From NCBI RefSeq assembly GCF_003634935.1, contig NZ_RBXO01000001.1, positions 6,039,501-6,103,500 on the forward strand: 64,000 bases of DNA, given 5' to 3'. The notes beneath the pieces are model-generated. The model saw nothing but the letters and a program-made list of their open reading frames with translations, ran no database searches and was not told the DNA's origin. Positions 1 through 64,000 of the stretch are shown in pieces (the first letter of the stretch is position 1; the number at the start of each line of letters is the position of its first letter). A program made the translations under genes and the position numbers. The stretch comes from Saccharothrix australiensis. Its GTDB lineage: Bacteria; Actinomycetota; Actinomycetes; Mycobacteriales; Pseudonocardiaceae.

Positions 1-733
1 GGTTGCGGGCGCGCAGGACGAACTGGCCCGCGCCGTTCCAGCCGGCGGCCCGGCCGGTGGTGTCGGTGAACAGCAGGTAGAACCAGCCGTCGACGAACAG
101 GACGGACGGCTGGCCGACGCCGTAGGTGTTGTCGCGGGTGGTGTCGTAGGAGGGGCTGACGATGGGCATGCCGCCCGCGTCCCTGGTCCAGTGGACGCCG
201 TCCGGGCTGGTGGCGACGCCGATGGCGTTGCCGTGGGCGTGCTCGCCCGCCGCGCCGGTGTAGTACAGGTAGTACGTGCCGCCGACCTTGAGCACCGACG
301 GGTCGCAGACGTGCTTGCCGTCGAACCCGGCCTCGCTGCCGGACAGGACGGACTGGCCGGGGCTGCCGTCGGGCGCGGTGAAGGGCCCGTCGGGGGTCGC
401 GCTCTCCGCGAACAGCAGGTCGTCGCCGGGCGGACCGGCATCCCGGAGCTGGCTGCACCACCACATGCGCAGCTTGCCGCCCTCGCTGACGACGGCCGGC
501 CCGTAGTTGTACGGGGCCTCCGCGCCGGCCGCGACAACGCCGGGACTCTGCCGCCCCCGCTCGGTCCCGACCGGAGGGGCAGGCGGCGGCTTCCTGCTCG
601 TGGTGGCAGCGGCCGAGGCGGACGAAAGGGTGGTGGACACTGGTACGGCGACCGGCGCGGCCGTGCTGGGCGCACACGCCGCCAGCACACCCAAGGCGGA
701 CAACGCTCCGAGGAGCCGCGACGGGCCGGCCAT
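1..733 (-). CDS. Beta-propeller lipoprotein, glycosidase-like (partial, 3' end outside window)
   Basis: Reading leftward from an ATG at 733 the frame stays open to the window edge, so only the N-terminal ~244 residues are visible. A short lipoprotein signal is plain: a hydrophobic stretch ending in the lipobox LAAC with Cys20 as the lipidation site, followed by a Pro/Ala/Ser/Thr-rich linker. After the linker come repeated propeller-like blades with motifs such as MWWCSQ, DPSVLKVGG, YYLYYTG, GVATSPDGVHW and FYLLFTD. These are typical of five-bladed glycoside hydrolase families (GH43/GH117-like) and related exported carbohydrate-binding proteins. I infer a surface-anchored polysaccharide-active or sugar-binding protein; substrate cannot be told. 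Catalytic acids could lie in the missing part. Confidence 0.7.
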   Translation of the reverse strand, partial: MAGPSRLLGALSALGVLAACAPSTAAPVAVPVSTTLSSASAAATTSRKPPPAPPVGTERGRQSPGVVAAGAEAPYNYGPAVVSEGGKLRMWWCSQLRDAGPPGDDLLFAESATPDGPFTAPDGSPGQSVLSGSEAGFDGKHVCDPSVLKVGGTYYLYYTGAAGEHAHGNAIGVATSPDGVHWTRDAGGMPIVSPSYDTTRDNTYGVGQPSVLFVDGWFYLLFTDTTGRAAGWNGAGQFVLRARN

Positions 734-921
734 GATCTCCACTTCCGACAGACGGACGACACCGCGGAAACCGCCACGGTCCGTTTCGCCCCAGTGTAGA
801 GATCAACTCACTCGATCGGGTGAGAGAGCCAGACCCAACCCACGCACTACCGCGCCCGCGAGGCCGCGTCGGGGTGTCGCGCCTCATTTCCCGCCGATCC
901 CGCTTTTGGATCGGCGGGAAA

Positions 922-2531
<1,610 letters not shown>

Positions 2532-2695
2532 TCACCCGCGGCGCGTCCGCCTCCCCGGCACCGCGCCCGGGGGTACCCCGGTCCGACCGCCGGACCGACC
2601 CGGCACGGCGCGGCCTGCCTCGGGCGCACGGGCAGGCAGCCACCGGTCCCGGCCGCGGGCGGACACCGCGGCTCGGCGGCGGTCGGCCCCACCGG

Positions 2696-3217
2696 TCACT
2701 CGGACGCCCGCGCCGGCTCCCACCGGTCGAGCACGGCGTCGACCACCTGTTCCGGCGCCAGGTCGTCGGTGACCACCTCGATGGTCGCCACCTCCCGGTA
2801 CAGCGGCAGGCGGGCGTCGAGCAGCGCCTTGAACGTCGAGCGCGGGTTCACCCCGGCCAGCAGCGGGCGCGCGGTGGACAGGCCGGTGCGCCGCACGCCC
2901 TCGGCCATGCCGACGTTGAGGAACACCACCGCGTGGCCGGCCAGGCGGGCCCGCGTCACGGCGGACAGCACCGCGCCGCCGCCCAGCGCCAGCACGCCGT
3001 CGTGCTCCGCGAGGCCGCGCTCGACCGCCGCCTCCTCCAGCGCCCGGAACGCCGGTTCGCCGTCGGTGGTGAAGATGTCCGCGATGGGCCTGCCCGCCGC
3101 GGCCACGACGTCCTCGTCGGTGTCCCGGAAGGACGCGCCCAGCCGCTCGGCGAGCAGTCGCCCGACGGTCGTCTTGCCCGCGCCGGGCGGGCCGAGGACG
3201 ACCAGCCGGGGGCTCAC
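2696..3217 (-). CDS. aroK: Shikimate kinase
   Basis: ATP-dependent phosphorylation of shikimate at the 3-hydroxyl. The 173-residue protein begins [16 protein letters not shown] with the P-loop at residues 9-17, followed by the shikimate-binding DTDE (about residue 32), the GGGA motif (about 80) and the lid segment STARPLL. Start GTG at 3217 overlaps the aroC stop as GTGA, which indicates coupling to aroC. A 200-bp spacer without a recognisable gene separates it from aroB. Confidence 0.95.
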
Positions 3218-4413
3218 CGGCCCTCCCAGCGGGCTTCCAGCGCGGCGAGGTAGGCCGCGACGTTGCGCTTGGTCTCGGTGATCGAGTCGCCGCCGAACTT
3301 CTCCAGCGCCGCCTCCGCGAGCACCAGCGCCACGACGGACTCCAGCACGACGCCCGCCCGCGGCACCGCGCACACGTCCGACCGCTGGTGGATCGCCACC
3401 GCGGGCTCGCCGGTGCGGACATCCACCGTGGACAGTGCACGCGGGACGGTCGAGATCGGCTTCATCGCGACCCGCACCCGCAGCGGCTCGCCGTTGGTGA
3501 TGCCGCCCTCCAGCCCGCCCGCCCGGTTGGAGCGCCGCGTCACGCCCTTCGGCCCCGTGCCCCGGTCGATCTCGTCGTGCGCCTCGCTGCCCCACCGCTC
3601 GGCGGTGGTGAAGCCGTCGCCGACCTCCACGCCCTTCATCGCCTGCACGCCCATCAGCGCGCCCGCGAGCCGCGCGTCCAGCCGGCGGTCCCAGTGCACG
3701 TGCGACCCGAGGCCGGGCGGCAGCCCGTAGGCGATCACCTCGATGACGCCGCCGACCGTGTCGCCCGCCTCCTTCACCGCCTCCACCTCGGCCACCATCG
3801 CCTCGGTGCCGCGCGGGTCGAACGCCCGCACCGGGCTCGCGTCCACCGCCGCGAGGTCGCCCGGACCGGGCACCGGCGCGTCGGCGGGCGTCTTGGCCCG
3901 GCCGATGGACACGACGTGGCTGACCACGTCGACGTCGAAGACCTGCTTGAGGAAGTGCCTCGCCACCGTGCCCAGCGCGGTCCGGGCGGCGGTCTCGCGC
4001 GCGCTGGCCCGCTCCAGCACCGGCCGCGCCTCGTCGAACCCGAACTTCTGCATGCCGGGCAGGTCGGCGTGGCCGGGGCGGGGCCTGGTCAGCGCCTCGT
4101 TGCGCCCGGTCGGCTTCAGCTCCGACGGGTCGACGGGGTCGGCGGACATCACCTTCTGCCACTTGGGCCACTCGGTGTTGCCGATCCGCACGGCGATGGG
4201 GCCGCCCTGGGTCAGCCCGTGGCGCACACCGCCGAGGATCTCGACGTCGTCGGCCTCGAAGCCCATCCGGGGGCTCCGCCCGAACCCGAGCCGCCGCCGT
4301 TCCAAGTGGACGGTCAGGTCGGCAGTGGTGACCTCCACCCCGGCGACCATGCCTTCCAGCACGGCGACCAGGGCGGGTCCGTGGGACTCCCCAGCGGTGA
4401 TCCAGCGCAGCAC
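3214..4413 (-). CDS. aroC: Chorismate synthase
   Basis: Last step to chorismate: FMN-dependent anti-1,4-elimination of phosphate from EPSP. The N-terminal signature [10 protein letters not shown] lies at residues 8-17 and the other family segments ([39 protein letters not shown]) are all present; 399 residues is normal for the long actinobacterial form. GTG start at 4413, 21 bp downstream of the prepilin peptidase stop, and GTGA overlap with aroK on the other side. Confidence 0.96.
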
Positions 4414-4434
4414 GCGCCGAATCCTTCCACAGCG

Positions 4435-5001
4435 TCACCACGGACCCCACACTGACGTCAGCCAGGTCGCACCCACCGCGCCGGGACCGTGCGGCAGCCC
4501 ACCCGGGGGCCGCCACAGCGCCACGACCAGCGTGATCGCGCTCGCCAGCGCCGCGCCCACCGGGAGCGCGAGCCACGACACCGACCCGAGCACCGCCCCC
4601 AGCGCGCCGGACAGCTTGACGTCGCCGCCGCCGAGGGCCGCCGGCGCCAACAGGTGCACGGCCGCGTGGAGACCGGAGAAGACCAGACATCCGATCACCG
4701 CCCGCTCGAGGTCGGCGCCGGCGAGCCACAGCGCCACCCCGAGCACCGGGTGCGCGGAGAGGGTCAACGCGTCGGGCAGGCGGCGACATCGGAGGTCCGC
4801 AGCCACCAGGAGCACGCCCAACCACGCCAGCGCGAGCGGCACCGGCAGCCACCGCGGCGGACTCGCCGCCGAGGCGACCGACCACAGGACGGCCGTGGGC
4901 AGCGCGCACCACAGCCATCGGACGTCAACGCCGCGCGGCAGGACGCGCAGCACCCTCGAACCCAGGACTCCGGCGCTGAAGCCGGACAGCGGAATGACCA
5001 T
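4435..5001 (-). CDS. Prepilin peptidase, A24 family
   Basis: Membrane aspartyl protease of the type IV prepilin peptidase family, here without the N-terminal methylase domain. About six hydrophobic segments are visible. The two catalytic Asp motifs are present: DLRCRRLPD after the third segment and GGGDVKL before the fifth. The start is uncertain: ATG 5001 gives 188 residues beginning MVIPLSGFSAGV; an in-frame GTG at 5037 would add 12 polar residues. The gene commonly stands between aroE and aroC in actinomycetes and probably processes pilin-like proteins encoded elsewhere, as none is visible in this window. Confidence 0.85.
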   Translation of the reverse strand: MVIPLSGFSAGVLGSRVLRVLPRGVDVRWLWCALPTAVLWSVASAASPPRWLPVPLALAWLGVLLVAADLRCRRLPDALTLSAHPVLGVALWLAGADLERAVIGCLVFSGLHAAVHLLAPAALGGGDVKLSGALGAVLGSVSWLALPVGAALASAITLVVALWRPPGGLPHGPGAVGATWLTSVWGPW

Positions 5002-5091
5002 GGGCCCACCGTGGCGGCTGGGCCGTTCGGAGCACAAGGGCGGGCGCGGCCGAATGGTCCATTCGCCCGAACCCGCCCTCGGCGACCGTCC

Positions 5092-5547
5092 TCAGCGCTG
5101 CCAGGAGAACAACGCGCCACCGGCCGCGACCGGGCCCGCGGGGGCCTGGTCGAGCAGCGCGTCGGGGGCCGCGTCCAGCGCGATGACGGGGCAGATCGGG
5201 GCGAACCCGGCCGCCTCGACCTCGGCGGGGTCCCACGTGACGACCGGCTGGCCGGCCCGCACCGCCTCGCCCTTGACCACGTGCAGCGTGAAGCCCTCGC
5301 CCTTGCGCTTCACCGTGTCGATGCCCAGGTGCACGAGCACCGCCTGCCCCTCCGCCGTCGCCACCACGAACGCGTGCGGGTGCAGCGTCACGACGGTGCC
5401 GTCGACGGGGGACACGACCTCGCCGGCCACCCGGTCCGGCTCCACGGCGACGCCGGGGCCCACCATCGCCTGCGAGAACACCGGGTCCGGCACCTCGCCC
5501 AGCGGGACGACCCGACCCGCGACCGGGCTCGCCACGCGCAACGTCAC
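5092..5547 (-). CDS. crr: PTS glucose-type IIA component
   Basis: Accepts phosphate from HPr and passes it to IIB of a glucose/N-acetylglucosamine-family permease. The 151-residue protein has the IIA-Glc pattern SPVAGRVVPL at the start, GEVVSPVDGTV, and both active-site histidines: His58 in LHPHAFV and the phosphoacceptor His73 in VLVHLGIDTVKRKGEGF. GTG start at 5547 overlaps the IIB stop as GTGA, so IIB and IIA are one coupled operon reading away from the dre operator. It stands alone as a soluble protein rather than being fused to IIBC. Confidence 0.92.
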   Translation of the reverse strand: MTLRVASPVAGRVVPLGEVPDPVFSQAMVGPGVAVEPDRVAGEVVSPVDGTVVTLHPHAFVVATAEGQAVLVHLGIDTVKRKGEGFTLHVVKGEAVRAGQPVVTWDPAEVEAAGFAPICPVIALDAAPDALLDQAPAGPVAAGGALFSWQR

Positions 5548-5777
5548 AGCAGGTCCTCGATGTCGCTCGCGATGGTGTCGGCCTCGGGGCCCACGACGAC
5601 CTGGACGATGTTGCCCGACCGCATCACGCCGTGCGCGCCGAGGCCCTTGAGCGCCTTCTCGTCCACGAGGTCGCCGTCCTCCAGCTCGCAGCGCAGGCGC
5701 GTGATGCAGGGTTCGATCTCGACGATGTTGTCCGCGCCGCCCAGCGCGGCAACGATCTTCTCGGCCTTGTCCGCCAC
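5544..5777 (-). CDS. nagF: PTS IIB component, glucose/N-acetylglucosamine family
   Basis: Small soluble phosphocarrier (77 residues) that phosphorylates the sugar carried by IIC. The core AEKIVAALGGADNI and EPCITRLRCEL carry the phosphocysteine Cys24. The start is GTG 5777, preceded by AGAGAGGA at 5783-5790; longer upstream frames add only low-complexity residues. It is the first gene leftward from the divergent promoter region that contains the DasR box. In Streptomyces this split IIB (NagF) works with NagE-type IIC. Confidence 0.88.
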   Translation of the reverse strand: MADKAEKIVAALGGADNIVEIEPCITRLRCELEDGDLVDEKALKGLGAHGVMRSGNIVQVVVGPEADTIASDIEDLL

Positions 5778-5882
5778 TTCAAGTCCTCTCTCGACACCCG
5801 GAGCGCGGGCGCCGCCGCTCGGCCACGGTCGCGTAACGGCGGTTGACACCCGCTTGGAGCGCGGAGCATCCTCCCCGCACCA

Positions 5883-5898
5883 ACTGGTCTAGACCGGA
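5883..5898. promoter_or_regulatory. dre site: DasR operator in the PTS divergent promoter
   Basis: ACTGGTCTAGACCGGA matches the Streptomyces DasR responsive element ACTGGTCTAGACCACT at 13 of 16 positions, including the perfect GGTCTAGACC core. It lies between IIB (starts 5777, leftward) and dasR (starts 5942, rightward), so one bound DasR dimer could repress both arms. A TTGACA at 5843-5848 is a possible -35 for the rightward unit. Confidence 0.85.
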
Positions 5899-5941
5899 AA
5901 GTACCAATCGCGGTCTGAGTGCGCGAGCACGGGGAGGTGTC

Positions 5942-6712
5942 ATGAACCGCAACGATGTGATCGTCGACGGGCCCAAGCCCAAGCACGCCCAGCTCAGGGA
6001 CATCCTGCGGCGCATGGCCGAGCAGGAGCTGCCGCCCGGCGCGCCCATCCCCTCCGAGCGCGACCTCGCGCGGCAGTACCGGGTCTCCCGGATCACGGTG
6101 CGCGCCGCGGTCGGCCAGCTGGTCGCCGAAGGTCTCCTGACCAGGGCGAAGGGCCGGGGCACCTTCACCGCCCGCCGCCGGATGGACGTCCAGCTCTACC
6201 TGGAGTCCTTCACCGACGACATGCGCAGGCGCGGGCTCGTGCCCGCGACCGAGGTGCACCGGTGCGCCGACGAGGTGCCGCCGCCCGCCGCGGCGACCGC
6301 GCTCGGCCTGCCACCCCACGAACCCGCGTGCCGGCTCGTCCGGCTCCGCCGGGCCGACGGGGTGCCGCTGGCCGTCGAACGGGGCTGGTACCACCCGCGC
6401 ATCCTGCCCGACCTGCACCGGCACGACCTGACCGGCTCGCTCTACACCCTGCTGGCCGACACCTACGGCGTGCAGCTCGACCACGCCAAGCAGACGGTCT
6501 GGGCCGAGGGCGCGGACCCGGAGACCGCGAGGTTGCTGGGCATCCGGACGGGCAGCCCCCTCCTCGTCTTCCGCCGGGTGGCCAGCTCGGCCGGGCGGCC
6601 CGTCGAGGACGCGACGTCCTGGTACCGGGGCGATCTCTACCAGGTGACCATGCAATTGGACCGGACCGACCCGGAATCCGGCCCGTTCTCCGCCAAGGGA
6701 GGTAACCCATGA
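5942..6712 (+). CDS. dasR: GntR/HutC-family regulator, DasR orthologue
   Basis: Transcriptional regulator (256 residues) with a winged-helix GntR domain at about 17-76 (SERDLARQYRVSRITVRAA, GRGTF wing) and a UTRA effector domain from about 88 to 245 (VERGWYHPRILPDL, YGVQLDHAKQTVWAEGAD, ASSWYRGDLYQVTM-like end). In Streptomyces, DasR senses glucosamine-6-phosphate and controls N-acetylglucosamine uptake, chitinases and antibiotics. ATG 5942 follows GGGGAGG at 5931-5937. It overlaps the IIC start as ATGA, and a perfect-core dre box lies 44 bp upstream, which together make the DasR assignment strong and imply autoregulation. Confidence 0.9.
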   Translation: MNRNDVIVDGPKPKHAQLRDILRRMAEQELPPGAPIPSERDLARQYRVSRITVRAAVGQLVAEGLLTRAKGRGTFTARRRMDVQLYLESFTDDMRRRGLVPATEVHRCADEVPPPAAATALGLPPHEPACRLVRLRRADGVPLAVERGWYHPRILPDLHRHDLTGSLYTLLADTYGVQLDHAKQTVWAEGADPETARLLGIRTGSPLLVFRRVASSAGRPVEDATSWYRGDLYQVTMQLDRTDPESGPFSAKGGNP

Positions 6713-8025
6713 GCGCCAGCGCCCCACAGGCGGTCGGCGGTCGTGACATCAAGGGGCTTGCCACGCTCCAGCGCTTCGGCCGCAGCCTCATGCTGCCGAT
6801 CGCCGCGCTGCCGGTGGCAGGTCTGCTCGTCCGGCTGGGCCAAGCGGACCTGCTCGGCAAAGACGGGCTGGGCCTGGACAAGGTGTCGGCCGTCGTCGGC
6901 GCCGCCGGCGGTGCCATCACCGACAACCTGCCGATCCTGTTCGCGGTCGGCATCGCGATCGGCTTCGCCCGCCGGGGTGACGGCTCCACCGCCCTCGCGG
7001 CCGTGGTCGGCCACCTGGTGCTGAACGGCGTCTTCAAGGCGCTGTCGCCGTTCGTGCTCGACCAGCCGACCGACCCCACCGCCAAACCGGTGCTGATCAA
7101 CTACGGGGTGCTCGGCGGCATCGTCGTCGGCCTCATCAGCGCCCTGCTGTGGCAGCGGTTCCACAAGATCAAGCTCCCGCCGTACCTGGCGTTCTTCGGC
7201 GGACGGCGGTTCGTGCCGATCCTGGTCGCCGCCACCATGATCGTGGTCGGCGTGCTCCTCGGCCTGATCTACCCGATCTTCAACGCGGGCATCACCTCCA
7301 TCGGCAACGCGGTCACCGGCAGCACCATCGTCGGCGCCGGCATCTTCGGCTTCGTCAACCGGCTGCTGATCCCGCTCGGCCTGCACCACATCATCAACAA
7401 CGTCGTGTGGTTCCAGTTCGGCACGTTCACCGACGCGACCGGCAAGGAAGTCCACGGCGACATCACCCGCTTCCTGGCCCAGGACCCGACCGCGGGCACC
7501 TTCCAGACCGGCTTCTTCCCCATCATGATGTTCGCGCTGCCCGCCGCCGCGCTGGCGATCGTGCACACCGCGCGCCCGGCGCAGCGCAAGCTGATCGCCG
7601 GCATCATGGGTTCGGCCGCGCTGACCGCGTTCCTCACCGGCGTCACCGAGCCGCTGGAGTTCGCGTTCATGTTCGTGGCGTGGCCGCTGTACGTGGTCCA
7701 CGCGTTCCTCACCGCCACCTCGCTGATGATCACCAACGCGCTGGGCATCCACGACGGCTTCAACTTCTCGGCCGGCCTGTTCGACATGGTGCTCAACTGG
7801 GGCATCGCGACCAAGCCGCTCCTGCTCGTCGGCATCGGGCTGGTCTACGCGGTGGTGTACTACTTCCTGTTCCGCTTCATCATCACCAAGTGGAACCTGA
7901 AGACGCCGGGCCGCGACGAGAGCGAGGACCCGGAGGACGACCCGAGCGTCGTCGAGGGCGCCGGTGACCCCGACCGGAAGAACAAGCGCAGGAACGCCAA
8001 GGACGAGGGCGCTACCGCGTCCTGA
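6709..8025 (+). CDS. nagE: PTS IIC permease, N-acetylglucosamine type
   Basis: Integral membrane translocator of 438 residues with roughly ten hydrophobic segments. The opening LQRFGRSLMLPIAALPVAGLL is characteristic of glucose/GlcNAc IIC proteins, as are GFVNRLLIPLGLHHIINN, GFFPIMMFALPAAALA and TEPLEFAFMF, which forms part of the sugar site. A charged cytoplasmic tail (about residues 396-438, rich in Glu/Asp then Lys/Arg) replaces the fused IIB found in other bacteria. ATG overlaps the dasR stop. Sugar specificity for GlcNAc is inferred from DasR linkage. Confidence 0.9.
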   Translation: MSASAPQAVGGRDIKGLATLQRFGRSLMLPIAALPVAGLLVRLGQADLLGKDGLGLDKVSAVVGAAGGAITDNLPILFAVGIAIGFARRGDGSTALAAVVGHLVLNGVFKALSPFVLDQPTDPTAKPVLINYGVLGGIVVGLISALLWQRFHKIKLPPYLAFFGGRRFVPILVAATMIVVGVLLGLIYPIFNAGITSIGNAVTGSTIVGAGIFGFVNRLLIPLGLHHIINNVVWFQFGTFTDATGKEVHGDITRFLAQDPTAGTFQTGFFPIMMFALPAAALAIVHTARPAQRKLIAGIMGSAALTAFLTGVTEPLEFAFMFVAWPLYVVHAFLTATSLMITNALGIHDGFNFSAGLFDMVLNWGIATKPLLLVGIGLVYAVVYYFLFRFIITKWNLKTPGRDESEDPEDDPSVVEGAGDPDRKNKRRNAKDEGATAS

Positions 8026-8055
8026 GCACGGTGCACCACAACGAAAGGACGGATC

Positions 8056-8325
8056 ATGCCTGAGCGACGGGTCACCGTGGCGAGCAAGGTGGGACTGCAC
8101 GCCCGCCCTGCCGCGCTGCTGGCGAAGGCCGCGGCCGGCCAGCCGGTGAAGGTCACCATCCACAAGGACGGCGGCGAACCGGTCGAGGCGGCCAGCGTGC
8201 TCGGCCTGATGACACTGGGCGCGATGCACGGCGACGAGGTCGTGCTGACCGCGGACGGCGAAGGCGCGGACGCCGCGCTGGAGGCCATCGCGGAACTCAT
8301 CGCCTCCGACCTGGACGAGGGCTGA
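8056..8325 (+). CDS. ptsH: Phosphocarrier protein HPr
   Basis: Small PTS phosphocarrier (89 residues) that moves phosphate from enzyme I to IIA. The active-site His15 is in KVGLHARPAALLAK, and the regulatory-serine region is AASVLGLMTLGA (Ser47). AAGGA precedes the ATG and a strong terminator follows at 8341-8380, so it closes the dasR-nagE-ptsH transcript. Enzyme I (ptsI) is not in the window. Confidence 0.94.
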   Translation: MPERRVTVASKVGLHARPAALLAKAAAGQPVKVTIHKDGGEPVEAASVLGLMTLGAMHGDEVVLTADGEGADAALEAIAELIASDLDEG

Positions 8326-8340
8326 TCCCTCCCCACCGGC

Positions 8341-8380
8341 CCGCGGCCCTGCTCGCACCCTCGCGCGAGCAGGGCCGCGG
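8341..8380. terminator. Bidirectional hairpin terminator between ptsH and aroE
   Basis: Perfect 16-bp inverted repeat (arms 8341-8356 and 8365-8380, beginning CCGCGGCCCTGCTCGC, 8-nt loop) placed between two convergent genes. No U-run follows, as is usual for actinomycete hairpin terminators. Confidence 0.8.
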
Positions 8381-8430
8381 TCGTGTCGTGCCGGGGCAGC
8401 GGTCCGCGGGAGCACCGCGCCCGCGGACGC

Positions 8431-9267
8431 TCACAGCGGCAGCGGGAGCACCCCGTCGGTCGCCGCCCGCAACGCGTCGCGCATCGCCGCGCGGGGCGCG
8501 GGGCGGCCCGTGAACTGCTCGCACTGGCCGAAAGCCTGGTGCAGCAACATGTCCAGCCCGGTCGCCGACGTGCGACCGCGCCGCTCCACCGCCTGCGCCA
8601 GCGGCGTGGGCCACGGGTGGTACACGACGTCGAGCACGCAGGGCGCTTCCGCCAACGCGTCGGCCACCGGCTCGGTCGCCGCCGTCGGCACGGTGCTCAC
8701 CAGCACGTCCGAGGACGCCGCCAGCGCCGCGAAGTCCGCGCCGTCCCACGGGACCACGTCGAGCCGCACGCCCGCCCGCTCCGCGCACGCCACCGACTCC
8801 GCGGCGCGCTCGGGCGACCGGACCACCAGCGAGAACGACGGCACGCCGAGCGAGGCCAAGCCCACCAGCGCGGCCGTCGCGGTGCCGCCCGCGCCCAGCA
8901 GCACGGCGCGGGACCCGCCGGTGAACCCGCACGCGGCGCGCAGCGCGCCCACCACCCCGTCCACGTCCGTGCAGTCGGCGCGCCAGCCGTCGGCCACCGG
9001 CACCAGCGTGTTCGCCGCGCCCACCAGCGCCGCGCGGGGCGTCACCGAGGAGGCGACCGCCAGCGCGGCCCGCTTGCCCGGCATGGTCACGGACAGACCG
9101 GCCCACGACGGGTCCAGGCCGCGCACCAGCGGTTCGACGCCCTCGGCGTCGCACTCCACGCGCGTGTAGGTCCACGGCAGGCCCAGGGCCGCGAAAGCGG
9201 CGTTGTGCAGCACGGGCGACAACGAGTGGGCCACCGGGGAGCCGATGACCGCGGCTTGGCGGACCAC
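8431..9267 (-). CDS. aroE: Shikimate dehydrogenase
   Basis: NADP-dependent reduction of 3-dehydroshikimate to shikimate. The substrate site GSPVAHSLSPVLHN is at residues 9-22, the catalytic Lys in VTMPGKRAAL, the Asp in ADCTDVDG, and the nucleotide-binding GAGGTATAAL follows. 278 residues from GTG 9267, which begins two bases inside reach of the mltG stop (9270-9272), so the two are effectively continuous in the alaS-ruvX-mltG-aroE operon. The convergent PTS unit ends just beyond its stop codon. Confidence 0.93.
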   Translation of the reverse strand: MVRQAAVIGSPVAHSLSPVLHNAAFAALGLPWTYTRVECDAEGVEPLVRGLDPSWAGLSVTMPGKRAALAVASSVTPRAALVGAANTLVPVADGWRADCTDVDGVVGALRAACGFTGGSRAVLLGAGGTATAALVGLASLGVPSFSLVVRSPERAAESVACAERAGVRLDVVPWDGADFAALAASSDVLVSTVPTAATEPVADALAEAPCVLDVVYHPWPTPLAQAVERRGRTSATGLDMLLHQAFGQCEQFTGRPAPRAAMRDALRAATDGVLPLPL

Positions 9268-9269
9268 CG

Positions 9270-10481
9270 TCAGAAGACACCTTCCGCACGGGCCTTGTCC
9301 GACAGCCGCCGGTGCTCGTCGTAGTTCTCCGAGAAGCACGTCGTGCCGTCCTTCTGGCACTTCACGAAGTACAGCCACGGACCGGGCTCGGGGCTGATCG
9401 CCGCCCTGATCGCCTCGCGGCTCGGCGAGCCGATCGGGGTCGGCGGCAAACCCTTGACCTTGTAGGTGTTGTACGGGCCGGAGCGGTCGCGGTCCTCGTC
9501 GCTCGTGGTGACGATCGGGCGGTCCAGCTTGTAGTTCACCGTCGAGTCGAACTGGAGGATCTGCTCGATGGACAGGCGCTTGTAGATCACCTGCGAGATC
9601 TTGGCGAAGTCCTTCTCCAGCCCTTCCTTCTCGATCAGCGAGGCGATCACCAGCACCTCGTACGGCCGGAAGCCCGTGCCGCTGGTGCCCGCCGGGATGC
9701 CGTAGCCCTGGAGGCGCGTGTTCGACGTCTCGATGACGCTCTTGAGCAGCTCCGGTGCCGACGCGCCCGGCTTGAGGTGGTAGAGCCCGCGCGTGATGAG
9801 ACCTTCCAGGCGGTGCTCGCGCGGCGCGCGGTTGAAGTCGGCCAGCGCCCAGTCCGGCACGCCCAGGGCCGCCGCGTCGGCGTTCTCCGCCGCGTCGCGC
9901 AGCTCCTGCGGGCTGACGCACTTCCGCACGCCGTCCAGCTCCGCGCACGAGGCGTCGGACAGCATCGACAGGATGCCCTTGGTGACCTTGCCGTCCACGC
10001 CGGTGATGTCGTGCAGGACGTTCCCGCCCCGGACCTCCAGCGGCACGACCTTGGCCTTCGGGTCGGTCATCCGGTCGACCGCAGCCTGTCCGGACATCTT
10101 CGTCTTCATCAGGTAGAAACCGGGCTGGATGGCGGTGACCCGCGAGTCGCCCTTGCCCGCCTCGGTGAACGCCCGCGTGCTGGCCACGACCTCCTGGTCG
10201 CGCAGCGTGGTGGCGATGGTGGTGACCAGGTCGCCGTCCTTGACCTCGACCACCACGTCGGCCTCGCCCGTGCCGGGGTAGTCGTCGTACGACCCGATGC
10301 CGCTGAGCGTCCGGTAGCCGTAGTACGCGCCGACGCCACCGCCCGCGAGGACCAGCGCGACCACGACCCACAGGATCGTCCGCTTGCGCCGGACCTCGGC
10401 GCGGCGGGCGGCCTTGGCGCCGCGCGGTCGTTCGTCTTGGTGCACGTCAGGTTCGCTGAACAACCCGAGGTCGTCGCTCAC
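9270..10481 (-). CDS. mltG: Endolytic murein transglycosylase MltG (YceG-like)
   Basis: Cleaves nascent glycan strands and is thought to set their length. The 403-residue protein has a charged cytoplasmic N-terminus, one transmembrane helix at about residues 35-57 ([19 protein letters not shown]) and an extracytoplasmic YceG domain. The catalytic Glu segment is [16 protein letters not shown], followed by QFDSTVNY and the C-terminal [16 protein letters not shown] 10481 overlaps the ruvX stop (GTGA). The order alaS-ruvX-mltG-aroE is the usual actinobacterial one. Confidence 0.92.
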
Positions 10482-10979
10482 GTGCGGTCCTTCGCTCCGG
10501 GGGCCTGCTCCTCATCGGCGGAGCGGGCCACGTGTCGTGCCCGTGCGTCCAACCAGGACTGGAGGATCTCGACCGCGGCAGCCTGGTCCACGACGGCACG
10601 TTGCCTCTTGCCGCGCACACCGCGCTCGGCGAGCACCCGGCTCGCCGTGACCGTGGTCAGCCGCTCGTCGTGCAGCCGCACCGGGACCGGGGCGACCCGC
10701 TCGGCCAACGCCGCAGCGTACGCCGACGCCGCCTCCGCCGCCGGCCCGTGTCGCCCGGCCAGCGTACGGGGCAGGCCGACCACGACCTCGACCACGTCGT
10801 GCTCGGCGACGAGCCCGACCAGGTCCGCGAGGTCCCGACCGGACTTCTCGTCCCTGGCCAGGGTAACCAGCGGGGTCGCCAGGAACGCGCCGGGGTCGCT
10901 GACCGCGACGCCGACCCGCACCGCCCCGACGTCGACGCCCAGCCTCCTGCCGAGGCCGGGATCGTCGACGCCGGGCCGG

Positions 10980-10993
<14 letters not shown>
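10478..10993 (-). CDS. ruvX: RuvX/YqgF, putative Holliday junction resolvase or 16S pre-rRNA nuclease
   Basis: RNase H-fold protein of 171 residues with the first catalytic Asp at about residue 21 ([16 protein letters not shown]), the Glu-strand [10 protein letters not shown], and the terminal Asp in [12 protein letters not shown]. The family is assigned to pre-16S rRNA processing as well as recombination. The likely start is TTG at 10993, overlapping the end of alaS by 14 bases; no better ATG or GTG precedes the conserved RRLGVDVG. C-terminal Glu/Lys-rich tail is poorly conserved. Confidence 0.88.
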
Positions 10994-13652
<2,659 letters not shown>

Positions 13653-13703
13653 GGGTCTGTCCTCAATCACGGAGTGGGTTCGGGCGCGGATCGGGCACGG
13701 CGA

Positions 13704-13731
13704 GGCGAACGACCCCTAGCGGTCGTTCGCC
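13704..13731. terminator. Hairpin across the end of the DUF6167 gene, upstream of alaS
   Basis: Perfect 11-bp inverted repeat (GGCGAACGACC, loop CCTAGC, GGTCGTTCGCC). The loop contains the stop codon of the 13716-13982 gene, and the alaS start is 52 bp further on. It may attenuate or process the transcript entering alaS. Confidence 0.4.
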
Positions 13732-13982
13732 CTGCGCGCTCGACGACCCGGCGTGAAGCCCGTCTGCCGCTCCACGGTGTCGTGCAGCTCCTGCTCGCGC
13801 TCGGACATCCCGGCGCGCACCTCCGCGCCGAACGAGCCGATCGCGCCGGCCAGCTCCCGCAGGCCCTCGCCGACGTTCGCGCCGATGCCCGCCGGGGTGG
13901 CGGCGTGCGCGGCCTGGCCCGCCTTGCGGGTGGCGAACACGCCGGCGGCGATGCCGAGGCCGAACCAGAACAGCCGCCTCAT
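13716..13982 (-). CDS. Small membrane-anchored protein, DUF6167-like
   Basis: 88 residues with a hydrophobic start MRRLFWFGLGIAAGVFATRK, then a Gly/Ala-rich amphipathic stretch and a basic C-terminus. It belongs to the small conserved actinobacterial proteins encoded just upstream of alaS, usually annotated as DUF6167. Function is not known. ATG 13982 overlaps the stop of the preceding DUF948 gene (ATGA), so both are co-translated and probably act together at the membrane. A hairpin covers its stop codon. Confidence 0.75.
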   Translation of the reverse strand: MRRLFWFGLGIAAGVFATRKAGQAAHAATPAGIGANVGEGLRELAGAIGSFGAEVRAGMSEREQELHDTVERQTGFTPGRRARRANDR

Positions 13983-14371
13983 CGCCGACCTCGCCGGGAG
14001 TGCTTCTTCGGGGCCTGCGCGGCGCTGCGGCGCGCCCGGATGGCCTTGCTGACGCCGTAGGACAGCGCGGCGGCCTTCACCAGGGGCCCGCCCAGGGTGG
14101 CGGTGAACAGCGAGGTGAGCGCGGAGACGTTGCCGGTGACCGCGCGCGCGTTGGCGGTGATGCCGTCCACCCGTTCAAGCTGGGTGTTCACGTGCGTGAT
14201 CGTGGTGTTCGCGCCGGTGAAGAGGGGGTCGCTGTTCTGGTGCGCCTTGCGGATCGCGATGGTGGCCTCGTCCAGCGTGCGGCCCAGCTTGATCAGCGGT
14301 ACGGCCAGCAGGATCACCAGCAGCACGAACGCGCCGGCGACGACCAGCGCGGCGATCTGCCCTGGCGACAC
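13979..14371 (-). CDS. DUF948 membrane protein
   Basis: 130 residues with one N-terminal transmembrane segment (IAALVVAGAFVLLVILLAVPL) followed by a predicted helical region typical of DUF948 and a very basic C-terminus ending RRGRR. Conserved at this position ahead of alaS in actinobacteria; role unknown. GTG 14371 has a perfect AGGAGGA three bases upstream-of-optimal (14374-14380). First gene of the leftward alaS operon; a 213-bp gap separates it from the peptide gene that reads the other way. Confidence 0.8.
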   Translation of the reverse strand: MSPGQIAALVVAGAFVLLVILLAVPLIKLGRTLDEATIAIRKAHQNSDPLFTGANTTITHVNTQLERVDGITANARAVTGNVSALTSLFTATLGGPLVKAAALSYGVSKAIRARRSAAQAPKKHSRRGRR

Positions 14372-14584
14372 GGATCCTCCTGAATAGGGCTTGCTGGGTG
14401 CGTGGGCGACCCAGGTTACCGCGTGTCGCCCGAATGACCTCTGGTGGATCACCGTTGTGCCTGCCGGAACCCCCCGATCGGCAGCCCGCGCGCATGTGAG
14501 AAGTACTCGGATGACCGATGACCAGGGCCGTTCCGCTGCACTACCGTGATCTTCGCTGTTCCCATCCAGCGAGGAGGACACGGC

Positions 14585-14707
14585 ATGGCACAGGAGATCG
14601 AGACCCACGAGGCGCCGTCCAGCGGCCTGCTGCTCAGCGCGGAGGCGCTCACCGGCGCGGTCGACCGGCTGAAGACCGGCGGCGACGAGAACGACAACAA
14701 CGACTAG
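14585..14707 (+). CDS. 40-residue peptide, candidate RiPP precursor
   Basis: A short gene with a textbook ribosome site (GAGGAGG at 14571-14577) and clear codon bias, ending nine bases before the JmjC hydroxylase gene. The peptide starts MAQEIETHEAPSSG, has an amphipathic middle (LLLSAEALTGAVDRLK) and ends with an Asp/Asn-rich GGDENDNND. There are no cysteines and no signal peptide. The layout (helical leader, small polar C-terminus, one modifying enzyme next door) resembles a ribosomally made, post-translationally modified peptide. The double Gly before the acidic tail could mark a leader/core border. I do not recognise a named family. Confidence 0.65.
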   Translation: MAQEIETHEAPSSGLLLSAEALTGAVDRLKTGGDENDNND

Positions 14708-14716
14708 CACCGAGCG

Positions 14717-15907
14717 ATGGGCGTGGGGCACGCGCTGGCTGACCTCGTCGCACCGGTCGGGGTCAGCCGCTTCTTCCACACGGTGCAGGGTCGGGGGCAC
14801 CGCCGGTTCCCCGGACGGGCCGGGCGGTTCGCCGACCTCCTGAGCTGGGCGGACGTCAACCGGGTGCTGCGGGAGCACCGCCTGGAGTTCCCCAGGGTGC
14901 GGCTCGCGCAGGACGGCGAGGTCGTGCCCGCGCACACCTACTCGGAGCTGGTGGAGACCCGGCGCACCGGTCCGGTGGCCCGGCTGCTGCCCGCCGCGTT
15001 CGCGGAGCGGATGCGCGGCGGCGCGACCCTGGTGCTCGACTCGGTCAACGAGCTGGTCGGGTCGGTGCACGAGCTGGCCGTGTCGCTGGAGCACGAGCTG
15101 CGCGAGCGGGTGCAGGTCAACCTGTACGCGGGGTGGGGCGTCACGCACGGCTTCGACGTGCACTGGGACGACCACGACGCGTTCATCGTGCAGGTCTCCG
15201 GCCGCAAGCGGTGGCGGGTGCACGGCCCGACGCGGCCCGCGCCGTTGCAGCGGGACGTGGCGCAACCGGAGCCGCCGTCGGACGAGCCGCTGGACGACTT
15301 CATCCTGGAGGACGGCGACGTCCTGTACGTGCCGCGCGGGCACTGGCACGACGTCTCGGCGATCGGCGAGGAGTCGCTGCACCTGACCATCGGGTTCAAC
15401 CGGGCGACCGGCGTGGACCTGGTGGCGTGGCTGGCCGACCGGCTGCGCGCGGACGAGGTGTTCCGCGCGGACCTGCCCCGGTTCGCCACCCCCGAGGAGC
15501 AGGCGGCGCACGCCGACGTGCTGCGCGCGCGGGTGGCCGAGCTGATGGACGGCGGGGTGGTCGGCCGGTTCCTCGCCGACCGGGACGCCCACGGGCCGGC
15601 CATGTCGGTCATGGGGCTGCCGTGGACGGCGACGCGCGAGCTCCTGCCGCCCGGCGACGAGGCGGAGGTGCGCCTGCTCACCCCGCGCGCCGTGCTCACC
15701 TCGGACGCCTCGACGGTGACGCTGGCCGCGGCGGGCAGGCGGCTGGTGTTCGCGGCGGCGGCGAGGCCCGTGCTGGAGCGGTTGGCCGGCAGCGCGCGGC
15801 ACTCGGTGAAATCACTGGTGGACGCCGGAGCGCCCGCCCTCGATCGGGTGACAGTGCGAGCACTGCTCGGAGAATTGGTCACTCAGGGTCTACTGGCACC
15901 CGAATGA
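14717..15907 (+). CDS. JmjC/cupin-8 domain hydroxylase (ROXA/NO66-like)
   Basis: Fe(II)/2-oxoglutarate-dependent oxygenase of 396 residues. The iron triad is visible as His149 and Asp151 in HWDDHDAF and His211 in YVPRGHWHDV; VQVSGRKRWRV is the strand seen in the bacterial and human ribosomal-oxygenase branch. A C-terminal winged-helix-like region (VKSLVDAGAPALDRVTVRALLGELVTQGLL) resembles the dimerisation/WH tail of those enzymes. ROXA-type enzymes hydroxylate protein side chains, so the short acidic peptide encoded nine bases upstream is the obvious candidate substrate. Known relatives also act on ribosomal proteins, which remains an alternative. Confidence 0.85.
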   Translation: MGVGHALADLVAPVGVSRFFHTVQGRGHRRFPGRAGRFADLLSWADVNRVLREHRLEFPRVRLAQDGEVVPAHTYSELVETRRTGPVARLLPAAFAERMRGGATLVLDSVNELVGSVHELAVSLEHELRERVQVNLYAGWGVTHGFDVHWDDHDAFIVQVSGRKRWRVHGPTRPAPLQRDVAQPEPPSDEPLDDFILEDGDVLYVPRGHWHDVSAIGEESLHLTIGFNRATGVDLVAWLADRLRADEVFRADLPRFATPEEQAAHADVLRARVAELMDGGVVGRFLADRDAHGPAMSVMGLPWTATRELLPPGDEAEVRLLTPRAVLTSDASTVTLAAAGRRLVFAAAARPVLERLAGSARHSVKSLVDAGAPALDRVTVRALLGELVTQGLLAPE

Positions 15908-15917
15908 TCCGATAAGC

Positions 15918-15936
15918 TTAGGTATGCCTAACGTAA
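15918..15936. promoter_or_regulatory. Iron box (IdeR/DmdR1-type operator)
   Basis: TTAGGTATGCCTAACGTAA matches the 19-bp IdeR consensus TTAGGTTAGGCTAACCTAA at 15 of 19 positions. The ATG of the downstream gene (15924) lies inside it. A TANNNT -10 candidate TAAGCT at 15913-15918 directly abuts it, consistent with a leaderless transcript shut off when iron is plentiful. Confidence 0.7.
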
Positions 15937-16856
15937 GTCCGGACGGCTTGCCTGGCTGCGCGGTGGTCACCCGGCTGCTCGGCAGCAGCCCGGCGGGCAC
16001 CGCGACGCGGATGAGGTCCTGGCTGCTGGTCGAGCAGCCGGGGCCGTGGCCGGTCGACGCGGTGGAGCGGACGCTCGCGCCGGTGCTCCCGCCCGAGCGG
16101 CTGGAGCCCCTGCGCGCGGCTGGCCTCCGGCCGCTGCTCATCCGCCGGCCGGGCAAGCACCGGCGCGACCCGTCCGCGCCGCGCGCGGTGTACGTGGGCA
16201 GCGGGGTGCCCGGCAACCGGTGGCTGGAGCGGCTGGAGGTCGCCGACCTCGCGGAACTGGCCTCGCTCGACCTCGCCGCGGTGGCGGCGGGCCTGCCCGG
16301 CCACGGCGAGCGCGTCGACGGCCCGCTGTTCCTGGTCTGCACGCACGGCACGAAGGACGTGTGCTGCGCGGTGCTGGGCCGGCCGCTGGCGGGTGTGCTG
16401 GGCGAGAACCACCCCGGACGGGCGTGGGAGGTCAGCCACGTCGGTGGCGACCGCTGGGCGGGCAACCTGCTGGTGGTGCCGGACGGGTTCATGCACGGCC
16501 AGCTCGACCCGAACGAGGCGAGCCTGATCGCGAAGTCGGCGGTGGGCGGGCACGTCCTGCCGGAGCACCTGCGGGGCCGGACCACCGCGCCGAGCCCGTG
16601 GTCGCAGTTCGCGGAGATCGTGGTGCGCAAGGAGTTCGGGCTGCGCGGGCTGGACGCCGCGCTGGCCGTGGAGGAGCGCCCGCTGGAGGCGCCGGACGGC
16701 GAGTCGTGGGCGGTGACCGTGCGGACCGCCGGGCACGCCTACGAGGTGACCGTGCACCGCAACGACGTCCGGCCCAGCGGCGGCAGCCGGTGCTCGTCGT
16801 CGATCAAGCCGCCCGCCTTCACGACGAAGGCCATCAAGATCCTCGCCGGCGTCTGA
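15924..16856 (+). CDS. Sucrase/ferredoxin-like protein (thioredoxin-fold [2Fe-2S])
   Basis: 310-residue member of the sucrase-ferredoxin (Apd1-like) family. The cluster-binding half shows CTHGTKDVCCAVLGRPL (Cys139, Cys147, Cys148) and the HVGGDRWAGNLLV motif with a conserved His. These proteins are electron carriers often placed with siderophore or iron-reduction genes. No Shine-Dalgarno precedes ATG 15924, and an iron box overlaps the start codon, so it is probably leaderless and iron-repressed. GTG 15964-region codons further in would still keep the domain, but the operator position supports 15924. Confidence 0.82.
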   Translation: MPNVSPDGLPGCAVVTRLLGSSPAGTATRMRSWLLVEQPGPWPVDAVERTLAPVLPPERLEPLRAAGLRPLLIRRPGKHRRDPSAPRAVYVGSGVPGNRWLERLEVADLAELASLDLAAVAAGLPGHGERVDGPLFLVCTHGTKDVCCAVLGRPLAGVLGENHPGRAWEVSHVGGDRWAGNLLVVPDGFMHGQLDPNEASLIAKSAVGGHVLPEHLRGRTTAPSPWSQFAEIVVRKEFGLRGLDAALAVEERPLEAPDGESWAVTVRTAGHAYEVTVHRNDVRPSGGSRCSSSIKPPAFTTKAIKILAGV

Positions 16857-16950
16857 CCGGTCGGGCGCGCCGGGCACCGGCCCGGTCGGGCGCGCCGGCT
16901 CCGCGGGCCGGTCGGGCGCGCCGGGCACCGGCTCGCGGGCCGGTCGGGTC
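16857..16950. repeat. Short GC-rich tandem repeat downstream of the ferredoxin gene
   Basis: CCGGTCGGGCGCGCCGG occurs three times at 16857, 16882 and 16908 with about 25-26 bp spacing, and a partial fourth follows near 16939. GGCGCGCC palindromes are part of each unit. It fills the gap between two convergent genes and may help termination. Confidence 0.6.
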
Positions 16951-17037
16951 GCCTGCGGTCGTACCGGGCGTGGTCGTACCGGGAGCGGGCGGGTGCCGCC
17001 CCGCCCGGTATCCCCGGCCGGACGGGACGGCGGGTCC

Positions 17038-17769
17038 CTACCGGCGGACCAGCGTGAGGTAGGCGAAACCGAGGACGCCCCGGTAGCCCTTCAGCCAGCC
17101 GTCGCGGTGCTCGTCCACGATCGCCCGCACCTCGTCCGCCTCCGGGTGGTCCGGGTGCTCCAGCAGCCAGCGCTCGCGGCTCGCGCACCAGCGCGACTCG
17201 AACGAGTCCCACTCGTCCGACGTGGCGGTGGTCAGGTTGAGCAGCCGGAAGCCGGCGGCCAGCGCCAGGTCCACCAGCCCGTCGAGGGGCTCGAACTCGT
17301 CGCGGTCGAAGGTCTCCAGCGTGCGGGCGTTCGGCTCGGCCGCCCAGAACCCGTCGCCGAGCAGCAGCCGCCCGCCCGGCTTGAGGCGGGAGCGCATGGC
17401 GTCCAGGGTGGCACGGGTGCCGCCCCACGCGTGCGACGCGCCCATCGAGATGACCGCGTCCGCCGGCGGGGCCTCCCAGGTCGTCACGTCCGCGAGGTCG
17501 AGCCGCACGCGCCCGCCCAGGCCGCGGGCCTCGACGTTCGCCCGACCGCGCTCGATGGCGCGCTCGTCGGAGTCCACGCCCAGCGCCGTCGCGCCCGGTT
17601 CGTGCTCCACCGCCCTGAGCAGCAGTTCCGCCCAGCCGCAGCCGTAGTCCACGACGGTGCCGCCGGTGAGCGGGGCGAGCGAGGCGATCAGGTCGTACGA
17701 CTTGGCGTCGGACAGCGGCGAGTTGAAGTCGAGCAGGGCGTGTCCGTTGGCGGGCGGAGCGGTAGTCAC
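17038..17769 (-). CDS. SAM-dependent methyltransferase, class I
   Basis: 243-residue Rossmann-fold methyltransferase. Motif I is VVDYGCGWAELLLRA at about residues 38-52, the acidic residue after strand 2 is in LGVDSDERA, motif II-like LADVTTW and the post-motif GMGAS-type ISMGASHAWGG follow, then LKPGGRLLLGDGFW. The substrate is not clear; the ending with WDSFESRWCASRERWL suggests a small-molecule methylase. GTG 17769; 65 bp downstream of the rarA stop on the same strand, so possibly cotranscribed. Confidence 0.85.
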   Translation of the reverse strand: MTTAPPANGHALLDFNSPLSDAKSYDLIASLAPLTGGTVVDYGCGWAELLLRAVEHEPGATALGVDSDERAIERGRANVEARGLGGRVRLDLADVTTWEAPPADAVISMGASHAWGGTRATLDAMRSRLKPGGRLLLGDGFWAAEPNARTLETFDRDEFEPLDGLVDLALAAGFRLLNLTTATSDEWDSFESRWCASRERWLLEHPDHPEADEVRAIVDEHRDGWLKGYRGVLGFAYLTLVRR

Positions 17770-17834
17770 GGCGCACACCGTCGCAGACGCGGCCCTGATC
17801 GGCACCGGATTTACGCCGGCGCCGGCTCCCCCGG

Positions 17835-19181
17835 TCACTCCTGGCCCCGCACCACCCGGCGCAGCTTCGGCAGGCGCTCGGCGAGGTGGCGCTCCGCGCC
17901 CCGCCCGGTCGGCGCGTAGTAGTCGCGGCCCACGAGGTCGTCCGGCGGGTACTGCTGGGTCAGCACACCTTCCGGCACGTCGTGCGGGTACCGGTAGCCC
18001 CGCGCGTTGCCCAGCTTCGCCGCGCCCGCGTAGTGGCCGTCCCGCAGGTGCGCGGGCACCGTGCCGAGCAGCCCCTTCCGCACGTCGGCCACGGCCTCGC
18101 CGATCGCGACCGTCACCGCGTTCGACTTCGGCGCGGTCGACAGGTGGATGGTCGCGTGCGCCAGGTGCAGCGCGCACTCGGGCAGCCCGATCAGCTGCAC
18201 GGCCTGCGCGGCGGCCACGGCGGTCTGCAACGCGGTCGGGTCGGCCATGCCGACGTCCTCGCTGGCGTGGATCACCAGCCGCCGCGCGATGAACCTCGGG
18301 TCCTCGCCGGCCTCGATCATCCGGGCGAGGTAGTGCAGCGCCGCGTCCACGTCCGAACCCCGGATGGACTTGATGAACGCGCTGGTCACGTCGTAGTGCT
18401 GGTCGCCCTGGCGGTCGTAGCGGACGGCGGCCTTGTCGACCGTCGCCTCCAGCGTCGCCAGGTCCAGCGACCCGGCGCCGGCCACCGCGTCGGCGGCGGC
18501 CTCCAGCGCCGTCAGCGCGCGCCGGGCGTCGCCGCCCGCGAGCCGCACCAGGTGGTCCTCGGCGGCCGGCTCCAGGGTGACCCGCCCGCCCAGCCCGCGC
18601 TCGTCCGCGACGGCCCGGCGGACCAGGGCGCGCACGTCGTCGTCGCCCAACGGCCGCAGCTGGAGCACCAGCGACCGGGACAGCAGCGGCGAGACGACCG
18701 AGAAGAACGGGTTCTCCGTGGTCGCCGCGACCAGCAGCACGATCCGGTCCTCCACCGCGCCGAGCAGCGCGTCCTGCTGCGTCTTGGAGAACCGGTGCAC
18801 CTCGTCGATGAACAGGACGGTCGACTCGCCGGAGCGGACCAGGCGGCGGCGCGCCTCGTCGATGACCGCGCGCACCTCCTTCACGCCCGCCGACAGGGCC
18901 GACAGGGCCGCGAACCGGCGGCCCGTGGCCTGCGACACGAGCGTGGCGAGGGTCGTCTTGCCGGTGCCGGGCGGGCCGTAGAGCAGCACCGACGCGGGCG
19001 AGGAGCCCTCCACCAGCCTGCGCAGCGGGGCGCCCGGTCCGAGCAGGTGGCCCTGGCCGACCACCTCGTCCAACGTGCGCGGGCGCATCCGCACGGCCAG
19101 CGGCGCGTTGGCGGCGATCCGCTGCGCCCGCTCCTCCTCGCCCACGCCGAACAAACCCTCGTCGAACAGCCCTTCGTCCAC
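17835..19181 (-). CDS. rarA: Replication-associated recombination protein A (RarA/MgsA AAA+ ATPase)
   Basis: Clamp-loader-like AAA+ ATPase acting at stalled forks. The 448-residue protein has Walker [10 protein letters not shown], Walker [11 protein letters not shown], sensor ATTENPFF, the arginine region [10 protein letters not shown] and the family-specific C-terminus ([38 protein letters not shown]). GTG 19181 gives a short Asp/Glu-rich leader, [11 protein letters not shown], with a repeated DEGLF that is common in actinobacterial RarA. Divergent from the AraC-type gene at 19340. Confidence 0.94.
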
Positions 19182-19326
19182 GTGTTCGACTGTAGTCGCC
19201 CGGCGCGGCCCGGCCGGCCGGGCGTGCGGCGGGGTTCCGCGCACCGGCCGGCGGTGTCGGCCCGGCTCGGCACCGCACGGGCGGTCGCCCTCGCGGTCGG
19301 CGGGTCCGCGCGAGCCCGGCGGGCCG

Positions 19327-19332
19327 TACGCT
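19327..19332 (+). promoter_or_regulatory. Putative -10 for a leaderless AraC-type gene
   Basis: TACGCT (TANNNT) ends seven bases before the GTG at 19340, and no ribosome site precedes the start. This spacing places the transcription start at or next to the start codon. Confidence 0.45.
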
Positions 19333-19339
19333 GACCGCC

Positions 19340-20125
19340 GTGGAGGTCGCCGGCGGGCTGCTCACCGTGCGCGCATCGGGCGCCGCCGCGGCCAGGGCGG
19401 CGCTCAACGGCACGTCCGGTCCGCCCGAGCACATCCAACTGCTGGTGGGCTGCGCGGTGCCGGAGGGCCTGCCGAACAGCGGCGTGGAACTCCGGCTGCC
19501 CGACTGCTCGCTGCACGTCGTGCCGGCAGGCGCGGTGCTGCTCACCGTCGCCGAGACCCGGTTGACCATCGGGTTCACCGAGCTGAAGCCCCTGATGTTC
19601 CGGCCCGTGCCGGCCGACGCGGCGCTGCGCTCGGTGGTCGCGGGCGCGGTCGCGCACGTCCTCCCCGCCGCGCACGTGCTGGACCCGCACGGCCTGGCGC
19701 ACCACCTGCTCGGGCTGGCCGAACTCGTGCTGCGCAGCGCGCTGAAGGCCGAGCTGGAGCGGGTGGACTCGCCCGCCGCGCGCCGGCGCGACGCACTGGA
19801 GTTCATGCGCGAGCACCTGTCCGACCCGAACCTGGGCGCGGACGTGATCGCGCGGGCGCTGCACATCTCGCGCCGCCGCCTCTACCAGCTGTTCGACGAC
19901 GGCCAGGGCGTGTCCGAGCGCATCCGGGGCCTGCGCGTCGACCGGGCCAAGGCGCTGCTGTGCGACCCGGCGAAGGCGGGGCGCGGCATCGGCGAGATCG
20001 CCCGCGACTGCGGTTTCGTCAGCGCCGCGCACTTCTCCCGGACGTTCCGGCAGGTGGTCGGCCGGACGCCGAGCGAGTTCCGGGGCCGCTGGACGGGTGG
20101 CGCGCGACCGGGTCGGTGGCCGTAG
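19340..20125 (+). CDS. AraC-family transcriptional regulator
   Basis: 261 residues. The C-terminal AraC/XylS double helix-turn-helix is clear ([51 protein letters not shown]). The N-terminal ~140 residues look like the AraC-binding-like-domain of actinobacterial regulators ([10 protein letters not shown] ... [11 protein letters not shown]). No target is obvious; rarA is divergent but is usually constitutive. Start GTG 19340 lacks a Shine-Dalgarno and has a -10-like TACGCT seven bases upstream, suggesting a leaderless message. Confidence 0.85.
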
Positions 20126-20242
20126 GTGCCCGTGAACCGGGTGACGGGTCCGGTCGGCGGTTGCGCCGGGTGGTGGCGGTGGCGGCCGGGAGGCGTCGGG
20201 CGGTGCGGACGCCGTGCTGTTCCGGGCTCAGCTCGACGGGTT

Positions 20243-20845
20243 CTACCCCTGGCCGCGGGCCAGCGACGCGAGGACGATCTCCCGCGCCGCGCGGACCGTG
20301 GCCGCGAAGGCGGCCGGGTCTCGACCGATGCGTTCGGCGCCCGCGCGCATGACACCGGACAGCAGCTCCACCACGAGGTGCACGTCGCCCACGTCGCGGA
20401 ACTCCCCGCGCGCGATGCCGTCCCGGACGACGTCCTCCACCGCGACCACGATCGCGTGGAACGGCTTGTCCGGCCCCTCGGCGACAGGGGCGCCGGAGCC
20501 CGGCCGGAACACCAGTTGCATGGTCCGGTCCCGGAACGACTCCAGGACCACCTCGATGATCTCCCGCATCCGGTCCGCGGCCGGCTCCGCGGACCGCGCG
20601 GCGACCTCGGTCACGCGCTCGACCGCGGGGCGGCCCGCCCGTCGGGTCAGCGCCAGGACCAGCGCGCTCTTGTCGTGGGCGTAGTTGTAGAGCGTGTTGC
20701 GCGCGAGCCCGGCCCTGGCCGCGATGTGGCCCATGTTGATCGAGTCGTAGTCGCGCTCCAGCAGCAGTTGCCGCAGCGCCTCGGCGAGGGCGGCCCACAC
20801 CATCTCGTGGTGCTCCTCGATGCTGGCTCCCCGGATCCGCGGCAC
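20243..20845 (-). CDS. TetR-family repressor of the SDR operon
   Basis: 200-residue TetR regulator: N-terminal HTH (ALRQLLLERDYDSINMGHIAARAGLARNTLYNYAHDKSAL) and a variable ligand domain. GTG 20845 is chosen because GGGAGAGGA at 20853-20861 sits seven bases upstream; an in-frame ATG at 20863 would put that site inside the gene. It lies directly downstream of the SDR gene on the same strand, and a double palindromic operator stands in front of the SDR gene, so it probably represses both genes including itself. Confidence 0.85.
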   Translation of the reverse strand: MPRIRGASIEEHHEMVWAALAEALRQLLLERDYDSINMGHIAARAGLARNTLYNYAHDKSALVLALTRRAGRPAVERVTEVAARSAEPAADRMREIIEVVLESFRDRTMQLVFRPGSGAPVAEGPDKPFHAIVVAVEDVVRDGIARGEFRDVGDVHLVVELLSGVMRAGAERIGRDPAAFAATVRAAREIVLASLARGQG

Positions 20846-20925
20846 CCGGTCATCCTCTCCCATCGCGGTTCCCCGTGCGCACCGCTCCGAGCCGGTGATC
20901 CGGCGCGGGTCGGAGGTCGCGCGGG

Positions 20926-21801
20926 TCACGCGGTGGTTCCCGGCGGGTGGTGGCGGCGCAGGTTGGCGGCGGCGATGCGGTCGAGCGCGCGGTCGGGCAG
21001 GACTCGGGCCAGGCGGGTGATCAGGGCGGCGTCCAGGCCGATGGTGTAGCGGGTGCGCGGTCTGCGGGTCGTCACGGCCTTCGCGACGACCCGTGCGGCG
21101 GCGTCGGCGGTCACGCCCGCCGCGGTGCCCGAGGCCATCAGCGCGTTGGTCGCCCGGACCAGGTCGCCGTAGCGCTCGTCCTGCTCGGGCGTCATCCGGG
21201 CGGCCAGGTCGTTCGCCGTCGCGATCCCGCGGGCGGCCATCTCCGTGCGGACGCCGCCGGGCTGGACCACGACCACCCGCACGCCCAGCGGAGCGACCTC
21301 CCGGCGGAGCGAGTCGCTGACCGCTTCCAGGGCGAACTTCGCGCCGGCGTACGCGCCGTAGGTGGCCAGGGCGACCTTGCCGCCGATCGAGCTGATGGTG
21401 ATCACCCGCCCCTTGTCGCGCAGCAGCGCGGGCAGGAGCGCCCTGGTGACGGCGATGTGGCCGAACAGGTTGACCTCGAACACCCACCGCCACTGCGCCA
21501 TCGGCAGGGCTTCGACCGGTCCGTTCACCTGGATGCCGGCGTTGTTGACGAGCGCGTGCAGCGCGCGCGGGTCGTCGGCGACCCGCGCGGCGAGTGCTGC
21601 CACCTGTTCGGCCTTGGTGATGTCGAGGGTGACCGGCTCGACGCCGGTCGACCGGATGGCGTCGGCGTCGCGGTCGCGCCGCACGCCGGCCAGGACGTGG
21701 AACCCCCGACCAGCCAGTTCGCGGGCGGCCGACGCGCCCAGGCCCGTGGAGGCTCCGGTCACGACGACCAGCTTCCGGGTTTGCTCCGTCACGGCGTGCA
21801 C
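20926..21801 (-). CDS. Short-chain dehydrogenase/reductase
   Basis: Classical SDR of 291 residues: nucleotide site TGASTGLG at 15-22, NNAGIQ around 88, the Ser of ISSIGG and the YxxxK pair in YAGAK. QPGGVRTEM follows as usual. It belongs to the retinol-dehydrogenase-like oxidoreductases; substrate unknown. Start GTG 21801 (MHAVTEQ), with a second GTG four codons later. The promoter holds the TetR operator and the gene is first in a two-gene operon with its regulator. Confidence 0.9.
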   Translation of the reverse strand: MHAVTEQTRKLVVVTGASTGLGASAARELAGRGFHVLAGVRRDRDADAIRSTGVEPVTLDITKAEQVAALAARVADDPRALHALVNNAGIQVNGPVEALPMAQWRWVFEVNLFGHIAVTRALLPALLRDKGRVITISSIGGKVALATYGAYAGAKFALEAVSDSLRREVAPLGVRVVVVQPGGVRTEMAARGIATANDLAARMTPEQDERYGDLVRATNALMASGTAAGVTADAAARVVAKAVTTRRPRTRYTIGLDAALITRLARVLPDRALDRIAAANLRRHHPPGTTA

Positions 21802-21811
21802 CCCTTTTTAC

Positions 21812-21845
21812 GACGACCTGTCGTCAAGATTACGACTTTCTGTCG
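21812..21845. promoter_or_regulatory. Double TetR operator upstream of the SDR gene
   Basis: GACGACCTGTCGTC (21812-21825, 6-bp arms around CT) and CGACTTTCTGTCG (21833-21845, 4-bp arms) are two copies of a CGAC-N4/5-GTCG palindrome, centres ~20 bp apart. They lie 10-45 bp upstream of the SDR start in an unusually AT-rich patch, the expected place for a repressor site. Confidence 0.75.
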
Positions 21846-21920
21846 CAAAAAGCGAGAGCAGGTGTGACGCCGATCACCGAGCGGACGGCTCGATCGCGTC
21901 AGCGCACCGCGAGGGCCGCC

Positions 21921-22436
21921 TCACCGGGACTCGGGCCGCTGGAACTCCATCCCCGACACGAAGCGCCCCGCCAGCCCGGCCACGTCCAGCCACCCGCGCC
22001 CGGTCGGCGAGTGCAGGGTGAACACGGCGACGCGCGGCCGCGCCGGGTCGGTCACCACGACCTGGAGCTGCGCGCCGGAACCGGTCACCGGGATGCGTTC
22101 CACGATCACGACCGGGCAGCCGGTCGCGGTCACGCCCTTCGTGACGTCCCGGATCGCCGGCCCGTCCAGGCGCAGGCCGAGCGCGGGGTCGGCGGACCGG
22201 TCCACCGGCAGCACGGCGGCCATCAGCAGCGCCGGGTCCGCGTCGCGGTGCTCGACCACCGCCAGCAGCCCGCAGCCGTGCCGGTGCGCCAGCTCCGCCG
22301 CGCGGGCCGCCGACACCTCCAGGCCGGGCTCGCGGGAGCCCTTGACCCGGCGCAGCACCGCCAGCAGCTCCGCGGCGGTGCGTCCGGGCGAGCCGAGTGC
22401 CACCGGGGTGACGCCCGGCACGGGGGCGAGCCTCAC
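21921..22436 (-). CDS. Conserved protein of a WXG100-type operon
   Basis: 171 residues, no signal peptide or membrane segment. The sequence (VPGVTPVALGSP, LLAVVEHRDADPALLMAAVL, VIVERIPVTGSGAQLQVVV, VAVFTLHSPTGRGWLDVAGL) fits the small EspG-unlike partner proteins seen beside WXG100-like genes in Pseudonocardiales; I cannot name a family. GTG 22436 overlaps the previous gene's stop (GTGA). Last gene of a four-gene coupled operon. Confidence 0.7.
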   Translation of the reverse strand: MRLAPVPGVTPVALGSPGRTAAELLAVLRRVKGSREPGLEVSAARAAELAHRHGCGLLAVVEHRDADPALLMAAVLPVDRSADPALGLRLDGPAIRDVTKGVTATGCPVVIVERIPVTGSGAQLQVVVTDPARPRVAVFTLHSPTGRGWLDVAGLAGRFVSGMEFQRPESR

Positions 22437-23062
22437 CCCAGGCCCGCCGCGAACGCCGCCGCCGCGCCGCGCGGTGCGGCGGTCACGGGTGCGCCGAGCA
22501 GCACCGACGCCAGCTCGGCGGTGGCGGCCGACAAGCCGGTCAGGGTGTCGGACAGCGCGGACGCCTCCTCCGACCGCAGCCGCGCGGCGACCCGGCCCGC
22601 CTCGGCGTGGTGGTCCCGCGCCAGCAGCCGCGCCTCACCCAGCACCTCGTCCAGCCGCCCGACCAGGTCGTCGTGCCGGGCCACGGCGGCGTGCGCCTCG
22701 GCGTGCGCCGGGGCGAGGCCGGCGAGCGCACCGGCCTGGTCCACCTCGTCGACGGCCTCGGCGAGGTCGCGGCGCAACCGCACGGCCCGCCGGTCCAGCT
22801 CCTCGGCGCGCCGCTGGTTGTCCAGCAGGGTGGTGGCCCAGGAGTCGAGCACCTCCGCCGCACCGCGCATCGCGCGCCGCACCTCCGCCAGCTCCGACAC
22901 CACCGCCGCCAACCGCGTGGCCAGTCCGTCGGCCGCCGCGCCCGTCCACCCGTCGGGCACGCGGGGCACGACCACGTCGAACGAGCACCGCGCGCTGACC
23001 GCCGCGACGGCCTCCGCGCTGCCCGGCACCGGGTCGAAGCCCAGGCCCCGGTAGTCAGTCAC
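22433..23062 (-). CDS. Alpha-helical WXG100-like protein
   Basis: 209 residues, almost wholly predicted helix with heptad-like Ala/Leu patterns from about 40 to 180 (LAAVVSELAEVRRAMRGAAEVLDSWATTLLDNQRRAEELDRRA). PDGWTG at about residue 36 sits where the WxG turn of ESX-type proteins would be. Probably a type VII secretion-associated helical hairpin or a coiled-coil scaffold. GTG 23062 lies five bases before the stop of the EspC-like gene ends, so the genes overlap by eight bases. Confidence 0.7.
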   Translation of the reverse strand: MTDYRGLGFDPVPGSAEAVAAVSARCSFDVVVPRVPDGWTGAAADGLATRLAAVVSELAEVRRAMRGAAEVLDSWATTLLDNQRRAEELDRRAVRLRRDLAEAVDEVDQAGALAGLAPAHAEAHAAVARHDDLVGRLDEVLGEARLLARDHHAEAGRVAARLRSEEASALSDTLTGLSAATAELASVLLGAPVTAAPRGAAAAFAAGLG

Positions 23063-23321
23063 GGCGCAGCTCGTCGGCCTGCCGGTAGGTGGCGGCCGCC
23101 GCGCGCACCGACTCCGCGACCCCGGTCACGTCCAGGCCCCGCACCGTGTCCGACCACTCCGCGAGCAAGCCGGTCACGGCCGCCGCGATGCCGCCCGGAC
23201 CCAGGTCGCCGACCGGCTCGGCCAGCGCGGACCGCACCGCGCCCAGTTCGTCGGCCGCGTCGGCGAGCCGGTCGGCGAACCCGGCCAGTTCGTCCGGGTC
23301 GACCCGGAAGCCACCGCTCAT
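23055..23321 (-). CDS. Small EspC/WXG100-like secreted protein
   Basis: 88 residues, two predicted helices, starting MSGGFRVDPDELAGFADRLADAADELG. This opening (G-F-x-V-D-P-D-x-L) is the mark of the actinobacterial EspC-like type VII substrates, here with GLLAEWSDTVRGL around the turn. It overlaps the glycine-rich gene (ATGA) and the following helical gene, so the products are likely made in fixed ratio. No ESX ATPase is in the window; secretion would depend on a locus elsewhere. Confidence 0.75.
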   Translation of the reverse strand: MSGGFRVDPDELAGFADRLADAADELGAVRSALAEPVGDLGPGGIAAAVTGLLAEWSDTVRGLDVTGVAESVRAAAATYRQADELRRD

Positions 23322-23923
23322 TCGCCGAGCACGGGCGGGCACGCGGGCCGCAGGTCGTCGAGCAGGTCGAGGCCGTGGTCGTCGCGGGCGCGGTGCTCCT
23401 CCCGGCCGGTGCCCGCGACCGGCGGGAACATGCCGAACCCCTGCGGGCCCCCCACGCCGGCGGGTCCGACGCCGCCCCGCGCCGCCGCGCCGCCGGGCAC
23501 CGCGCCGAGCACGCCCGTCGAGCCGCCGGGCCCCGGCGGGCCATACCCGCCGTACCCGTACCCGCCGTGGCCGAGCCCGCCCTGCGCGCCCCTGCCGGGC
23601 CAGGACGGCCCACCCGGCCCGAACCCGCCGTACCCGGACCCGCCATGCCCGAACCCGCCGTAGCCCGACCCGCCGTGCGCGCCGGTCGAGCCGGCCGCGT
23701 AGCCGTCGGGCACGGCCGCGCCGTCCGGCAGACCCGGTGCGCCGAAGGTCGAGCCGCCCGCCGCCGGAGTCGTGCGCCCACCGCGCCCGCCCGGCGTCAG
23801 CCGCGGTTCGGGCCGGTGCCCCGGTGCGGCGACCGTCGGTGGTGGCGCGTGCCGTCGCGGTCCGTCGTCGGCCGGCCGCTCGCGCGACCGCTCGGGGTCC
23901 TCGACGCCGCGCACCCTTCGCAT
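23318..23923 (-). CDS. Glycine-rich repeat protein, possible type VII-associated substrate
   Basis: 201 residues of low-complexity Gly/Pro/Tyr sequence. Near-perfect repeats GGSGYGGFGHGG, GGSGYGGFGPGG and GGYGYGGYGPPG occupy about residues 83-135. The C-terminal 30 residues are different: acidic, with DDHGLDLLDDLRPACPPVLGE, and look conserved rather than repetitive. ATG 23923 is used; a second ATG at 23932 would add three residues. It heads the operon with three WXG100-type genes and may be a disordered wall or secreted protein; alternative is a linker-rich scaffold. Function unknown. Confidence 0.65.
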   Translation of the reverse strand: MRRVRGVEDPERSRERPADDGPRRHAPPPTVAAPGHRPEPRLTPGGRGGRTTPAAGGSTFGAPGLPDGAAVPDGYAAGSTGAHGGSGYGGFGHGGSGYGGFGPGGPSWPGRGAQGGLGHGGYGYGGYGPPGPGGSTGVLGAVPGGAAARGGVGPAGVGGPQGFGMFPPVAGTGREEHRARDDHGLDLLDDLRPACPPVLGE

Positions 23924-24049
23924 GCCGCACATCGTGGCGTTCCCGGCCGCCGGAAGACCAGGTCGGGTGCACAACGGGAGCACCACCGGTGCACGATCGG
24001 ACAAAGGTGACGTCACCTCGGTTCCCCGATCGTGCGAGAATCGTGCCCC

Positions 24050-24685
24050 GTGCCGACATCCGCCGTTCACGCACGCGTCGTGTTGCTCGCCGGTCCGTCC
24101 GGCTCGGGCAAGTCCACCCTCGCCGCCGACCTGGGCTGGCCGGTGCTCCGCCTGGACGACTTCTACCGCGAGGGCGACGACCCGCTGCTGCCGCGCGACG
24201 AGGCGGGCCGCCCCGACTGGGACGCCGAGGAGTCGTGGAACACCGGCGACGCGCTGCGGGCGGTGGTCGGGCTGGCCACCACCGGCCGGGTGGAGGCGCC
24301 GGTCTACGCGCTCGGCGAGGACCGGCGGGTCGGGTGCCGCGTCGTGGAGGCGCGGGGGCCGTTCATCGCCGAGGGCCTGTTCGCGGACCGGCTGGTGGCG
24401 GGCTGCCGGGAGGCGGGCGTGCTGCGGGACGCCATCGTGCTGGCGCCCGACGCCCTCGTCACGTTCGCGCGCCGGTTCGCCCGCGACGTGGCGGAGGCGC
24501 GCAAGCCCGTACCCCTGCTGCTCCGCCGCGGGCTGCGGCTGCTGCGCGAGCAGCCCGCCCTGGTGCGCCGCTGCGTCACGGCCGGGATGCGCCGGCTGAC
24601 CCCGCAGCAGGCGCGCGCCGAGCTGGCCGCCGCGCCGGCGGCCGTCGTCGCCGAGCACCACGGCGGTGCCGCGAACACCCGCTGA
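24050..24685 (+). CDS. Uridine kinase-like P-loop kinase
   Basis: 211-residue P-loop NTPase with Walker A GPSGSGKST (about residues 16-24) and LRLDDFYREGDDPLLPRD, the substrate-loop pattern of uridine kinase-like proteins. EGLFADRL and a basic lid region (RRFARDVAEARK) follow. It could phosphorylate a nucleoside or small metabolite; actinobacterial relatives are annotated as uridine kinase or ATP-binding protein. GTG 24050 is used; an in-frame GTG at 24032 would add six residues. Confidence 0.78.
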   Translation: MPTSAVHARVVLLAGPSGSGKSTLAADLGWPVLRLDDFYREGDDPLLPRDEAGRPDWDAEESWNTGDALRAVVGLATTGRVEAPVYALGEDRRVGCRVVEARGPFIAEGLFADRLVAGCREAGVLRDAIVLAPDALVTFARRFARDVAEARKPVPLLLRRGLRLLREQPALVRRCVTAGMRRLTPQQARAELAAAPAAVVAEHHGGAANTR

Positions 24686-24766
24686 CCACCCCCACCGGAC
24701 CACCGCCTGCCGTCCGCGCGGCGCACCGGGCCACGTGCGCCGACCGCCACCGGCCGGCGCTACCCC

Positions 24767-24772
24767 TATGAT
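24767..24772 (+). promoter_or_regulatory. Putative -10 for the helicase gene (leaderless)
   Basis: TATGAT lies nine bases before ATG 24782 and no Shine-Dalgarno is present in between, so transcription may start at the A of the start codon. Confidence 0.5.
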
Positions 24773-24781
24773 CTGCCTGCG

Positions 24782-27265
24782 ATGACTCTCACCGACCTGC
24801 TGCCGCCCACCGCCGACCCGGACCTCCTCTACGAAACGTTCGCCGAGTGGGCGCAAGGCCGGGGCCTGGAGCTGTACCCCGCGCAGCAGGAGGCGTTGAT
24901 CGAGATCGTCTCCGGCTCGAACGTCATCCTCAGCACGCCCACCGGCTCGGGCAAGAGCCTGGTCGCCCTCGGCGCGCACTTCGCCGCGCTGGCCGCGGGC
25001 AGGCGCACCTACTACACCGCGCCGATCAAGGCCCTGGTGTCGGAGAAGTTCTTCGCCCTCATCGACACGTTCGGCGCGGAGAACGTCGGCATGATGACCG
25101 GCGACGCCAGCGTCAACGAGTCCGCGCCGATCATCTGCTGCACCGCCGAGATCCTCGCCAACATCGCCCTGCGCGACGGCGCGGACGCCGACGTCGGCCA
25201 GGTCGTCATGGACGAGTTCCACTTCTACTCCGAGCCCGATCGCGGCTGGGCGTGGCAGGTGCCGCTGATCGAGCTGCCGAAGGCGCAGTTCGTGCTGATG
25301 TCGGCGACGCTGGGCGACGTCACGTTCTTCGAGAAGGACCTGACCCGCCGCACCGGCCGCCCGACCGCGACGGTCCGCTCGGCCCAGCGCCCGGTGCCGC
25401 TGAACTTCCAGTACGTGACGACGCCGCTGCACGAGACGATCGAGGAGCTGCTGCACGGCCGGGAAGCGCCGATCTACGTGGTCCACTTCACCCAGGCGTC
25501 CGCCCTGGAGCGCGCGCAGTCGCTGATGAGCGTCAACGTCGCCACCCGCGCCGAGAAGGACGCCATCGCCGCCATGATCGGGCGGTTCCGGTTCACCTCC
25601 GGGTTCGGCAAGACGCTGTCCCGGCTCGTCCGCCACGGTATCGGCGTGCACCACGCGGGGATGCTGCCCAAGTACCGCCGCCTGGTCGAGCAGCTCGCGC
25701 AGGCGGGTCTGCTGAAGGTCATCTGCGGCACGGACACGCTCGGCGTCGGCATCAACGTCCCCATCCGCACGGTGGTGTTCACCGCGCTCTCCAAGTACGA
25801 CGGCACGCGCACCCGGCACCTCAAGGCCCGTGAGTTCCACCAGATCGCGGGCCGCGCCGGCCGCGCGGGCTACGACACGATGGGCACCGTCGTCGTGCAG
25901 GCCCCCGACCACGTGGTGGAGAACGAGAAGGCGCTCGCGAAGGCGGGCGACGACCCGAAGAAGCGGCGGAAGGTCGTGCGCAAGAAGGCGCCCGAGGGTT
26001 TCGTCTCGTGGAGCGACCAGACCTTCGAGCGCCTCAAGAACGCCGACCCCGAGCCGCTGACGTCCAGCTTCGCGGTGAGCCACGCCATGCTGCTCAACGT
26101 GATCGGCCGCCCCGGCGACACCTTCGCCGCCATGCGCCACCTGCTGGAGGACAACCACGAGGACCGGCCCGCGCAGCGCAGGCACATCCTGCGCGCCATC
26201 TCGATGTACCGGGCGCTGCTGGCGGCGGGCGTGGTGGAGCGCGACGGGCCGCACGTGCGGCTGACCGTCGACCTCCAGGTCAACTTCGCGCTCAACCAGC
26301 CGCTGTCGCCGTTCGCGCTGGCCGCGTTCGACCTGCTGGACCGCGAGTCGCCGAGCTACGCGCTGGACGTGCTGTCGATCGTGGAGTCCACGCTGGACGA
26401 CCCGCGCCAGGTGCTGTCCGCGCAGGAGCACAAGGCGCGCGGCGAGGCGATCGGCGCGATGAAGGCCGACGGCATCGAGTACGACCAGCGGATGGAACTG
26501 CTGGAGGAGGTCACGCACCCCAAGCCGCTGGCCGGGTTGCTGGAGGCCGCGTTCGCCACCTACCGGCGCGGGCACCCGTGGGTCGCCGACCACCACCTGT
26601 CGCCGAAGTCCGTGGTGCGGGACATGTTCGAGCGGGCGATGACGTTCGGCGAGTACGTGTCCTACTACCAGCTCGCCCGCTCCGAGGGCCTGGTGCTGCG
26701 CTACCTCGCCGACGCGTACAAGGCGCTGCGGCAGACCGTGCCGGGCGACGCGAAGACCGAGGACCTCAACGACCTGGTGGAGTGGCTCGGCGAGCTGGTG
26801 CGCCAGGTGGACTCCAGCCTGCTCGACGAGTGGGAGAAGCTGCGCAATCCGGGCGCCGAGGACGCCGGGGCCGTGCTGGACGAGGCGCCGCCCGCGGTCA
26901 CCCGCAACCCGCGCGCGTTCCGGGTGCTGGTGCGCAACGCCCTGTTCCGCCGGGTCGAGCTGGCGGCGCGCCGGAACTACCACGAGCTGGGGCAGCTGGA
27001 CGGCGACGCGGGCTGGGGCGCGGAGGACTGGGCGGACGCGCTGGAGCCGTACTTCGAGGAGCACGACGAGATCGGCCTCGGCCCGAACGCGCGCGGCCCG
27101 GCCCTGCTGGTGATCACCGAGGAGCCCGGCCGCTGGGTCGTCCGGCAGGTCTTCGACGACCCAGCCGCGGACCACGACTGGGGCTTCACCGCCGAGGTCG
27201 ACCTCGCCGCGTCCGACGAGCTGGGCACGGCCGCGGTGCGGATCACCGAAGTCGGCAGGCTGTAG
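24782..27265 (+). CDS. DEAD/DEAH-box Ski2-like RNA helicase with DUF3516
   Basis: 827 residues. Helicase motifs in order: YPAQQEAL (Q-type), TPTGSGKS (Walker A, about 52-59), the DEFHFY box (about 146), MSATLGD, then the second RecA domain with VHHAGMLPKYRR, GTDTLGVGINVP and QIAGRAGRAGYD. The C-terminal ~380 residues correspond to DUF3516 of actinobacterial superfamily 2 helicases (DDNHEDRPAQRRHI, MLLNVIGRPGDTF). Likely RNA remodelling or decay in the cytosol. No ribosome site precedes the ATG. Confidence 0.92.
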   Translation: MTLTDLLPPTADPDLLYETFAEWAQGRGLELYPAQQEALIEIVSGSNVILSTPTGSGKSLVALGAHFAALAAGRRTYYTAPIKALVSEKFFALIDTFGAENVGMMTGDASVNESAPIICCTAEILANIALRDGADADVGQVVMDEFHFYSEPDRGWAWQVPLIELPKAQFVLMSATLGDVTFFEKDLTRRTGRPTATVRSAQRPVPLNFQYVTTPLHETIEELLHGREAPIYVVHFTQASALERAQSLMSVNVATRAEKDAIAAMIGRFRFTSGFGKTLSRLVRHGIGVHHAGMLPKYRRLVEQLAQAGLLKVICGTDTLGVGINVPIRTVVFTALSKYDGTRTRHLKAREFHQIAGRAGRAGYDTMGTVVVQAPDHVVENEKALAKAGDDPKKRRKVVRKKAPEGFVSWSDQTFERLKNADPEPLTSSFAVSHAMLLNVIGRPGDTFAAMRHLLEDNHEDRPAQRRHILRAISMYRALLAAGVVERDGPHVRLTVDLQVNFALNQPLSPFALAAFDLLDRESPSYALDVLSIVESTLDDPRQVLSAQEHKARGEAIGAMKADGIEYDQRMELLEEVTHPKPLAGLLEAAFATYRRGHPWVADHHLSPKSVVRDMFERAMTFGEYVSYYQLARSEGLVLRYLADAYKALRQTVPGDAKTEDLNDLVEWLGELVRQVDSSLLDEWEKLRNPGAEDAGAVLDEAPPAVTRNPRAFRVLVRNALFRRVELAARRNYHELGQLDGDAGWGAEDWADALEPYFEEHDEIGLGPNARGPALLVITEEPGRWVVRQVFDDPAADHDWGFTAEVDLAASDELGTAAVRITEVGRL

Positions 27266-27341
27266 CGCTTCGGTCCATCCGGTGGTACTCCGGCGTCGGC
27301 CGGGGTACCAGCATGTCAAGGTCGGGAGGGAGCGGAGGCGA

Positions 27342-30335
27342 TTGACCCTGTCGCAGGACGAGTTCGGCGTGCTCGGGCCGCTGGTGGTCCGCCGGGAGGG
27401 TCGGATCGTCCCGATCACCGCCGCCAAGCACCGGATCGTCCTCGCGACGCTGCTGCTGGGCGCGAACCGCTCGGTGCCCGCCGCCGACCTGATCCGCCGG
27501 GTGTGGGGCGAGCAGCCGCCGGACCGCGCCGCCCAGACGCTGCCCGTGTACGTGATGCGGCTGCGCCGCGCCCTCGGCGACCCGCAGCTGATCCACACCA
27601 CCCCCACCGGCTACCGGATCGAGCTGCGGCACGACGCGCTGGACCTGCACCGGTTCACCGACCTGGCGGAGCAGGGCGCGGCGCTGGTCGCGGCGGAGGA
27701 CCACGTGGCCGCGTGCGCGGCCTACGAGCGGGCGCTGGCCGAGTGGCGCGGCGCGCCCCTGGCGGACGTGCCCTCGGAGTCGCTGCACGAGGCGGAGGCG
27801 CCGAACCTGGCCGAGCAGCGGCTGCGGGTGACCTCCGAGCTGATCGACGTGAAGCTGCGGCTGGGCCGGTGCGACGAGGTGATCGCCGACCTGCGCCGGC
27901 TGACCGCGCAGCACCCGCTGCGGGAGCGGTTCTGGTCGCAGCTGATGGTCGCGCTGTACCGGGTGGACCGGCAGGCGGACGCGCTGGACGCCTACCGGCA
28001 GGCCAGCACGGCGCTGGCCCGCGAGCTCGGCGTCGACCCGAGCGACGGGCTGCGCTCGGTGCACCACGCGATCCTCACCGGCGACCCGGCGCTGCACCAG
28101 CCGGCCGCGAACGCCTGGGCGCCGGTGTCGCAGCTGCCCGCGCCGGTGGGCAACTTCGTGGGCCGCGCCGCCGAGCTGGCGCGCGTGACGGCGCTGCTGA
28201 CCCGCGCGGGCGCGACCGTGGTGGTGTGCGGACCGCCGGGCGTGGGCAAGACCGCGTTCGCCACGGCCGTGGGCCACGCGGCGCGCGACCGCTACCCGGA
28301 CGGGCAGCTGTACGTGAACCTGCGCGGGCACTCCACGTCCGCGCCGCTGCCCACGTCGGCGGTGCTGGCGCGGTTCCTGCGGGCGATGGGCGTGCGGGCC
28401 GACCACATCCCGGTGGACGAGGACGACCTGGTCCGGGGCTACCGGGCGCGGCTGCGCGGGCGGCGGGTGCTGATCACGCTGGACAACGCCGCGTCGGTGG
28501 AGCAGGTGCTGCCGCTGCTGCCCGGCGAGCCGGGGTGCTCGGTCGTCATCACCAGCCGCAACGAGCTGCGGAAACCGCTGCGGGCCGCGCTGGTCCGGCT
28601 GGACGTGCTGCGCGGCGACGAGGCGTGGAAGCTGCTCGCGCGGTCGCTCGGCCCGGAGGCGGCGCTGGCGCAGTTCGACGCGATCGCCGAGCTGGCCAGG
28701 CTGTGCGGCTACCTGCCGCTGGCCCTGCGGATCGCGCTGGGCAACCTGGTCGGCTCGCCGCACGCCGATATCGAGTCCTATGTGGACGAACTGCGCGGCG
28801 GCGACCGGTTGGCGGCCCTGGCGGTGGACAACGACGACACGGCGGCCGTGCGGCGGGCGTTCGACCTGTCCTACGCGGCGCTGGGTCGCGGCGCGGCGCG
28901 GCTGTTCCGGCTGGCCGGGCTGGTGCCGGGGCCGGACTTCAGCGCGGCGGGCGCGGCGGCGCTGCTGGGCGCGCCGATCGGCGAGGCGCGGCGGCTGCTG
29001 GAGGAGCTGGCCACGGCGCACCTCGTGCAGCGGGTGGGCGCGGAGCGGTTCGCGCTGCACGACCTGCTGCACGACTACGCCGTGGACCGCGCCACCGCCG
29101 AGGACGAGGACGTGGAGGGCGCGCGGCGGCGGCTGTTCGAGTGGTACCTGCGGACCGCGGTCGAGGTCGGCGACGTGCTGTACCCGGAGCTGCGCCCGCC
29201 CTCGGGCGCGCCGACGATGCCGGCGGACGAGGCGCGGGCGTGGCTGACCGCCGAGCGGGCCGGCGTGCTGGCCGCGACCGAGCACTGCGCGGCGCACGGG
29301 CCGCTGCCGCTGGCGTGGCAGCTGATCGAGGCGGTGAGCGGGTACTTCGGGTCGCACGGCCACCACGTGGAGTTCCTGCGGGCGGTGGGCGCGGCGCTGG
29401 GCGCGGCGCGGGCCGCCCGCGACCGGGACGCCGAGGTGGCGATGGTGGTGTGGCTGGCGACCGAGCACCGCAACCTGGGCGACCTGCGGATGGCGCAGGC
29501 GTACCTGCGGACGACCGCGCCGTCGGGTCGGACGCGGTGGCTGCACACCGGGCTCGACGGGGTGGTGAACCTGGAGCTCGGCGACCTGCCCGCCGCGGCG
29601 GCGGCGTTCTCGCGGATGGCGGAGCTGGGCGAGGCCGCGCCGGCGCACCCGCACGTCCGGATCTCGGCGCTGGCCGGGTGGGGCGCGCTGCACCTGATGC
29701 GCGGCGAGTTCGGGCCGGCCCGCGACCGGCTGGCGGAGGGGCTGGCGCTGGCCAGGGCGGCGGACGGCGTCAACCTGGAGGCGACGTGCGCGGCGCTGCT
29801 CGGCCGGTGCCACACCGCGCAGGGCGAGTACGGGCAGGCGGTGGCGCTGCTGCGGCAGGCGTTGGCGCACTGGTACCGCAGCGGCGCGCGGCACCCCCGC
29901 GCCGAGGGCATGGCGCACCTGGCCACGGCGCTGTCGCTGGGCGGGGAGCACGTCGAGGCGCTGCGCACCGCCCAGCGGTCGCTCGCGCTCGCGCAGGAGG
30001 TGGGCGGCAGCCCGCGCATCGAGTGCGAGGTGCACCACGCGCTGGGCGTGGCGCTGCGCAACCTGGGCGAGCCGGAGCGGGCGGTGGCCGCCCACCTGCG
30101 CGGGCTGGAGCTGGCCACCGCCTGCGAGTACCGGTACGGGATGGCCAGGTCCCACCTCCACCTCGGGCAGGCCCTGCGCCGCGACGGCAGGCGGTCGGAC
30201 GCCGTGCGGCACGCCCGGCTGGCCCTGGACCTGGCCGGGCGCAGCGGGTTCCACGGTTTCGTCGAGATGGCGGTCGGCCTGCTGACCGAGCTGGACGCGC
30301 CGGCCGCGACCCCGCGCCCCGACCACGCGGGGTGA
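27342..30335 (+). CDS. AfsR/SARP-like regulator: BTAD, NB-ARC and TPR domains
   Basis: About 997 residues. An OmpR-like winged helix (FGVLGPLVVRREG, AAKHRIVLATLLL, LPVYVMRLRRALGD, HTTPTGYRIEL) leads into a bacterial transcriptional activation domain ending ELGVDPSDGLRSVH (about residue 235). An NB-ARC ATPase follows with Walker A GPPGVGKT (about 292) and LITLDNA (about 377), then about nine TPR-like repeats to the end (e.g. ATCAALLGRCHTAQGEYGQAVALL). These proteins switch on secondary metabolism or antibiotic clusters, often gated by ATP and TPR ligand sensing. Start TTG 27342 after GGAGG is my choice; GTG 27282 is an alternative. The nearest downstream genes are a two-component operon, not an obvious cluster. 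Confidence 0.85.
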   Translation: MTLSQDEFGVLGPLVVRREGRIVPITAAKHRIVLATLLLGANRSVPAADLIRRVWGEQPPDRAAQTLPVYVMRLRRALGDPQLIHTTPTGYRIELRHDALDLHRFTDLAEQGAALVAAEDHVAACAAYERALAEWRGAPLADVPSESLHEAEAPNLAEQRLRVTSELIDVKLRLGRCDEVIADLRRLTAQHPLRERFWSQLMVALYRVDRQADALDAYRQASTALARELGVDPSDGLRSVHHAILTGDPALHQPAANAWAPVSQLPAPVGNFVGRAAELARVTALLTRAGATVVVCGPPGVGKTAFATAVGHAARDRYPDGQLYVNLRGHSTSAPLPTSAVLARFLRAMGVRADHIPVDEDDLVRGYRARLRGRRVLITLDNAASVEQVLPLLPGEPGCSVVITSRNELRKPLRAALVRLDVLRGDEAWKLLARSLGPEAALAQFDAIAELARLCGYLPLALRIALGNLVGSPHADIESYVDELRGGDRLAALAVDNDDTAAVRRAFDLSYAALGRGAARLFRLAGLVPGPDFSAAGAAALLGAPIGEARRLLEELATAHLVQRVGAERFALHDLLHDYAVDRATAEDEDVEGARRRLFEWYLRTAVEVGDVLYPELRPPSGAPTMPADEARAWLTAERAGVLAATEHCAAHGPLPLAWQLIEAVSGYFGSHGHHVEFLRAVGAALGAARAARDRDAEVAMVVWLATEHRNLGDLRMAQAYLRTTAPSGRTRWLHTGLDGVVNLELGDLPAAAAAFSRMAELGEAAPAHPHVRISALAGWGALHLMRGEFGPARDRLAEGLALARAADGVNLEATCAALLGRCHTAQGEYGQAVALLRQALAHWYRSGARHPRAEGMAHLATALSLGGEHVEALRTAQRSLALAQEVGGSPRIECEVHHALGVALRNLGEPERAVAAHLRGLELATACEYRYGMARSHLHLGQALRRDGRRSDAVRHARLALDLAGRSGFHGFVEMAVGLLTELDAPAATPRPDHAG

Positions 30336-30437
30336 CCGGGAGGACGCGCCGCGCTCATTGCCCTCCGCCACCCCCAGGGGCGAGGATGACCGTCCGATGG
30401 ACTCATCGCCGACGCCGTCGAACCGCATTGGAAATCC

Positions 30438-31277
30438 ATGACGTCAGGACTCCCCTGCCCGCTCTGCGAGGGGCCGGACCGCCGCGGCGCGCTGGAGCGC
30501 GGGCTCCGGGTGCTCGCGGTGGACGACGAGGCCCCCGCCCTGGACGACCTGGTCTACCTGCTGGAGTCCGATCCCCGCGTGGCGCACGTCGAAGCGGTGA
30601 CGGACGCGACGAAGGCCCTGCGCACGCTGCACCGCGCGATGGACGCCGGGCAGGCGGTCGACGCGGTGTTCCTGGACATCCGGATGCCCGGCCTGGACGG
30701 GCTGGACCTGGCGCGGGTGCTGTCGCGGTTCGCCCAGCCGCCGCCGATCGTGTTCGTCACGGCCCACCAGGAGCCCGCCGTCGAGGCGTTCGAGCTGAAG
30801 GCGCTGGACTACCTGCTCAAGCCGGTGCGGCCGGAGCGGCTGGCCGAGTCGGTGCACCGGATCGTGCACGAGGTCGTGGAGTCGAGGGCGGCCGAACCCG
30901 CGCCGGCCAAGCCCGTGGAGAAGGTGCCCGACGCGGGCGACGAGGTCATCCCGGTGGAGCTGGGCGGCATCACGCGGTTCATCCGGCTGGCCGACATCCG
31001 GTACGTCGAGGCGCACGGCGACTACGCCCGGCTGCACACCGCGACCGGCAGCGGGCTGGTGCGGGCCGCGTTGAACGGCCTGGAGGAGCGGTGGCGGTCG
31101 GCCGGGTTCGTCCGCATCCACCGCAGCCACCTGGTGTCGCTCGGGCACATCGACGAGCTGCGCCTGGAGGACGGGCACCTGAGCGTGAACATCGGCGGCG
31201 CGGTGCTGCCGGTGAGCCGACGGCACGCGCGGCACCTGCGGCAGCTCCTCGTGCGGCGCAACCGGCAGTCGCCGTGA
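30438..31277 (+). CDS. LytTR-family response regulator
   Basis: 279 residues: receiver domain with the acidic pocket AVDDE (Asp29/Asp30), phosphorylation site Asp80 in VFLDIRMPG and Lys of LDYLLKPV, then a LytTR DNA-binding domain (VEAHGDYARLHTATG, FVRIHRSHLVSLGHIDEL). An unusual N-terminal addition, GLPCPLCEGPDRR, carries a CPxC pair (Cys7, Cys10). Followed with GTGA overlaps by a small membrane gene, a solute:sodium symporter and a LytS-type kinase. The same arrangement elsewhere controls acetate/pyruvate-type uptake. Confidence 0.92.
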   Translation: MTSGLPCPLCEGPDRRGALERGLRVLAVDDEAPALDDLVYLLESDPRVAHVEAVTDATKALRTLHRAMDAGQAVDAVFLDIRMPGLDGLDLARVLSRFAQPPPIVFVTAHQEPAVEAFELKALDYLLKPVRPERLAESVHRIVHEVVESRAAEPAPAKPVEKVPDAGDEVIPVELGGITRFIRLADIRYVEAHGDYARLHTATGSGLVRAALNGLEERWRSAGFVRIHRSHLVSLGHIDELRLEDGHLSVNIGGAVLPVSRRHARHLRQLLVRRNRQSP

Positions 31278-31663
31278 GCGCGCCGGACCGGCCGCCCGCC
31301 CGGCAGCGGGTGGTGGTGACCAGTCCCCGGACCCGCGCGCCGCGCGTGCGCCGCCCGTACCCGGCGTCCCGCGAGATCGACGAGCAGAGCGAGCTGGGCG
31401 CCGTCTACATGCGGTCGCTGATCCGGGCCCAGCGGCGGCTCGGCCTGCTGCTGTGCGGGGTCGTCTGCGGGAGCGTCGCGGCGCTGCCGCTGCTGTTCCG
31501 CCTCGCGCCGTCGGTCGCGGCGCAGCGGCTGCTCGGGCTGCCGCTGCCGTGGCTGCTGCTGGGCGGGCTGGTGTTCCCCGTGTTCGTGCTGGCGGGCTGG
31601 TTCTACGTGCGGCAGGCCGAGCGCGGCGAGCGCGAGTTCGCCGAGCTGGTGGAGCGTTCGTGA
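31274..31663 (+). CDS. Small membrane partner of the symporter (DUF485-like)
   Basis: 129 residues: a basic Arg/Pro-rich N-terminus, then two hydrophobic segments (LGLLLCGVVCGSVAALPLLF and LPWLLLGGLVFPVFVLAGWF). SELGAVYMRSLIRAQRR precedes the first helix. Proteins of this shape (DUF485/YjcH-like) are encoded directly before acetate permease-type symporters. GTG starts overlap both neighbouring genes (31274 with the regulator stop; 31660 with its own stop), so it is coupled at both ends. Confidence 0.8.
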   Translation: MSAPDRPPARQRVVVTSPRTRAPRVRRPYPASREIDEQSELGAVYMRSLIRAQRRLGLLLCGVVCGSVAALPLLFRLAPSVAAQRLLGLPLPWLLLGGLVFPVFVLAGWFYVRQAERGEREFAELVERS

Positions 31664-33369
31664 ACAGCGCCTACGGCGTCGTCGCGGTCGTGGTGGTCGC
31701 GGTCGGCACGGTCCTGGTCGGGGCGTACGGGTTGCGGATCTCCCGGACGACGTCGGACTTCTTCGTCGCCTCGCGCACGGTGTCGCCGTGGTGGAACGCC
31801 TCCGCCATCGGCGGCGAGTACCTGTCGGCGGCCTCGTTCGTCGGCATCGCGGGGCTGGTCTTCGCCCACGGGCCGGACATGCTGTGGTTCCCGGTCGGGT
31901 ACACGGCGGGCTACCTGGTGCTGCTGGCGCTGGTGGCGGCGCCGTTGCGGCGCAGCGGGGCGTACACGCTGCCGGACTTCGCCGAGGCGCGGTTCGCGTC
32001 GCCCGTGGTGCGGGCGGTGGCCGGCGTGCTCGCGCTGGGCATCGGGTGGCTGTACCTGTTGCCGCAGTTGCAGGGCGCGGGGCTGACGCTGCACACCGTC
32101 ACGGGCGCGCCGGACTGGCTGGGCGCGGTGGTGGTCGCGGTGGTCGTGACGGCCAACGTCATCTCCGGCGGGATGCGCAGCGTCACGTTCGTGCAGGCGT
32201 TCCAGTACTGGCTCAAGCTCACCGCGATCACCGTCCCCGTGGTGTTCCTGGTGATGGCCTGGCACGCGCACGGCGCGCGCGACCTGAACGGGCCGGAGCT
32301 GCCGGTGTTCCCGCGCGAGACCACCGTCGGGTTCGACGGCGACACGACCATCCACGTCGACCGGCCGGTGGTGTTCACCGGGGCCGGGGCGGTGGACGGC
32401 GCGCGGGTCGACGGGCCGGTCGGGCTCGCGGTCGGCGAGCACACCGTGGCGGCCGGCTCGCGGCTGGTGTTCCCCGAGGGCGCGGCGGTGCCGCGCATGA
32501 CGTCGATCCCGTTCCACACCAACGAGACCTGGGCGCTGCCGCTGCGCGGCGGCGAGCGCTTCCCCTTGTACGCCGTGTACTCGCTGATCATCGCGACGTT
32601 CCTGGGCACGATGGGGCTGCCGCACGTGATCGTCCGCTTCTACACCAACCCGAACGGCCGGGCGGCCCGGCGCACGACGCTGATCGTGCTGGCGATGCTG
32701 GGCACCTTCTACCTGATGCCGCCGATCTACGGCGCGCTCGGCCGGCTCTACACGCCGGAGCTGCTGATGACCGGCGACACCGACGCGGTGGTGCTGGTGC
32801 TGCCGAGCAGGCTGGTGGACGGGGTGGGCGGGCAGCTGCTCGGCGCGCTCGTCGCCGGTGGCGCGTTCGCGGCGTTCCTGTCCACGTCGTCCGGTCTGGC
32901 GGTGTCGCTGGCCGGGGTGCTGAGCCGGGACGTGCTGCGGTTGCGCGGTGTGCGCGGCTTCCGGGTGTCCACGGTGCTCGCGGTGGTGGTGCCGCTGGGC
33001 ATGACGTGGCTGGTGGGCAAGGTGCCGGTGGCGGACATGGTGGGCCTGGCGTTCGCCGTGGCCGCGTCGTCGCTGTGCCCGCTGCTGGTGCTGGGCATCT
33101 GGAGCACGCGGATCACCACGGTCGGCGCGGTGGCCGGGATGCTGGCGGGCGGCGTGCCCGCGCTGGTGGCCGGCCTGGTCACCATCGGCCTCGGCGGCGG
33201 CAACGTGTTCCTGACCAGGCCGGCGGCGTGGACCGTGCCGCTGGGTTTCGTCGTGATGTACGTGGTGTCGCTGCTGACGCCGCGCAGGGTGCCGCCGGGG
33301 GTGAACCACGTCATGGTGCGGTTGCACGCGCCGGAGAACCTGGGTCTGCGCAGCCAGGACCGCCGGTGA
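31660..33369 (+). CDS. Sodium:solute symporter, ActP-like
   Basis: 569-residue member of the SSS family with about 13 hydrophobic helices. Landmarks are ASRTVSPWWNASAIGGEYLSA, GFPVGYTAGY-type FPVGYTAGYLVLL, the FLGTMGLPHVIVRFYTNPNGR loop and SLAGVLSRDV. It probably imports a short carboxylate with Na+. An uncommon hydrophilic insertion of about 65 residues (VFPRETTVGFDGD to FPEGAAVPRM) lies between two helices and should face outside. It is the transporter inside a regulator-kinase operon and may serve as part of the sensor. Confidence 0.9.
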   Translation: MNSAYGVVAVVVVAVGTVLVGAYGLRISRTTSDFFVASRTVSPWWNASAIGGEYLSAASFVGIAGLVFAHGPDMLWFPVGYTAGYLVLLALVAAPLRRSGAYTLPDFAEARFASPVVRAVAGVLALGIGWLYLLPQLQGAGLTLHTVTGAPDWLGAVVVAVVVTANVISGGMRSVTFVQAFQYWLKLTAITVPVVFLVMAWHAHGARDLNGPELPVFPRETTVGFDGDTTIHVDRPVVFTGAGAVDGARVDGPVGLAVGEHTVAAGSRLVFPEGAAVPRMTSIPFHTNETWALPLRGGERFPLYAVYSLIIATFLGTMGLPHVIVRFYTNPNGRAARRTTLIVLAMLGTFYLMPPIYGALGRLYTPELLMTGDTDAVVLVLPSRLVDGVGGQLLGALVAGGAFAAFLSTSSGLAVSLAGVLSRDVLRLRGVRGFRVSTVLAVVVPLGMTWLVGKVPVADMVGLAFAVAASSLCPLLVLGIWSTRITTVGAVAGMLAGGVPALVAGLVTIGLGGGNVFLTRPAAWTVPLGFVVMYVVSLLTPRRVPPGVNHVMVRLHAPENLGLRSQDRR

Positions 33370-34538
33370 CGGCGGTGTGGACGGCGGGCGCGATCCTGGT
33401 GGCGGGCCTGGCCGTGGTGATCACGCTGTGGCGCACGTCCCGCCACCGCAACGACTTCCTGACCCAGGAGCAGCGGATCACGTTCGAGACGCTGCACACG
33501 GCGTGGTCCGCCGCGCCGCCGCTGCGGGCCGGGCTGGTGCCGGAGGCGGCGAAGAAGTCGGCCAAGCACCTGCGGACGCTGCTCGGCACGCCCGCGCTGG
33601 CGCTGACCGACGAGAGCGAGGTCGTGGCGTGGGAGGGCAGCGGCGACCACCACGCGGCCGACGCCATGACGCTGGCCCGCGACGTGTTCGCCACCGGCCG
33701 CACGCGGGCGTTCGACATCGCGTGCGACGAGCCCGACTGCACCGTGCACACGGCGGTGCTCGCGCCGCTGGCGGTGGAGGGCCGGGTGGTCGGCGTGCTC
33801 GCCGCGTACAGCCGGGAGCCGTCCGCCGGGCTGGTGCGGGCCACCAACGAGGTCGCGCGGTGGGCGTCGGGACAGCTGGAGCTGGCCGAGCTGGACCGGT
33901 CGCGGACGCGGCTGGTGGAGGCCGAGGTCCGTGCGCTGCGGGCGCAGATCTCGCCGCACTTCATCTACAACTCGCTGTCCGCCATCGCGTCCTACGTGCG
34001 GACCAACCCCGAGCGGGCGCGGACGCTGCTGCTGGACTTCGCCGACTTCACCCGGTACTCGTTCCGGCGGGCGGGCGACTTCACCACGCTGGCGGAGGAG
34101 CTGCGGTCGATCGACCAGTACCTGGCGCTGGAGCGGGCCAGGTTCGGCGAGCGGCTCCAGGTGACGCTCCAGATCGCGCCCGAGGTGCTGCCGGTGACCG
34201 TGCCGTTCCTCTGCCTCCAGCCGCTGGTCGAGAACGCCGTCCGGCACGGCATGGAGGGCAAGGTCGGTCCCGGCCGCATCTCCATCCTGGCCGCCGACGC
34301 CGGCCAGGAGGCGCACATCACCATCGAGGACGACGGGATCGGCATGGACCCGGAGGCGCTGCGCCGCACCCTGGCGGGGCAGGTCGGCGCGACCGCGGGC
34401 ATCGGGCTGGGCAACATCGACGAACGCCTGCGGCGCTGCTACGGCGACGACTACGGCCTGGTCGTCGAGACGGCGGAGGGGCTGGGCACGAAGGTCAGCG
34501 TCCGGGTGCCGAAGTACCGGGCCGGCGTGCACGCCTGA
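33366..34538 (+). CDS. LytS-type sensor histidine kinase
   Basis: 390 residues. One N-terminal transmembrane segment (VWTAGAILVAGLAVVITLW), a GAF-like sensing region (TPALALTDESEVVAWEG ... VHTAVLAPLAVEGRVVGVLAAY), then the His-kinase domain with phospho-His198 in SPHFIYNSL and a GHKL ATPase (LVENAVRHG, DDGIGMDPE, GIGLGNIDERLR). GTG 33366 overlaps the symporter stop. It closes the operon and should phosphorylate the LytTR regulator at 30438. Confidence 0.92.
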   Translation: MTAVWTAGAILVAGLAVVITLWRTSRHRNDFLTQEQRITFETLHTAWSAAPPLRAGLVPEAAKKSAKHLRTLLGTPALALTDESEVVAWEGSGDHHAADAMTLARDVFATGRTRAFDIACDEPDCTVHTAVLAPLAVEGRVVGVLAAYSREPSAGLVRATNEVARWASGQLELAELDRSRTRLVEAEVRALRAQISPHFIYNSLSAIASYVRTNPERARTLLLDFADFTRYSFRRAGDFTTLAEELRSIDQYLALERARFGERLQVTLQIAPEVLPVTVPFLCLQPLVENAVRHGMEGKVGPGRISILAADAGQEAHITIEDDGIGMDPEALRRTLAGQVGATAGIGLGNIDERLRRCYGDDYGLVVETAEGLGTKVSVRVPKYRAGVHA

Positions 34539-34829
34539 GCGGACCGCGCCCCGCGCAAGGCGCGGTGGTGTGGTCCGCGTCATTCGCGAGCGCGTTTCGA
34601 GCGGTACGGCGGGTGACCCCGTCGGGAACCCGACGACCGGTGGGGTGAAAGCCCTCCCCGTCGGGTGGCTCGACTGTCGTCCCGCGTCGCGGCGGGACCA
34701 CAATCGAACCGGACCCGGCGGCCCGGTGGCACCACCCGAGGGGTGGCAGGCGATCGCCCCGCCGTTCCGGGCGACATCCGATCGCCGCACCGGTGTCGAA
34801 TTCCCGCGCGTTTTCCGGAAGGAGAAGAG
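34539..34829. other. Intergenic region without a gene
   Basis: 291 bp between the kinase operon and the first small secreted gene. It holds short GC-rich inverted repeats (for example around GTCGGGAACCCGAC, 34620-34633) but no coding frame I trust. A promoter for the secreted pair is expected here; I cannot place it. Confidence 0.5.
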
Positions 34830-35111
34830 ATGTCGATCGCGACCCGACTGCCGGCCGTCGCGGGCGTCGCCGCGCTGTGCCTTTCCCTCATGAGCGGCAC
34901 CGCGACCGCGGAGAGCACGCCGGCCCCGCCGCAGGAGCCCGCGTGGCCCGCCGCGGCGTCGGCGTACCAGGGCGAGTGGAAGGAGTTCGGCCGGTACGAG
35001 AAGGCGATCCACTGCATCGCGGTCGGCGCGGGCTACAAAGCCGCCGGCCGGTGGAAGGAATACCGGTGCGTGCCCAAGGGCCGGAAGATGTGGGTGCTCT
35101 ACTACCGCTGA
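34830..35111 (+). CDS. Small secreted two-cysteine protein, first of a tandem pair
   Basis: 93 residues with a Sec signal peptide (IATRLPAVAGVAALCLSLMSGTATA, cleavage near residue 27) leaving a ~65-residue basic protein. The mature part has two cysteines in the pattern HCIAVGAGYKAAGRWKEYRC followed by G, then WVLYYR at the C-terminus. The next gene encodes a relative with the same spacing. GGAAGGAG sits eight bases before ATG 34830. I do not recognise a characterised family; the single disulfide, small size and aromatic end suggest an extracellular binder, inhibitor or signalling peptide. Confidence 0.8.
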   Translation: MSIATRLPAVAGVAALCLSLMSGTATAESTPAPPQEPAWPAAASAYQGEWKEFGRYEKAIHCIAVGAGYKAAGRWKEYRCVPKGRKMWVLYYR

Positions 35112-35168
35112 CCGACCACCACAGGGCGCACCGGGCGAACACCGCACAACCGGAAGGAATCGTCAGCC

Positions 35169-35456
35169 ATGTCCGTCATCCGACGTGTCATCCCCGTTCT
35201 CGCCGCCGGTACGTTCGGCCTGGTCCTGGTCGCGGCACCCGCCGGCGCGACCGAGGCCGCCACCCCACCGCAGGACGCCCAGGGCGTGGAGCGGATCTCG
35301 GCGGAATACCCGCACAAGGACGGCCTGTTCGGCAACAAGAAGCGGTGCGTGGCAGCCGGTGAAGCCGGCATCCTGGCCAAGAAGTGGATCGCCTACAAGT
35401 GCAAGCCGGAGGGCCAGAACTACCGCCTTTGGTACCGCACCAAGGACGACATCTAA
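35169..35456 (+). CDS. Small secreted two-cysteine protein, second of the pair
   Basis: 95 residues: signal peptide (VIRRVIPVLAAGTFGLVLVAAPAGA) and a ~68-residue mature part with KKRCVAAGEAGILAKKWIAYKC and the ending YRLWYRTKDDI. The cysteine spacing, a Trp-x2-Tyr before the second Cys and the terminal WYR/YYR match the upstream gene, so the two arose by duplication. GGAAGGA precedes ATG 35169. The 57-bp gap and shared orientation indicate one transcript. Confidence 0.8.
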   Translation: MSVIRRVIPVLAAGTFGLVLVAAPAGATEAATPPQDAQGVERISAEYPHKDGLFGNKKRCVAAGEAGILAKKWIAYKCKPEGQNYRLWYRTKDDI

Positions 35457-35523
35457 TCCCGACCCCAGCCGACTCCCGCACTCCGAGCCGGGACTTCCTC
35501 ACTCCGTAGGATCACACGGCTCG

Positions 35524-35714
35524 GCCGCCGTCGGGCTTGTCGCGCCTCATTTCCCGCCGCCTGCGAAGCAGCGGCCATCCGGCACGGCCGCCGTCGGGCT
35601 GTCGCGCCTCATTTCCCGCCGATCACGCTCTTCGATCGGCGGGAAATCAGGCGCGACAGCCCGACCACAGGGCGGCCGAGCCCGCCGCGACGAAGTCGCG
35701 GCAATCCAACACAG
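35524..35714 (-). repeat. Two-hairpin dispersed element, copy 2, with a partial tandem unit
   Basis: On the minus strand: GCTGTGTTGGATT tag (35714-35702 region), small hairpin GCCGCGAC-TTC-GTCGCGGC (35684-35702), spacer, long hairpin with arms 35634-35665 and 35593-35624 (31 of 32 positions paired, 9-nt loop 35625-35633 reading GAAGAGCGT). A second copy of one long-hairpin arm with its CGGCCGCCGTCGGGCT lead-in lies at 35524-35558. The element starts immediately after the stop codon of the transposase-derived gene at 35716. Confidence 0.85.
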
Positions 35715-35715
35715 C

Positions 35716-36282
35716 TCAGACACCCCCCGCACGGCGCTCCGCCGCGTCCAGCAGCAGGCGCAGCCACTCGGCTTCCGGCGAGTCGTTCTCCGCCGCGACC
35801 CGGCGCAGCCGCAGCCACAGGCCGATGTCGGTCCACTCCTGGAACCGGCGGTGCGCGGTCGGCACCGTCACGCCGAACGTCGCGGGCAGGTGCCGCCACG
35901 CGCAGCCGCTCGACAGGACGAACACGATGGCCGTGAAGAGGGCCCGGTCCGACACCCGGCCGCGGCCGCCGCCCTGGCGGCGGACCTTCGCCGGCGGGAT
36001 CAGCGGCTCGACCATCGCCCACAGCGACGGCGGCACGAGTCGGGCCGCCAGCTGTTCGACCACGTCGGCGTGCGGTGGCTTGCGGGGCGGTTCCGGCGCT
36101 CTGCGCACCCACGGTTCCTGGCGCTGGGCGTCGCCGCGCTGACGGGCGCGCAGCAGGGTCGCCAGCGCCGCCTCGTCGCGCCGGGGCGCGACGGCCGGGT
36201 GCGCGTGCTGCTGGGCCTGGCGGGCGATCTCGGCGCCCACCGTGCGGCCGAACGGCTGCGCGGTTCGTGCGTAGTCGGTCAT
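35716..36282 (-). CDS. Transposase-derived protein with IS5-type N-terminal domain (DUF4096), no catalytic domain
   Basis: 188 residues. Residues about 85-165 match the N-terminal DNA-binding domain of IS5-family transposases (LVPPSLWAMVEPLIPP, RVSDRALFTAIVFVLSSGCAWRHLP, VPTAHRRFQEWTDIGLWLRL). The DDE catalytic part is absent: the frame ends shortly after, and no remnant is readable downstream, where the two-hairpin repeat begins. A ~80-residue Arg/Gln/Pro-rich N-terminal addition is unlike a transposase. ATG 36282 follows GGAGGA at 36286-36291. Either a truncated IS or a domesticated DNA-binding protein; intact frame, own ribosome site and normal codon use favour the latter. Confidence 0.75.
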   Translation of the reverse strand: MTDYARTAQPFGRTVGAEIARQAQQHAHPAVAPRRDEAALATLLRARQRGDAQRQEPWVRRAPEPPRKPPHADVVEQLAARLVPPSLWAMVEPLIPPAKVRRQGGGRGRVSDRALFTAIVFVLSSGCAWRHLPATFGVTVPTAHRRFQEWTDIGLWLRLRRVAAENDSPEAEWLRLLLDAAERRAGGV

Positions 36283-36476
36283 CAGGTCCTCCGCCACAGG
36301 ACTGCCGTGATGCCCATCACGCTAGGAAGCCGGCCGCCCGCCGGTAACCGCGTTCCGGTCGAACGGGGTGAGTCAGCGTCACACGGCCACCCGGGTACCG
36401 CCCAGCGGCGCTCCAGGCGCGACGAACGGGCGAGCGGTCGGTTTCGGGAAGCCCGCTCGCGCCCCTCGAAGACGGA

Positions 36477-36482
36477 TACCCT
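36477..36482 (+). promoter_or_regulatory. Putative -10 for the leaderless phosphoesterase gene
   Basis: TACCCT (TANNNT) ends six bases before GTG 36489; no ribosome site lies between. Confidence 0.45.
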
Positions 36483-36488
36483 CGACCC

Positions 36489-37328
36489 GTGACACCGCGC
36501 CTGCTTGCCACCAGCGACCTGCACGTGACCTACCGGCAGAACCGCGACTTCGTGTCGGCGATCGAGCCCGGCTCCCCCGACGACTGGCTGATCGTGGCCG
36601 GTGACGTGGCGGAGAAGTTCGACGACGTGGAATGGGCCCTGGACGCCCTGCGCAAGCGTTTTCGCCGGGTGGTGTGGTCACCCGGCAACCACGAGCTGTG
36701 GACGGTGAAGGACGACCCGGTCCAGAGCCGCGGCGAGGTGCGCTACAAGCAGCTCGTCGAGCTGTGCCGGAGCCTCGGCGTCCTCACCCCCGAGGACGAG
36801 TTCGCGGTGTTCGAGGGAGCGGGCGGGCCGGTCGCGGTGGCGCCGCTGTTCACGCTCTACGACTACACCTTCCGACCCGCCGGCACGACGGACAAGGCGT
36901 CCGCGCTGGCCGCGGCGCAGGAGGCGGGCGTGGTGTGCACGGACGAGTACTTCCTGCACCCGGACCCGTACCCGAGCCGGGAGGCGTGGTCCGCGGCGCG
37001 GGTCGCGGAGTCCGAGCGGCGGCTGGACGCGGTCGACACCGCGCTGCGGACGGTGCTGATCAACCACTGGCCACTGGTGCGCGACCCCACGTTCGTGCTG
37101 CGGTACCCCGAATTCGCGCTGTGGTGCGGCACGGAGCGCACCGCGGACTGGCACCTGCGCTACCGCGCGGCCGTCGCGGTGTACGGCCACCTGCACATCC
37201 CCCGCACCATCCGCAAGGACGGCGTGCGGTTCGACGAGGTGTCGCTGGGCTACCCGCGCGAGTGGCAGCCACGCGGCTGGACGCGGGCGCCCCTGCTGGA
37301 CGTGCTGCGGGAAGGGGACGCCCGGTGA
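36489..37328 (+). CDS. Metallophosphoesterase
   Basis: 279-residue calcineurin-like phosphoesterase with the metal-site motifs in order: SDLH (about 9-12), GDVAEKFDD (about 38), GNHE (about 59-62), INHWPL and YGHLH near the end. It is commonly encoded directly before a 4'-phosphopantetheinyl transferase in actinomycetes; it could hydrolyse a phosphopantetheine or CoA-related substrate, which is an inference from that pairing. Overlaps the next gene by GTGA. Start appears leaderless. Confidence 0.88.
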   Translation: MTPRLLATSDLHVTYRQNRDFVSAIEPGSPDDWLIVAGDVAEKFDDVEWALDALRKRFRRVVWSPGNHELWTVKDDPVQSRGEVRYKQLVELCRSLGVLTPEDEFAVFEGAGGPVAVAPLFTLYDYTFRPAGTTDKASALAAAQEAGVVCTDEYFLHPDPYPSREAWSAARVAESERRLDAVDTALRTVLINHWPLVRDPTFVLRYPEFALWCGTERTADWHLRYRAAVAVYGHLHIPRTIRKDGVRFDEVSLGYPREWQPRGWTRAPLLDVLREGDAR

Positions 37329-37987
37329 TCGCCGACATCCTGCCCGAGGCGGTCTCGGCGGTCGACACGTTCGAGGACCACGACGTCGAGCTGTTCCCGG
37401 AGGAGGCCGAGCTCGTCGCCAACGCCGTCGACAAGCGGCGCAAGGAGTTCACCACGGGGCGGCACTGCGCCAGGGCCGCGCTCGGGCGGCTCGGCATCCC
37501 GCCCGTGCCGCTGCTCGCCGGCCCGCGCCGCGAGCCGACGTGGCCGGACGGCGTCGTGGGCAGCATCACGCACTGCAAGGGCTACCGCGCGGCGGCGGTC
37601 GGGCGCACCGACCGGGTGTGGACGATCGGCATCGACGCCGAGCCGAACGAGCCGACGCCGCCGGGCGTGCTGGAGGCCATCGCGCTGCCCTCGGAGCTGG
37701 AGATGGTCTCGGCGCTGCGCGAGGCGGGCGACAAGGTCGCGTGGGACCGGTTGCTGTTCAGCGCGAAGGAGACCGTCTACAAGGCGTGGTTCCCGCTGGC
37801 GCGGACGTGGCTGGGGTTCGAGGATGCGGAGTTGACGGTCAACCCGGACGACGGCACGTTCCGCGCGCGGGTGCTCATCGAGGCGCCGGTCGTGGACGGG
37901 GTGCCCCTGGACGGGTTCACCGGTCGCTGGCTGGCGAGGGAGGGGTTTGTGGTGACCGCTATCGCGGTACCTGCCTTGACGACCTAG
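37325..37987 (+). CDS. 4'-phosphopantetheinyl transferase (EntD/Sfp type)
   Basis: Transfers phosphopantetheine from CoA to a Ser of carrier proteins in PKS/NRPS or siderophore assembly. The 220-residue protein has the N-terminal RRKEFTTGRHCARAAL, GSITHCKGY, the Mg-binding GIDAEPNEP and the C-terminal LFSAKETVYKAWFPL. This length and the RRxEF motif place it in the EntD-like subgroup. GTG 37325 overlaps the phosphoesterase. No carrier protein is in the window, so its clients are elsewhere. Confidence 0.93.
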   Translation: MIADILPEAVSAVDTFEDHDVELFPEEAELVANAVDKRRKEFTTGRHCARAALGRLGIPPVPLLAGPRREPTWPDGVVGSITHCKGYRAAAVGRTDRVWTIGIDAEPNEPTPPGVLEAIALPSELEMVSALREAGDKVAWDRLLFSAKETVYKAWFPLARTWLGFEDAELTVNPDDGTFRARVLIEAPVVDGVPLDGFTGRWLAREGFVVTAIAVPALTT

Positions 37988-37996
37988 GAGGCAGTG

Positions 37997-39475
37997 ATGG
38001 GCGACGAGGTGGCACGGCAGGAGTTCACCCGGGAGGACCGGACGCGGTACCGCACGAAGGTCCGCAGCTGCCTGGACGTGTTCGCCCGGATGCTGAGCGA
38101 GTCCAGGTTCGAGTTCGACCGGCCCATGACCGGGCTGGAGATCGAGATGAACCTCGTGGACGACGCGGGCGACCCGGCGATGCGCAACGCGGCGGCGCTG
38201 GACGCGATCGCGGACCCGGACTTCGTGACCGAGCTGGGGCAGTGGAACCTGGAGATCAACGTCGCGCCGCGCGAGCTGACGGCGGGCGGCATCAGCGGGT
38301 TCGAGTCGGTGGTGCGCGACTCCCTGAACGAGGCCGACCGCAAGGCGCGCGCCGTGGACGCGCACATGGTGATGGTGGGCATCCTGCCGACGTTGCAGGC
38401 CAAGCACATGGCGCGGGACGCGCTGTCGGGCAACCCCCGCTACGGGCTGCTCAACGAGCAGGTCCTCGCCGCGCGCGGCGAGGACCTGCACATCTCCATC
38501 AGCGGTGTGGACAAGCTCCAGATGACGGCCGACTCGATCGTGCCGGAGGGTGCTTGCACCTCGACGCAGTTCCACCTCCAGGTGCCGCCCGACTCGTTCG
38601 CGGCGTACTGGAACGCGGCGCAGGCGATCGCCGGCGTGCAGGTGGCGGTGGGCGCGAACTCGCCGTTCCTGATGGGCAAGGAGCTGTGGCGGGAGACGCG
38701 GATCGCGTTGTTCCAGCAGGCCACCGACACCCGCAGCGACGAGCTGAAGGAGCAGGGCGTCCGACCGCGCGTGTGGTTCGGCGAGCGGTGGATCACGTCG
38801 ATCTTCGACCTGTTCGAGGAGAACGTGCGGTACTTCCCGGCGCTGCTGCCGATCTGCGACGAGGAGGACCCCGTCCAGGTGCTGGAGCGCGGCGACACGC
38901 CCTCGCTGGCGGAGCTGCGCCTGCACAACGGGACCATCTACCGGTGGAACCGGCCGGTGTACGACGTGGTGCGGGACCAGCCGCACCTGCGCGTGGAGAA
39001 CCGGGTGCTGCCCGCCGGGCCGACCGTGGTGGACACGCTGGCGAACGGGGCGTTCTACTACGGCCTGGTGCGGATGCTGGCGGAGGAGGAACGCCCGCTG
39101 TGGTCGCAGATGTCGTTCAGCGCGGCCGAGGAGAACTTCACCGCGGGCGCCCGGCACGGCCTCGACGCGCAGGTGTACTGGCCGGGGCTGGGCACGGTGC
39201 CGGTGGCCGAGCTGGTGCTGCGGCGGCTGCTGCCGCTGGCGCACGAGGGCCTGGTGAAGCTCCAGGTGGCGCAGGAGGAGCGGGACCGGCTGCTCGGCGT
39301 GATCGAGCAGCGCTGCCTGACCGGGGTGAACGGCGCGACGTGGCAGGCGGGCTCCTTCCACCGGCACTACGACCACACGTCGCTGGACCGGCCCGAGGCG
39401 CTGCGCCGGATGCTGCGCGGCTACCGGGACCTGATGCACACCAACGAACCCGTGCACACCTGGCCCGTGCAGTAG
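37997..39475 (+). CDS. Glutamate-cysteine ligase family protein (GCS2)
   Basis: 492-residue ATP-dependent carboxylate-amine ligase of the GCS2 fold. GLEIEMNLVDDAG is the metal/ATP-binding Glu segment, followed by WNLEINVAPRELT, the GVQVAVGANSPFLMGKELWRETR active-site region and the C-terminal LRRLLPLAHEGL. Actinobacterial homologues are annotated glutamate-cysteine ligase, although true EgtA/GshA activity for this long subgroup is not shown by sequence. ATG 37997 has AGGAGG upstream; the stop of the PPTase gene lies inside the ribosome site region. Confidence 0.82.
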   Translation: MGDEVARQEFTREDRTRYRTKVRSCLDVFARMLSESRFEFDRPMTGLEIEMNLVDDAGDPAMRNAAALDAIADPDFVTELGQWNLEINVAPRELTAGGISGFESVVRDSLNEADRKARAVDAHMVMVGILPTLQAKHMARDALSGNPRYGLLNEQVLAARGEDLHISISGVDKLQMTADSIVPEGACTSTQFHLQVPPDSFAAYWNAAQAIAGVQVAVGANSPFLMGKELWRETRIALFQQATDTRSDELKEQGVRPRVWFGERWITSIFDLFEENVRYFPALLPICDEEDPVQVLERGDTPSLAELRLHNGTIYRWNRPVYDVVRDQPHLRVENRVLPAGPTVVDTLANGAFYYGLVRMLAEEERPLWSQMSFSAAEENFTAGARHGLDAQVYWPGLGTVPVAELVLRRLLPLAHEGLVKLQVAQEERDRLLGVIEQRCLTGVNGATWQAGSFHRHYDHTSLDRPEALRRMLRGYRDLMHTNEPVHTWPVQ

Positions 39476-39498
39476 GCGCACCGGTCGCCCTGCGCCGG

Positions 39499-39541
39499 GC
39501 GCGGTCGGTGGTGGCTCCTGCGGCGCGGTCGGTGGTGGCTC
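39499..39541. repeat. Two direct repeats in the convergent intergenic region
   Basis: GCGCGGTCGGTGGTGGCTC is repeated at 39499 and 39523 (period 24). It precedes the terminator hairpin; no other role is visible. Confidence 0.5.
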
Positions 39542-39576
39542 GGGCGGCACGCGTCGCCGGGCTCTCGTGCGGTGCT

Positions 39577-39622
39577 CGCGGTCCGGTCGACGCGACGGGT
39601 GTGCCGCGTCGACCGGACCGCG
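39577..39622. terminator. Bidirectional terminator between convergent genes
   Basis: Perfect 18-bp inverted repeat, arms 39577-39594 (CGCGGTCCGGTCGACGCG) and 39605-39622, 10-nt loop. It lies between the ends of the ligase gene (39475) and the 2OG oxygenase gene (39629). Confidence 0.85.
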
Positions 39623-39628
39623 CCCGCC

Positions 39629-40585
39629 TCAGTCCGCCGGCGCGAACAGCTTCCGGGTCTTCTCCGCCATCCACTCACCGGCGGTCACGTCACCGGCCGG
39701 CGCGTCGTGGTCGGGCTGGTGGAAGAACGGGATCGAGAGCCGGGACGAGGTGTTCCCCGGCTCGGCGTTGACCACCCGGTGCATGGTCGACACCCACCGG
39801 CCACCGCTCCACAGGGCCATCAGGTCGCCGATGTTCACCACCAGCCCGCCGGGCACGGCCCGGACGTCCCGCCAGTCGTCCTCGCCCCGGAGCACCTGGA
39901 GGCCCCCGTTGTCGTGCTCCTGGTACAGCACGGTCAGCGCGCCGAAGTCGGTGTGCGCGCCGCGCCGGAGCTGGCCCGGCAGCGGGTCGTGCACGCGCGG
40001 GTAGTAGTAGTTGGCGACCAGCGAGGAGACGTGCCGGCCGAACCGGTCGGCGAAGTGCTCCTCGGGCAGGCCGAGCGCGCGGGCGGACAGGCGCACGAGG
40101 TCGTCGGCGAGCGCCGTCACGGCCGCCAGGTACTCCCGCCAGGTGGCGGTGAAGCCGGGCGGGTTCGCGGGCCAGGCGTTGGCGAGCCGCCAGGTCGACG
40201 GGTAGTCGCCGAGGCGCGCCCGCTCGGCGTCGGGCAGGTCGCCCGTGACGTGCACGCCGAACGCCTCGCACATGTCGGGTGGCGTGCTCCGGTCGAGGCT
40301 CCGCGCGGTGGTGCCGCCGGACCGGCGGTACCCGGACACGCCTGGACGGCTCGCGACCAGGTCCTTCTCCGCGTCGGGCAGCCGGAAGAAGGCGTTGGTC
40401 ACGGTGCGCATCCGCTCCACCAGGTCCGACGGCACGCCGTGGCCGACGACGACGTAAAAGCCGGACGTCTCGCAGGCCCGGCCGATGGCGTCGGCCAGGG
40501 CCACGCGCCCCGCCTCGCCGCCTCGGGACGAGAGGTCGATGACCGGCACGTAGCCGTCCACCAGGGTGACGGTTTCCTTGCTCAC
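39629..40585 (-). CDS. Isopenicillin N synthase-like 2OG-Fe(II) oxygenase
   Basis: 318-residue non-haem iron oxygenase of the IPNS/2OG family. The N-terminal DIOX_N part (VPVIDLSSRGGEAG, ETSGFYVVVGHGV) and C-terminal jelly roll are intact: HTDFGALTVLYQ gives the HxD pair, MHRVVN the second His, and SRLSIPFF the 2-oxoglutarate-binding Arg-x-Ser. Relatives oxidise small metabolites. It is followed on the same strand upstream by a drug-type MFS exporter gene (35-bp gap), so the two may form a modify-and-export unit controlled by the divergent TetR. Confidence 0.88.
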   Translation of the reverse strand: MSKETVTLVDGYVPVIDLSSRGGEAGRVALADAIGRACETSGFYVVVGHGVPSDLVERMRTVTNAFFRLPDAEKDLVASRPGVSGYRRSGGTTARSLDRSTPPDMCEAFGVHVTGDLPDAERARLGDYPSTWRLANAWPANPPGFTATWREYLAAVTALADDLVRLSARALGLPEEHFADRFGRHVSSLVANYYYPRVHDPLPGQLRRGAHTDFGALTVLYQEHDNGGLQVLRGEDDWRDVRAVPGGLVVNIGDLMALWSGGRWVSTMHRVVNAEPGNTSSRLSIPFFHQPDHDAPAGDVTAGEWMAEKTRKLFAPAD

Positions 40586-40620
40586 GGCAGTTCTTCCTTC
40601 CGGTGTTCGGGAACGGCGCG

Positions 40621-42066
40621 CTACCGCGCGGCGGGCACGGTGCCCCGCCCGCGGGAGGCGATCAGGGGCGCGGTGACGAGCACCGCGGCGAGGAGGATCG
40701 CGGTGGCGGCGGTCAGCGCGGTGGTGTAGCCGTGCACCTGCGCCTCGACGGGCGCGGCGTCCGGGTGCGCCGCCAGGTGGGTCCCGGCCGCGCCGGCCGC
40801 CACGGTGTTGAGGAGCGCGGTGCCGAGCGCGGCCCCGAGCTGCTGCACCGCGTGGTAGGTCGCCGAGGCCGCGCCGGTGTCCTCCGGTCGGACGGCCGAC
40901 GTGGCGAGGGCGGCGGTCGGCGGCAGGACGCAGCCGAGGCCGAGCCCGGTGAGCACCAGGGCGGGCAGGAGGTGGGACCACAGGACGTCGACGCCCTGCG
41001 GCGGCAGGCGGGTCAGCACGGCCGTCCCGGCGGCTGCCGCGAGCAGGCCGGGCAGGACGAGCGCCGCGGGCGGCACGCGCCCGTGCAGCCGGCCGGCGAC
41101 CGTCGAGCCGACCACGGCGGCCAGCGCGTTGACGATGAGCACCAGGCCCGCCTGGACCGGCGTGCACCCGAGCACGTCCTGCGCGTAGTAGCTCATGAAC
41201 AGGTAGAAGCCGAACATCGCGACGAACACCAGGGTGATCGCGAGGAGCGCACCGCAGCGGGCCCGGTGCCGGAGCACGCGCACCGGCAGCAGCGGGTCCG
41301 CCGCCCGGACCTCGACGGCGGCGAACGCCGCGAGCAGCAGCGCGCCGCCGGCCAGCGGTCCGAGCACGACCGGTGATCCCCAGCCGCGCGGGCCCGCCTC
41401 GGCGCAGGCGAGGACGACCGCGCCGAACCCGGCGGCGCTGAGCACCGCGCCCGCGACGTCGAGCCGCCCGCGACGGCCGCTCGGGCGGTCGGCGGGCACG
41501 AGCGCCGTGCCGAGCAGGGCGAGCAGCGCGACGGAGACGTTGACGTAGAGGCACCAGCGCCAGCCCGCGTGCTCCGCGAGCAGCCCGCCCGCGACGAGCC
41601 CGACGGCCGAGCCCGCCGCGCCGACACCGGCGAACACGCCCAGCGCGCGCCCGCGTTCCCGCGTGCCGGTGAACGTGGTGGTCAGCAACGCCAACCCCGC
41701 CGGCGCGAGCAGGGCCGCGAAGACGCCCTGCCCGGCCCGCGCGGCGAACAGCGCCACCGGGTCGGCGGCGAGCCCGCCCAGGGCGGACGCGACGGCGAAT
41801 CCCGCCAGGCCGACGGCGAACGCCCGCCGGTGGCCGAGCGCGCCGCTCACCCGGCCGCCGATCAGCAGCAGCCCGCCGAAGGCCAGCGCGTAGGCGGTGA
41901 TCGCCCAGTGCCTGCTCGCGTCGGTCAGGCCCAGTTCCCGCTGCGCCGACGGCAGCGCGATGTTCACGATCGTGCCGTCCAGGACCACCAGGAGCTGGGC
42001 GGCGCAGACCACCGGCAGCACCCACCACCGCCGCCGTCCCCCGGTCTCGTGCTCGGTCACACCCAT
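40621..42066 (-). CDS. MFS multidrug exporter, DHA2 (14-helix) family
   Basis: 481 residues with about 14 hydrophobic helices. Motif C-type and D1 features are seen: LLVVLDGTIVNIALPSAQRELG at helix 1, GGRVSGALGHRRAF loop 2-3, LALLTTTFTGTRERGRALG between helices 4 and 5. Typical of proton-driven drug or antibiotic efflux pumps. ATG 42066; the promoter between it and the divergent TetR gene holds a perfect 13-bp palindrome. Confidence 0.9.
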   Translation of the reverse strand: MGVTEHETGGRRRWWVLPVVCAAQLLVVLDGTIVNIALPSAQRELGLTDASRHWAITAYALAFGGLLLIGGRVSGALGHRRAFAVGLAGFAVASALGGLAADPVALFAARAGQGVFAALLAPAGLALLTTTFTGTRERGRALGVFAGVGAAGSAVGLVAGGLLAEHAGWRWCLYVNVSVALLALLGTALVPADRPSGRRGRLDVAGAVLSAAGFGAVVLACAEAGPRGWGSPVVLGPLAGGALLLAAFAAVEVRAADPLLPVRVLRHRARCGALLAITLVFVAMFGFYLFMSYYAQDVLGCTPVQAGLVLIVNALAAVVGSTVAGRLHGRVPPAALVLPGLLAAAAGTAVLTRLPPQGVDVLWSHLLPALVLTGLGLGCVLPPTAALATSAVRPEDTGAASATYHAVQQLGAALGTALLNTVAAGAAGTHLAAHPDAAPVEAQVHGYTTALTAATAILLAAVLVTAPLIASRGRGTVPAAR

Positions 42067-42072
42067 TACCGC

Positions 42073-42104
42073 CTAACGTCGTTAGAAGTATCGAACGTTG
42101 TTAG
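42073..42104. promoter_or_regulatory. TetR operator pair between the MFS gene and its regulator
   Basis: CTAACGTCGTTAG (42073-42085) is a perfect 13-bp palindrome; CGAACGTTGTTAG (42092-42104) is a weaker second copy 19 bp on. They lie just upstream of the MFS start and ~110 bp before the TetR gene. Confidence 0.75.
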
Positions 42105-42214
42105 TTGTGGCGAACACGCTACTACACTGACCGCGCCGGCTGGTCGGCCGGCATCGGCGGACGGGTGCGGTGGACAGCGTGGGAAACGGGTGTGACCAGG
42201 GAAAAGACGATCAG

Positions 42215-42937
42215 GTGCACAGCGTCTGGCTGCGTCCGCGACGCGTGCCCAAGGGCGAGCCGCCGCTGACGCTCGCCCGGATCGTCGAGGCGGCCGTCGC
42301 CCTGCTCGACGAGGAGGGCATCGACCGGCTCACCATGCGGCGGCTCGCCGACCGGCTCGCGGTGGCCGCGCCGTCGCTGTACTGGCACGTCGACACCAAG
42401 GACGACGTGATCGACCTCGCGGTGGACGCGATCTTCGGCGAGGTGCCGGTGGCGGGCGGTGGCGGCGGTGGCGGTGGCGGTGGCGGTGAGGACGGTCGCG
42501 GGGACGACTGGCGCGGCGAGGACTGGCGGGCAGGCGTGACGGCCGTCGTGACCGCTTGGCGGACCGCGCTGCTGCGCCACCCGTGGGCCGCCGCCGTGCC
42601 GGCGCGGCGACGACCCACCATCGGGCCGAACTTCCTCGCGCGGATGGAGGTCCTCCAGGCCACGCTGGTCCGCGGCGGGCTGTCCGGCACCCGGCTCGCC
42701 GCCGCGGCGTGGGCGCTCTACAACCACGTCTTCGGCTCGGCGGGCGCGCAGACGGCGCTGCGCATCACCGACGAGGAACGCCGCGTGGGCCAGGCGAAGC
42801 TCACGGCGGACCGCGACCGGTACCCGACGCTGGCCGACAACGGGTACCTCTACGACGACGACTGGGACGGCAGCTTCGCCACCGGCCTGGAGTTCCTGCT
42901 CGACGGGATCGCGGGGCGGGCCGGCCGGGGGTCGTGA
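42215..42937 (+). CDS. TetR-family regulator (TetR_C type) of the MFS pump
   Basis: 240 residues from GTG 42215 (HSVWLRPRRVPKGEPPLT). HTH at about 20-60 (IVEAAVALLDEEGIDRLTMRRLADRLAVAAPSLYWHVDTKDDV), the pattern of tetracycline-repressor-like proteins with a C-terminal TetR_C domain. An eleven-Gly run encoded by a GGT/GGC microsatellite (about 42454-42489) sits between DNA-binding and ligand domains. Divergent from the exporter, with a palindromic operator in between. Confidence 0.85.
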   Translation: MHSVWLRPRRVPKGEPPLTLARIVEAAVALLDEEGIDRLTMRRLADRLAVAAPSLYWHVDTKDDVIDLAVDAIFGEVPVAGGGGGGGGGGGEDGRGDDWRGEDWRAGVTAVVTAWRTALLRHPWAAAVPARRRPTIGPNFLARMEVLQATLVRGGLSGTRLAAAAWALYNHVFGSAGAQTALRITDEERRVGQAKLTADRDRYPTLADNGYLYDDDWDGSFATGLEFLLDGIAGRAGRGS

Positions 42938-43008
42938 GCGTCGCGGCCCCTCGGGTCGGCGCGCGGCTCACCGGGTCGGCGCGCGGTCCCGCGCGCCGAC
43001 CGCCCTCC

Positions 43009-43416
43009 TCAGTAGTTGTCGCCGCCGAAGAACTGCTCCTCCAACTGGTCCGCCGTCCCCGCGAGCAGCGCCAGCGGGTCGGTGAACTCGTGGATGTCCA
43101 GGTCCACCAGCGGCAGCGAGTGGCGCAGCACCACGTGGTCGCCCATGATCGCCGCGCCGCACGCGATCGTCGAGTGGCCGACTTCCTCCAGCAGCGCGCG
43201 CAGGTCCACGTTCGCCGCGAGGCCGATCGGCGACGCGATCTGCACCCACTCGTGCAGCTTGTCCAGCACCTCCCGCACCAGGATGATCACCTGCGTGCGG
43301 TCGTCGTCCTCGCTGAACTGCTCGAAGTTGAACAGGATGCGGATCTCGTCCTCCTGCTCGGAGATCACGTCGTAGGTGGCGCGGATGTACGCGGCGAGGT
43401 CACCCCAAGAAGCCAT
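43009..43416 (-). CDS. Conserved acidic protein of unknown function
   Basis: 135 residues, no signal or membrane helix, acidic (ISEQEDEIRILFNFEQFSEDDD, ending EEQFFGGDNY). The alternation of beta-strand-like segments (TQVIILVREVLDKLHEWVQIASPIG, HVVLRHSLPLVDLDI) recalls YbjN/CesT-like chaperone folds, but I cannot assign it. ATG 43416. Intergenic gaps on both sides suggest it is monocistronic. Confidence 0.7.
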   Translation of the reverse strand: MASWGDLAAYIRATYDVISEQEDEIRILFNFEQFSEDDDRTQVIILVREVLDKLHEWVQIASPIGLAANVDLRALLEEVGHSTIACGAAIMGDHVVLRHSLPLVDLDIHEFTDPLALLAGTADQLEEQFFGGDNY

Positions 43417-43654
43417 GCGCTCACCCTAGAGGCGCGACGACGCCCCGCGGCGGCCACCGCGACGGGGCCGCGCACCACCCGCTCGCCGTCCCCGCCGCCG
43501 GCGGGCGTGGGCCAGAATCGTCAGCAGGCGGTGCTGGACGCGACGCCGGCGCTGGTGGACGCGGGACAGCGGGCCACCCACCAGCGCGCTCCCGGCGTGC
43601 CGAGCGGCAGCACCCAGCACCACCGAACAACGCTCCACCCATCGGGAGGTCGCC

Positions 43655-45268
43655 GTGAGCCGTTCCATTCCCGATCTGCTGCGCGCACGCGTGCGCGCGA
43701 CACCCGACGCGGAAGCGCTGCGCCACCGGGTCGACGGCCGGTGGGAGTCGCTGACCTGGGCGGAGGTGGCGGCGGCCGTCCGCGCCCATGCGCTGGGCTT
43801 CCGGCAGCTCGGGGTGAAGGAGGAGGCGCGGGTCGCGATCGTGGCGCGGACCAGCGCGGAGTGGATCATCGCCGACCTGGCCGTGCTCGCGGCGGGCGGC
43901 GTGACGACCACCGTCTACCCCAACAGCACGCCCGAGGAGGCCGCGCACGTCATCCGCGACTCGGGCAGCACCCTCGTGGTCGCCGACCCCGACCTGGCGG
44001 GCAAGGTGGGCGACGTCCGCGTGGTCACCACGGACGCCCTGCCGACGTCGGAGCTGGGCGACTACGACGCGATGGTGGACGACCTGTCCCCCGACCGGCT
44101 GGCGACGCTGATCTACACGTCCGGGACCACCGGCGTGCCCAAGGGCGTGGAGCTGACGCACGAGAACTGGCTGCACACCGCACGGGGCGTCGCCGAGCTG
44201 GACGTGCTGCGACCGGACGACCTGCACTTCCTGTGGCTGCCGATGTCGCACGCCTTCGGCAAGGTGCTCCAGCTCGCCATGATCGCGACCGGGGTGCCCA
44301 CGGCGGTGGACGGCGACGCGGACCGGATCGCGGACAACCTCCGGGAGCTGCGGCCGACGATCGTGGCGGGCGCGCCGCGCGTGTTCGAGAAGATCCGCGG
44401 CCGGGTCCTCGCGACGGTGCGCGCCGAGGGCGGCGTGCGGGAGAAGCTGTTCCACTGGGCGCTGGAGGTGGCGCGGCACCCGGAGTGGGCGGTGCGCCGG
44501 AAGATCGCCGACCGACTGGTGTTCGCCAAGCTCCGGGCCCGCGTCGGCGGGCGCATCCGGTACTTCGTCTCGGGCTCCGCGCCGCTGTCGCCCGAGGTCG
44601 GCCGGTTCTTCGCGGACGCGGGCCTCACCATCCTGGAGGGCTACGGGTTGACCGAGTCGTGCGCGGCGTCCTTCCTCAACCGGCCGGGCGAGCAGGAGTT
44701 CGGCACGGTCGGGCGACCGCTGCCCGGCACCGAGGTCCGCATCGCCGAGGACGGCGAAGTGCTCATCGGCGGGCCCGGCGTCATGCGCGGCTACCACCAC
44801 CTGCCCGAGGAGACCGCCGCGGCGCTCGTCGACGGGTGGCTGCGCACGGGCGACATCGGCGAGGTCGACGCCGCCGGCAGGCTCCGCATCACCGACCGGA
44901 AGAAGGAGCTGATCAAGACGTCGTCGGGCAAGTACGTCGCGCCGCAGGCGGTGGAGAGCAAGGTCAAGGCCGCCAGCCCGTACATCGGGCACGTCCTGGT
45001 GCACGGCGACCAGCGCAACTACTGCGTCGCGCTGGTCACCCTCGACCCGGACACCACGCCCGAGGGCCTGGACGTCGACGCGGAGGTGCGCGACGCCGTC
45101 GAGGCGGCCAACGCCCGGCTCGCGCGGCACGAGACGATCAAGAAGTTCGCCGTGCTGGACGAGGACTTCACGGTCGAGGACGGCACCCTGACCGCGAGCC
45201 TGAAGATGCGGCGGAAGGAGATCGAGAGCCGCTACCGGGAGGTGTTGGACAGCCTGTACGCGGGTTGA
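43655..45268 (+). CDS. AMP-dependent long-chain fatty-acid-CoA synthetase
   Basis: 537-residue ANL enzyme that activates fatty acids as acyl-AMP and then acyl-CoA. Motifs: YTSGTTGVPKGVELTH (ATP-binding), GYGLTESC, LRTGDIGEVDAAG and the C-terminal DRKKELIKTSSGKYVAPQ hinge of the FadD/FAA1 branch. GTG 43655 with GGGAGG 6 bases upstream. Its last 37 bases overlap, tail to tail, the DUF998 gene on the other strand. Confidence 0.92.
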   Translation: MSRSIPDLLRARVRATPDAEALRHRVDGRWESLTWAEVAAAVRAHALGFRQLGVKEEARVAIVARTSAEWIIADLAVLAAGGVTTTVYPNSTPEEAAHVIRDSGSTLVVADPDLAGKVGDVRVVTTDALPTSELGDYDAMVDDLSPDRLATLIYTSGTTGVPKGVELTHENWLHTARGVAELDVLRPDDLHFLWLPMSHAFGKVLQLAMIATGVPTAVDGDADRIADNLRELRPTIVAGAPRVFEKIRGRVLATVRAEGGVREKLFHWALEVARHPEWAVRRKIADRLVFAKLRARVGGRIRYFVSGSAPLSPEVGRFFADAGLTILEGYGLTESCAASFLNRPGEQEFGTVGRPLPGTEVRIAEDGEVLIGGPGVMRGYHHLPEETAAALVDGWLRTGDIGEVDAAGRLRITDRKKELIKTSSGKYVAPQAVESKVKAASPYIGHVLVHGDQRNYCVALVTLDPDTTPEGLDVDAEVRDAVEAANARLARHETIKKFAVLDEDFTVEDGTLTASLKMRRKEIESRYREVLDSLYAG

Positions 45269-45927
45269 GCGACCGCGATCGCCCACCACCCGATCACCAG
45301 CACGGCGACCACCTCGACCAGCACCAGCAGCCGTTCCACGTAGCCGAGCGGCAACACCCGCCACCACGGGGTGCCGACCAGGACGTCCACCAGGATCGCG
45401 TACAGGATCGGCGTGAAGCTCAGCGCCGACAGCACACCCAGCCGGAACGTCCGGCGGGCGTGCGCTCCCCAGGCGGCGTCGCGCAACCAGGGGCGGGCGA
45501 GCAGCACGGCCGCGAGCGGCAGGCTGAGGAACGCGACGAGGCTCGCCACGCGGTGGATGCCGCCGCTCACGCTCGGCCCCACCGACCAGTCGTGCTTGGG
45601 GAACACCACGACCAGGGCCAGCCCGAGCGACCACGCGGCCAACGCCACCGAGCCCGGCGACACCCAGCGCGTGATGCCCCTGCGCACCAGCACGCCGAGG
45701 ATCGCCAACGACCCGGCGGCGAGCAGCACCACGGCCGTGTCGAACACCCAGCGGTGCGGGCCCAGCGCGTACTCGGAGATGGTGCGCCGCAAGCCGACCG
45801 CGGTGGTCGCGAGCCGATGCAGGTCCAACGAGCCGACCAGGACGACGGTCAGCACGACGGCGGCGGCCCCACCGAAGGCGACGGGACGGGCACGGGAACG
45901 GGTCGGAGCAACTCCATCGGTCAGCAC
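45232..45927 (-). CDS. DUF998 membrane protein
   Basis: 231 residues with about six hydrophobic segments. RRTISEYALGPHRWVFDTAVVLLAAGSLAIL is the marker of the DUF998 family, followed by FPKHDW and GGIHRVASLVAFLSLP. Role unknown. Convergent overlap of 37 bp with the acyl-CoA synthetase gene. Confidence 0.82.
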   Translation of the reverse strand: MLTDGVAPTRSRARPVAFGGAAAVVLTVVLVGSLDLHRLATTAVGLRRTISEYALGPHRWVFDTAVVLLAAGSLAILGVLVRRGITRWVSPGSVALAAWSLGLALVVVFPKHDWSVGPSVSGGIHRVASLVAFLSLPLAAVLLARPWLRDAAWGAHARRTFRLGVLSALSFTPILYAILVDVLVGTPWWRVLPLGYVERLLVLVEVVAVLVIGWWAIAVAQPAYRLSNTSR

Positions 45928-46042
45928 ACCGGTCGAAACGGACCAACCCCGAACCGTGTTCCGCTGTTCAGCGAACCGACAGCTCCCCCGCTCGCTCCGG
46001 CTCGCCGATCGCGTTCCACCGCGATGGCGTTTCGGGCACCCG

Positions 46043-46603
46043 CTACCGGTTGCGCCATGCGAGAGGTGACAGCGTGATGGCGGCCTGCGCGATGTCGCGC
46101 GCGGTCGTCGTGTTCAGGTTCTTCAGCGCCGAGTCGATCCACCCCTCGACCCGGTGGACACCTACCTCCCGGTATTCGATTGCCTGGAGCAGCATCTCCA
46201 GCTTGTCCGCGTCACCGGCGCACAGCGCCTCATGGGACTGGCCCGCCTCGTACTCGTCCACAGCGGTTCGGACCGCGTCGCGGGAGCGTTCCGGCAGCTC
46301 GGCTGTTTGATCGGCCGTGATCCGACGCGGATCGGGCTTTTCGAGATACCCCTTGACCGTGTGCGGCAGGTCTCCGGTCCGGGTCTCCTGCGTGTCGTGC
46401 CACAGCGCGAGGAACGCGGACCGCGCGGGGTCGGCGCCTTCCTCGGCCGCGATCAGCGCGGCGAGTTGGGCCACCCTCATGGTGTGCTCGGCCACCGATT
46501 CCGGATCGCGCACGCCCGCGTGCCACCAGCCGGCCCGGCGAACCCTCTTCAGAACGCCCATCTCGTAACCGAACGCGGCCAACCCGGCAGCCTGGTCCGA
46601 CAC
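46043..46603 (-). CDS. HD-domain phosphohydrolase (YfbR-like)
   Basis: 186 residues. The HD motifs are seen as ESVAEHTMRVA (first His), LWHDTQETRTGD (His-Asp) and a distal Asp in AGDADKLEMLLQA. This is the pattern of 5'-deoxynucleotidase YfbR and related HD hydrolases that act on dNMPs. The start GTG 46603 has AGGAG provided in part by the stop codon of the preceding regulator-like gene (TAGGAG), so the two are translationally coupled. Confidence 0.88.
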   Translation of the reverse strand: MSDQAAGLAAFGYEMGVLKRVRRAGWWHAGVRDPESVAEHTMRVAQLAALIAAEEGADPARSAFLALWHDTQETRTGDLPHTVKGYLEKPDPRRITADQTAELPERSRDAVRTAVDEYEAGQSHEALCAGDADKLEMLLQAIEYREVGVHRVEGWIDSALKNLNTTTARDIAQAAITLSPLAWRNR

Positions 46604-46611
46604 GTCGTCTC

Positions 46612-47526
46612 CTAGTGGTTTGAGATCCGCAACGCGTAGTTCAGCATCGTGACATGGCTGCTGCCGAGGCGGGTCAGCGTGCCGCTGTCAATCAGTCCAT
46701 CCAGGGCCTGTGCCAGGGCCGCCCGAGCCTGCGGACTGCCGCTGAGCAGAGCGGGGCGTGCCGCCACGAGCGCCTGCGTCGTGTGCAGGTTCAGGGGCAG
46801 GTGCGGCGAATTCGGGTTCAGGCGCTCGGTGAGGTGGGAAAGCAGGCGCACGCCCGACCAGCCGTGCTTGTCCGGTGACAGCATGAACGAGTCATCGGCC
46901 TGGGTTTCGGGCAGCTCGCCGATCCAATGCGCCCAGTAGTTCAGGTTCACGAGCTCGGCATTCGTAGTGGCGGCTCTCGCGACGAAGTCATGGATGTGCG
47001 AGCTGTCGCCCGCTGTCGCGAGAGCCACCGCTGCGGAGCGGGCCGCCAGCAGGCTCGTCACATCATCGGGCCGGAAGGGCTTCCGCCCGGCCCGGAACCA
47101 TTCCGCGCGAAGCCATTCGGCCACCTCTTCACGACGATCGAAACCGAGGAGGTAGACCGCTTGACGTCGCAGGAGCGTCTCCCCCGCGCTCCCCTTGTGG
47201 TCCGCGACCACTCGGAGGTGGTCGAAGAAGCGCACCTCTTCATCGGTTCCGAGCGACGGGTATGTCGCCGCGGGGCCGCGCCTCGGGATTTTCGGCACGA
47301 ACTCCGACAACTGTGGCGGCGGGCATCGGGTGAACGGCCAGGTGATGAAGTTGGTCAGGTCCTTGCGGTGGACGCCTGTGGCCAGCGGGTGGAGATCCGG
47401 GTCGACCCACCCGCAACCAGCCTCGACCCCGGTCGACAGCACGAGGTCCGCGTCGGTTGCCCGTCCGAATGCCTCTTCCCGCTGCGCCGATCCCGGCTGA
47501 TCGGGTCCCTCGTGGCTCGCCGACAC
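46612..47526 (-). CDS. Regulator-like protein paired with HD hydrolase (HTH domain not seen)
   Basis: 304 residues, no membrane segments. TDADLVLSTGVEAGCGWVD, NFITWPFTRCPPPQLSEFVP and LLRRQAVYLLGFDRREEVAEWL followed by helical repeats (LNYWAHWIGELPE, TQALVAARPALLSGSPQARAALAQALDGL) resemble the C-terminal sensor half of actinobacterial XRE-type regulators that stand next to HD-hydrolase genes. No helix-turn-helix is visible ahead of it: the frame starts at GTG 47526 and the region upstream is palindromic DNA. It may be an N-terminally truncated regulator or a separate family. Coupled to the HD gene through a stop codon/ribosome site overlap. Confidence 0.65.
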   Translation of the reverse strand: MSASHEGPDQPGSAQREEAFGRATDADLVLSTGVEAGCGWVDPDLHPLATGVHRKDLTNFITWPFTRCPPPQLSEFVPKIPRRGPAATYPSLGTDEEVRFFDHLRVVADHKGSAGETLLRRQAVYLLGFDRREEVAEWLRAEWFRAGRKPFRPDDVTSLLAARSAAVALATAGDSSHIHDFVARAATTNAELVNLNYWAHWIGELPETQADDSFMLSPDKHGWSGVRLLSHLTERLNPNSPHLPLNLHTTQALVAARPALLSGSPQARAALAQALDGLIDSGTLTRLGSSHVTMLNYALRISNH

Positions 47527-47572
47527 CCGTCCGCTCGCAGTCGGCTACCAGCCCCCAGGGCACACCACGGCC

Positions 47573-47708
47573 GGCTGCGTGTCATCCCCGTACGGCCTGC
47601 CCGCAGGGCAACCACAGTCGCCAGAGGGGCGCAAGCACGCTTCACCGCTTGCGCCCCTCTGGCGACTGTGGTGGTCTTTGACAGGTCGTACGGGGATGAC
47701 ACGCAGCC
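47573..47708 (+). repeat. Large palindrome A (left half of inverted element pair)
   Basis: Outer arms 47573-47594 and 47687-47708 pair perfectly over 22 bp; inner arms 47611-47636 and 47647-47672 pair perfectly over 26 bp, loop ACGCTTCACC (47637-47646). Between them an asymmetric interior loop carries GCCCGCAGGGC on one side and GGTCTTTGACAGG on the other. Homologous, in reverse orientation, to palindrome B. Confidence 0.9.
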
Positions 47709-47888
47709 CTGCAAAGCTTCGAAGAAGCTTTGCCCTCATCCTTGGTGGCCTGCCCAGCGGCGAGCGCCCTTCTTTTCCGCTTTGACCCGCTAAAACCGAA
47801 GAACTTCCGTGCGGAAGGCGCCCGCACAAGCTTTAAAGAAGCGCTCGCCGCTGGGCAGGCCGCCGGGGAGGAAAAGCTTTAAAGGCGT
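47709..47888. other. Centre of the palindromic element, itself folded
   Basis: Contains a perfect 10-bp hairpin (GCAAAGCTTC-GAA-GAAGCTTTGC, 47711-47733) and a 21-bp perfect inverted repeat (arms 47747-47767 and 47841-47861) that encloses smaller stems such as CTTCCGTGCGGAAG (47804-47817). AAGCTTTAAAG occurs twice (47828, 47874). AT-richer than the surroundings; frames here look spurious. Confidence 0.75.
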
Positions 47889-48014
47889 CGTGTTCTCCCC
47901 GCATGGCCTGTCAAAGACCACCACAGTCGGTCAGGGGGCGCAAGCGGTGAAGCGTGCTTGCGCCCCCTGACCGACTGTGGTCGCCCTGCGGGCAGGCCAT
48001 ACGGGGAGAACACG
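47889..48014 (-). repeat. Large palindrome B (right half, inverted copy of A)
   Basis: Outer arms 47889-47901 and 48002-48014 (13 bp) plus 47903-47910/47993-48000 (8 bp); inner arms 47920-47945 and 47956-47981 (26 bp, perfect); loop GGTGAAGCGT, the exact reverse complement of the loop of A. Inner stems of A and B differ at several positions, always with the pairing kept. It begins 70 bp downstream of the idi stop codon. Confidence 0.9.
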
Positions 48015-48083
48015 AGACCAGAGGTCTGTGCTGCGCGGTGCGGTGCGGTGGGTCTGGGTCGGTGCGGCTTTGGTCGGGAGTGT

Positions 48084-48668
48084 CTAAGGTCGTGCGGCGG
48101 GTGGTAGGGACGTGGTCGGTGCGACGGGCCAGGTCCACGGGTCCGGGTCGAGGGTGGCCAGTTCCTCCACCTGGAGGGCGCACCAAGGGGAGATCGGGCG
48201 CACGCCGGCCAGCACCGCCGGCACGAAATCGGACCACGGGACCCACTCGAAGTCGTCCACCTCGTCCGGGTTCGGGGTCGGGTCGTGGTCCAGTCGTCCC
48301 CGGAACACCGGGCACATCTCGTTCTCCACCACGCCGTTCTCCATCACCGCCCGGTACCGGAAGGTGGGCAGCACCAGGTCCAGTCGGACACCGGTCAGGC
48401 CCAGCTCGTCGGCCAACCGCCGCGCGACGGCCGACGCCGCGTCCTCGCCCGGCGCGGGGTGGCCGCAGCACGAATTGGTCCACACCCCCGGCCACGTCTT
48501 CTTGTGCAGCGCCCGCCTGGTCAGCAGCAGCCGCCCGTCCGGGGAGAACAGGTAGCTGGAGAACGCCAGGTGCAGCGGCGTGTCCGCGTGGTGCACGTGC
48601 GCCTTGTCGGCTACGCCGATGCCGGTACCGGACTCGTCGAGCAGCACGACCTGTTCCACGCGGATCAC
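48084..48668 (-). CDS. idi: Isopentenyl-diphosphate delta-isomerase, type I (Nudix)
   Basis: Interconverts IPP and DMAPP, the starter for prenyl chains. The 194-residue protein shows [20 protein letters not shown], the catalytic Cys region [13 protein letters not shown] with [17 protein letters not shown] as Nudix box, and the catalytic Glu in [12 protein letters not shown] 48668 is chosen; GTG 48659 would remove three residues. Only 19 bp separate it from the ANL ligase gene upstream, so it is the last gene of the aminohydroxybenzoate-type operon, which may hint at a prenylated product. Confidence 0.92.
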
Positions 48669-48687
48669 CTTGCCACACCGGCCGGGT

Positions 48688-50040
48688 TCACCGCGCGGCG
48701 GCGAGTGCCTTCGGGTCGCGGAGCAGCTTGCCGTTGGCCGTGCGGGGCAGGGTGCGCAGCACGTGGATCCGTTGCGGGTGCTTGTACTCCACCAGCAGCT
48801 CCCGGCACCACCGGGCAACGTCCTCGGTGGACAGCGTGTCGCTCTCCGCGCCGACGTACACCTCGACCCGGCCGTCGTACACCGCGATCGCCTCCGCCAC
48901 GCGCGGGTGCCTGCGCAGCGCCGCTTCCACCTCCGTCAGGTCGACCATCTGGCCGCGCACGATCACCAGCGAGTCGCTCCGGCCGAGCAGGCGCAGGTTG
49001 CCGCGCGCGTCGAGTTCGCCGCGGTCGCCGGTGCGGAACCAGCCGTCGGCGTAGCGCACCACGCCGTCGTCGCGCAGGTAGGGCGAGTCCTCCAGGGCGA
49101 CCTCGACGAGGCCGTCCCGCACGCGCAGTCGCGTGTCGCCCAACGGCCTGCCGACCGCGGGCCGGGTGGTGCCCGCCACGTCGAGCGTCAGCGCGCCGGT
49201 CTCGGTGGTGCCGAAGCACTCACCCACGCGGAACCCGTAGGCGCTCGCGAACCGGTCGGCCACCTCCGGCGGCATGAGTTCGGCGCCGGAGAACGCCGCC
49301 CGGACGGTGCGCAGCGCGGCGCGGTCCGGGTGCTCCGCCAGCCGGGCGAAGTGGAACGGCTGGCCGGTGATGAAGTGGACCTCGTGCGCGGCGGCGGCGC
49401 GCAGGACGTCGGCCGCGGTGCCCTGCCGTGGGAAGACCAGGTGCACGCCCTGCGCGAGCGAGTGCAGCAGCCCGCCGACGAGGCCGAAGCTGTACGCGGT
49501 GTTGTTGAGCAGCAGCAGGCGCTCGCCGCCGCGGACCATGCCCTCGGCGGCGGCGAACCGCTCGACCTCGCGGACCAGCGACGCGGTGTCGCGGCCGATG
49601 ATCTTCGGCGTGCCGGTGGAACCGGAGCTGAACTGGACCAGCCGGTGCCGGGTGGTCGCCGGCACGCCGTCCGGCCTGCGCTCGGTGACCAGCTCGTAGC
49701 GCTCCCGGAACGCGCCGCCGACGTGGCCCGTGGCGCGCACGACGAACTGCGGTCGGGCCAGCGCGTGCTCCACCTCGCGCTCGGCGCGCGTGAACCGGTG
49801 GTCGAACGAGACGACCCGCGCGCCCAGCGTCCACAGCGCGAGCACCACTTCGAGCTGGGTGAAGCTCGGCGGCACCTGCACGGCGACGTTGCTGTCCGCG
49901 CCGACGCCCGCCGCGGCGAACAGGGCCGCCTCGGCGGCCACCGACGCGCGCAGGTCGCCGTGCGTCACGGTGTGGTGGTGGCTGAACAGCGGCACGTCGT
50001 CGCCGTGGCGGCGCAGCAGTTCGGTGACGTAGTCGCGCAT
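48688..50040 (-). CDS. ANL-family acyl-adenylating ligase
   Basis: 450-residue adenylate-forming enzyme. ATP motif [14 protein letters not shown], then [13 protein letters not shown], the [10 protein letters not shown] hinge-proximal motif, [19 protein letters not shown] and catalytic Lys in [10 protein letters not shown]. It is shorter at the N-terminus than typical CoA ligases. Four bases separate its ATG from the stop of the DHQS-II gene, with AAGGAGAG upstream. By position it should activate the aromatic acid made by the two upstream enzymes, either to an AMP ester, a CoA thioester or a carrier-bound form; none of these is fixed by the sequence. Confidence 0.88.
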
Positions 50041-50044
50041 CGGG

Positions 50045-51211
50045 TCAACTCTCCTTGCAGAACTCGCCGATGGGCAGGCCGACGTGCCGCTGCTCGGTCG
50101 CGAGGTACCCGAGCAACTCGTCGCCCGGCCGCAGCTCGGTGACGTTGCGGACCTTCCCGCCCGGACCGAGGACCCGCACGTGCCAGTCGTCCTGCGCGGT
50201 CAGGCTGACCGCGACGCCCTCCGGCGAGCGGGCGGTGACGGTGAGGACCGGGCGGGACTCCAGCTTGGCCCGGCCGACGGTGAGCTTGCGGGTGCGGCCG
50301 TCGGAGTCCACCGCCAGCACGGTGCTGCCGGACCGCAGCTCGGACAGGTAGTTGGTGCGGTTGTCCGGGCCGAGCACGTACGAGTGCAGCGCGCCCGCGT
50401 TGACCCGGAACGGCCGGGTCGGCATGTACGGCAGCGGGTGGGTCTCGCTACAGCACAGGATGAAGCCGGACGAGTACGACCCGACGAGGATGCCCTCGTC
50501 CTCCCGGAAGTGCGAGCAGGTGTCGACGCACACCCGGTCGCCGAGCCCGTTGTGCGTGACGCCCTCCACCACCAGCGTGGTCAGCGCCAGCGGCGGCGTG
50601 CGGTCCGCCAGCAGGCGGGCCAGGGCGAACACGTCCGCCGCGGCGCGCGGCGCGAGCAGCACGCCGTCCGGGCCGTGCTCCAGGACGTCCAGCACGACGG
50701 CGGCCTCCGCCAGGTCCGCGACGACGGTGACGAGCCTGCCCGCCGCGCCGTCGGCGGCGGCGATGACGATCTCCAGCGGGATCTTCGTCGGGTCGGTGAA
50801 CGCGACGACGGTGTGCTCCAGCCGCACCGCCGCCGCGCACGCCAGCCGCAGCGTGCGGTCGTCGCCGACCCGCACGAACGCGGCGGTGGCGGTGAGGCGG
50901 TCCAGCTCGTCCTGCTCGTCCACCGCGACGACGACCAGGTGCGGGCCGCGGGCCGACCCGTCGGTGGGCGGGCGGGCGCCCTCCGCGAGCGGGTTCGCGG
51001 CCGGCCGGCCACCCGCCGCCGGCGGGTCGGTCGGGAGCGCGTCGGTCGGCCGGTCGGTGATCAGCACGCCGGTCACCGTCGGCGGGAGCGCGGCCAGCAG
51101 GGCCGGGTCGTCGGACACGATCCCGGCCAGGCGGGCGTGCACGGCGGCGTCGATCACGGACTCGCGGTGCTCCTCGGGGACGGTCCGGACGTCTATCCAG
51201 GCGAACTTCAC
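50045..51211 (-). CDS. griH: 3-dehydroquinate synthase II family enzyme (GriH-like)
   Basis: 388 residues of the archaeal-type DHQS II family, not homologous to AroB. VKFAWIDVR at the start and the conserved block VCVDTCSHFREDEGILVGSYSSGFILCCSETHP-type region (about 240-275; only parts quoted: TCSHFREDEG, GSYSSGF) are diagnostic. In grixazone biosynthesis of Streptomyces griseus, GriH of this family turns the C7 product of GriI into 3-amino-4-hydroxybenzoate. The adjacent GriI-type aldolase makes that role more likely than quinate synthesis, as aroB exists elsewhere in the window. An insertion with Pro/Thr-rich sequence lies at about 55-90. GTG 51211 after GGAG. Confidence 0.85.
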   Translation of the reverse strand: MKFAWIDVRTVPEEHRESVIDAAVHARLAGIVSDDPALLAALPPTVTGVLITDRPTDALPTDPPAAGGRPAANPLAEGARPPTDGSARGPHLVVVAVDEQDELDRLTATAAFVRVGDDRTLRLACAAAVRLEHTVVAFTDPTKIPLEIVIAAADGAAGRLVTVVADLAEAAVVLDVLEHGPDGVLLAPRAAADVFALARLLADRTPPLALTTLVVEGVTHNGLGDRVCVDTCSHFREDEGILVGSYSSGFILCCSETHPLPYMPTRPFRVNAGALHSYVLGPDNRTNYLSELRSGSTVLAVDSDGRTRKLTVGRAKLESRPVLTVTARSPEGVAVSLTAQDDWHVRVLGPGGKVRNVTELRPGDELLGYLATEQRHVGLPIGEFCKES

Positions 51212-51243
51212 GCCAGGCTCCAATGAGGGGTGGACGGGCGGGA

Positions 51244-52035
51244 TCACGGCGCGACGCCGGCCACGGCGCGCACCAGGTCGGCGTGGCGGTCGACGTGGAT
51301 CACCGACGCCAGCTCGGCGACCAGCGCCGCCGGCGACGGCGCGGTGAACACGCGGCGGCCCGCGGCCAGGCCCGCGCACCCGGTCGCCATCGCGGCGCGG
51401 GCGTGGTCGACGACGCTGCCGCCGGTGGCGGGGCCGCCCGCGACGAGCACCGGGACGGGGCAGCTCGCGACGACCTCCGCCATCCGCTCGACGGGCCGCG
51501 CGAGCGTGGTCTTGACCAGGTCCGCGCCGAGGTCGACGGCGATGTTGACGACGTGGGCGAGCAGCGCCGGGTCGCGCGGGTCGTCGACGCGCGGTCCGCG
51601 CGGGTAGGCCATGACGACGAGCGGGACGTTCCACGCGTCGCACGCGCCCGCGACCACGCCGAGGTCGGCGAGCTGGCGCTCCTCGGTGGCGGAGCCGATG
51701 TTGACGTGCACGCTGACCGCGTCCGCGCCCAGCCGCAGCGCCTCCTCCACGTCGCCGACGAGCACCTTGGCGTCGGCGTCGGCCGAGTGCGCGGTGCCCG
51801 CGCTCAGGTGGACGACGAGCGAGCACGCGCCGAGCAGCCGCGGGTCGATCGTGCGCACGCGTCCTTTGTGGACGATGATGGCGTCCGCGCCGCCGAGCGC
51901 GACGGAGCCGATCAGGTCGTGCCACCGGTCGCGCGACACCACCGGGCCGTCCGAGACGCTGTGGTCGAGCGGGACGAAGAGGTACCGGTCGTCCCCGGGG
52001 CGGGAAAGGCGTCGCAGGCGCAACGCTTTGCTCAT
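51244..52035 (-). CDS. griI: Class I aldolase, DeoC/FbaB-like (GriI-like, C7 amino-sugar acid synthase)
   Basis: 263-residue TIM-barrel aldolase: FVPLDHSVSDGPV (conserved Asp/His), ADAIIVHKGRV, VSVHVNIGSATEERQLADLG, YPRGPRVDD, the Schiff-base Lys region ADLVKTTLARP and PVLVAGGP. This is the 2-amino-3,7-dideoxy-D-threo-hept-6-ulosonate synthase / GriI family, which condenses aspartate semialdehyde with a triose phosphate-derived donor. Together with the DHQS-II gene 32 bp downstream it forms the two-enzyme route to 3-amino-4-hydroxybenzoate. ATG 52035; divergent from the LysR gene. Confidence 0.87.
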   Translation of the reverse strand: MSKALRLRRLSRPGDDRYLFVPLDHSVSDGPVVSRDRWHDLIGSVALGGADAIIVHKGRVRTIDPRLLGACSLVVHLSAGTAHSADADAKVLVGDVEEALRLGADAVSVHVNIGSATEERQLADLGVVAGACDAWNVPLVVMAYPRGPRVDDPRDPALLAHVVNIAVDLGADLVKTTLARPVERMAEVVASCPVPVLVAGGPATGGSVVDHARAAMATGCAGLAAGRRVFTAPSPAALVAELASVIHVDRHADLVRAVAGVAP

Positions 52036-52122
52036 GTCGCTCACACCTCTCCGGGCAGTCGGGGCGATGGCCACCAAGCAGGGTGCGCGAGGCCGTCCCG
52101 CGCCGGGAGGTGTGAGCTGGCG

Positions 52123-52138
52123 ATAACTCCCCGGTTAT
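52123..52138. promoter_or_regulatory. LysR-type box between the aldolase and LysR genes
   Basis: ATAAC-N6-GTTAT, an inverted repeat with the T-N11-A form expected for LysR-type regulators, in the 208-bp divergent promoter region. It is the only AT-containing palindrome there. Confidence 0.65.
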
Positions 52139-52231
52139 GCACCTGTTGGAGCAGCCCGCTACCGCGCTTCCTCGACGCAGCGTCATCCGGTCGCACTCGC
52201 ACGGTCGGTGTTTGCCGCCTCCCCGGTGCCC

Positions 52232-52237
52232 TAGTCT
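52232..52237 (+). promoter_or_regulatory. Putative -10 for a leaderless lysR gene
   Basis: TAGTCT (TANNNT) ends six bases before GTG 52244, with no ribosome site between; this decides in favour of GTG 52244 over ATG 52250. Confidence 0.5.
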
Positions 52238-52243
52238 GCGGCG

Positions 52244-53443
52244 GTGCACATGGAGCTGCGACACCTCCACGTCGTGCTGACCGTGGCGGAAGCGGGCAGC
52301 ATCAGCCGGGCCGCCTCCTCGCTGAAGATCGCACAGGCCGGGCTGACCGCGCAGCTGCGCCGCATCGAACGCGGGTTCGGCGGTCCGCTGTTCCTGCGGC
52401 GCACCGACGGCGTCGAGCTGACCGAACTCGGCAGGCACGTCGTGCTGCGGTCCCGCGACCTGGTGGAACGGTTCGACGACCTGCTGGTGACGGCGCGCGG
52501 GCTGGCGGCCGAGAGCGGCGGCCTCGGCCTGCGGCTGGGCGGCGTGGCGGGCTCGCCGACGCCGCTGCTGGTGAGCGTGGTGCGCGACCTGCTGCCGAAC
52601 CGGCCGCAGACCACGCACATCGAGCGCAGTCGCGACGCGGTGCTGGAACTGGTGCGTGCCGGGAAGCTCGACGTGGCGCTGGTGGCGGAGTTCCCGCAGA
52701 GTCCACTGCGGATCCCCGAAGAGGTGGACCGCCGGTGCGTGGTGGTGGAGCCCATGTTGGTCGGCGTCGCGACGAGCCACCGGCTGGCCCAGCGCAAGGA
52801 GATCCCGCTGTCCGAGCTGGCCGATGAGGACTGGGCGGTGCCGGAGGAGAGCTACGGCGGTGGCCGGGTGAACCTGCGCCTGGCCTGCGAGGCCGCCGGG
52901 TTCACGCCGCGCTGCGTGCACTTCGGCGTCGACCCGCTGACGGCGGCCGAGCTGGTGCGCGCGGGCCACACCGTGGCCTGCTTCTTCCCGAGCGCTCGGG
53001 AACTGCCCGGTGTGGCGCTGAAACCGATCGTCGGCAACCCCGTCCAGCGCCGCGTGACCCTGGTGTGGCGACGGGGGTGCGCCGCCGCCGAGTACATCGA
53101 GGACATCCGCGCGGCGCTGCTGCGGGCGTACCTGGAACAGACCTGGAGCCTTGCTGTGTTGGATTGGCCCGACTCCGTCGGGCGGCTCGGCCGCCTGGAA
53201 GTCGGCGGCACACGGGGCGACTTCCGCCGATCGAAAAGCGTGATCGTCGGAAGTCGCGCCGTGAACCACCGACGCGGCCTCGCGGGAACGAGCGGGAGCG
53301 GACGGGAGCGGAGCGAAGGGAGCGAAGGGAGCGGAGCGAAGAGCAGTGAAGAGAGCGGAGCGAAGGGGGTGAAGGGAGCGGAGCGAAGAGCAGTGAAGGG
53401 CAGCGGAGCGAAGGGGGTGAAGGGAGCGGAGCGAAGGGGGTGA
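52244..53443 (+). CDS. LysR-family regulator with a repeat-derived C-terminal tail
   Basis: 399 residues. The winged-helix domain (LRHLHVVLTVAEAGSISRAASSLKIAQAGLTAQLRRIE, residues ~5-60) and substrate-binding domain end near residue 299 (EYIEDIRAALLRAYLEQT). The normal LysR length is reached there; a further ~100 residues come from a degenerate copy of the two-hairpin element (53154-53256) and then a purine-rich tandem repeat read as Lys/Gly/Glu/Ser repeats (GAKGVKGAERR). The original stop seems to have been lost when the repeat arrived. It stands divergent to the aldolase operon with a LysR box between, so it most likely controls that operon. Confidence 0.85.
   Translation: MHMELRHLHVVLTVAEAGSISRAASSLKIAQAGLTAQLRRIERGFGGPLFLRRTDGVELTELGRHVVLRSRDLVERFDDLLVTARGLAAESGGLGLRLGGVAGSPTPLLVSVVRDLLPNRPQTTHIERSRDAVLELVRAGKLDVALVAEFPQSPLRIPEEVDRRCVVVEPMLVGVATSHRLAQRKEIPLSELADEDWAVPEESYGGGRVNLRLACEAAGFTPRCVHFGVDPLTAAELVRAGHTVACFFPSARELPGVALKPIVGNPVQRRVTLVWRRGCAAAEYIEDIRAALLRAYLEQTWSLAVLDWPDSVGRLGRLEVGGTRGDFRRSKSVIVGSRAVNHRRGLAGTSGSGRERSEGSEGSGAKSSEESGAKGVKGAERRAVKGSGAKGVKGAERRG
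53154..53256 (+). repeat. Two-hairpin dispersed element, degenerate copy 3 (inside lysR 3' end)
   Basis: Same order as the other copies, in the direction of lysR: GCTGTGTTGGATT tag, small hairpin GCCCGAC-TCC-GTCGGGC (53167-53183), GGCTCGGCCGCC spacer, long hairpin with arms 53218-53232 and 53242-53256 (14 of 15 paired), loop GAAAAGCGT. Relative to copies 1 and 2 the small stem has lost one G and its partner C, keeping the pairing. Downstream CCGACGCGGCCTCGCGGG is also shared with copy 1. Confidence 0.8.
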
Positions 53444-53446
53444 AGG
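53296..53446 (+). repeat. Purine-rich tandem repeat in the lysR tail
   Basis: Imperfect units of about 25 bp built on GAGCGGAGCGAAGGGGGTG and AGAGCAGTGAAG, at least five copies, with almost no pyrimidines except the C of GCG and T of GTG. A G-rich stretch follows to about 53545. Such a strand bias could form triplex or RNA-DNA hybrid structures. Confidence 0.75.
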
Positions 53447-53514
53447 CGAGCGGAGGGGAGAGAGGGCGGAGGGGCCGGGGGCGAGGGCGTGGGGTGGTTG
53501 TCGGAGGGTGGGGG

Positions 53515-54096
53515 TCAGGGGGTTGGGTGGTAGGTGGTGATGGTGCCGCCGTGGCTGAAGGTCAGGGTCTCCACGGGCGTGAAGTCGCGTGGTCCGAAAG
53601 CGCCGCTGAACATCGGCAGCCCGCCGCCCGCGACCACCGGGTAGCGCTTGACCACCAGTTCGTCGATCTCCGGCAGCAGCTGCCCCGCCAGGTCGGCCCC
53701 GCCGCACAGCCATACGTCCAGGCCGCCCTCCTCCGCCTTGAGCCGCCGCGCGAGCGCCGACGGGTCGCCGGGCACCAGCGTGACGGCCGGGTCGGCCACC
53801 CCGGTCAGCGACCGTGACACGACGTACTGCCGCAGGTGCGCGTACGGGCTGGCCACACCTTCGTCCAGCGCGGGCTGGTAGGTGCCGCGGCCCATGATCA
53901 CCGTGTCGTACCGCCTGTTCGGCACGTCCGCGGCCATCCCGATGTGCGGCCGGACGTGCGTGGGCATGGTCTCCGGGTACTCCGACCGCAGGTGGTCGGT
54001 CATGTCCGGCGCGTACGGGTAGAAGTCGGCCTCGCCGGCCGGCCCCGCGATCACGCCGTCGATGCTGACGGCGATGAAGTAGACGAGCTTGCGCAT
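53515..54096 (-). CDS. Dihydrofolate reductase-like (RibD C-terminal domain) protein
   Basis: 193 residues of the DHFR/RibD-C fold common in actinomycetes: MRKLVYFIAVSIDGVIAGP at the start, DTVIMGRGTY, VSRSLTG and the NADPH-site Gly pair in DVWLCGGADLAGQLL. It is a NADPH-dependent reductase of unknown substrate, not a true folate enzyme by sequence. ATG 54096; divergent from a TetR gene with a perfect palindrome in the intergenic. Confidence 0.88.
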   Translation of the reverse strand: MRKLVYFIAVSIDGVIAGPAGEADFYPYAPDMTDHLRSEYPETMPTHVRPHIGMAADVPNRRYDTVIMGRGTYQPALDEGVASPYAHLRQYVVSRSLTGVADPAVTLVPGDPSALARRLKAEEGGLDVWLCGGADLAGQLLPEIDELVVKRYPVVAGGGLPMFSGAFGPRDFTPVETLTFSHGGTITTYHPTP

Positions 54097-54157
54097 GTGG
54101 TGGGTCCCCCTACCGAGATCACTCTGCCGTGAGTACTCTGCTTGAAGTGGTTCCAAC

Positions 54158-54169
54158 CGTAGTACTACG
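54158..54169. promoter_or_regulatory. Palindromic operator between the reductase and TetR genes
   Basis: CGTAGTACTACG is a perfect 12-bp palindrome in the 93-bp divergent promoter, 21 bp before the TetR ATG. AGTACT also occurs at 54133. Probable binding site for the adjacent TetR. Confidence 0.65.
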
Positions 54170-54189
54170 AACGGAGTGGTGTCAACATC

Positions 54190-54801
54190 ATGGTGCGGCG
54201 CAACGCCGAGCGGCGGGCCACGCTGCTCGACGCCTCGATCGACGTCCTGGCCCGCGAGGGCGCGCGGGGGCTCACGTTCCGCGCGGTCGACCAGCAGGCC
54301 GGGGTGCCCGCCGGCACGGCGTCCAACTACTTCGCCAACCGCGACGACATCCTCAAGCAGGCCGGCGAGCGCGTGTACGAGCGGCTGCTCGACGAGGCGG
54401 TCGTCGCCGACGGCCGGACGGGGCCGCGCGACCGGGCCCGCGTCGTCGAGCTGATGCACGCGCTGGTGGACCGCGTGGCCGCGTTCCCCACCGGTTTCCT
54501 GGCCCTGCTGGAGCTGCGGCTGGAGGCCACGCGCCGACCGGAGCTGCGCGAGGTGCTGACCCGCCGCATCCGCGCGGACGTGGAGTTCAACGTGGCCCAC
54601 CACGAGGAGTCCGGCCTGCCCGGCGACGGCACGACGGTGGTCCTGCTGTGGCTGGCGCTGAACTGGCTGATCATGGAACGCCTGACGCTGCCCGACCTGT
54701 TCACCGACCGGCAGCGCCGCGACCTGGTGACGGCGCTGGTGGACCGCCTGCTGGCGGGCCGGCCCGACGAGCCGTCGAACCCGTTCCGGGCCGGGTCCTG
54801 A
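54190..54801 (+). CDS. TetR-family regulator
   Basis: 203 residues: HTH LLDASIDVLAREGARGLTFRAVDQQAGVPAGTASNYFANRDDIL in the first 55 positions, then a helical ligand domain. ATG 54190. It should control the divergent DHFR-like gene and itself through the palindrome at 54158-54169. Confidence 0.88.
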   Translation: MVRRNAERRATLLDASIDVLAREGARGLTFRAVDQQAGVPAGTASNYFANRDDILKQAGERVYERLLDEAVVADGRTGPRDRARVVELMHALVDRVAAFPTGFLALLELRLEATRRPELREVLTRRIRADVEFNVAHHEESGLPGDGTTVVLLWLALNWLIMERLTLPDLFTDRQRRDLVTALVDRLLAGRPDEPSNPFRAGS

Positions 54802-54889
54802 CCCGGCGGGCCCGGTCGGGACGCGCGCGAGGCACCCCGCGCCACTTCACGCCGATTTCACCCTACCGGGGGATCGAATGCCGCCCAGG

Positions 54890-54895
54890 TAGGAT
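54890..54895 (+). promoter_or_regulatory. Putative -10 for the leaderless zinc-ribbon SDR gene
   Basis: TAGGAT (TANNNT) ends seven bases before GTG 54903; TTTTCACC between lacks any ribosome site. Confidence 0.5.
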
Positions 54896-54902
54896 TTTCA
54901 CC

Positions 54903-56300
54903 GTGCAAATCGACCCTGCCGAGATGGAGATCGCCCTGAGGGTGCTCGCCCAGGTGGATGAACTGCCCACCGAGCACCCCGACGTGGTGGCCATCCGCCG
55001 GGCCACGTCGAGCATCTACAAGAGCGTGCGCAAGCGGCGCAAGGCGGCCCGCCGCGAGGCCGTCACCCTGGCCGACCGCGCCGTGACCGAGGCCACCGCC
55101 ACCGGCTCGCCGTCCCGCATCGACGACGAGACCAGGGGCCTCCTGCTCCAGGAGCCCGAACCGGGCGCGGTCGCGGGCACGCTGCTCCGCGCGCGCTCCT
55201 GCTACACGTGCAAGACCCGGTACACCCTGGTCGACGCCTTCTACCACCAGCTCTGCCCGCCGTGCGCGGCGCTCAACCGCGGCAAGCGGGACGCGAGCGC
55301 CGACCTCACCGGCAAGCGGGCGCTGCTCACCGGCGGCCGGGCCAAGATCGGCATGTACATCGCGCTGCGCCTGCTGCGCGACGGCGCGCACACCACCATC
55401 ACGACCCGGTTCCCGCGCGACGCCGTGCGCCGGTTCGCGTCGATGCCGGACAGCGCGGACTGGCTGCACCGGCTGCGCGTGGTGGGGATCGACCTGCGCG
55501 ACCCCGCCCAGGTCGTGCAGCTGGCCGACTCGGTGGCCGCCGCCGGGCCGCTCGACATCCTGATCAACAACGCCGCGCAGACCGTGCGCCGGTCGGCGAA
55601 CGCCTACGCGCCGCTGGTCGCCGCCGAGTCGACCCCGCTGCCCTCCGGTCCGCTGCCCGAGCTGGTGACGTTCGGGCACACCGTGTCCGCCCACCCGGTC
55701 GCGCTCACCAGCGGCCTGGCCGAGGCGGCGCGCGACGCGCTGCCCGACGTGACCGCGCTGGCGCTGACCGCCGGGTCGGCGGAGATCGACGCCGGCGGCC
55801 TGGTGCCCGACGAGCACGCCGTCAACAGCTGGGTGCAGCGGGTGGACGAGGTCGACCCGGTGGAGCTGCTGGAGGTGCAGCTGTGCAACAGCACCGCGCC
55901 GTTCATCCTGATCTCCCGGCTGCGCCCGGCGATGGCCGCCTCGCCCGCGCGCCGCAAGTACGTGGTCAACGTCTCCGCGATGGAGGGCCAGTTCAGCCGC
56001 GCCTACAAGGGTCCGGGGCACCCGCACACGAACATGGCCAAGGCCGCGCTGAACATGCTGACCCGCACCAGCGCGGAGGAGATGCTGACCGACGGCATCC
56101 TGATGACCGCCGTCGACACCGGCTGGATCACCGACGAGCGACCGCACCCCACCAAGCTGCGGCTGGCCGCCGAGGGCTTCCACGCGCCGCTGGACCTGGT
56201 CGACGGCGCGGCGCGGGTGTACGACCCGATCGTGCGCGGTGAGCTGGGCGAGGACCTGTACGGCTGCTTCCTGAAGGACTACGCGCCCGCGCCCTGGTGA
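54903..56300 (+). CDS. SDR-fold protein with N-terminal zinc ribbon
   Basis: 465 residues. The first ~95 are helical and charged; then CYTC and CPPC (Cys100, Cys103, Cys118, Cys121) form a likely zinc ribbon; then a Rossmann SDR domain with LLTGGRAKIGMYIAL, GIDLRD and INNAAQT. The catalytic YxxxK is altered: where Tyr is expected before the Lys of NMAKAAL there is Thr (PHTNMAK). A ~110-residue insertion containing NSWVQRVDEVDPVE separates the NNA motif from NVSAMEGQF. It may bind a nucleotide without classic dehydrogenase chemistry. Start GTG 54903, probably leaderless. Confidence 0.8.
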   Translation: MQIDPAEMEIALRVLAQVDELPTEHPDVVAIRRATSSIYKSVRKRRKAARREAVTLADRAVTEATATGSPSRIDDETRGLLLQEPEPGAVAGTLLRARSCYTCKTRYTLVDAFYHQLCPPCAALNRGKRDASADLTGKRALLTGGRAKIGMYIALRLLRDGAHTTITTRFPRDAVRRFASMPDSADWLHRLRVVGIDLRDPAQVVQLADSVAAAGPLDILINNAAQTVRRSANAYAPLVAAESTPLPSGPLPELVTFGHTVSAHPVALTSGLAEAARDALPDVTALALTAGSAEIDAGGLVPDEHAVNSWVQRVDEVDPVELLEVQLCNSTAPFILISRLRPAMAASPARRKYVVNVSAMEGQFSRAYKGPGHPHTNMAKAALNMLTRTSAEEMLTDGILMTAVDTGWITDERPHPTKLRLAAEGFHAPLDLVDGAARVYDPIVRGELGEDLYGCFLKDYAPAPW

Positions 56301-56746
56301 CGCCCGCCGCGAGCCCGCCCGCGTCCCGGTGATGCCACGGCGGCGGGGAGCACCGCTCCCCCGCCGCCTCCACCGTCCACTGCGGAATGGAGCAACGGGA
56401 TTGCGCCATCCGGGTACGGCCGTCACCGGATCCGGAGCCGCGTGCGACTCTCCGTCGGTAGGCTTGAGCGGTTGCCGGGCGTGGGGGTGGGCATGGGTCG
56501 CGGGCGGGCGGGTCGCGCCGCGATCCCGCTGTGCGCCGCCACGTCGCCCCCTGGCCGGGCGATGCACCGCCCGGTGGGGCCGTCGGTGCCGCGCGTGGAC
56601 GCGCACGCCGGGCCGTCGCCCGCCCGACCGCCCGTCCCGGCGCACCCCGCCGCCACCACCACCCGGCGCGAACGGGTGAACCGGGGCCGGCACGTCGGTG
56701 ACGCCCCGCGCACGGGCCGCTCCGGCGCACCCGCCCGGACGACGAC
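56301..56746. other. 446-bp region without a convincing gene
   Basis: Frames exist on both strands but are Arg/Pro/Ala-rich with poor codon bias and no start signals. A small hairpin is possible around GGCGGCGGGG-AGCACCGCTCCC-CCGCCGCC (about 56340-56366), which could terminate the SDR transcript. Nothing else was seen. Confidence 0.5.
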
Positions 56747-57685
56747 GTGATCCCGCCACGCCGCCCGATCAACCCGTTCCCGCTGCCTGGGTGGGAGCGG
56801 ACGCCGATGCGCCCGCTGCGGCCGTGGGAGCGCAAGGCCCACCGCGACTACTACGTGGACGTCGACGGCGCGGAGAGCGCCTTCCAGGAGTTCCAGCAGG
56901 AGGTCGGCGACCTGACCGGCGTGCTGGAGGACGGGCGGCTGGTGCTGGTCACCGGCGACTCGGGCTGCGGCAAGACGGCGCTGGTGAACCGGTGCGCGGA
57001 CTGGACCGTGCTGGAGCTGCGCAACCGCGGCCTGCGCGGCGTCGTGGTCGACCTGACCGGTTGCCTGCCGGAGGACGAGGAGCTGTCGATCCACGAGCGC
57101 ACCGCGGAGGTGTGCGACCAGCTCTTCGACCAGCTCGTCGACCTCGGGGCGCTGCGCCCGACGGCCGCGGACGACCTGCGCGCCGACCGCGACAACCCGC
57201 AGCGCATCTTCCCCCGGCTCGGCCGGGCGCTGAACGACGAGGTCGTGCTGCTGGTCCTGCTGCCGTCGCCGAACGAACTGCTGGACGAGGTGATCCGGTA
57301 CGCGCGCCAACTCCGCAGCCCGCGCGTGCTGTTCTTCGCCGAGTCGGCGTTCTTCGACGCCGACGACATCGCCGAACTGGTGCGGCGACTGGAAACCTGG
57401 GTTCCCCCGATCACGCTGGCGCTCGGGGAACTGCACGACGGAGATCCGGAACGGTTCGCCGACGACCGGCTCGTCCGTCACACCGGAGTGGGAATTTATC
57501 CACAACTGAGCGATGAGGCGATCGAATTGCTGAACAAAATCTGTCAATCGGTCGCCATGCTGCAAAGAATCCTCCACGGAACCTACGAGCGAAAGCTCGC
57601 GGCCGGCCTAAGCTACACCGAGGGCGACCAGGTGACCGTGGACGACATCCAGGCGTACCTGAACGGACAGGGGATGCACCGATGA
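56747..57685 (+). CDS. P-loop ATPase, first of a two-ATPase operon
   Basis: 312 residues. After a Pro/Arg-rich start and WERKAHRDYYVDVDGAESAFQEF comes Walker A GDSGCGKT (Gly70-Thr77) and, later, the hydrophobic strand EVVLLVLLPSP in the Walker B place, followed by LFFAESAFF. C-terminal residues 230-312 are mixed helix with a winged-helix look (LSDEAIELLNKICQ, VTVDDIQAYL). The catalytic Asp-Glu of a standard AAA+ Walker B is not obvious. ATGA overlap with the larger ATPase that follows indicates they work together. Base use falls toward AT in 57480-57620. Function unknown; AAA/STAND-like sensor or loader is an inference. Confidence 0.8.
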   Translation: MIPPRRPINPFPLPGWERTPMRPLRPWERKAHRDYYVDVDGAESAFQEFQQEVGDLTGVLEDGRLVLVTGDSGCGKTALVNRCADWTVLELRNRGLRGVVVDLTGCLPEDEELSIHERTAEVCDQLFDQLVDLGALRPTAADDLRADRDNPQRIFPRLGRALNDEVVLLVLLPSPNELLDEVIRYARQLRSPRVLFFAESAFFDADDIAELVRRLETWVPPITLALGELHDGDPERFADDRLVRHTGVGIYPQLSDEAIELLNKICQSVAMLQRILHGTYERKLAAGLSYTEGDQVTVDDIQAYLNGQGMHR

Positions 57686-59949
57686 GCGGCAGCGAAGAAC
57701 TCCCGCACCCGCGGAAGAACCCCTTCTCGCCGATGGCGGTCGCCCTGATCGTCGAGGACCACGGCGACGACTCCGACGCCGCGGACGTCACCATCGCCAC
57801 CGACGCCTCCCGGCAGGCCGTCGCGCACCTCGACGCCTACCTGGAGGCCGAGCCGGGCGCGGGCACCGTGCTGGCGATCCTCGGCGACTACGGCACGGGC
57901 AAGACGCACCTCGCGGTCCGGCTGGTGCGGCACGCCCGGCGTGCCCTGGACGACCCGTCGCGCGCCCTGTACCTGGAGGCGACGGCGGAGAGCTTCGTCG
58001 AGCTGTACCGGCGGTTCATGCGGCGGCTGGGGCGCGAGGGGGTGCGCGCGCAGGTCAGCGACTACTACGCGGACATCGTCGCCGACTCCCTCCAGAGCAC
58101 CGGCCTGACCGCCGACACGCTGGAGTGGCTGGGCAGCAGGCAGCTGGAGCCGCAGGAGGTCGTGGAGCGGCTGGGGCTCATGGAGAGCGCGCTGCTGCGC
58201 AAGGTCCAGGACACCCTGCGCGAGGTCACCAACAACAAGGACTTCGGCACCGCGCTGACGCTGCTGCTGCGCCCCGGCTTCGAGCACGTCGTGTGGTCGT
58301 GGCTGCTGGGCGGCGCACCGGACCAGGTGCTGGTCGAGCGCGGCATCTCCACGCCGATCGACACGGAGGTCGCGGCGCTGGAGGCGATGGGCGTGTTCGC
58401 CCTGCTGTTCGGGGGGCGGCAGCGGCGGTTCGTGCTCGCGGTGGACGAGCTGGACAAGATCTTCTCCGCCGACAACCAGCCGCAGGCGCGGACGATGGCG
58501 GCGTTCCAGACGATGTTGCAGGTGTTCGCGAAGGCCGGCGCGTGCCTGGTGCTGTGCGGGCTGCCGGAGTTCAAGGCGGTGCTGTCGCCGGCGGTGCGGC
58601 AGCGCATCCCCTACACCGTGACGATGTCCGGGCTGAGCCACGCGCAGGTGCGCGAGTTCATCACGCGGGCCCAGCAGTCGCTGACGGGGTGGCCGACGCT
58701 GGCGCCGTTCACCCCGGAGACCGTCCGGTACCTGCGCGACGTGGCCGGCGGCAACACGCGCAACGTGGTCCGGTTGTGCCACCGGGTGTTCCGGCTGGTC
58801 GACGACCGGGCGCGGGCGACCGGCGACCAGGGCGTGACGGCCACCGACGACATGGTGCGGCAGGCCGCGCGCGACCTGTTCGGCTCGCTGAGCGCGGACG
58901 ACCTCGACGGCGCGGTGCGGCGGCTGCTGGACGCGAACGGCTGGGAGTACCGGCACAACCACCTGCTCGGGCCCGGCGCGGACTCGCGGGCGGACTACTG
59001 GGTGACCTTCCCGGACCGGGACGGCGGGTGCGCGGTGCTGATCACCGGGTCGCTGCTGGACAACGCCGACGTGACGACCGTGATGCGGCGGGTGTCGGCG
59101 GTGCGGGAGGCCCAGGGCGACGCGGAGGTCGTCCTGCTGGTCAACGGGGTGCTGACCGACGGCGTGGCGATCCAGCTGCGCGAGCCGCTCGGCCGCGAGC
59201 CGCTGGTGTACTCGGAGCGGACGTTCGCCGACGACTTCAAGGCGCTGCTCGGCGCGACCGGGCGGCACGTGGCGCGGGACCCGCTGTCGGCGCTGCGCAG
59301 GCAGATGGAGCAGTTGTCGCGGCAGCAGTCGAGCATCTACGGCTTCATCGAGCAGCTGACCGAGCACGTGGACGGGGTGCGCACGTCGTCGGACCGCCAG
59401 TTCGGGGCGATCGGGCGGCAGCTGGCGCTGCTCACCGGGTCGGCGCCGGCGCGGGCGGCGGTGGACAACCGGCTGCCGGGCGAGGTCGAGCGCCTGTTCC
59501 GCGACGCCGTGGACGCGCTGGAGGGCCTGGTCCAGGTCGACGCGATGCTGGCCGAGGCGTTCGACTTCGCGCCGCCGCAGACGCAGGAGGCCGTGCACCG
59601 GCGGCTGCGCACGCGCGAGTTCACCGACGCGGCGGCGAAGGCCATCCTGATCCAGAAGACGGTGCTGGCGTTCCGGGGCGCGGTCGCCGAGTGGTACCGG
59701 GCGGAGGGCAGCTCGGGCGAGTCGGAGGACCGGCTGGAGCAGCTGTGCGGCATCTACGACGACATCGTGGAGTTCCTGCCGCTGTTCGACCTCGACCCGC
59801 TGTTCGGGCTGCCGCCGTGGGGCGCGCGCTCGGCGGGCGTGGTGGCCGACGTGAACCAGGTCGCCCGGCGGAACCGGGTGCGCGAGGCGCTGCGCAACTT
59901 CAGCCCCCGCGTCCGGCGGGCGGTGCTGAAGGCGTCGCACCAGAACTGA
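57682..59949 (+). CDS. Large AAA+ ATPase, second of the pair
   Basis: 755 residues. NPFSPMAVAL opens an AAA+ module with Walker A GDYGTGKT (Gly68-Thr75), Walker B RFVLAVDELDKI (Asp255, Glu256), an ORC/Cdc6-like sensor segment CLVLCGLPEFKAVLSPAVRQRI and winged-helix-like residues ~330-420. After that is a compact alpha/beta part (DYWVTFPDRDGGCAVLITGSLL ... EVVLLVNGVLTDG, ~430-515) and a helical C-terminus with coiled-coil character (SALRRQMEQLSRQQSSIYGFIEQL). The design, ATPase plus separate effector-like domain in a two-gene operon, is reminiscent of conflict systems, but no known defence gene was recognised. Confidence 0.85.
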   Translation: MSGSEELPHPRKNPFSPMAVALIVEDHGDDSDAADVTIATDASRQAVAHLDAYLEAEPGAGTVLAILGDYGTGKTHLAVRLVRHARRALDDPSRALYLEATAESFVELYRRFMRRLGREGVRAQVSDYYADIVADSLQSTGLTADTLEWLGSRQLEPQEVVERLGLMESALLRKVQDTLREVTNNKDFGTALTLLLRPGFEHVVWSWLLGGAPDQVLVERGISTPIDTEVAALEAMGVFALLFGGRQRRFVLAVDELDKIFSADNQPQARTMAAFQTMLQVFAKAGACLVLCGLPEFKAVLSPAVRQRIPYTVTMSGLSHAQVREFITRAQQSLTGWPTLAPFTPETVRYLRDVAGGNTRNVVRLCHRVFRLVDDRARATGDQGVTATDDMVRQAARDLFGSLSADDLDGAVRRLLDANGWEYRHNHLLGPGADSRADYWVTFPDRDGGCAVLITGSLLDNADVTTVMRRVSAVREAQGDAEVVLLVNGVLTDGVAIQLREPLGREPLVYSERTFADDFKALLGATGRHVARDPLSALRRQMEQLSRQQSSIYGFIEQLTEHVDGVRTSSDRQFGAIGRQLALLTGSAPARAAVDNRLPGEVERLFRDAVDALEGLVQVDAMLAEAFDFAPPQTQEAVHRRLRTREFTDAAAKAILIQKTVLAFRGAVAEWYRAEGSSGESEDRLEQLCGIYDDIVEFLPLFDLDPLFGLPPWGARSAGVVADVNQVARRNRVREALRNFSPRVRRAVLKASHQN

Positions 59950-60254
59950 CCGGTCCTCCCCGGCACCGCATCCCGGCGGGTGCGCATTCGACGAGACGTG
60001 CGCCCGGCACGCCGCGTGGCAAATCGAGCACGGGCTGTGGCGAATCAGGCACGACGGGTGGCGAATTCGCTCCGTCGCGTCCGGGGTTCGCCGCCGGGTC
60101 GACCGCCGGAATCGGCGAGCCGCCCCGGCTCCGACCGAGCGCGCGCACTCGGCGGCCCATTCGCGCGAATCCGGTGAATTGCGCTGCCGCCCGGCCGTGC
60201 GCCGGCCGACCCGGTTCGAGGCCGATCCCGGCCGGGGAATTCCCGCGCCTACCG
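59950..60254. other. Intergenic with a triple 21-bp repeat
   Basis: No gene. GTGGC(A/G)AAT units recur at 60016, 60037 and 60058, exactly 21 bp apart, each flanked by GCACG. Remaining sequence shows nothing recognisable. Confidence 0.5.
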
Positions 60255-61406
60255 CTACCCGACTTCGCCCAGCCGCCGGAAAGCGGCCGGCGCCAGCGGC
60301 GTCGCCGGCGCGGTGCGGCGGATCGGGCGCGGTTCGGCGATTTCCGGCGTCGGCGGGCGCAACCGGTCGTAATAGCCGTTCGCCAACGCGTGCAGCAGGT
60401 TCACCACGACGACCGCGGGCGCGACCACCGCGATCGCGCCGGGGAAGTTCGGCTCCAGCAGCAGCGCCAGGATGATCGCCGTCAGCCCGTTCTGCTGCCC
60501 GAGGCACAGCCGCGCCCGGTCGCCGCGCCACCGCCGGGGCAGCGTCAGCGCCCACGCCACGACGCCCTGCGACAGGAACGCCGCCGCGCCGAGCACCGCG
60601 CCGACACCCGCCAGCGCCCACGAGAACTCGGCCGCCAGCACCAGCCCCACGGCCGCGGTCGCGGCGAACATGCCGACCTCGGCCAGCCCGTCGACCCACC
60701 GCCCGAGGTCGGGCCGGAAGAACAAGCCGATCACCGCCAACGCCAGGAGCAGCGAGAACTGCACCGCCACGAACCCGACGGCCAGCACCGCGAGCACGAG
60801 CACCGCCCGCACGGCCCAGCGCCCCGCCCGCGCGCGGTCGCCCACCGGGACGCGCCGCCGCACCAGCCGCCACAGGGCGTACGCGCCGCCGGCCAGGGCG
60901 ACGTTCAGGGCGAAGTCGACCGCGAACCCACCGAACCCGCCGACCGCGCCGCCGCGCAGCGCGAACGACGTGATGTACACCGTGAGCAGCACGGTGATCG
61001 GGTCGTCGAACGACGCCCACGCCGCCAGCAGGGCCTTCGCCGACGACGACATCCGCGACTTGCCCCGCATCGCCGCCACGGACAGCGGGTCGATCTGCGC
61101 GACCGCCACGGCCAGGATCAGGTGCCACGGCTCCCGGTACACCAGGAACATCACGCCGAAGATCAGCGCCACCTTCGCCAATACACCGAGGGTGACCGCG
61201 ACGACTACCGTGCGAAACTGCTTGCGGAATTCCCCGAGTTCGATCCCGCTGGTGCTCGCGTACAATCCGAAGCCGAGCAGGGCGGTGATGAAGAACGCGT
61301 AAGCCGCGGATTCCTCGACTCCGCGCAGTTCCCACTGCCACGCCACGAACCAGCCCACGCCGAGGGCGACTAACAGCGCGACCGAACGGACAGCGGGCGT
61401 CACCAT
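60255..61406 (-). CDS. Cation/proton antiporter (CPA family, NhaP/Nhx-like)
   Basis: 383 residues with about eleven hydrophobic helices. AVAQIDPLSVAAM and AAWASFDDPITVLL carry the paired Asp-Pro and Asp-Asp of CPA transporters; LGQQNGLTAIILALLL is the late helix. Loss of some N-terminal helices compared with longer family members is possible. ATG 61406 with GGTGGA upstream; convergent with the ATPase operon across a 305-bp gap. Confidence 0.82.
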   Translation of the reverse strand: MVTPAVRSVALLVALGVGWFVAWQWELRGVEESAAYAFFITALLGFGLYASTSGIELGEFRKQFRTVVVAVTLGVLAKVALIFGVMFLVYREPWHLILAVAVAQIDPLSVAAMRGKSRMSSSAKALLAAWASFDDPITVLLTVYITSFALRGGAVGGFGGFAVDFALNVALAGGAYALWRLVRRRVPVGDRARAGRWAVRAVLVLAVLAVGFVAVQFSLLLALAVIGLFFRPDLGRWVDGLAEVGMFAATAAVGLVLAAEFSWALAGVGAVLGAAAFLSQGVVAWALTLPRRWRGDRARLCLGQQNGLTAIILALLLEPNFPGAIAVVAPAVVVVNLLHALANGYYDRLRPPTPEIAEPRPIRRTAPATPLAPAAFRRLGEVG

Positions 61407-61434
61407 TCCACCGTAGGTAACCGCGCCGCGCGTT

Positions 61435-62397
61435 TCAAGGCCCGAATGGAGTGAGCCGTGCGGCCAAACCGGACATTCGATCATCCGCCTCACCGACCCT
61501 GGCCTGGTCCATGGTCACGCCCGCGACGTATTCCCCCGGACCGAGCCGGTAGTAATAGATCGCGCCCATCTCCACGTCCAGCACCATCCGCGCCAGCAGC
61601 CCGCCGACGGCCGGCCGCACCGCCCGGTTGAGCCTGGTCGCCAGGCCGCCCAGCTCGCGCGCGAACCCGAGGTAGAAGCGCCGGCGCGCCTCGACCGTGA
61701 TCTGCTTGAAGAACGGGCCGAGCGCGGGGTGCTCCAGGTGGTCGACCATCGCCTGCACCTCGCCGCCCGCCACGTGCGCCACGAGGTGCAGGTCCCGCGC
61801 GCCCACCGCCGCCAGGCACTCCGCCAGCGCGCCCTCGCCCACCGACACGTGGGGCGCGAGCGGGCCCGCGCCCGCCGGCGGCTCGGGCGCGCCGAAGGTC
61901 TCCCACCCGCCGGGGTTGAGCGAGCCGAGGCTCAGCTCGGCCCGCAGGCCGGTGGCCAGCTCCGCGACCGCGCGGTCCGCCTCGTCCACCGCCGGGTGCC
62001 CGAACAGCGGGCCCGCGCCGGCGTGGTCGAGCACCAGGCCGACGACGTGCTCGGTCGGCACCACGGCGTCGCAGAACAGCGCGCCCTCCTCGGTGTGCAG
62101 CACGGTCCGGATCAGGCGGCCCGTGCGCGCCTCCCGCAGCGCCCGGTCGAGGGTCGTGGCCTGGAACGTCAGGTGCCGCCCCAGCCGCTTCAGCTCCTCG
62201 CGCCGGGTGCCGCCGGGCAGCGCGCCGGGCGGTGGCGGCGGGTCGCCGAGCGCGTCCACGCCGAAGTCGAACACCCCGTTGCTGTAGTGCGCGAGGTAGT
62301 GCAGCGCGGGTGTCTTGACGACCGCCGCGCGGCAGGCGTGCCGGGTGGTGTCGAACTCGGGGCCCAGGTGCTCGGCCTCCTCCTCGTGCAACTCCAC
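61435..62397 (-). CDS. Unrecognised protein next to an FxsT-like TPR gene
   Basis: 320 residues, soluble, no membrane segments. Acidic N-terminus (MELHEEEAEHLGPEFD), KTPALHYLAHYSNGVFDFGVDALG, a stretch VVGLVLDHAGAGPLFGHPAVDEADRAVAELATGLRAELSLG and a C-terminal half with IYYYRLGPGEYVAGVTMDQ. I do not recognise a family. AGGAGGGA precedes GTG 62397 and the gap to the TPR gene stop is 19 bp, so it is the second gene of that operon and probably related to its task. Confidence 0.75.
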   Translation of the reverse strand: MELHEEEAEHLGPEFDTTRHACRAAVVKTPALHYLAHYSNGVFDFGVDALGDPPPPPGALPGGTRREELKRLGRHLTFQATTLDRALREARTGRLIRTVLHTEEGALFCDAVVPTEHVVGLVLDHAGAGPLFGHPAVDEADRAVAELATGLRAELSLGSLNPGGWETFGAPEPPAGAGPLAPHVSVGEGALAECLAAVGARDLHLVAHVAGGEVQAMVDHLEHPALGPFFKQITVEARRRFYLGFARELGGLATRLNRAVRPAVGGLLARMVLDVEMGAIYYYRLGPGEYVAGVTMDQARVGEADDRMSGLAARLTPFGP

Positions 62398-62416
62398 GCT
62401 GTTCCCTCCTGCGCGC

Positions 62417-64000
62417 TCAGGTGTGCGGTACGTCGACGTCGCACTCGCGCCAGTCCTGGTCGGCCGGGTGCGCCGCGACCCGCAGGTTGTGCGCCGCCAC
62501 GACCGTGTGCGGGTGGTCGGGGCCCAGGAACTCGACGCAGTCGGCGTGCGCCTCCGCGATCAGCACGGCCGCGCCGTCCACGTCGCCCGCCGCCGCGCGG
62601 ACCCGCGCCTCGTCCACGGCGGCGGCCAGCGTCCACGGGTGCGTGTCGCCGAGCCGCGCGCGCAGCGCCTCCGCCGCCGCCGCGACGTGGTCGACCGCGC
62701 CGGCGTGGTCGCCCGCCGCGCCCAGCGCCAGGCCGAGCCCGAGCCGGCACAGCGCCGTGAACGGGTGGTCCTCCCGGATGCCCTCCAGCGCGCGGAAGCC
62801 GTCCAGGGCGGTCCGCGCCAGCTCCACCGCCAGCTCCGGGTCGCCGCCCACGCGCCGGTGGTCGGCGGAGAAGCTCAGCGCGCAGCCCAGCGTGTACGGG
62901 TGGTCGGGCCCGATGACCTCGCGGTAGTCCCGCAGCGCCTTCCCGGTGCGCTCCTTCGCCGCCCGCGTCCGCCCGGCGAGGCGCAGCGCGATGGCGTAGT
63001 TCCAGTGCACGCCGATCTGCGTCTGGTTCAGCTCGGGGCGCACGCTCTGGAGCTTCTGCGACGCGCCGAGCAGCGATTCCAGCGCCTCCGGGTAGCGGCC
63101 CAGCTCCCGCTGGTAGAGCCCGATCTGGGCGAGCGTGACCCAGGTGAACTCGTCGCCTTCGCCGAACAGCCGCCGCCGTCGGCTGAAGTTGTCCTCCTCC
63201 AGCGCGAGCGCGCCGGCCGCGTCACCGGACAGGAACATCGACGACGCCAGGTTGTTCGCCGCGCGGCGCGTGTCCGGGTGGTCCTCGCCGAGCACCATCC
63301 GCAGATTCTCCCAGGTCGACTGGTCCTCCACCAGCGCTTCCGCGAACAGGCCGAGACCGCGCAGGTCGCCGCCGCGACCGCGCGCGGTGATCAGCGGCTG
63401 CGGGTGCGTCAGGTCGAGGGCGCGGCGCTGCTGGGCCAGCGCGAGGTCGTCGAGCCGCAGCGCTTCCGCCGGTTCGCCCAGCACGCGGTGCACGTTGGCG
63501 AGCTGGGTGGCGAGCCGGTTGCGCAGCGGGTCGTCCGCGCCGAACCGCTCGGTCCACGACGTCAGCAGCTCGTGGCCGGGTTGCAGCGCGGCGCGCCGCA
63601 CGCCCGCGCCGCCGTCGGTGAACAGGAACCGCACCTGGTTGACCAGCCAGCGCCGCACCTTCGGGTCGGCGCTGCGCACCGCGCCGGACGGGAACACGTG
63701 CCGCTGGAGCTCCTGGAACCGGGTGCGCCGGGTCGGCGACTTGTCCTCCACCTCGGTCGGCGCGTAGGCGGCGAGCGCGGCCAGCACGTCCGCCTGCCGC
63801 GCCTCCCGCTCCGGCGCGGGCATCCCGGCGCGCAGCGCCCGCTGCACGACCCGGTGCAGCCGCAGCGAGTACTGGTCGCCCCAGTCGACGCGGAACAGCC
63901 CGTGCCGCGCGCCCGCCCACAGCACCCGGTCGACCTCGCCCGCGTCCAGCTCCAGCGGCGCGGCGTCCACGCCGCCGACGGCCACCAGCCGCTCCAGGAA
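62417..64000 (-). CDS. TPR protein resembling FxsT (C-terminal part, 5' end outside window)
   Basis: About 528 residues visible, frame still open at the window edge. The N-terminal visible part (LELDAGEVDRVLWAGARHGLFRVDWGDQYSLRLHRVVQRALRAGM) is the winged-helix region that follows an NB-ARC ATPase; then about eight tetratricopeptide repeats with the kinesin-light-chain-like GEDHPDTRRAANNLA and GPDHPYTLGCALSFS spacing; the end reads WRECDVDVPHT. This combination and ending fit the FxSxx-COOH system TPR protein (FxsT) that partners a radical-SAM RiPP enzyme. The defining NB-ARC and Fxs peptide genes would be to the right of the window, so the assignment is provisional. Confidence 0.7.
   Translation of the reverse strand, partial: FLERLVAVGGVDAAPLELDAGEVDRVLWAGARHGLFRVDWGDQYSLRLHRVVQRALRAGMPAPEREARQADVLAALAAYAPTEVEDKSPTRRTRFQELQRHVFPSGAVRSADPKVRRWLVNQVRFLFTDGGAGVRRAALQPGHELLTSWTERFGADDPLRNRLATQLANVHRVLGEPAEALRLDDLALAQQRRALDLTHPQPLITARGRGGDLRGLGLFAEALVEDQSTWENLRMVLGEDHPDTRRAANNLASSMFLSGDAAGALALEEDNFSRRRRLFGEGDEFTWVTLAQIGLYQRELGRYPEALESLLGASQKLQSVRPELNQTQIGVHWNYAIALRLAGRTRAAKERTGKALRDYREVIGPDHPYTLGCALSFSADHRRVGGDPELAVELARTALDGFRALEGIREDHPFTALCRLGLGLALGAAGDHAGAVDHVAAAAEALRARLGDTHPWTLAAAVDEARVRAAAGDVDGAAVLIAEAHADCVEFLGPDHPHTVVAAHNLRVAAHPADQDWRECDVDVPHT

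Follow-up and report, generated by a model that had tools for sequence, protein, structure and literature searches.

Two long palindromes stand tail to tail beside a NUDIX-domain gene of Saccharothrix australiensis, raising the question of what kind of element they form and whether selection maintains their fold. We studied them in a window of 64,000 nucleotides, the whole stretch of DNA analyzed (contig NZ_RBXO01000001.1, positions 6,039,501 to 6,103,500). The double element occupies positions 47573-48015 and consists of two inverted units in a heads-out arrangement, unit A on the + strand and unit B on the - strand, with their tails facing each other. Reading of the sequence bore out the two palindromes of the original prediction: both have a 26-bp perfect inner stem, and their 10-nt loops (ACGCTTCACC at 47637-47646 in A, GGTGAAGCGT at 47946-47955 in B) are exact reverse complements. 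As also predicted, the inner and outer stems differ between A and B with matched changes on the opposite arms. The interior segments had been described as unpaired. Instead, they can form two small hairpins, with paired changes among relatives, and each palindrome can thus be a four-way cloverleaf.

Unit A (47573-47708, + strand) is a cloverleaf of the ATCC type. Its outer stem P1 pairs 47573-47598 with 47683-47708 and includes one G-T wobble. Enclosed by P1 are the mini-hairpin P2 (47599-47609, GCCC-GCA-GGGC), the long inner hairpin P3 (47611-47672), whose perfect 26-bp stem joins 47611-47636 to 47647-47672, and the mini-hairpin P4 (47674-47682, GTC-TTT-GAC), all on the + strand. The 3′ strand of P1 is also a possible partner of tail A (47736-47777, + strand), in which TCATCCTTGGTGGCCTGCCC, imperfectly copying the P1 5′ strand, is followed by AGCGGCGAGCG and a T-rich end. 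Unit B (47888-48015, - strand) is of the CTCC type, with its 26-bp P3 at 47920-47981 (stem 47920-47945/47956-47981). Tail B (47835-47871), read on the - strand, has CCTCCCCGGCGGCCTGCCC, a small hairpin and a T-rich end. When the element is folded as a single strand, pairing of A with B over its full length is also possible (-386 kcal/mol). On the A side, an ORF without a Pfam match (46612-47526, - strand) reads away from head A. On the other, the 3′ end of the NUDIX gene (48084-48668, - strand), which we take to be isopentenyl-diphosphate isomerase-like, faces head B. The flanks (47520-47572 and 48016-48110), like those of other copies, tend to be C-rich entering the element from either side and G-rich leaving it, a composition that rho-utilisation sites would also have.

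The double is one of many. Plain DNA comparison with a 511-bp stretch recovered from the same genome 19 other near-full copies (79-94% identity), another with 74% identity and many partial ones. The near-full copies, along with copies in other species, rule out an assembly artefact or a single duplication. The genome-wide covariance-model search proposed at the outset was carried out with a model, R1, built from 59 units of several genomes. In the 7.86-Mb genome, its merged matches comprise 59 full palindromes (the same number by coincidence) at 38 sites, made up of 21 doubles and 17 singles. It matched unit A at C1:6087077-6087204 (+; window 47577-47704) with 137.1 bits, the stem reaching a few bases past the match, and unit B at C1:6087388-6087515 (-) with 138.3 bits (E about 1e-30); scores this high are expected because A-type and B-type units of this genome were among the building sequences. 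A unit comprises a four-way cloverleaf of ~127 nt and a tail of ~55 nt, and the doubles are heads-out without exception (21/21 in this genome, 48/48 at loci of the named genomes). Short remnants of ~55-67 nt match R1 end to end (C1:6036060-6036114, 789253-789315, 2738256-2738310, 7228587-7228641, 1672609-1672675 and 7768763-7768825). These short palindromes are apparently units that lost P3, as also at L271 in G012.

The units are unevenly spread around the chromosome. The largest unit-free gap, 2.39 Mb, lies opposite dnaA (at 332 kb). Random placement gave a gap as large in 5 of 20000 trials, and an empty arc of this size is not what free transposition would predict. A preferred replication strand for the singles was considered and rejected, as 7 lie along the fork and 10 against it (n = 17, with the terminus assumed opposite dnaA).

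In the genus, R1 matched 22 of 25 Saccharothrix genomes among the matches listed, and G007, G008 and G024 had no R1 match. R1 match counts cover both strands, so that a palindrome is usually counted twice, and the number of candidates scored in each genome was capped, which makes the per-genome counts bounds. A pattern scan, again among the matches listed, detected the element in Saccharothrix tamanrassetensis, S. algeriensis, S. obliqua and one Saccharothrix MAG. Plain DNA comparison, which is less sensitive than R1, gave matches in 13 of 60 relatives, all of them Saccharothrix. In a family-wide sample, at least 19 of 100 genomes matched R1: four of the same genus and 15 of the 96 from other genera, where matches were diverged or weak and several were weak single matches. 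The fold was inspected at three of the other-genus loci; L305 and L306, among the best matches, have the family arms and tail, and L307 fits poorly in P2. A plasmid- or phage-borne element is ruled out by the absence of similar DNA in PLSDB and INPHARED at E 1e-5. A known RNA family is ruled out in the same way, as no Rfam match within the window reached its gathering score; a lax search gave 15 matches, mostly microRNA hairpins, all far below theirs. The best-ranked open-licence literature on actinomycetes, Saccharothrix and Pseudonocardiaceae yielded no description of the family, which is weak evidence that it is unreported.

The family provides a direct view of the fold. Of the 3228 cells in 59 diverse units, 98.5% are standard pairs, and 36 of the 55 pairs changed on both sides, including 20 of the 26 in P3. 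Both-side changes fill 503 cells, compared with a shuffle mean of 133 (0/500 shuffles reach 503) and 44-79 in slid controls. The set from named genomes gave 99.3% standard pairs and 753 both-side cells versus 201 shuffled; its 105 rows include three antisense ones, which were removed for the wobble count below. The two alignments, A1 and A2, have genomes in common and are not independent, and the A2 loci were picked by the P1 5′ strand pattern, which biases P1 and P2 and leaves P3 unaffected. Thus, the arms mostly keep pairing as they diverge, and the predicted selection on a folded single strand is supported by the excess of paired change and by the wobble asymmetry described below.

The small arms vary in the same coupled manner. 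P2 occurs as CCC/GGG, CGC/GCG or GGGC/GCCC, with a C-GNA-G loop in most units, and P4 as GTC/GAC or GCC/GGC. In units whose P2 has no closing C, there is usually an additional C next to P1 with which the G can pair (judged by eye; some units have both). Energy folding returned the four-way form in some units and extended pairing of the small arms in others; the paired changes favour the small hairpins P2 and P4. Loop and junction letters are conserved among units, and a G-G mismatch near the base of P3 is kept in 16 of the 59.

The apical part of P3 is close to perfect. In the first set it contains 1107 Watson-Crick, 8 G-T, 4 A-C and 2 other cells, and its 14 bp are perfect in 127 of 144 parsed units (88 were unparsed). 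Between near relatives, 65 paired transitions and 62 paired transversions were counted, along with 21 changes confined to one arm. Neither such symmetry nor such a share of transversions is typical of ordinary RNA stems, and the symmetry hints at one arm being copied from the other. Within the S. australiensis genome, 17 CTCC units have an identical P3 5′ arm, whereas P3 differs in its letters between species at those shared sites that could be parsed. This contrast is a sign of homogenisation within a genome.

The wobbles distinguish the two strands. A G-T pair on one strand is an A-C mismatch on the other, and an excess of G-T on one strand therefore points to the strand on which the fold is selected. 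Read from head to tail, 90 distinct sense rows have 136 G-T cells in 15 columns and 4 A-C cells in 4 columns (15 versus 4 columns, p = 0.02); the wobble cells of related units are not independent events. In the apical P3 alone there are 13 G-T cells and one A-C cell (p = 0.002), and the first set gave 63 G-T versus 13 A-C cells. It thus seems to be the head-to-tail strand whose fold is selected, whether as RNA or as single-strand DNA, and the evidence cannot separate the two.

Past P1, the tail is conserved as (A/C)TCC..GG.GGCCTGCC..CGGCGAG..CTTTT and resembles the P1 5′ strand. It tracks the head: where the tail ends in TCC, ATCC goes with ATCC in 63/63 units and CTCC with CTCC in 127/127, a tally that leaves 19 units unparsed and 23 with other tails or heads, four of the latter with an A in the tail that is absent from the head. 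The tail can take the place of the P1 5′ strand in pairing with the P1 3′ strand, so that two alternative, mutually exclusive helices are possible. For 221 units, the energy of the tail:P1-3′ helix is -23.7 with the own tail and -21.8 (sd 0.18) with permuted tails (0/200 permutations), although the permutation mixes subfamilies and part of the effect is subfamily identity. On the opposite strand the helix reaches -18.5. In the G001/G017 subfamily, the P1 letters differ and the tail has changed along with them, keeping 16 consecutive pairs, wobbles included; these tails score -27.8 with their own class and -12.7 to -19.5 with others. CTCC units do not discriminate (-22.1 with G074-type tails versus -22.3 with their own class), and the two G074-type units pair more strongly with CTCC tails (-27.8) than with their own (-26.0). 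P1 itself is longer and more perfect than this helix; for a switch, its 5′ strand would have to be occupied by something.

The element has a preferred genomic place. None of 39 clusters in the S. australiensis genome lies inside a called gene, and none does in the named genomes. Among the sites in S. australiensis, 18 of 36 lie between convergent genes, 15 between tandem and 3 between divergent ones, compared with 3, 28 and 20 of 51 unit-free gaps (p = 4e-6 for the convergent excess). The 80 loci of the named genomes gave 28 convergent, 19 tandem and 4 divergent sites of 51, versus 41, 159 and 87 of 287 unit-free gaps (p = 2e-9); 20 pairs of these loci have a 60-base word in common, whether from the repeats or from overlap between the stretches, and a few sites may therefore have been counted twice. 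All orientations are from GC-frame gene calls rather than annotation, and the counts leave out clusters more than 500 bp from a gene (3/39 and 15/81, respectively) as well as 15 named clusters not flanked by called genes on both sides. Singles have no preferred orientation: heads and tails each face a gene 3′ end in 11 of 16 cases in S. australiensis, and in 12 and 11 of 17, respectively, in the named genomes. This lack of bias relative to transcription weakens a purely sense-RNA role. No canonical terminator was found in a scan of 47300-48300, where 0.7 were expected in shuffles; the short hairpin and T-rich end of the tail fall below the rule of that scan.

Comparison between species indicates that many copies are old, as several sites are common to two of them, for example L031/L072, L034/L068, L037/L074, L039/L077, L042/L070 and L047/L069. 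L031/L072 and L037/L074 have doubles at both orthologous sites, and L033/L132 and L038/L157 have a double in one species and a single in the other. The comparison took in only loci chosen for holding units and is silent on empty-site frequency. Two gene ends were followed through 25 genomes. After hpt, G000 and G011 carry a double, 17 genomes have a short gap containing a simple inverted repeat (hairpins judged by eye), and in G006 and G018 there is almost no gap. The hpt elements thus occupy a position that in many relatives holds a short simple hairpin. Downstream of a response-regulator gene, G000 and G011 have doubles and G009 a single; G004 and G012 have diverged forms, that of G012 reduced to P1 and P2, and no match was seen in the other 20 genomes. 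Elements are thus gained and lost at gene junctions.

Some of these loci have further features. After hpt, G005 (L234), G010 (L228) and G019 (L238) have a different hairpin with unrelated stems, whose loop, GATCACGCTTTTCGATC, is near the family loop (one letter differs in G019); it is possibly a sister repeat family. In G023 (L224), a long G-rich, repeat-like gap takes the place of a terminator-like hairpin or element. The S. tamanrassetensis ortholog of the NUDIX gene (L124) has no element beside it, but its neighbour gene differs, so this is not a clean empty site for the double in the window. There, the gene after NUDIX reads convergently and by eye resembles the ORF at 43009-43416 of the window, where ~4.7 kb of other genes separate it from the NUDIX gene; the neighbourhood has therefore been rearranged. 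At L085 in G006 (1694-2951), two heads-out units are 1.26 kb apart with two overlapping ORFs between them, presumably an IS630-type transposase; apparently, an insertion sequence entered the spacer of a double.

The original prediction held that no described element type fits well. This is too strong, as REP and REPIN sequences, which are associated with RAYT (TnpA-REP) proteins, have much in common with the family: in the sections of PMC3116915 and PMC3733652 that describe them, they are extragenic palindromes with inverted doublets, convergent or unidirectional location, compensatory changes and a hairpin formed by the whole doublet. Here too there are many extragenic copies, frequent inverted doublets (21/38 sites) and a convergent bias. 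The differences lie in size and detail. A REP unit is given as about 20-60 nt in PMC3116915, compared with about 127 nt and a four-way junction here. PMC6006769 places a GTAG/GTGG 0-2 nt from the foot; GT[AG]G lies within 14 nt of the foot in 1 of 59 units at the 5′ side and 6 of 59 at the other. CGTC-tagged REPs are likewise palindromic and mostly head-to-head dimers, reported in PMC3733652 without a dedicated transposase, but they are short hairpins and are reported from five phyla, Actinobacteria not among them. Unlike REPINs with a RAYT, the family occurs without a Y1 transposase in most unit-rich genomes, and its tail copies P1. IS200/IS605-type elements and integron attC sites are folded strand-specific hairpins with conserved parts; the former differ in that no Y1 transposase occurs in this genome, the latter in that attC boxes were not seen by eye and the units are dispersed rather than in cassette arrays. 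The enterobacterial repeats RU-1 and RU-2 are also called ERIC and IRU. Compared by description only, these 127-bp and 168-bp repeats are of similar length, intergenic and MITE-like according to the abstract of PMC2759123.

A search for a mobilising enzyme, which covered the Y1 transposase family (PF01797), found none in the S. australiensis genome, and the same search was positive in 5 of 14 control genomes. PF01797 occurs in 5 of 25 Saccharothrix genomes, of which only G023 is unit-rich, and is absent from G000, G006, G009, G010, G011 and G016. Its absence from most unit-rich genomes rules out a Y1 transposase as the present driver. The doubles have inverted ends, and their flanks are too diverged to define an empty site to the base.

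Three readings had been offered at first: a MITE-like composite, a single-strand recombination site or paired structured RNAs. What the evidence favours is a REPIN-like dispersed element. We consider it reasonably probable that the units are a REPIN-like family of dispersed palindromes with a likely role at gene 3′ ends. This reading builds on the observed family, its conserved pairing, wobble asymmetry, location bias, presence and absence at orthologous sites and P3 sharing within a genome. For a REPIN-like family, the size and architecture are unusual, and the units probably also serve as a 3′-end structure. They would be non-autonomous, the head-to-tail strand folding into the P1-P4 cloverleaf and the tail able to pair instead with the P1 3′ strand. 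They may spread as a folded single strand by some mobilising enzyme, or be copied from site to site by gene conversion. The perfect arms would be kept by selection on the folded strand, aided by arm-from-arm copying, and the units may act as a 3′-end structure, a terminator or RNA-end protector, for flanking genes. Such a role would explain the persistence of copies at the same sites in different species. Against the REPIN-like reading count the lack of a mobiliser in the search for Y1 transposases, the lack of a definable target-site duplication and the old shared copies, and also the 2.39-Mb gap, the unoriented singles, the absence of a canonical terminator and the unspecific tail in some subfamilies.

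The main competing explanation, clearly less probable but a serious one, is a structured 3′-end RNA maintained by the host, such as a bidirectional terminator or switch-like attenuator, that spread by duplication and gene conversion and not by transposition. The two mutually exclusive helices would then act during transcription. The bias to convergent junctions agrees with this, as do the G-U pairs tolerated on the head-to-tail strand, the stronger tail:P1-3′ helix on that strand, the 16 consecutive pairs with wobbles in the G001/G017 subfamily and the simple hairpins that relatives lacking the element have after hpt. It accords less well with singles that are unoriented relative to transcription, with the negative terminator scan, with the very few wobbles in apical P3 and with paired transversions about as frequent as transitions.

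Comparably tentative is the reading as a single-strand mobile element of a new class: a cloverleaf that carries its own alternative partner strand (X, X′, X*), is moved by a non-Y1 enzyme, is targeted to the terminators of convergent genes and takes over their function. If this were true, many gene ends in these genomes would be formed by a selfish two-state structure.

A site acting at the DNA level to relieve supercoiling between converging genes, whether as a cruciform or by binding gyrase or a nucleoid protein, appears unlikely. Relief of this kind has been proposed for BIMEs, and the near-perfect DNA symmetry of P3, the placement between converging genes and the conserved loop and junction letters would suit it. 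An extruded double-strand cruciform is not expected to have the strand asymmetry of the wobbles, however, and the hypervariable stems offer a binding protein little fixed duplex sequence. Slightly more doubtful still is that mutation mechanics alone, through template switching in the hairpin, keep the arms complementary with no selection on the fold. Paired transversions as common as transitions and rare single-arm mismatches are what such copying would produce, but it leaves unexplained the conserved loops, the coupled P2 and P4 types, the wobble asymmetry and a tail that tracks P1 from outside the palindrome. An ordinary MITE of a DDE transposon with terminal inverted repeats, which the inverted symmetry of the doubles and the dispersed copies would recall, is very improbable given the common partnerless single units (17/38 sites), no transposase-bearing parent among the loci read and no target-site duplications found.

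REP-like palindromes are largely proteobacterial, and a transposase is known for only some of them, according to passages of PMC3733652. On the favoured REPIN-like reading, the Saccharothrix family would add a larger and richly covarying fold across a group of actinobacteria, with no Y1 transposase in most unit-rich genomes, and would be a natural test of how hairpin elements move without RAYTs. Its presence/absence sites between convergent genes would allow a direct look at whether repeats can replace gene terminators.
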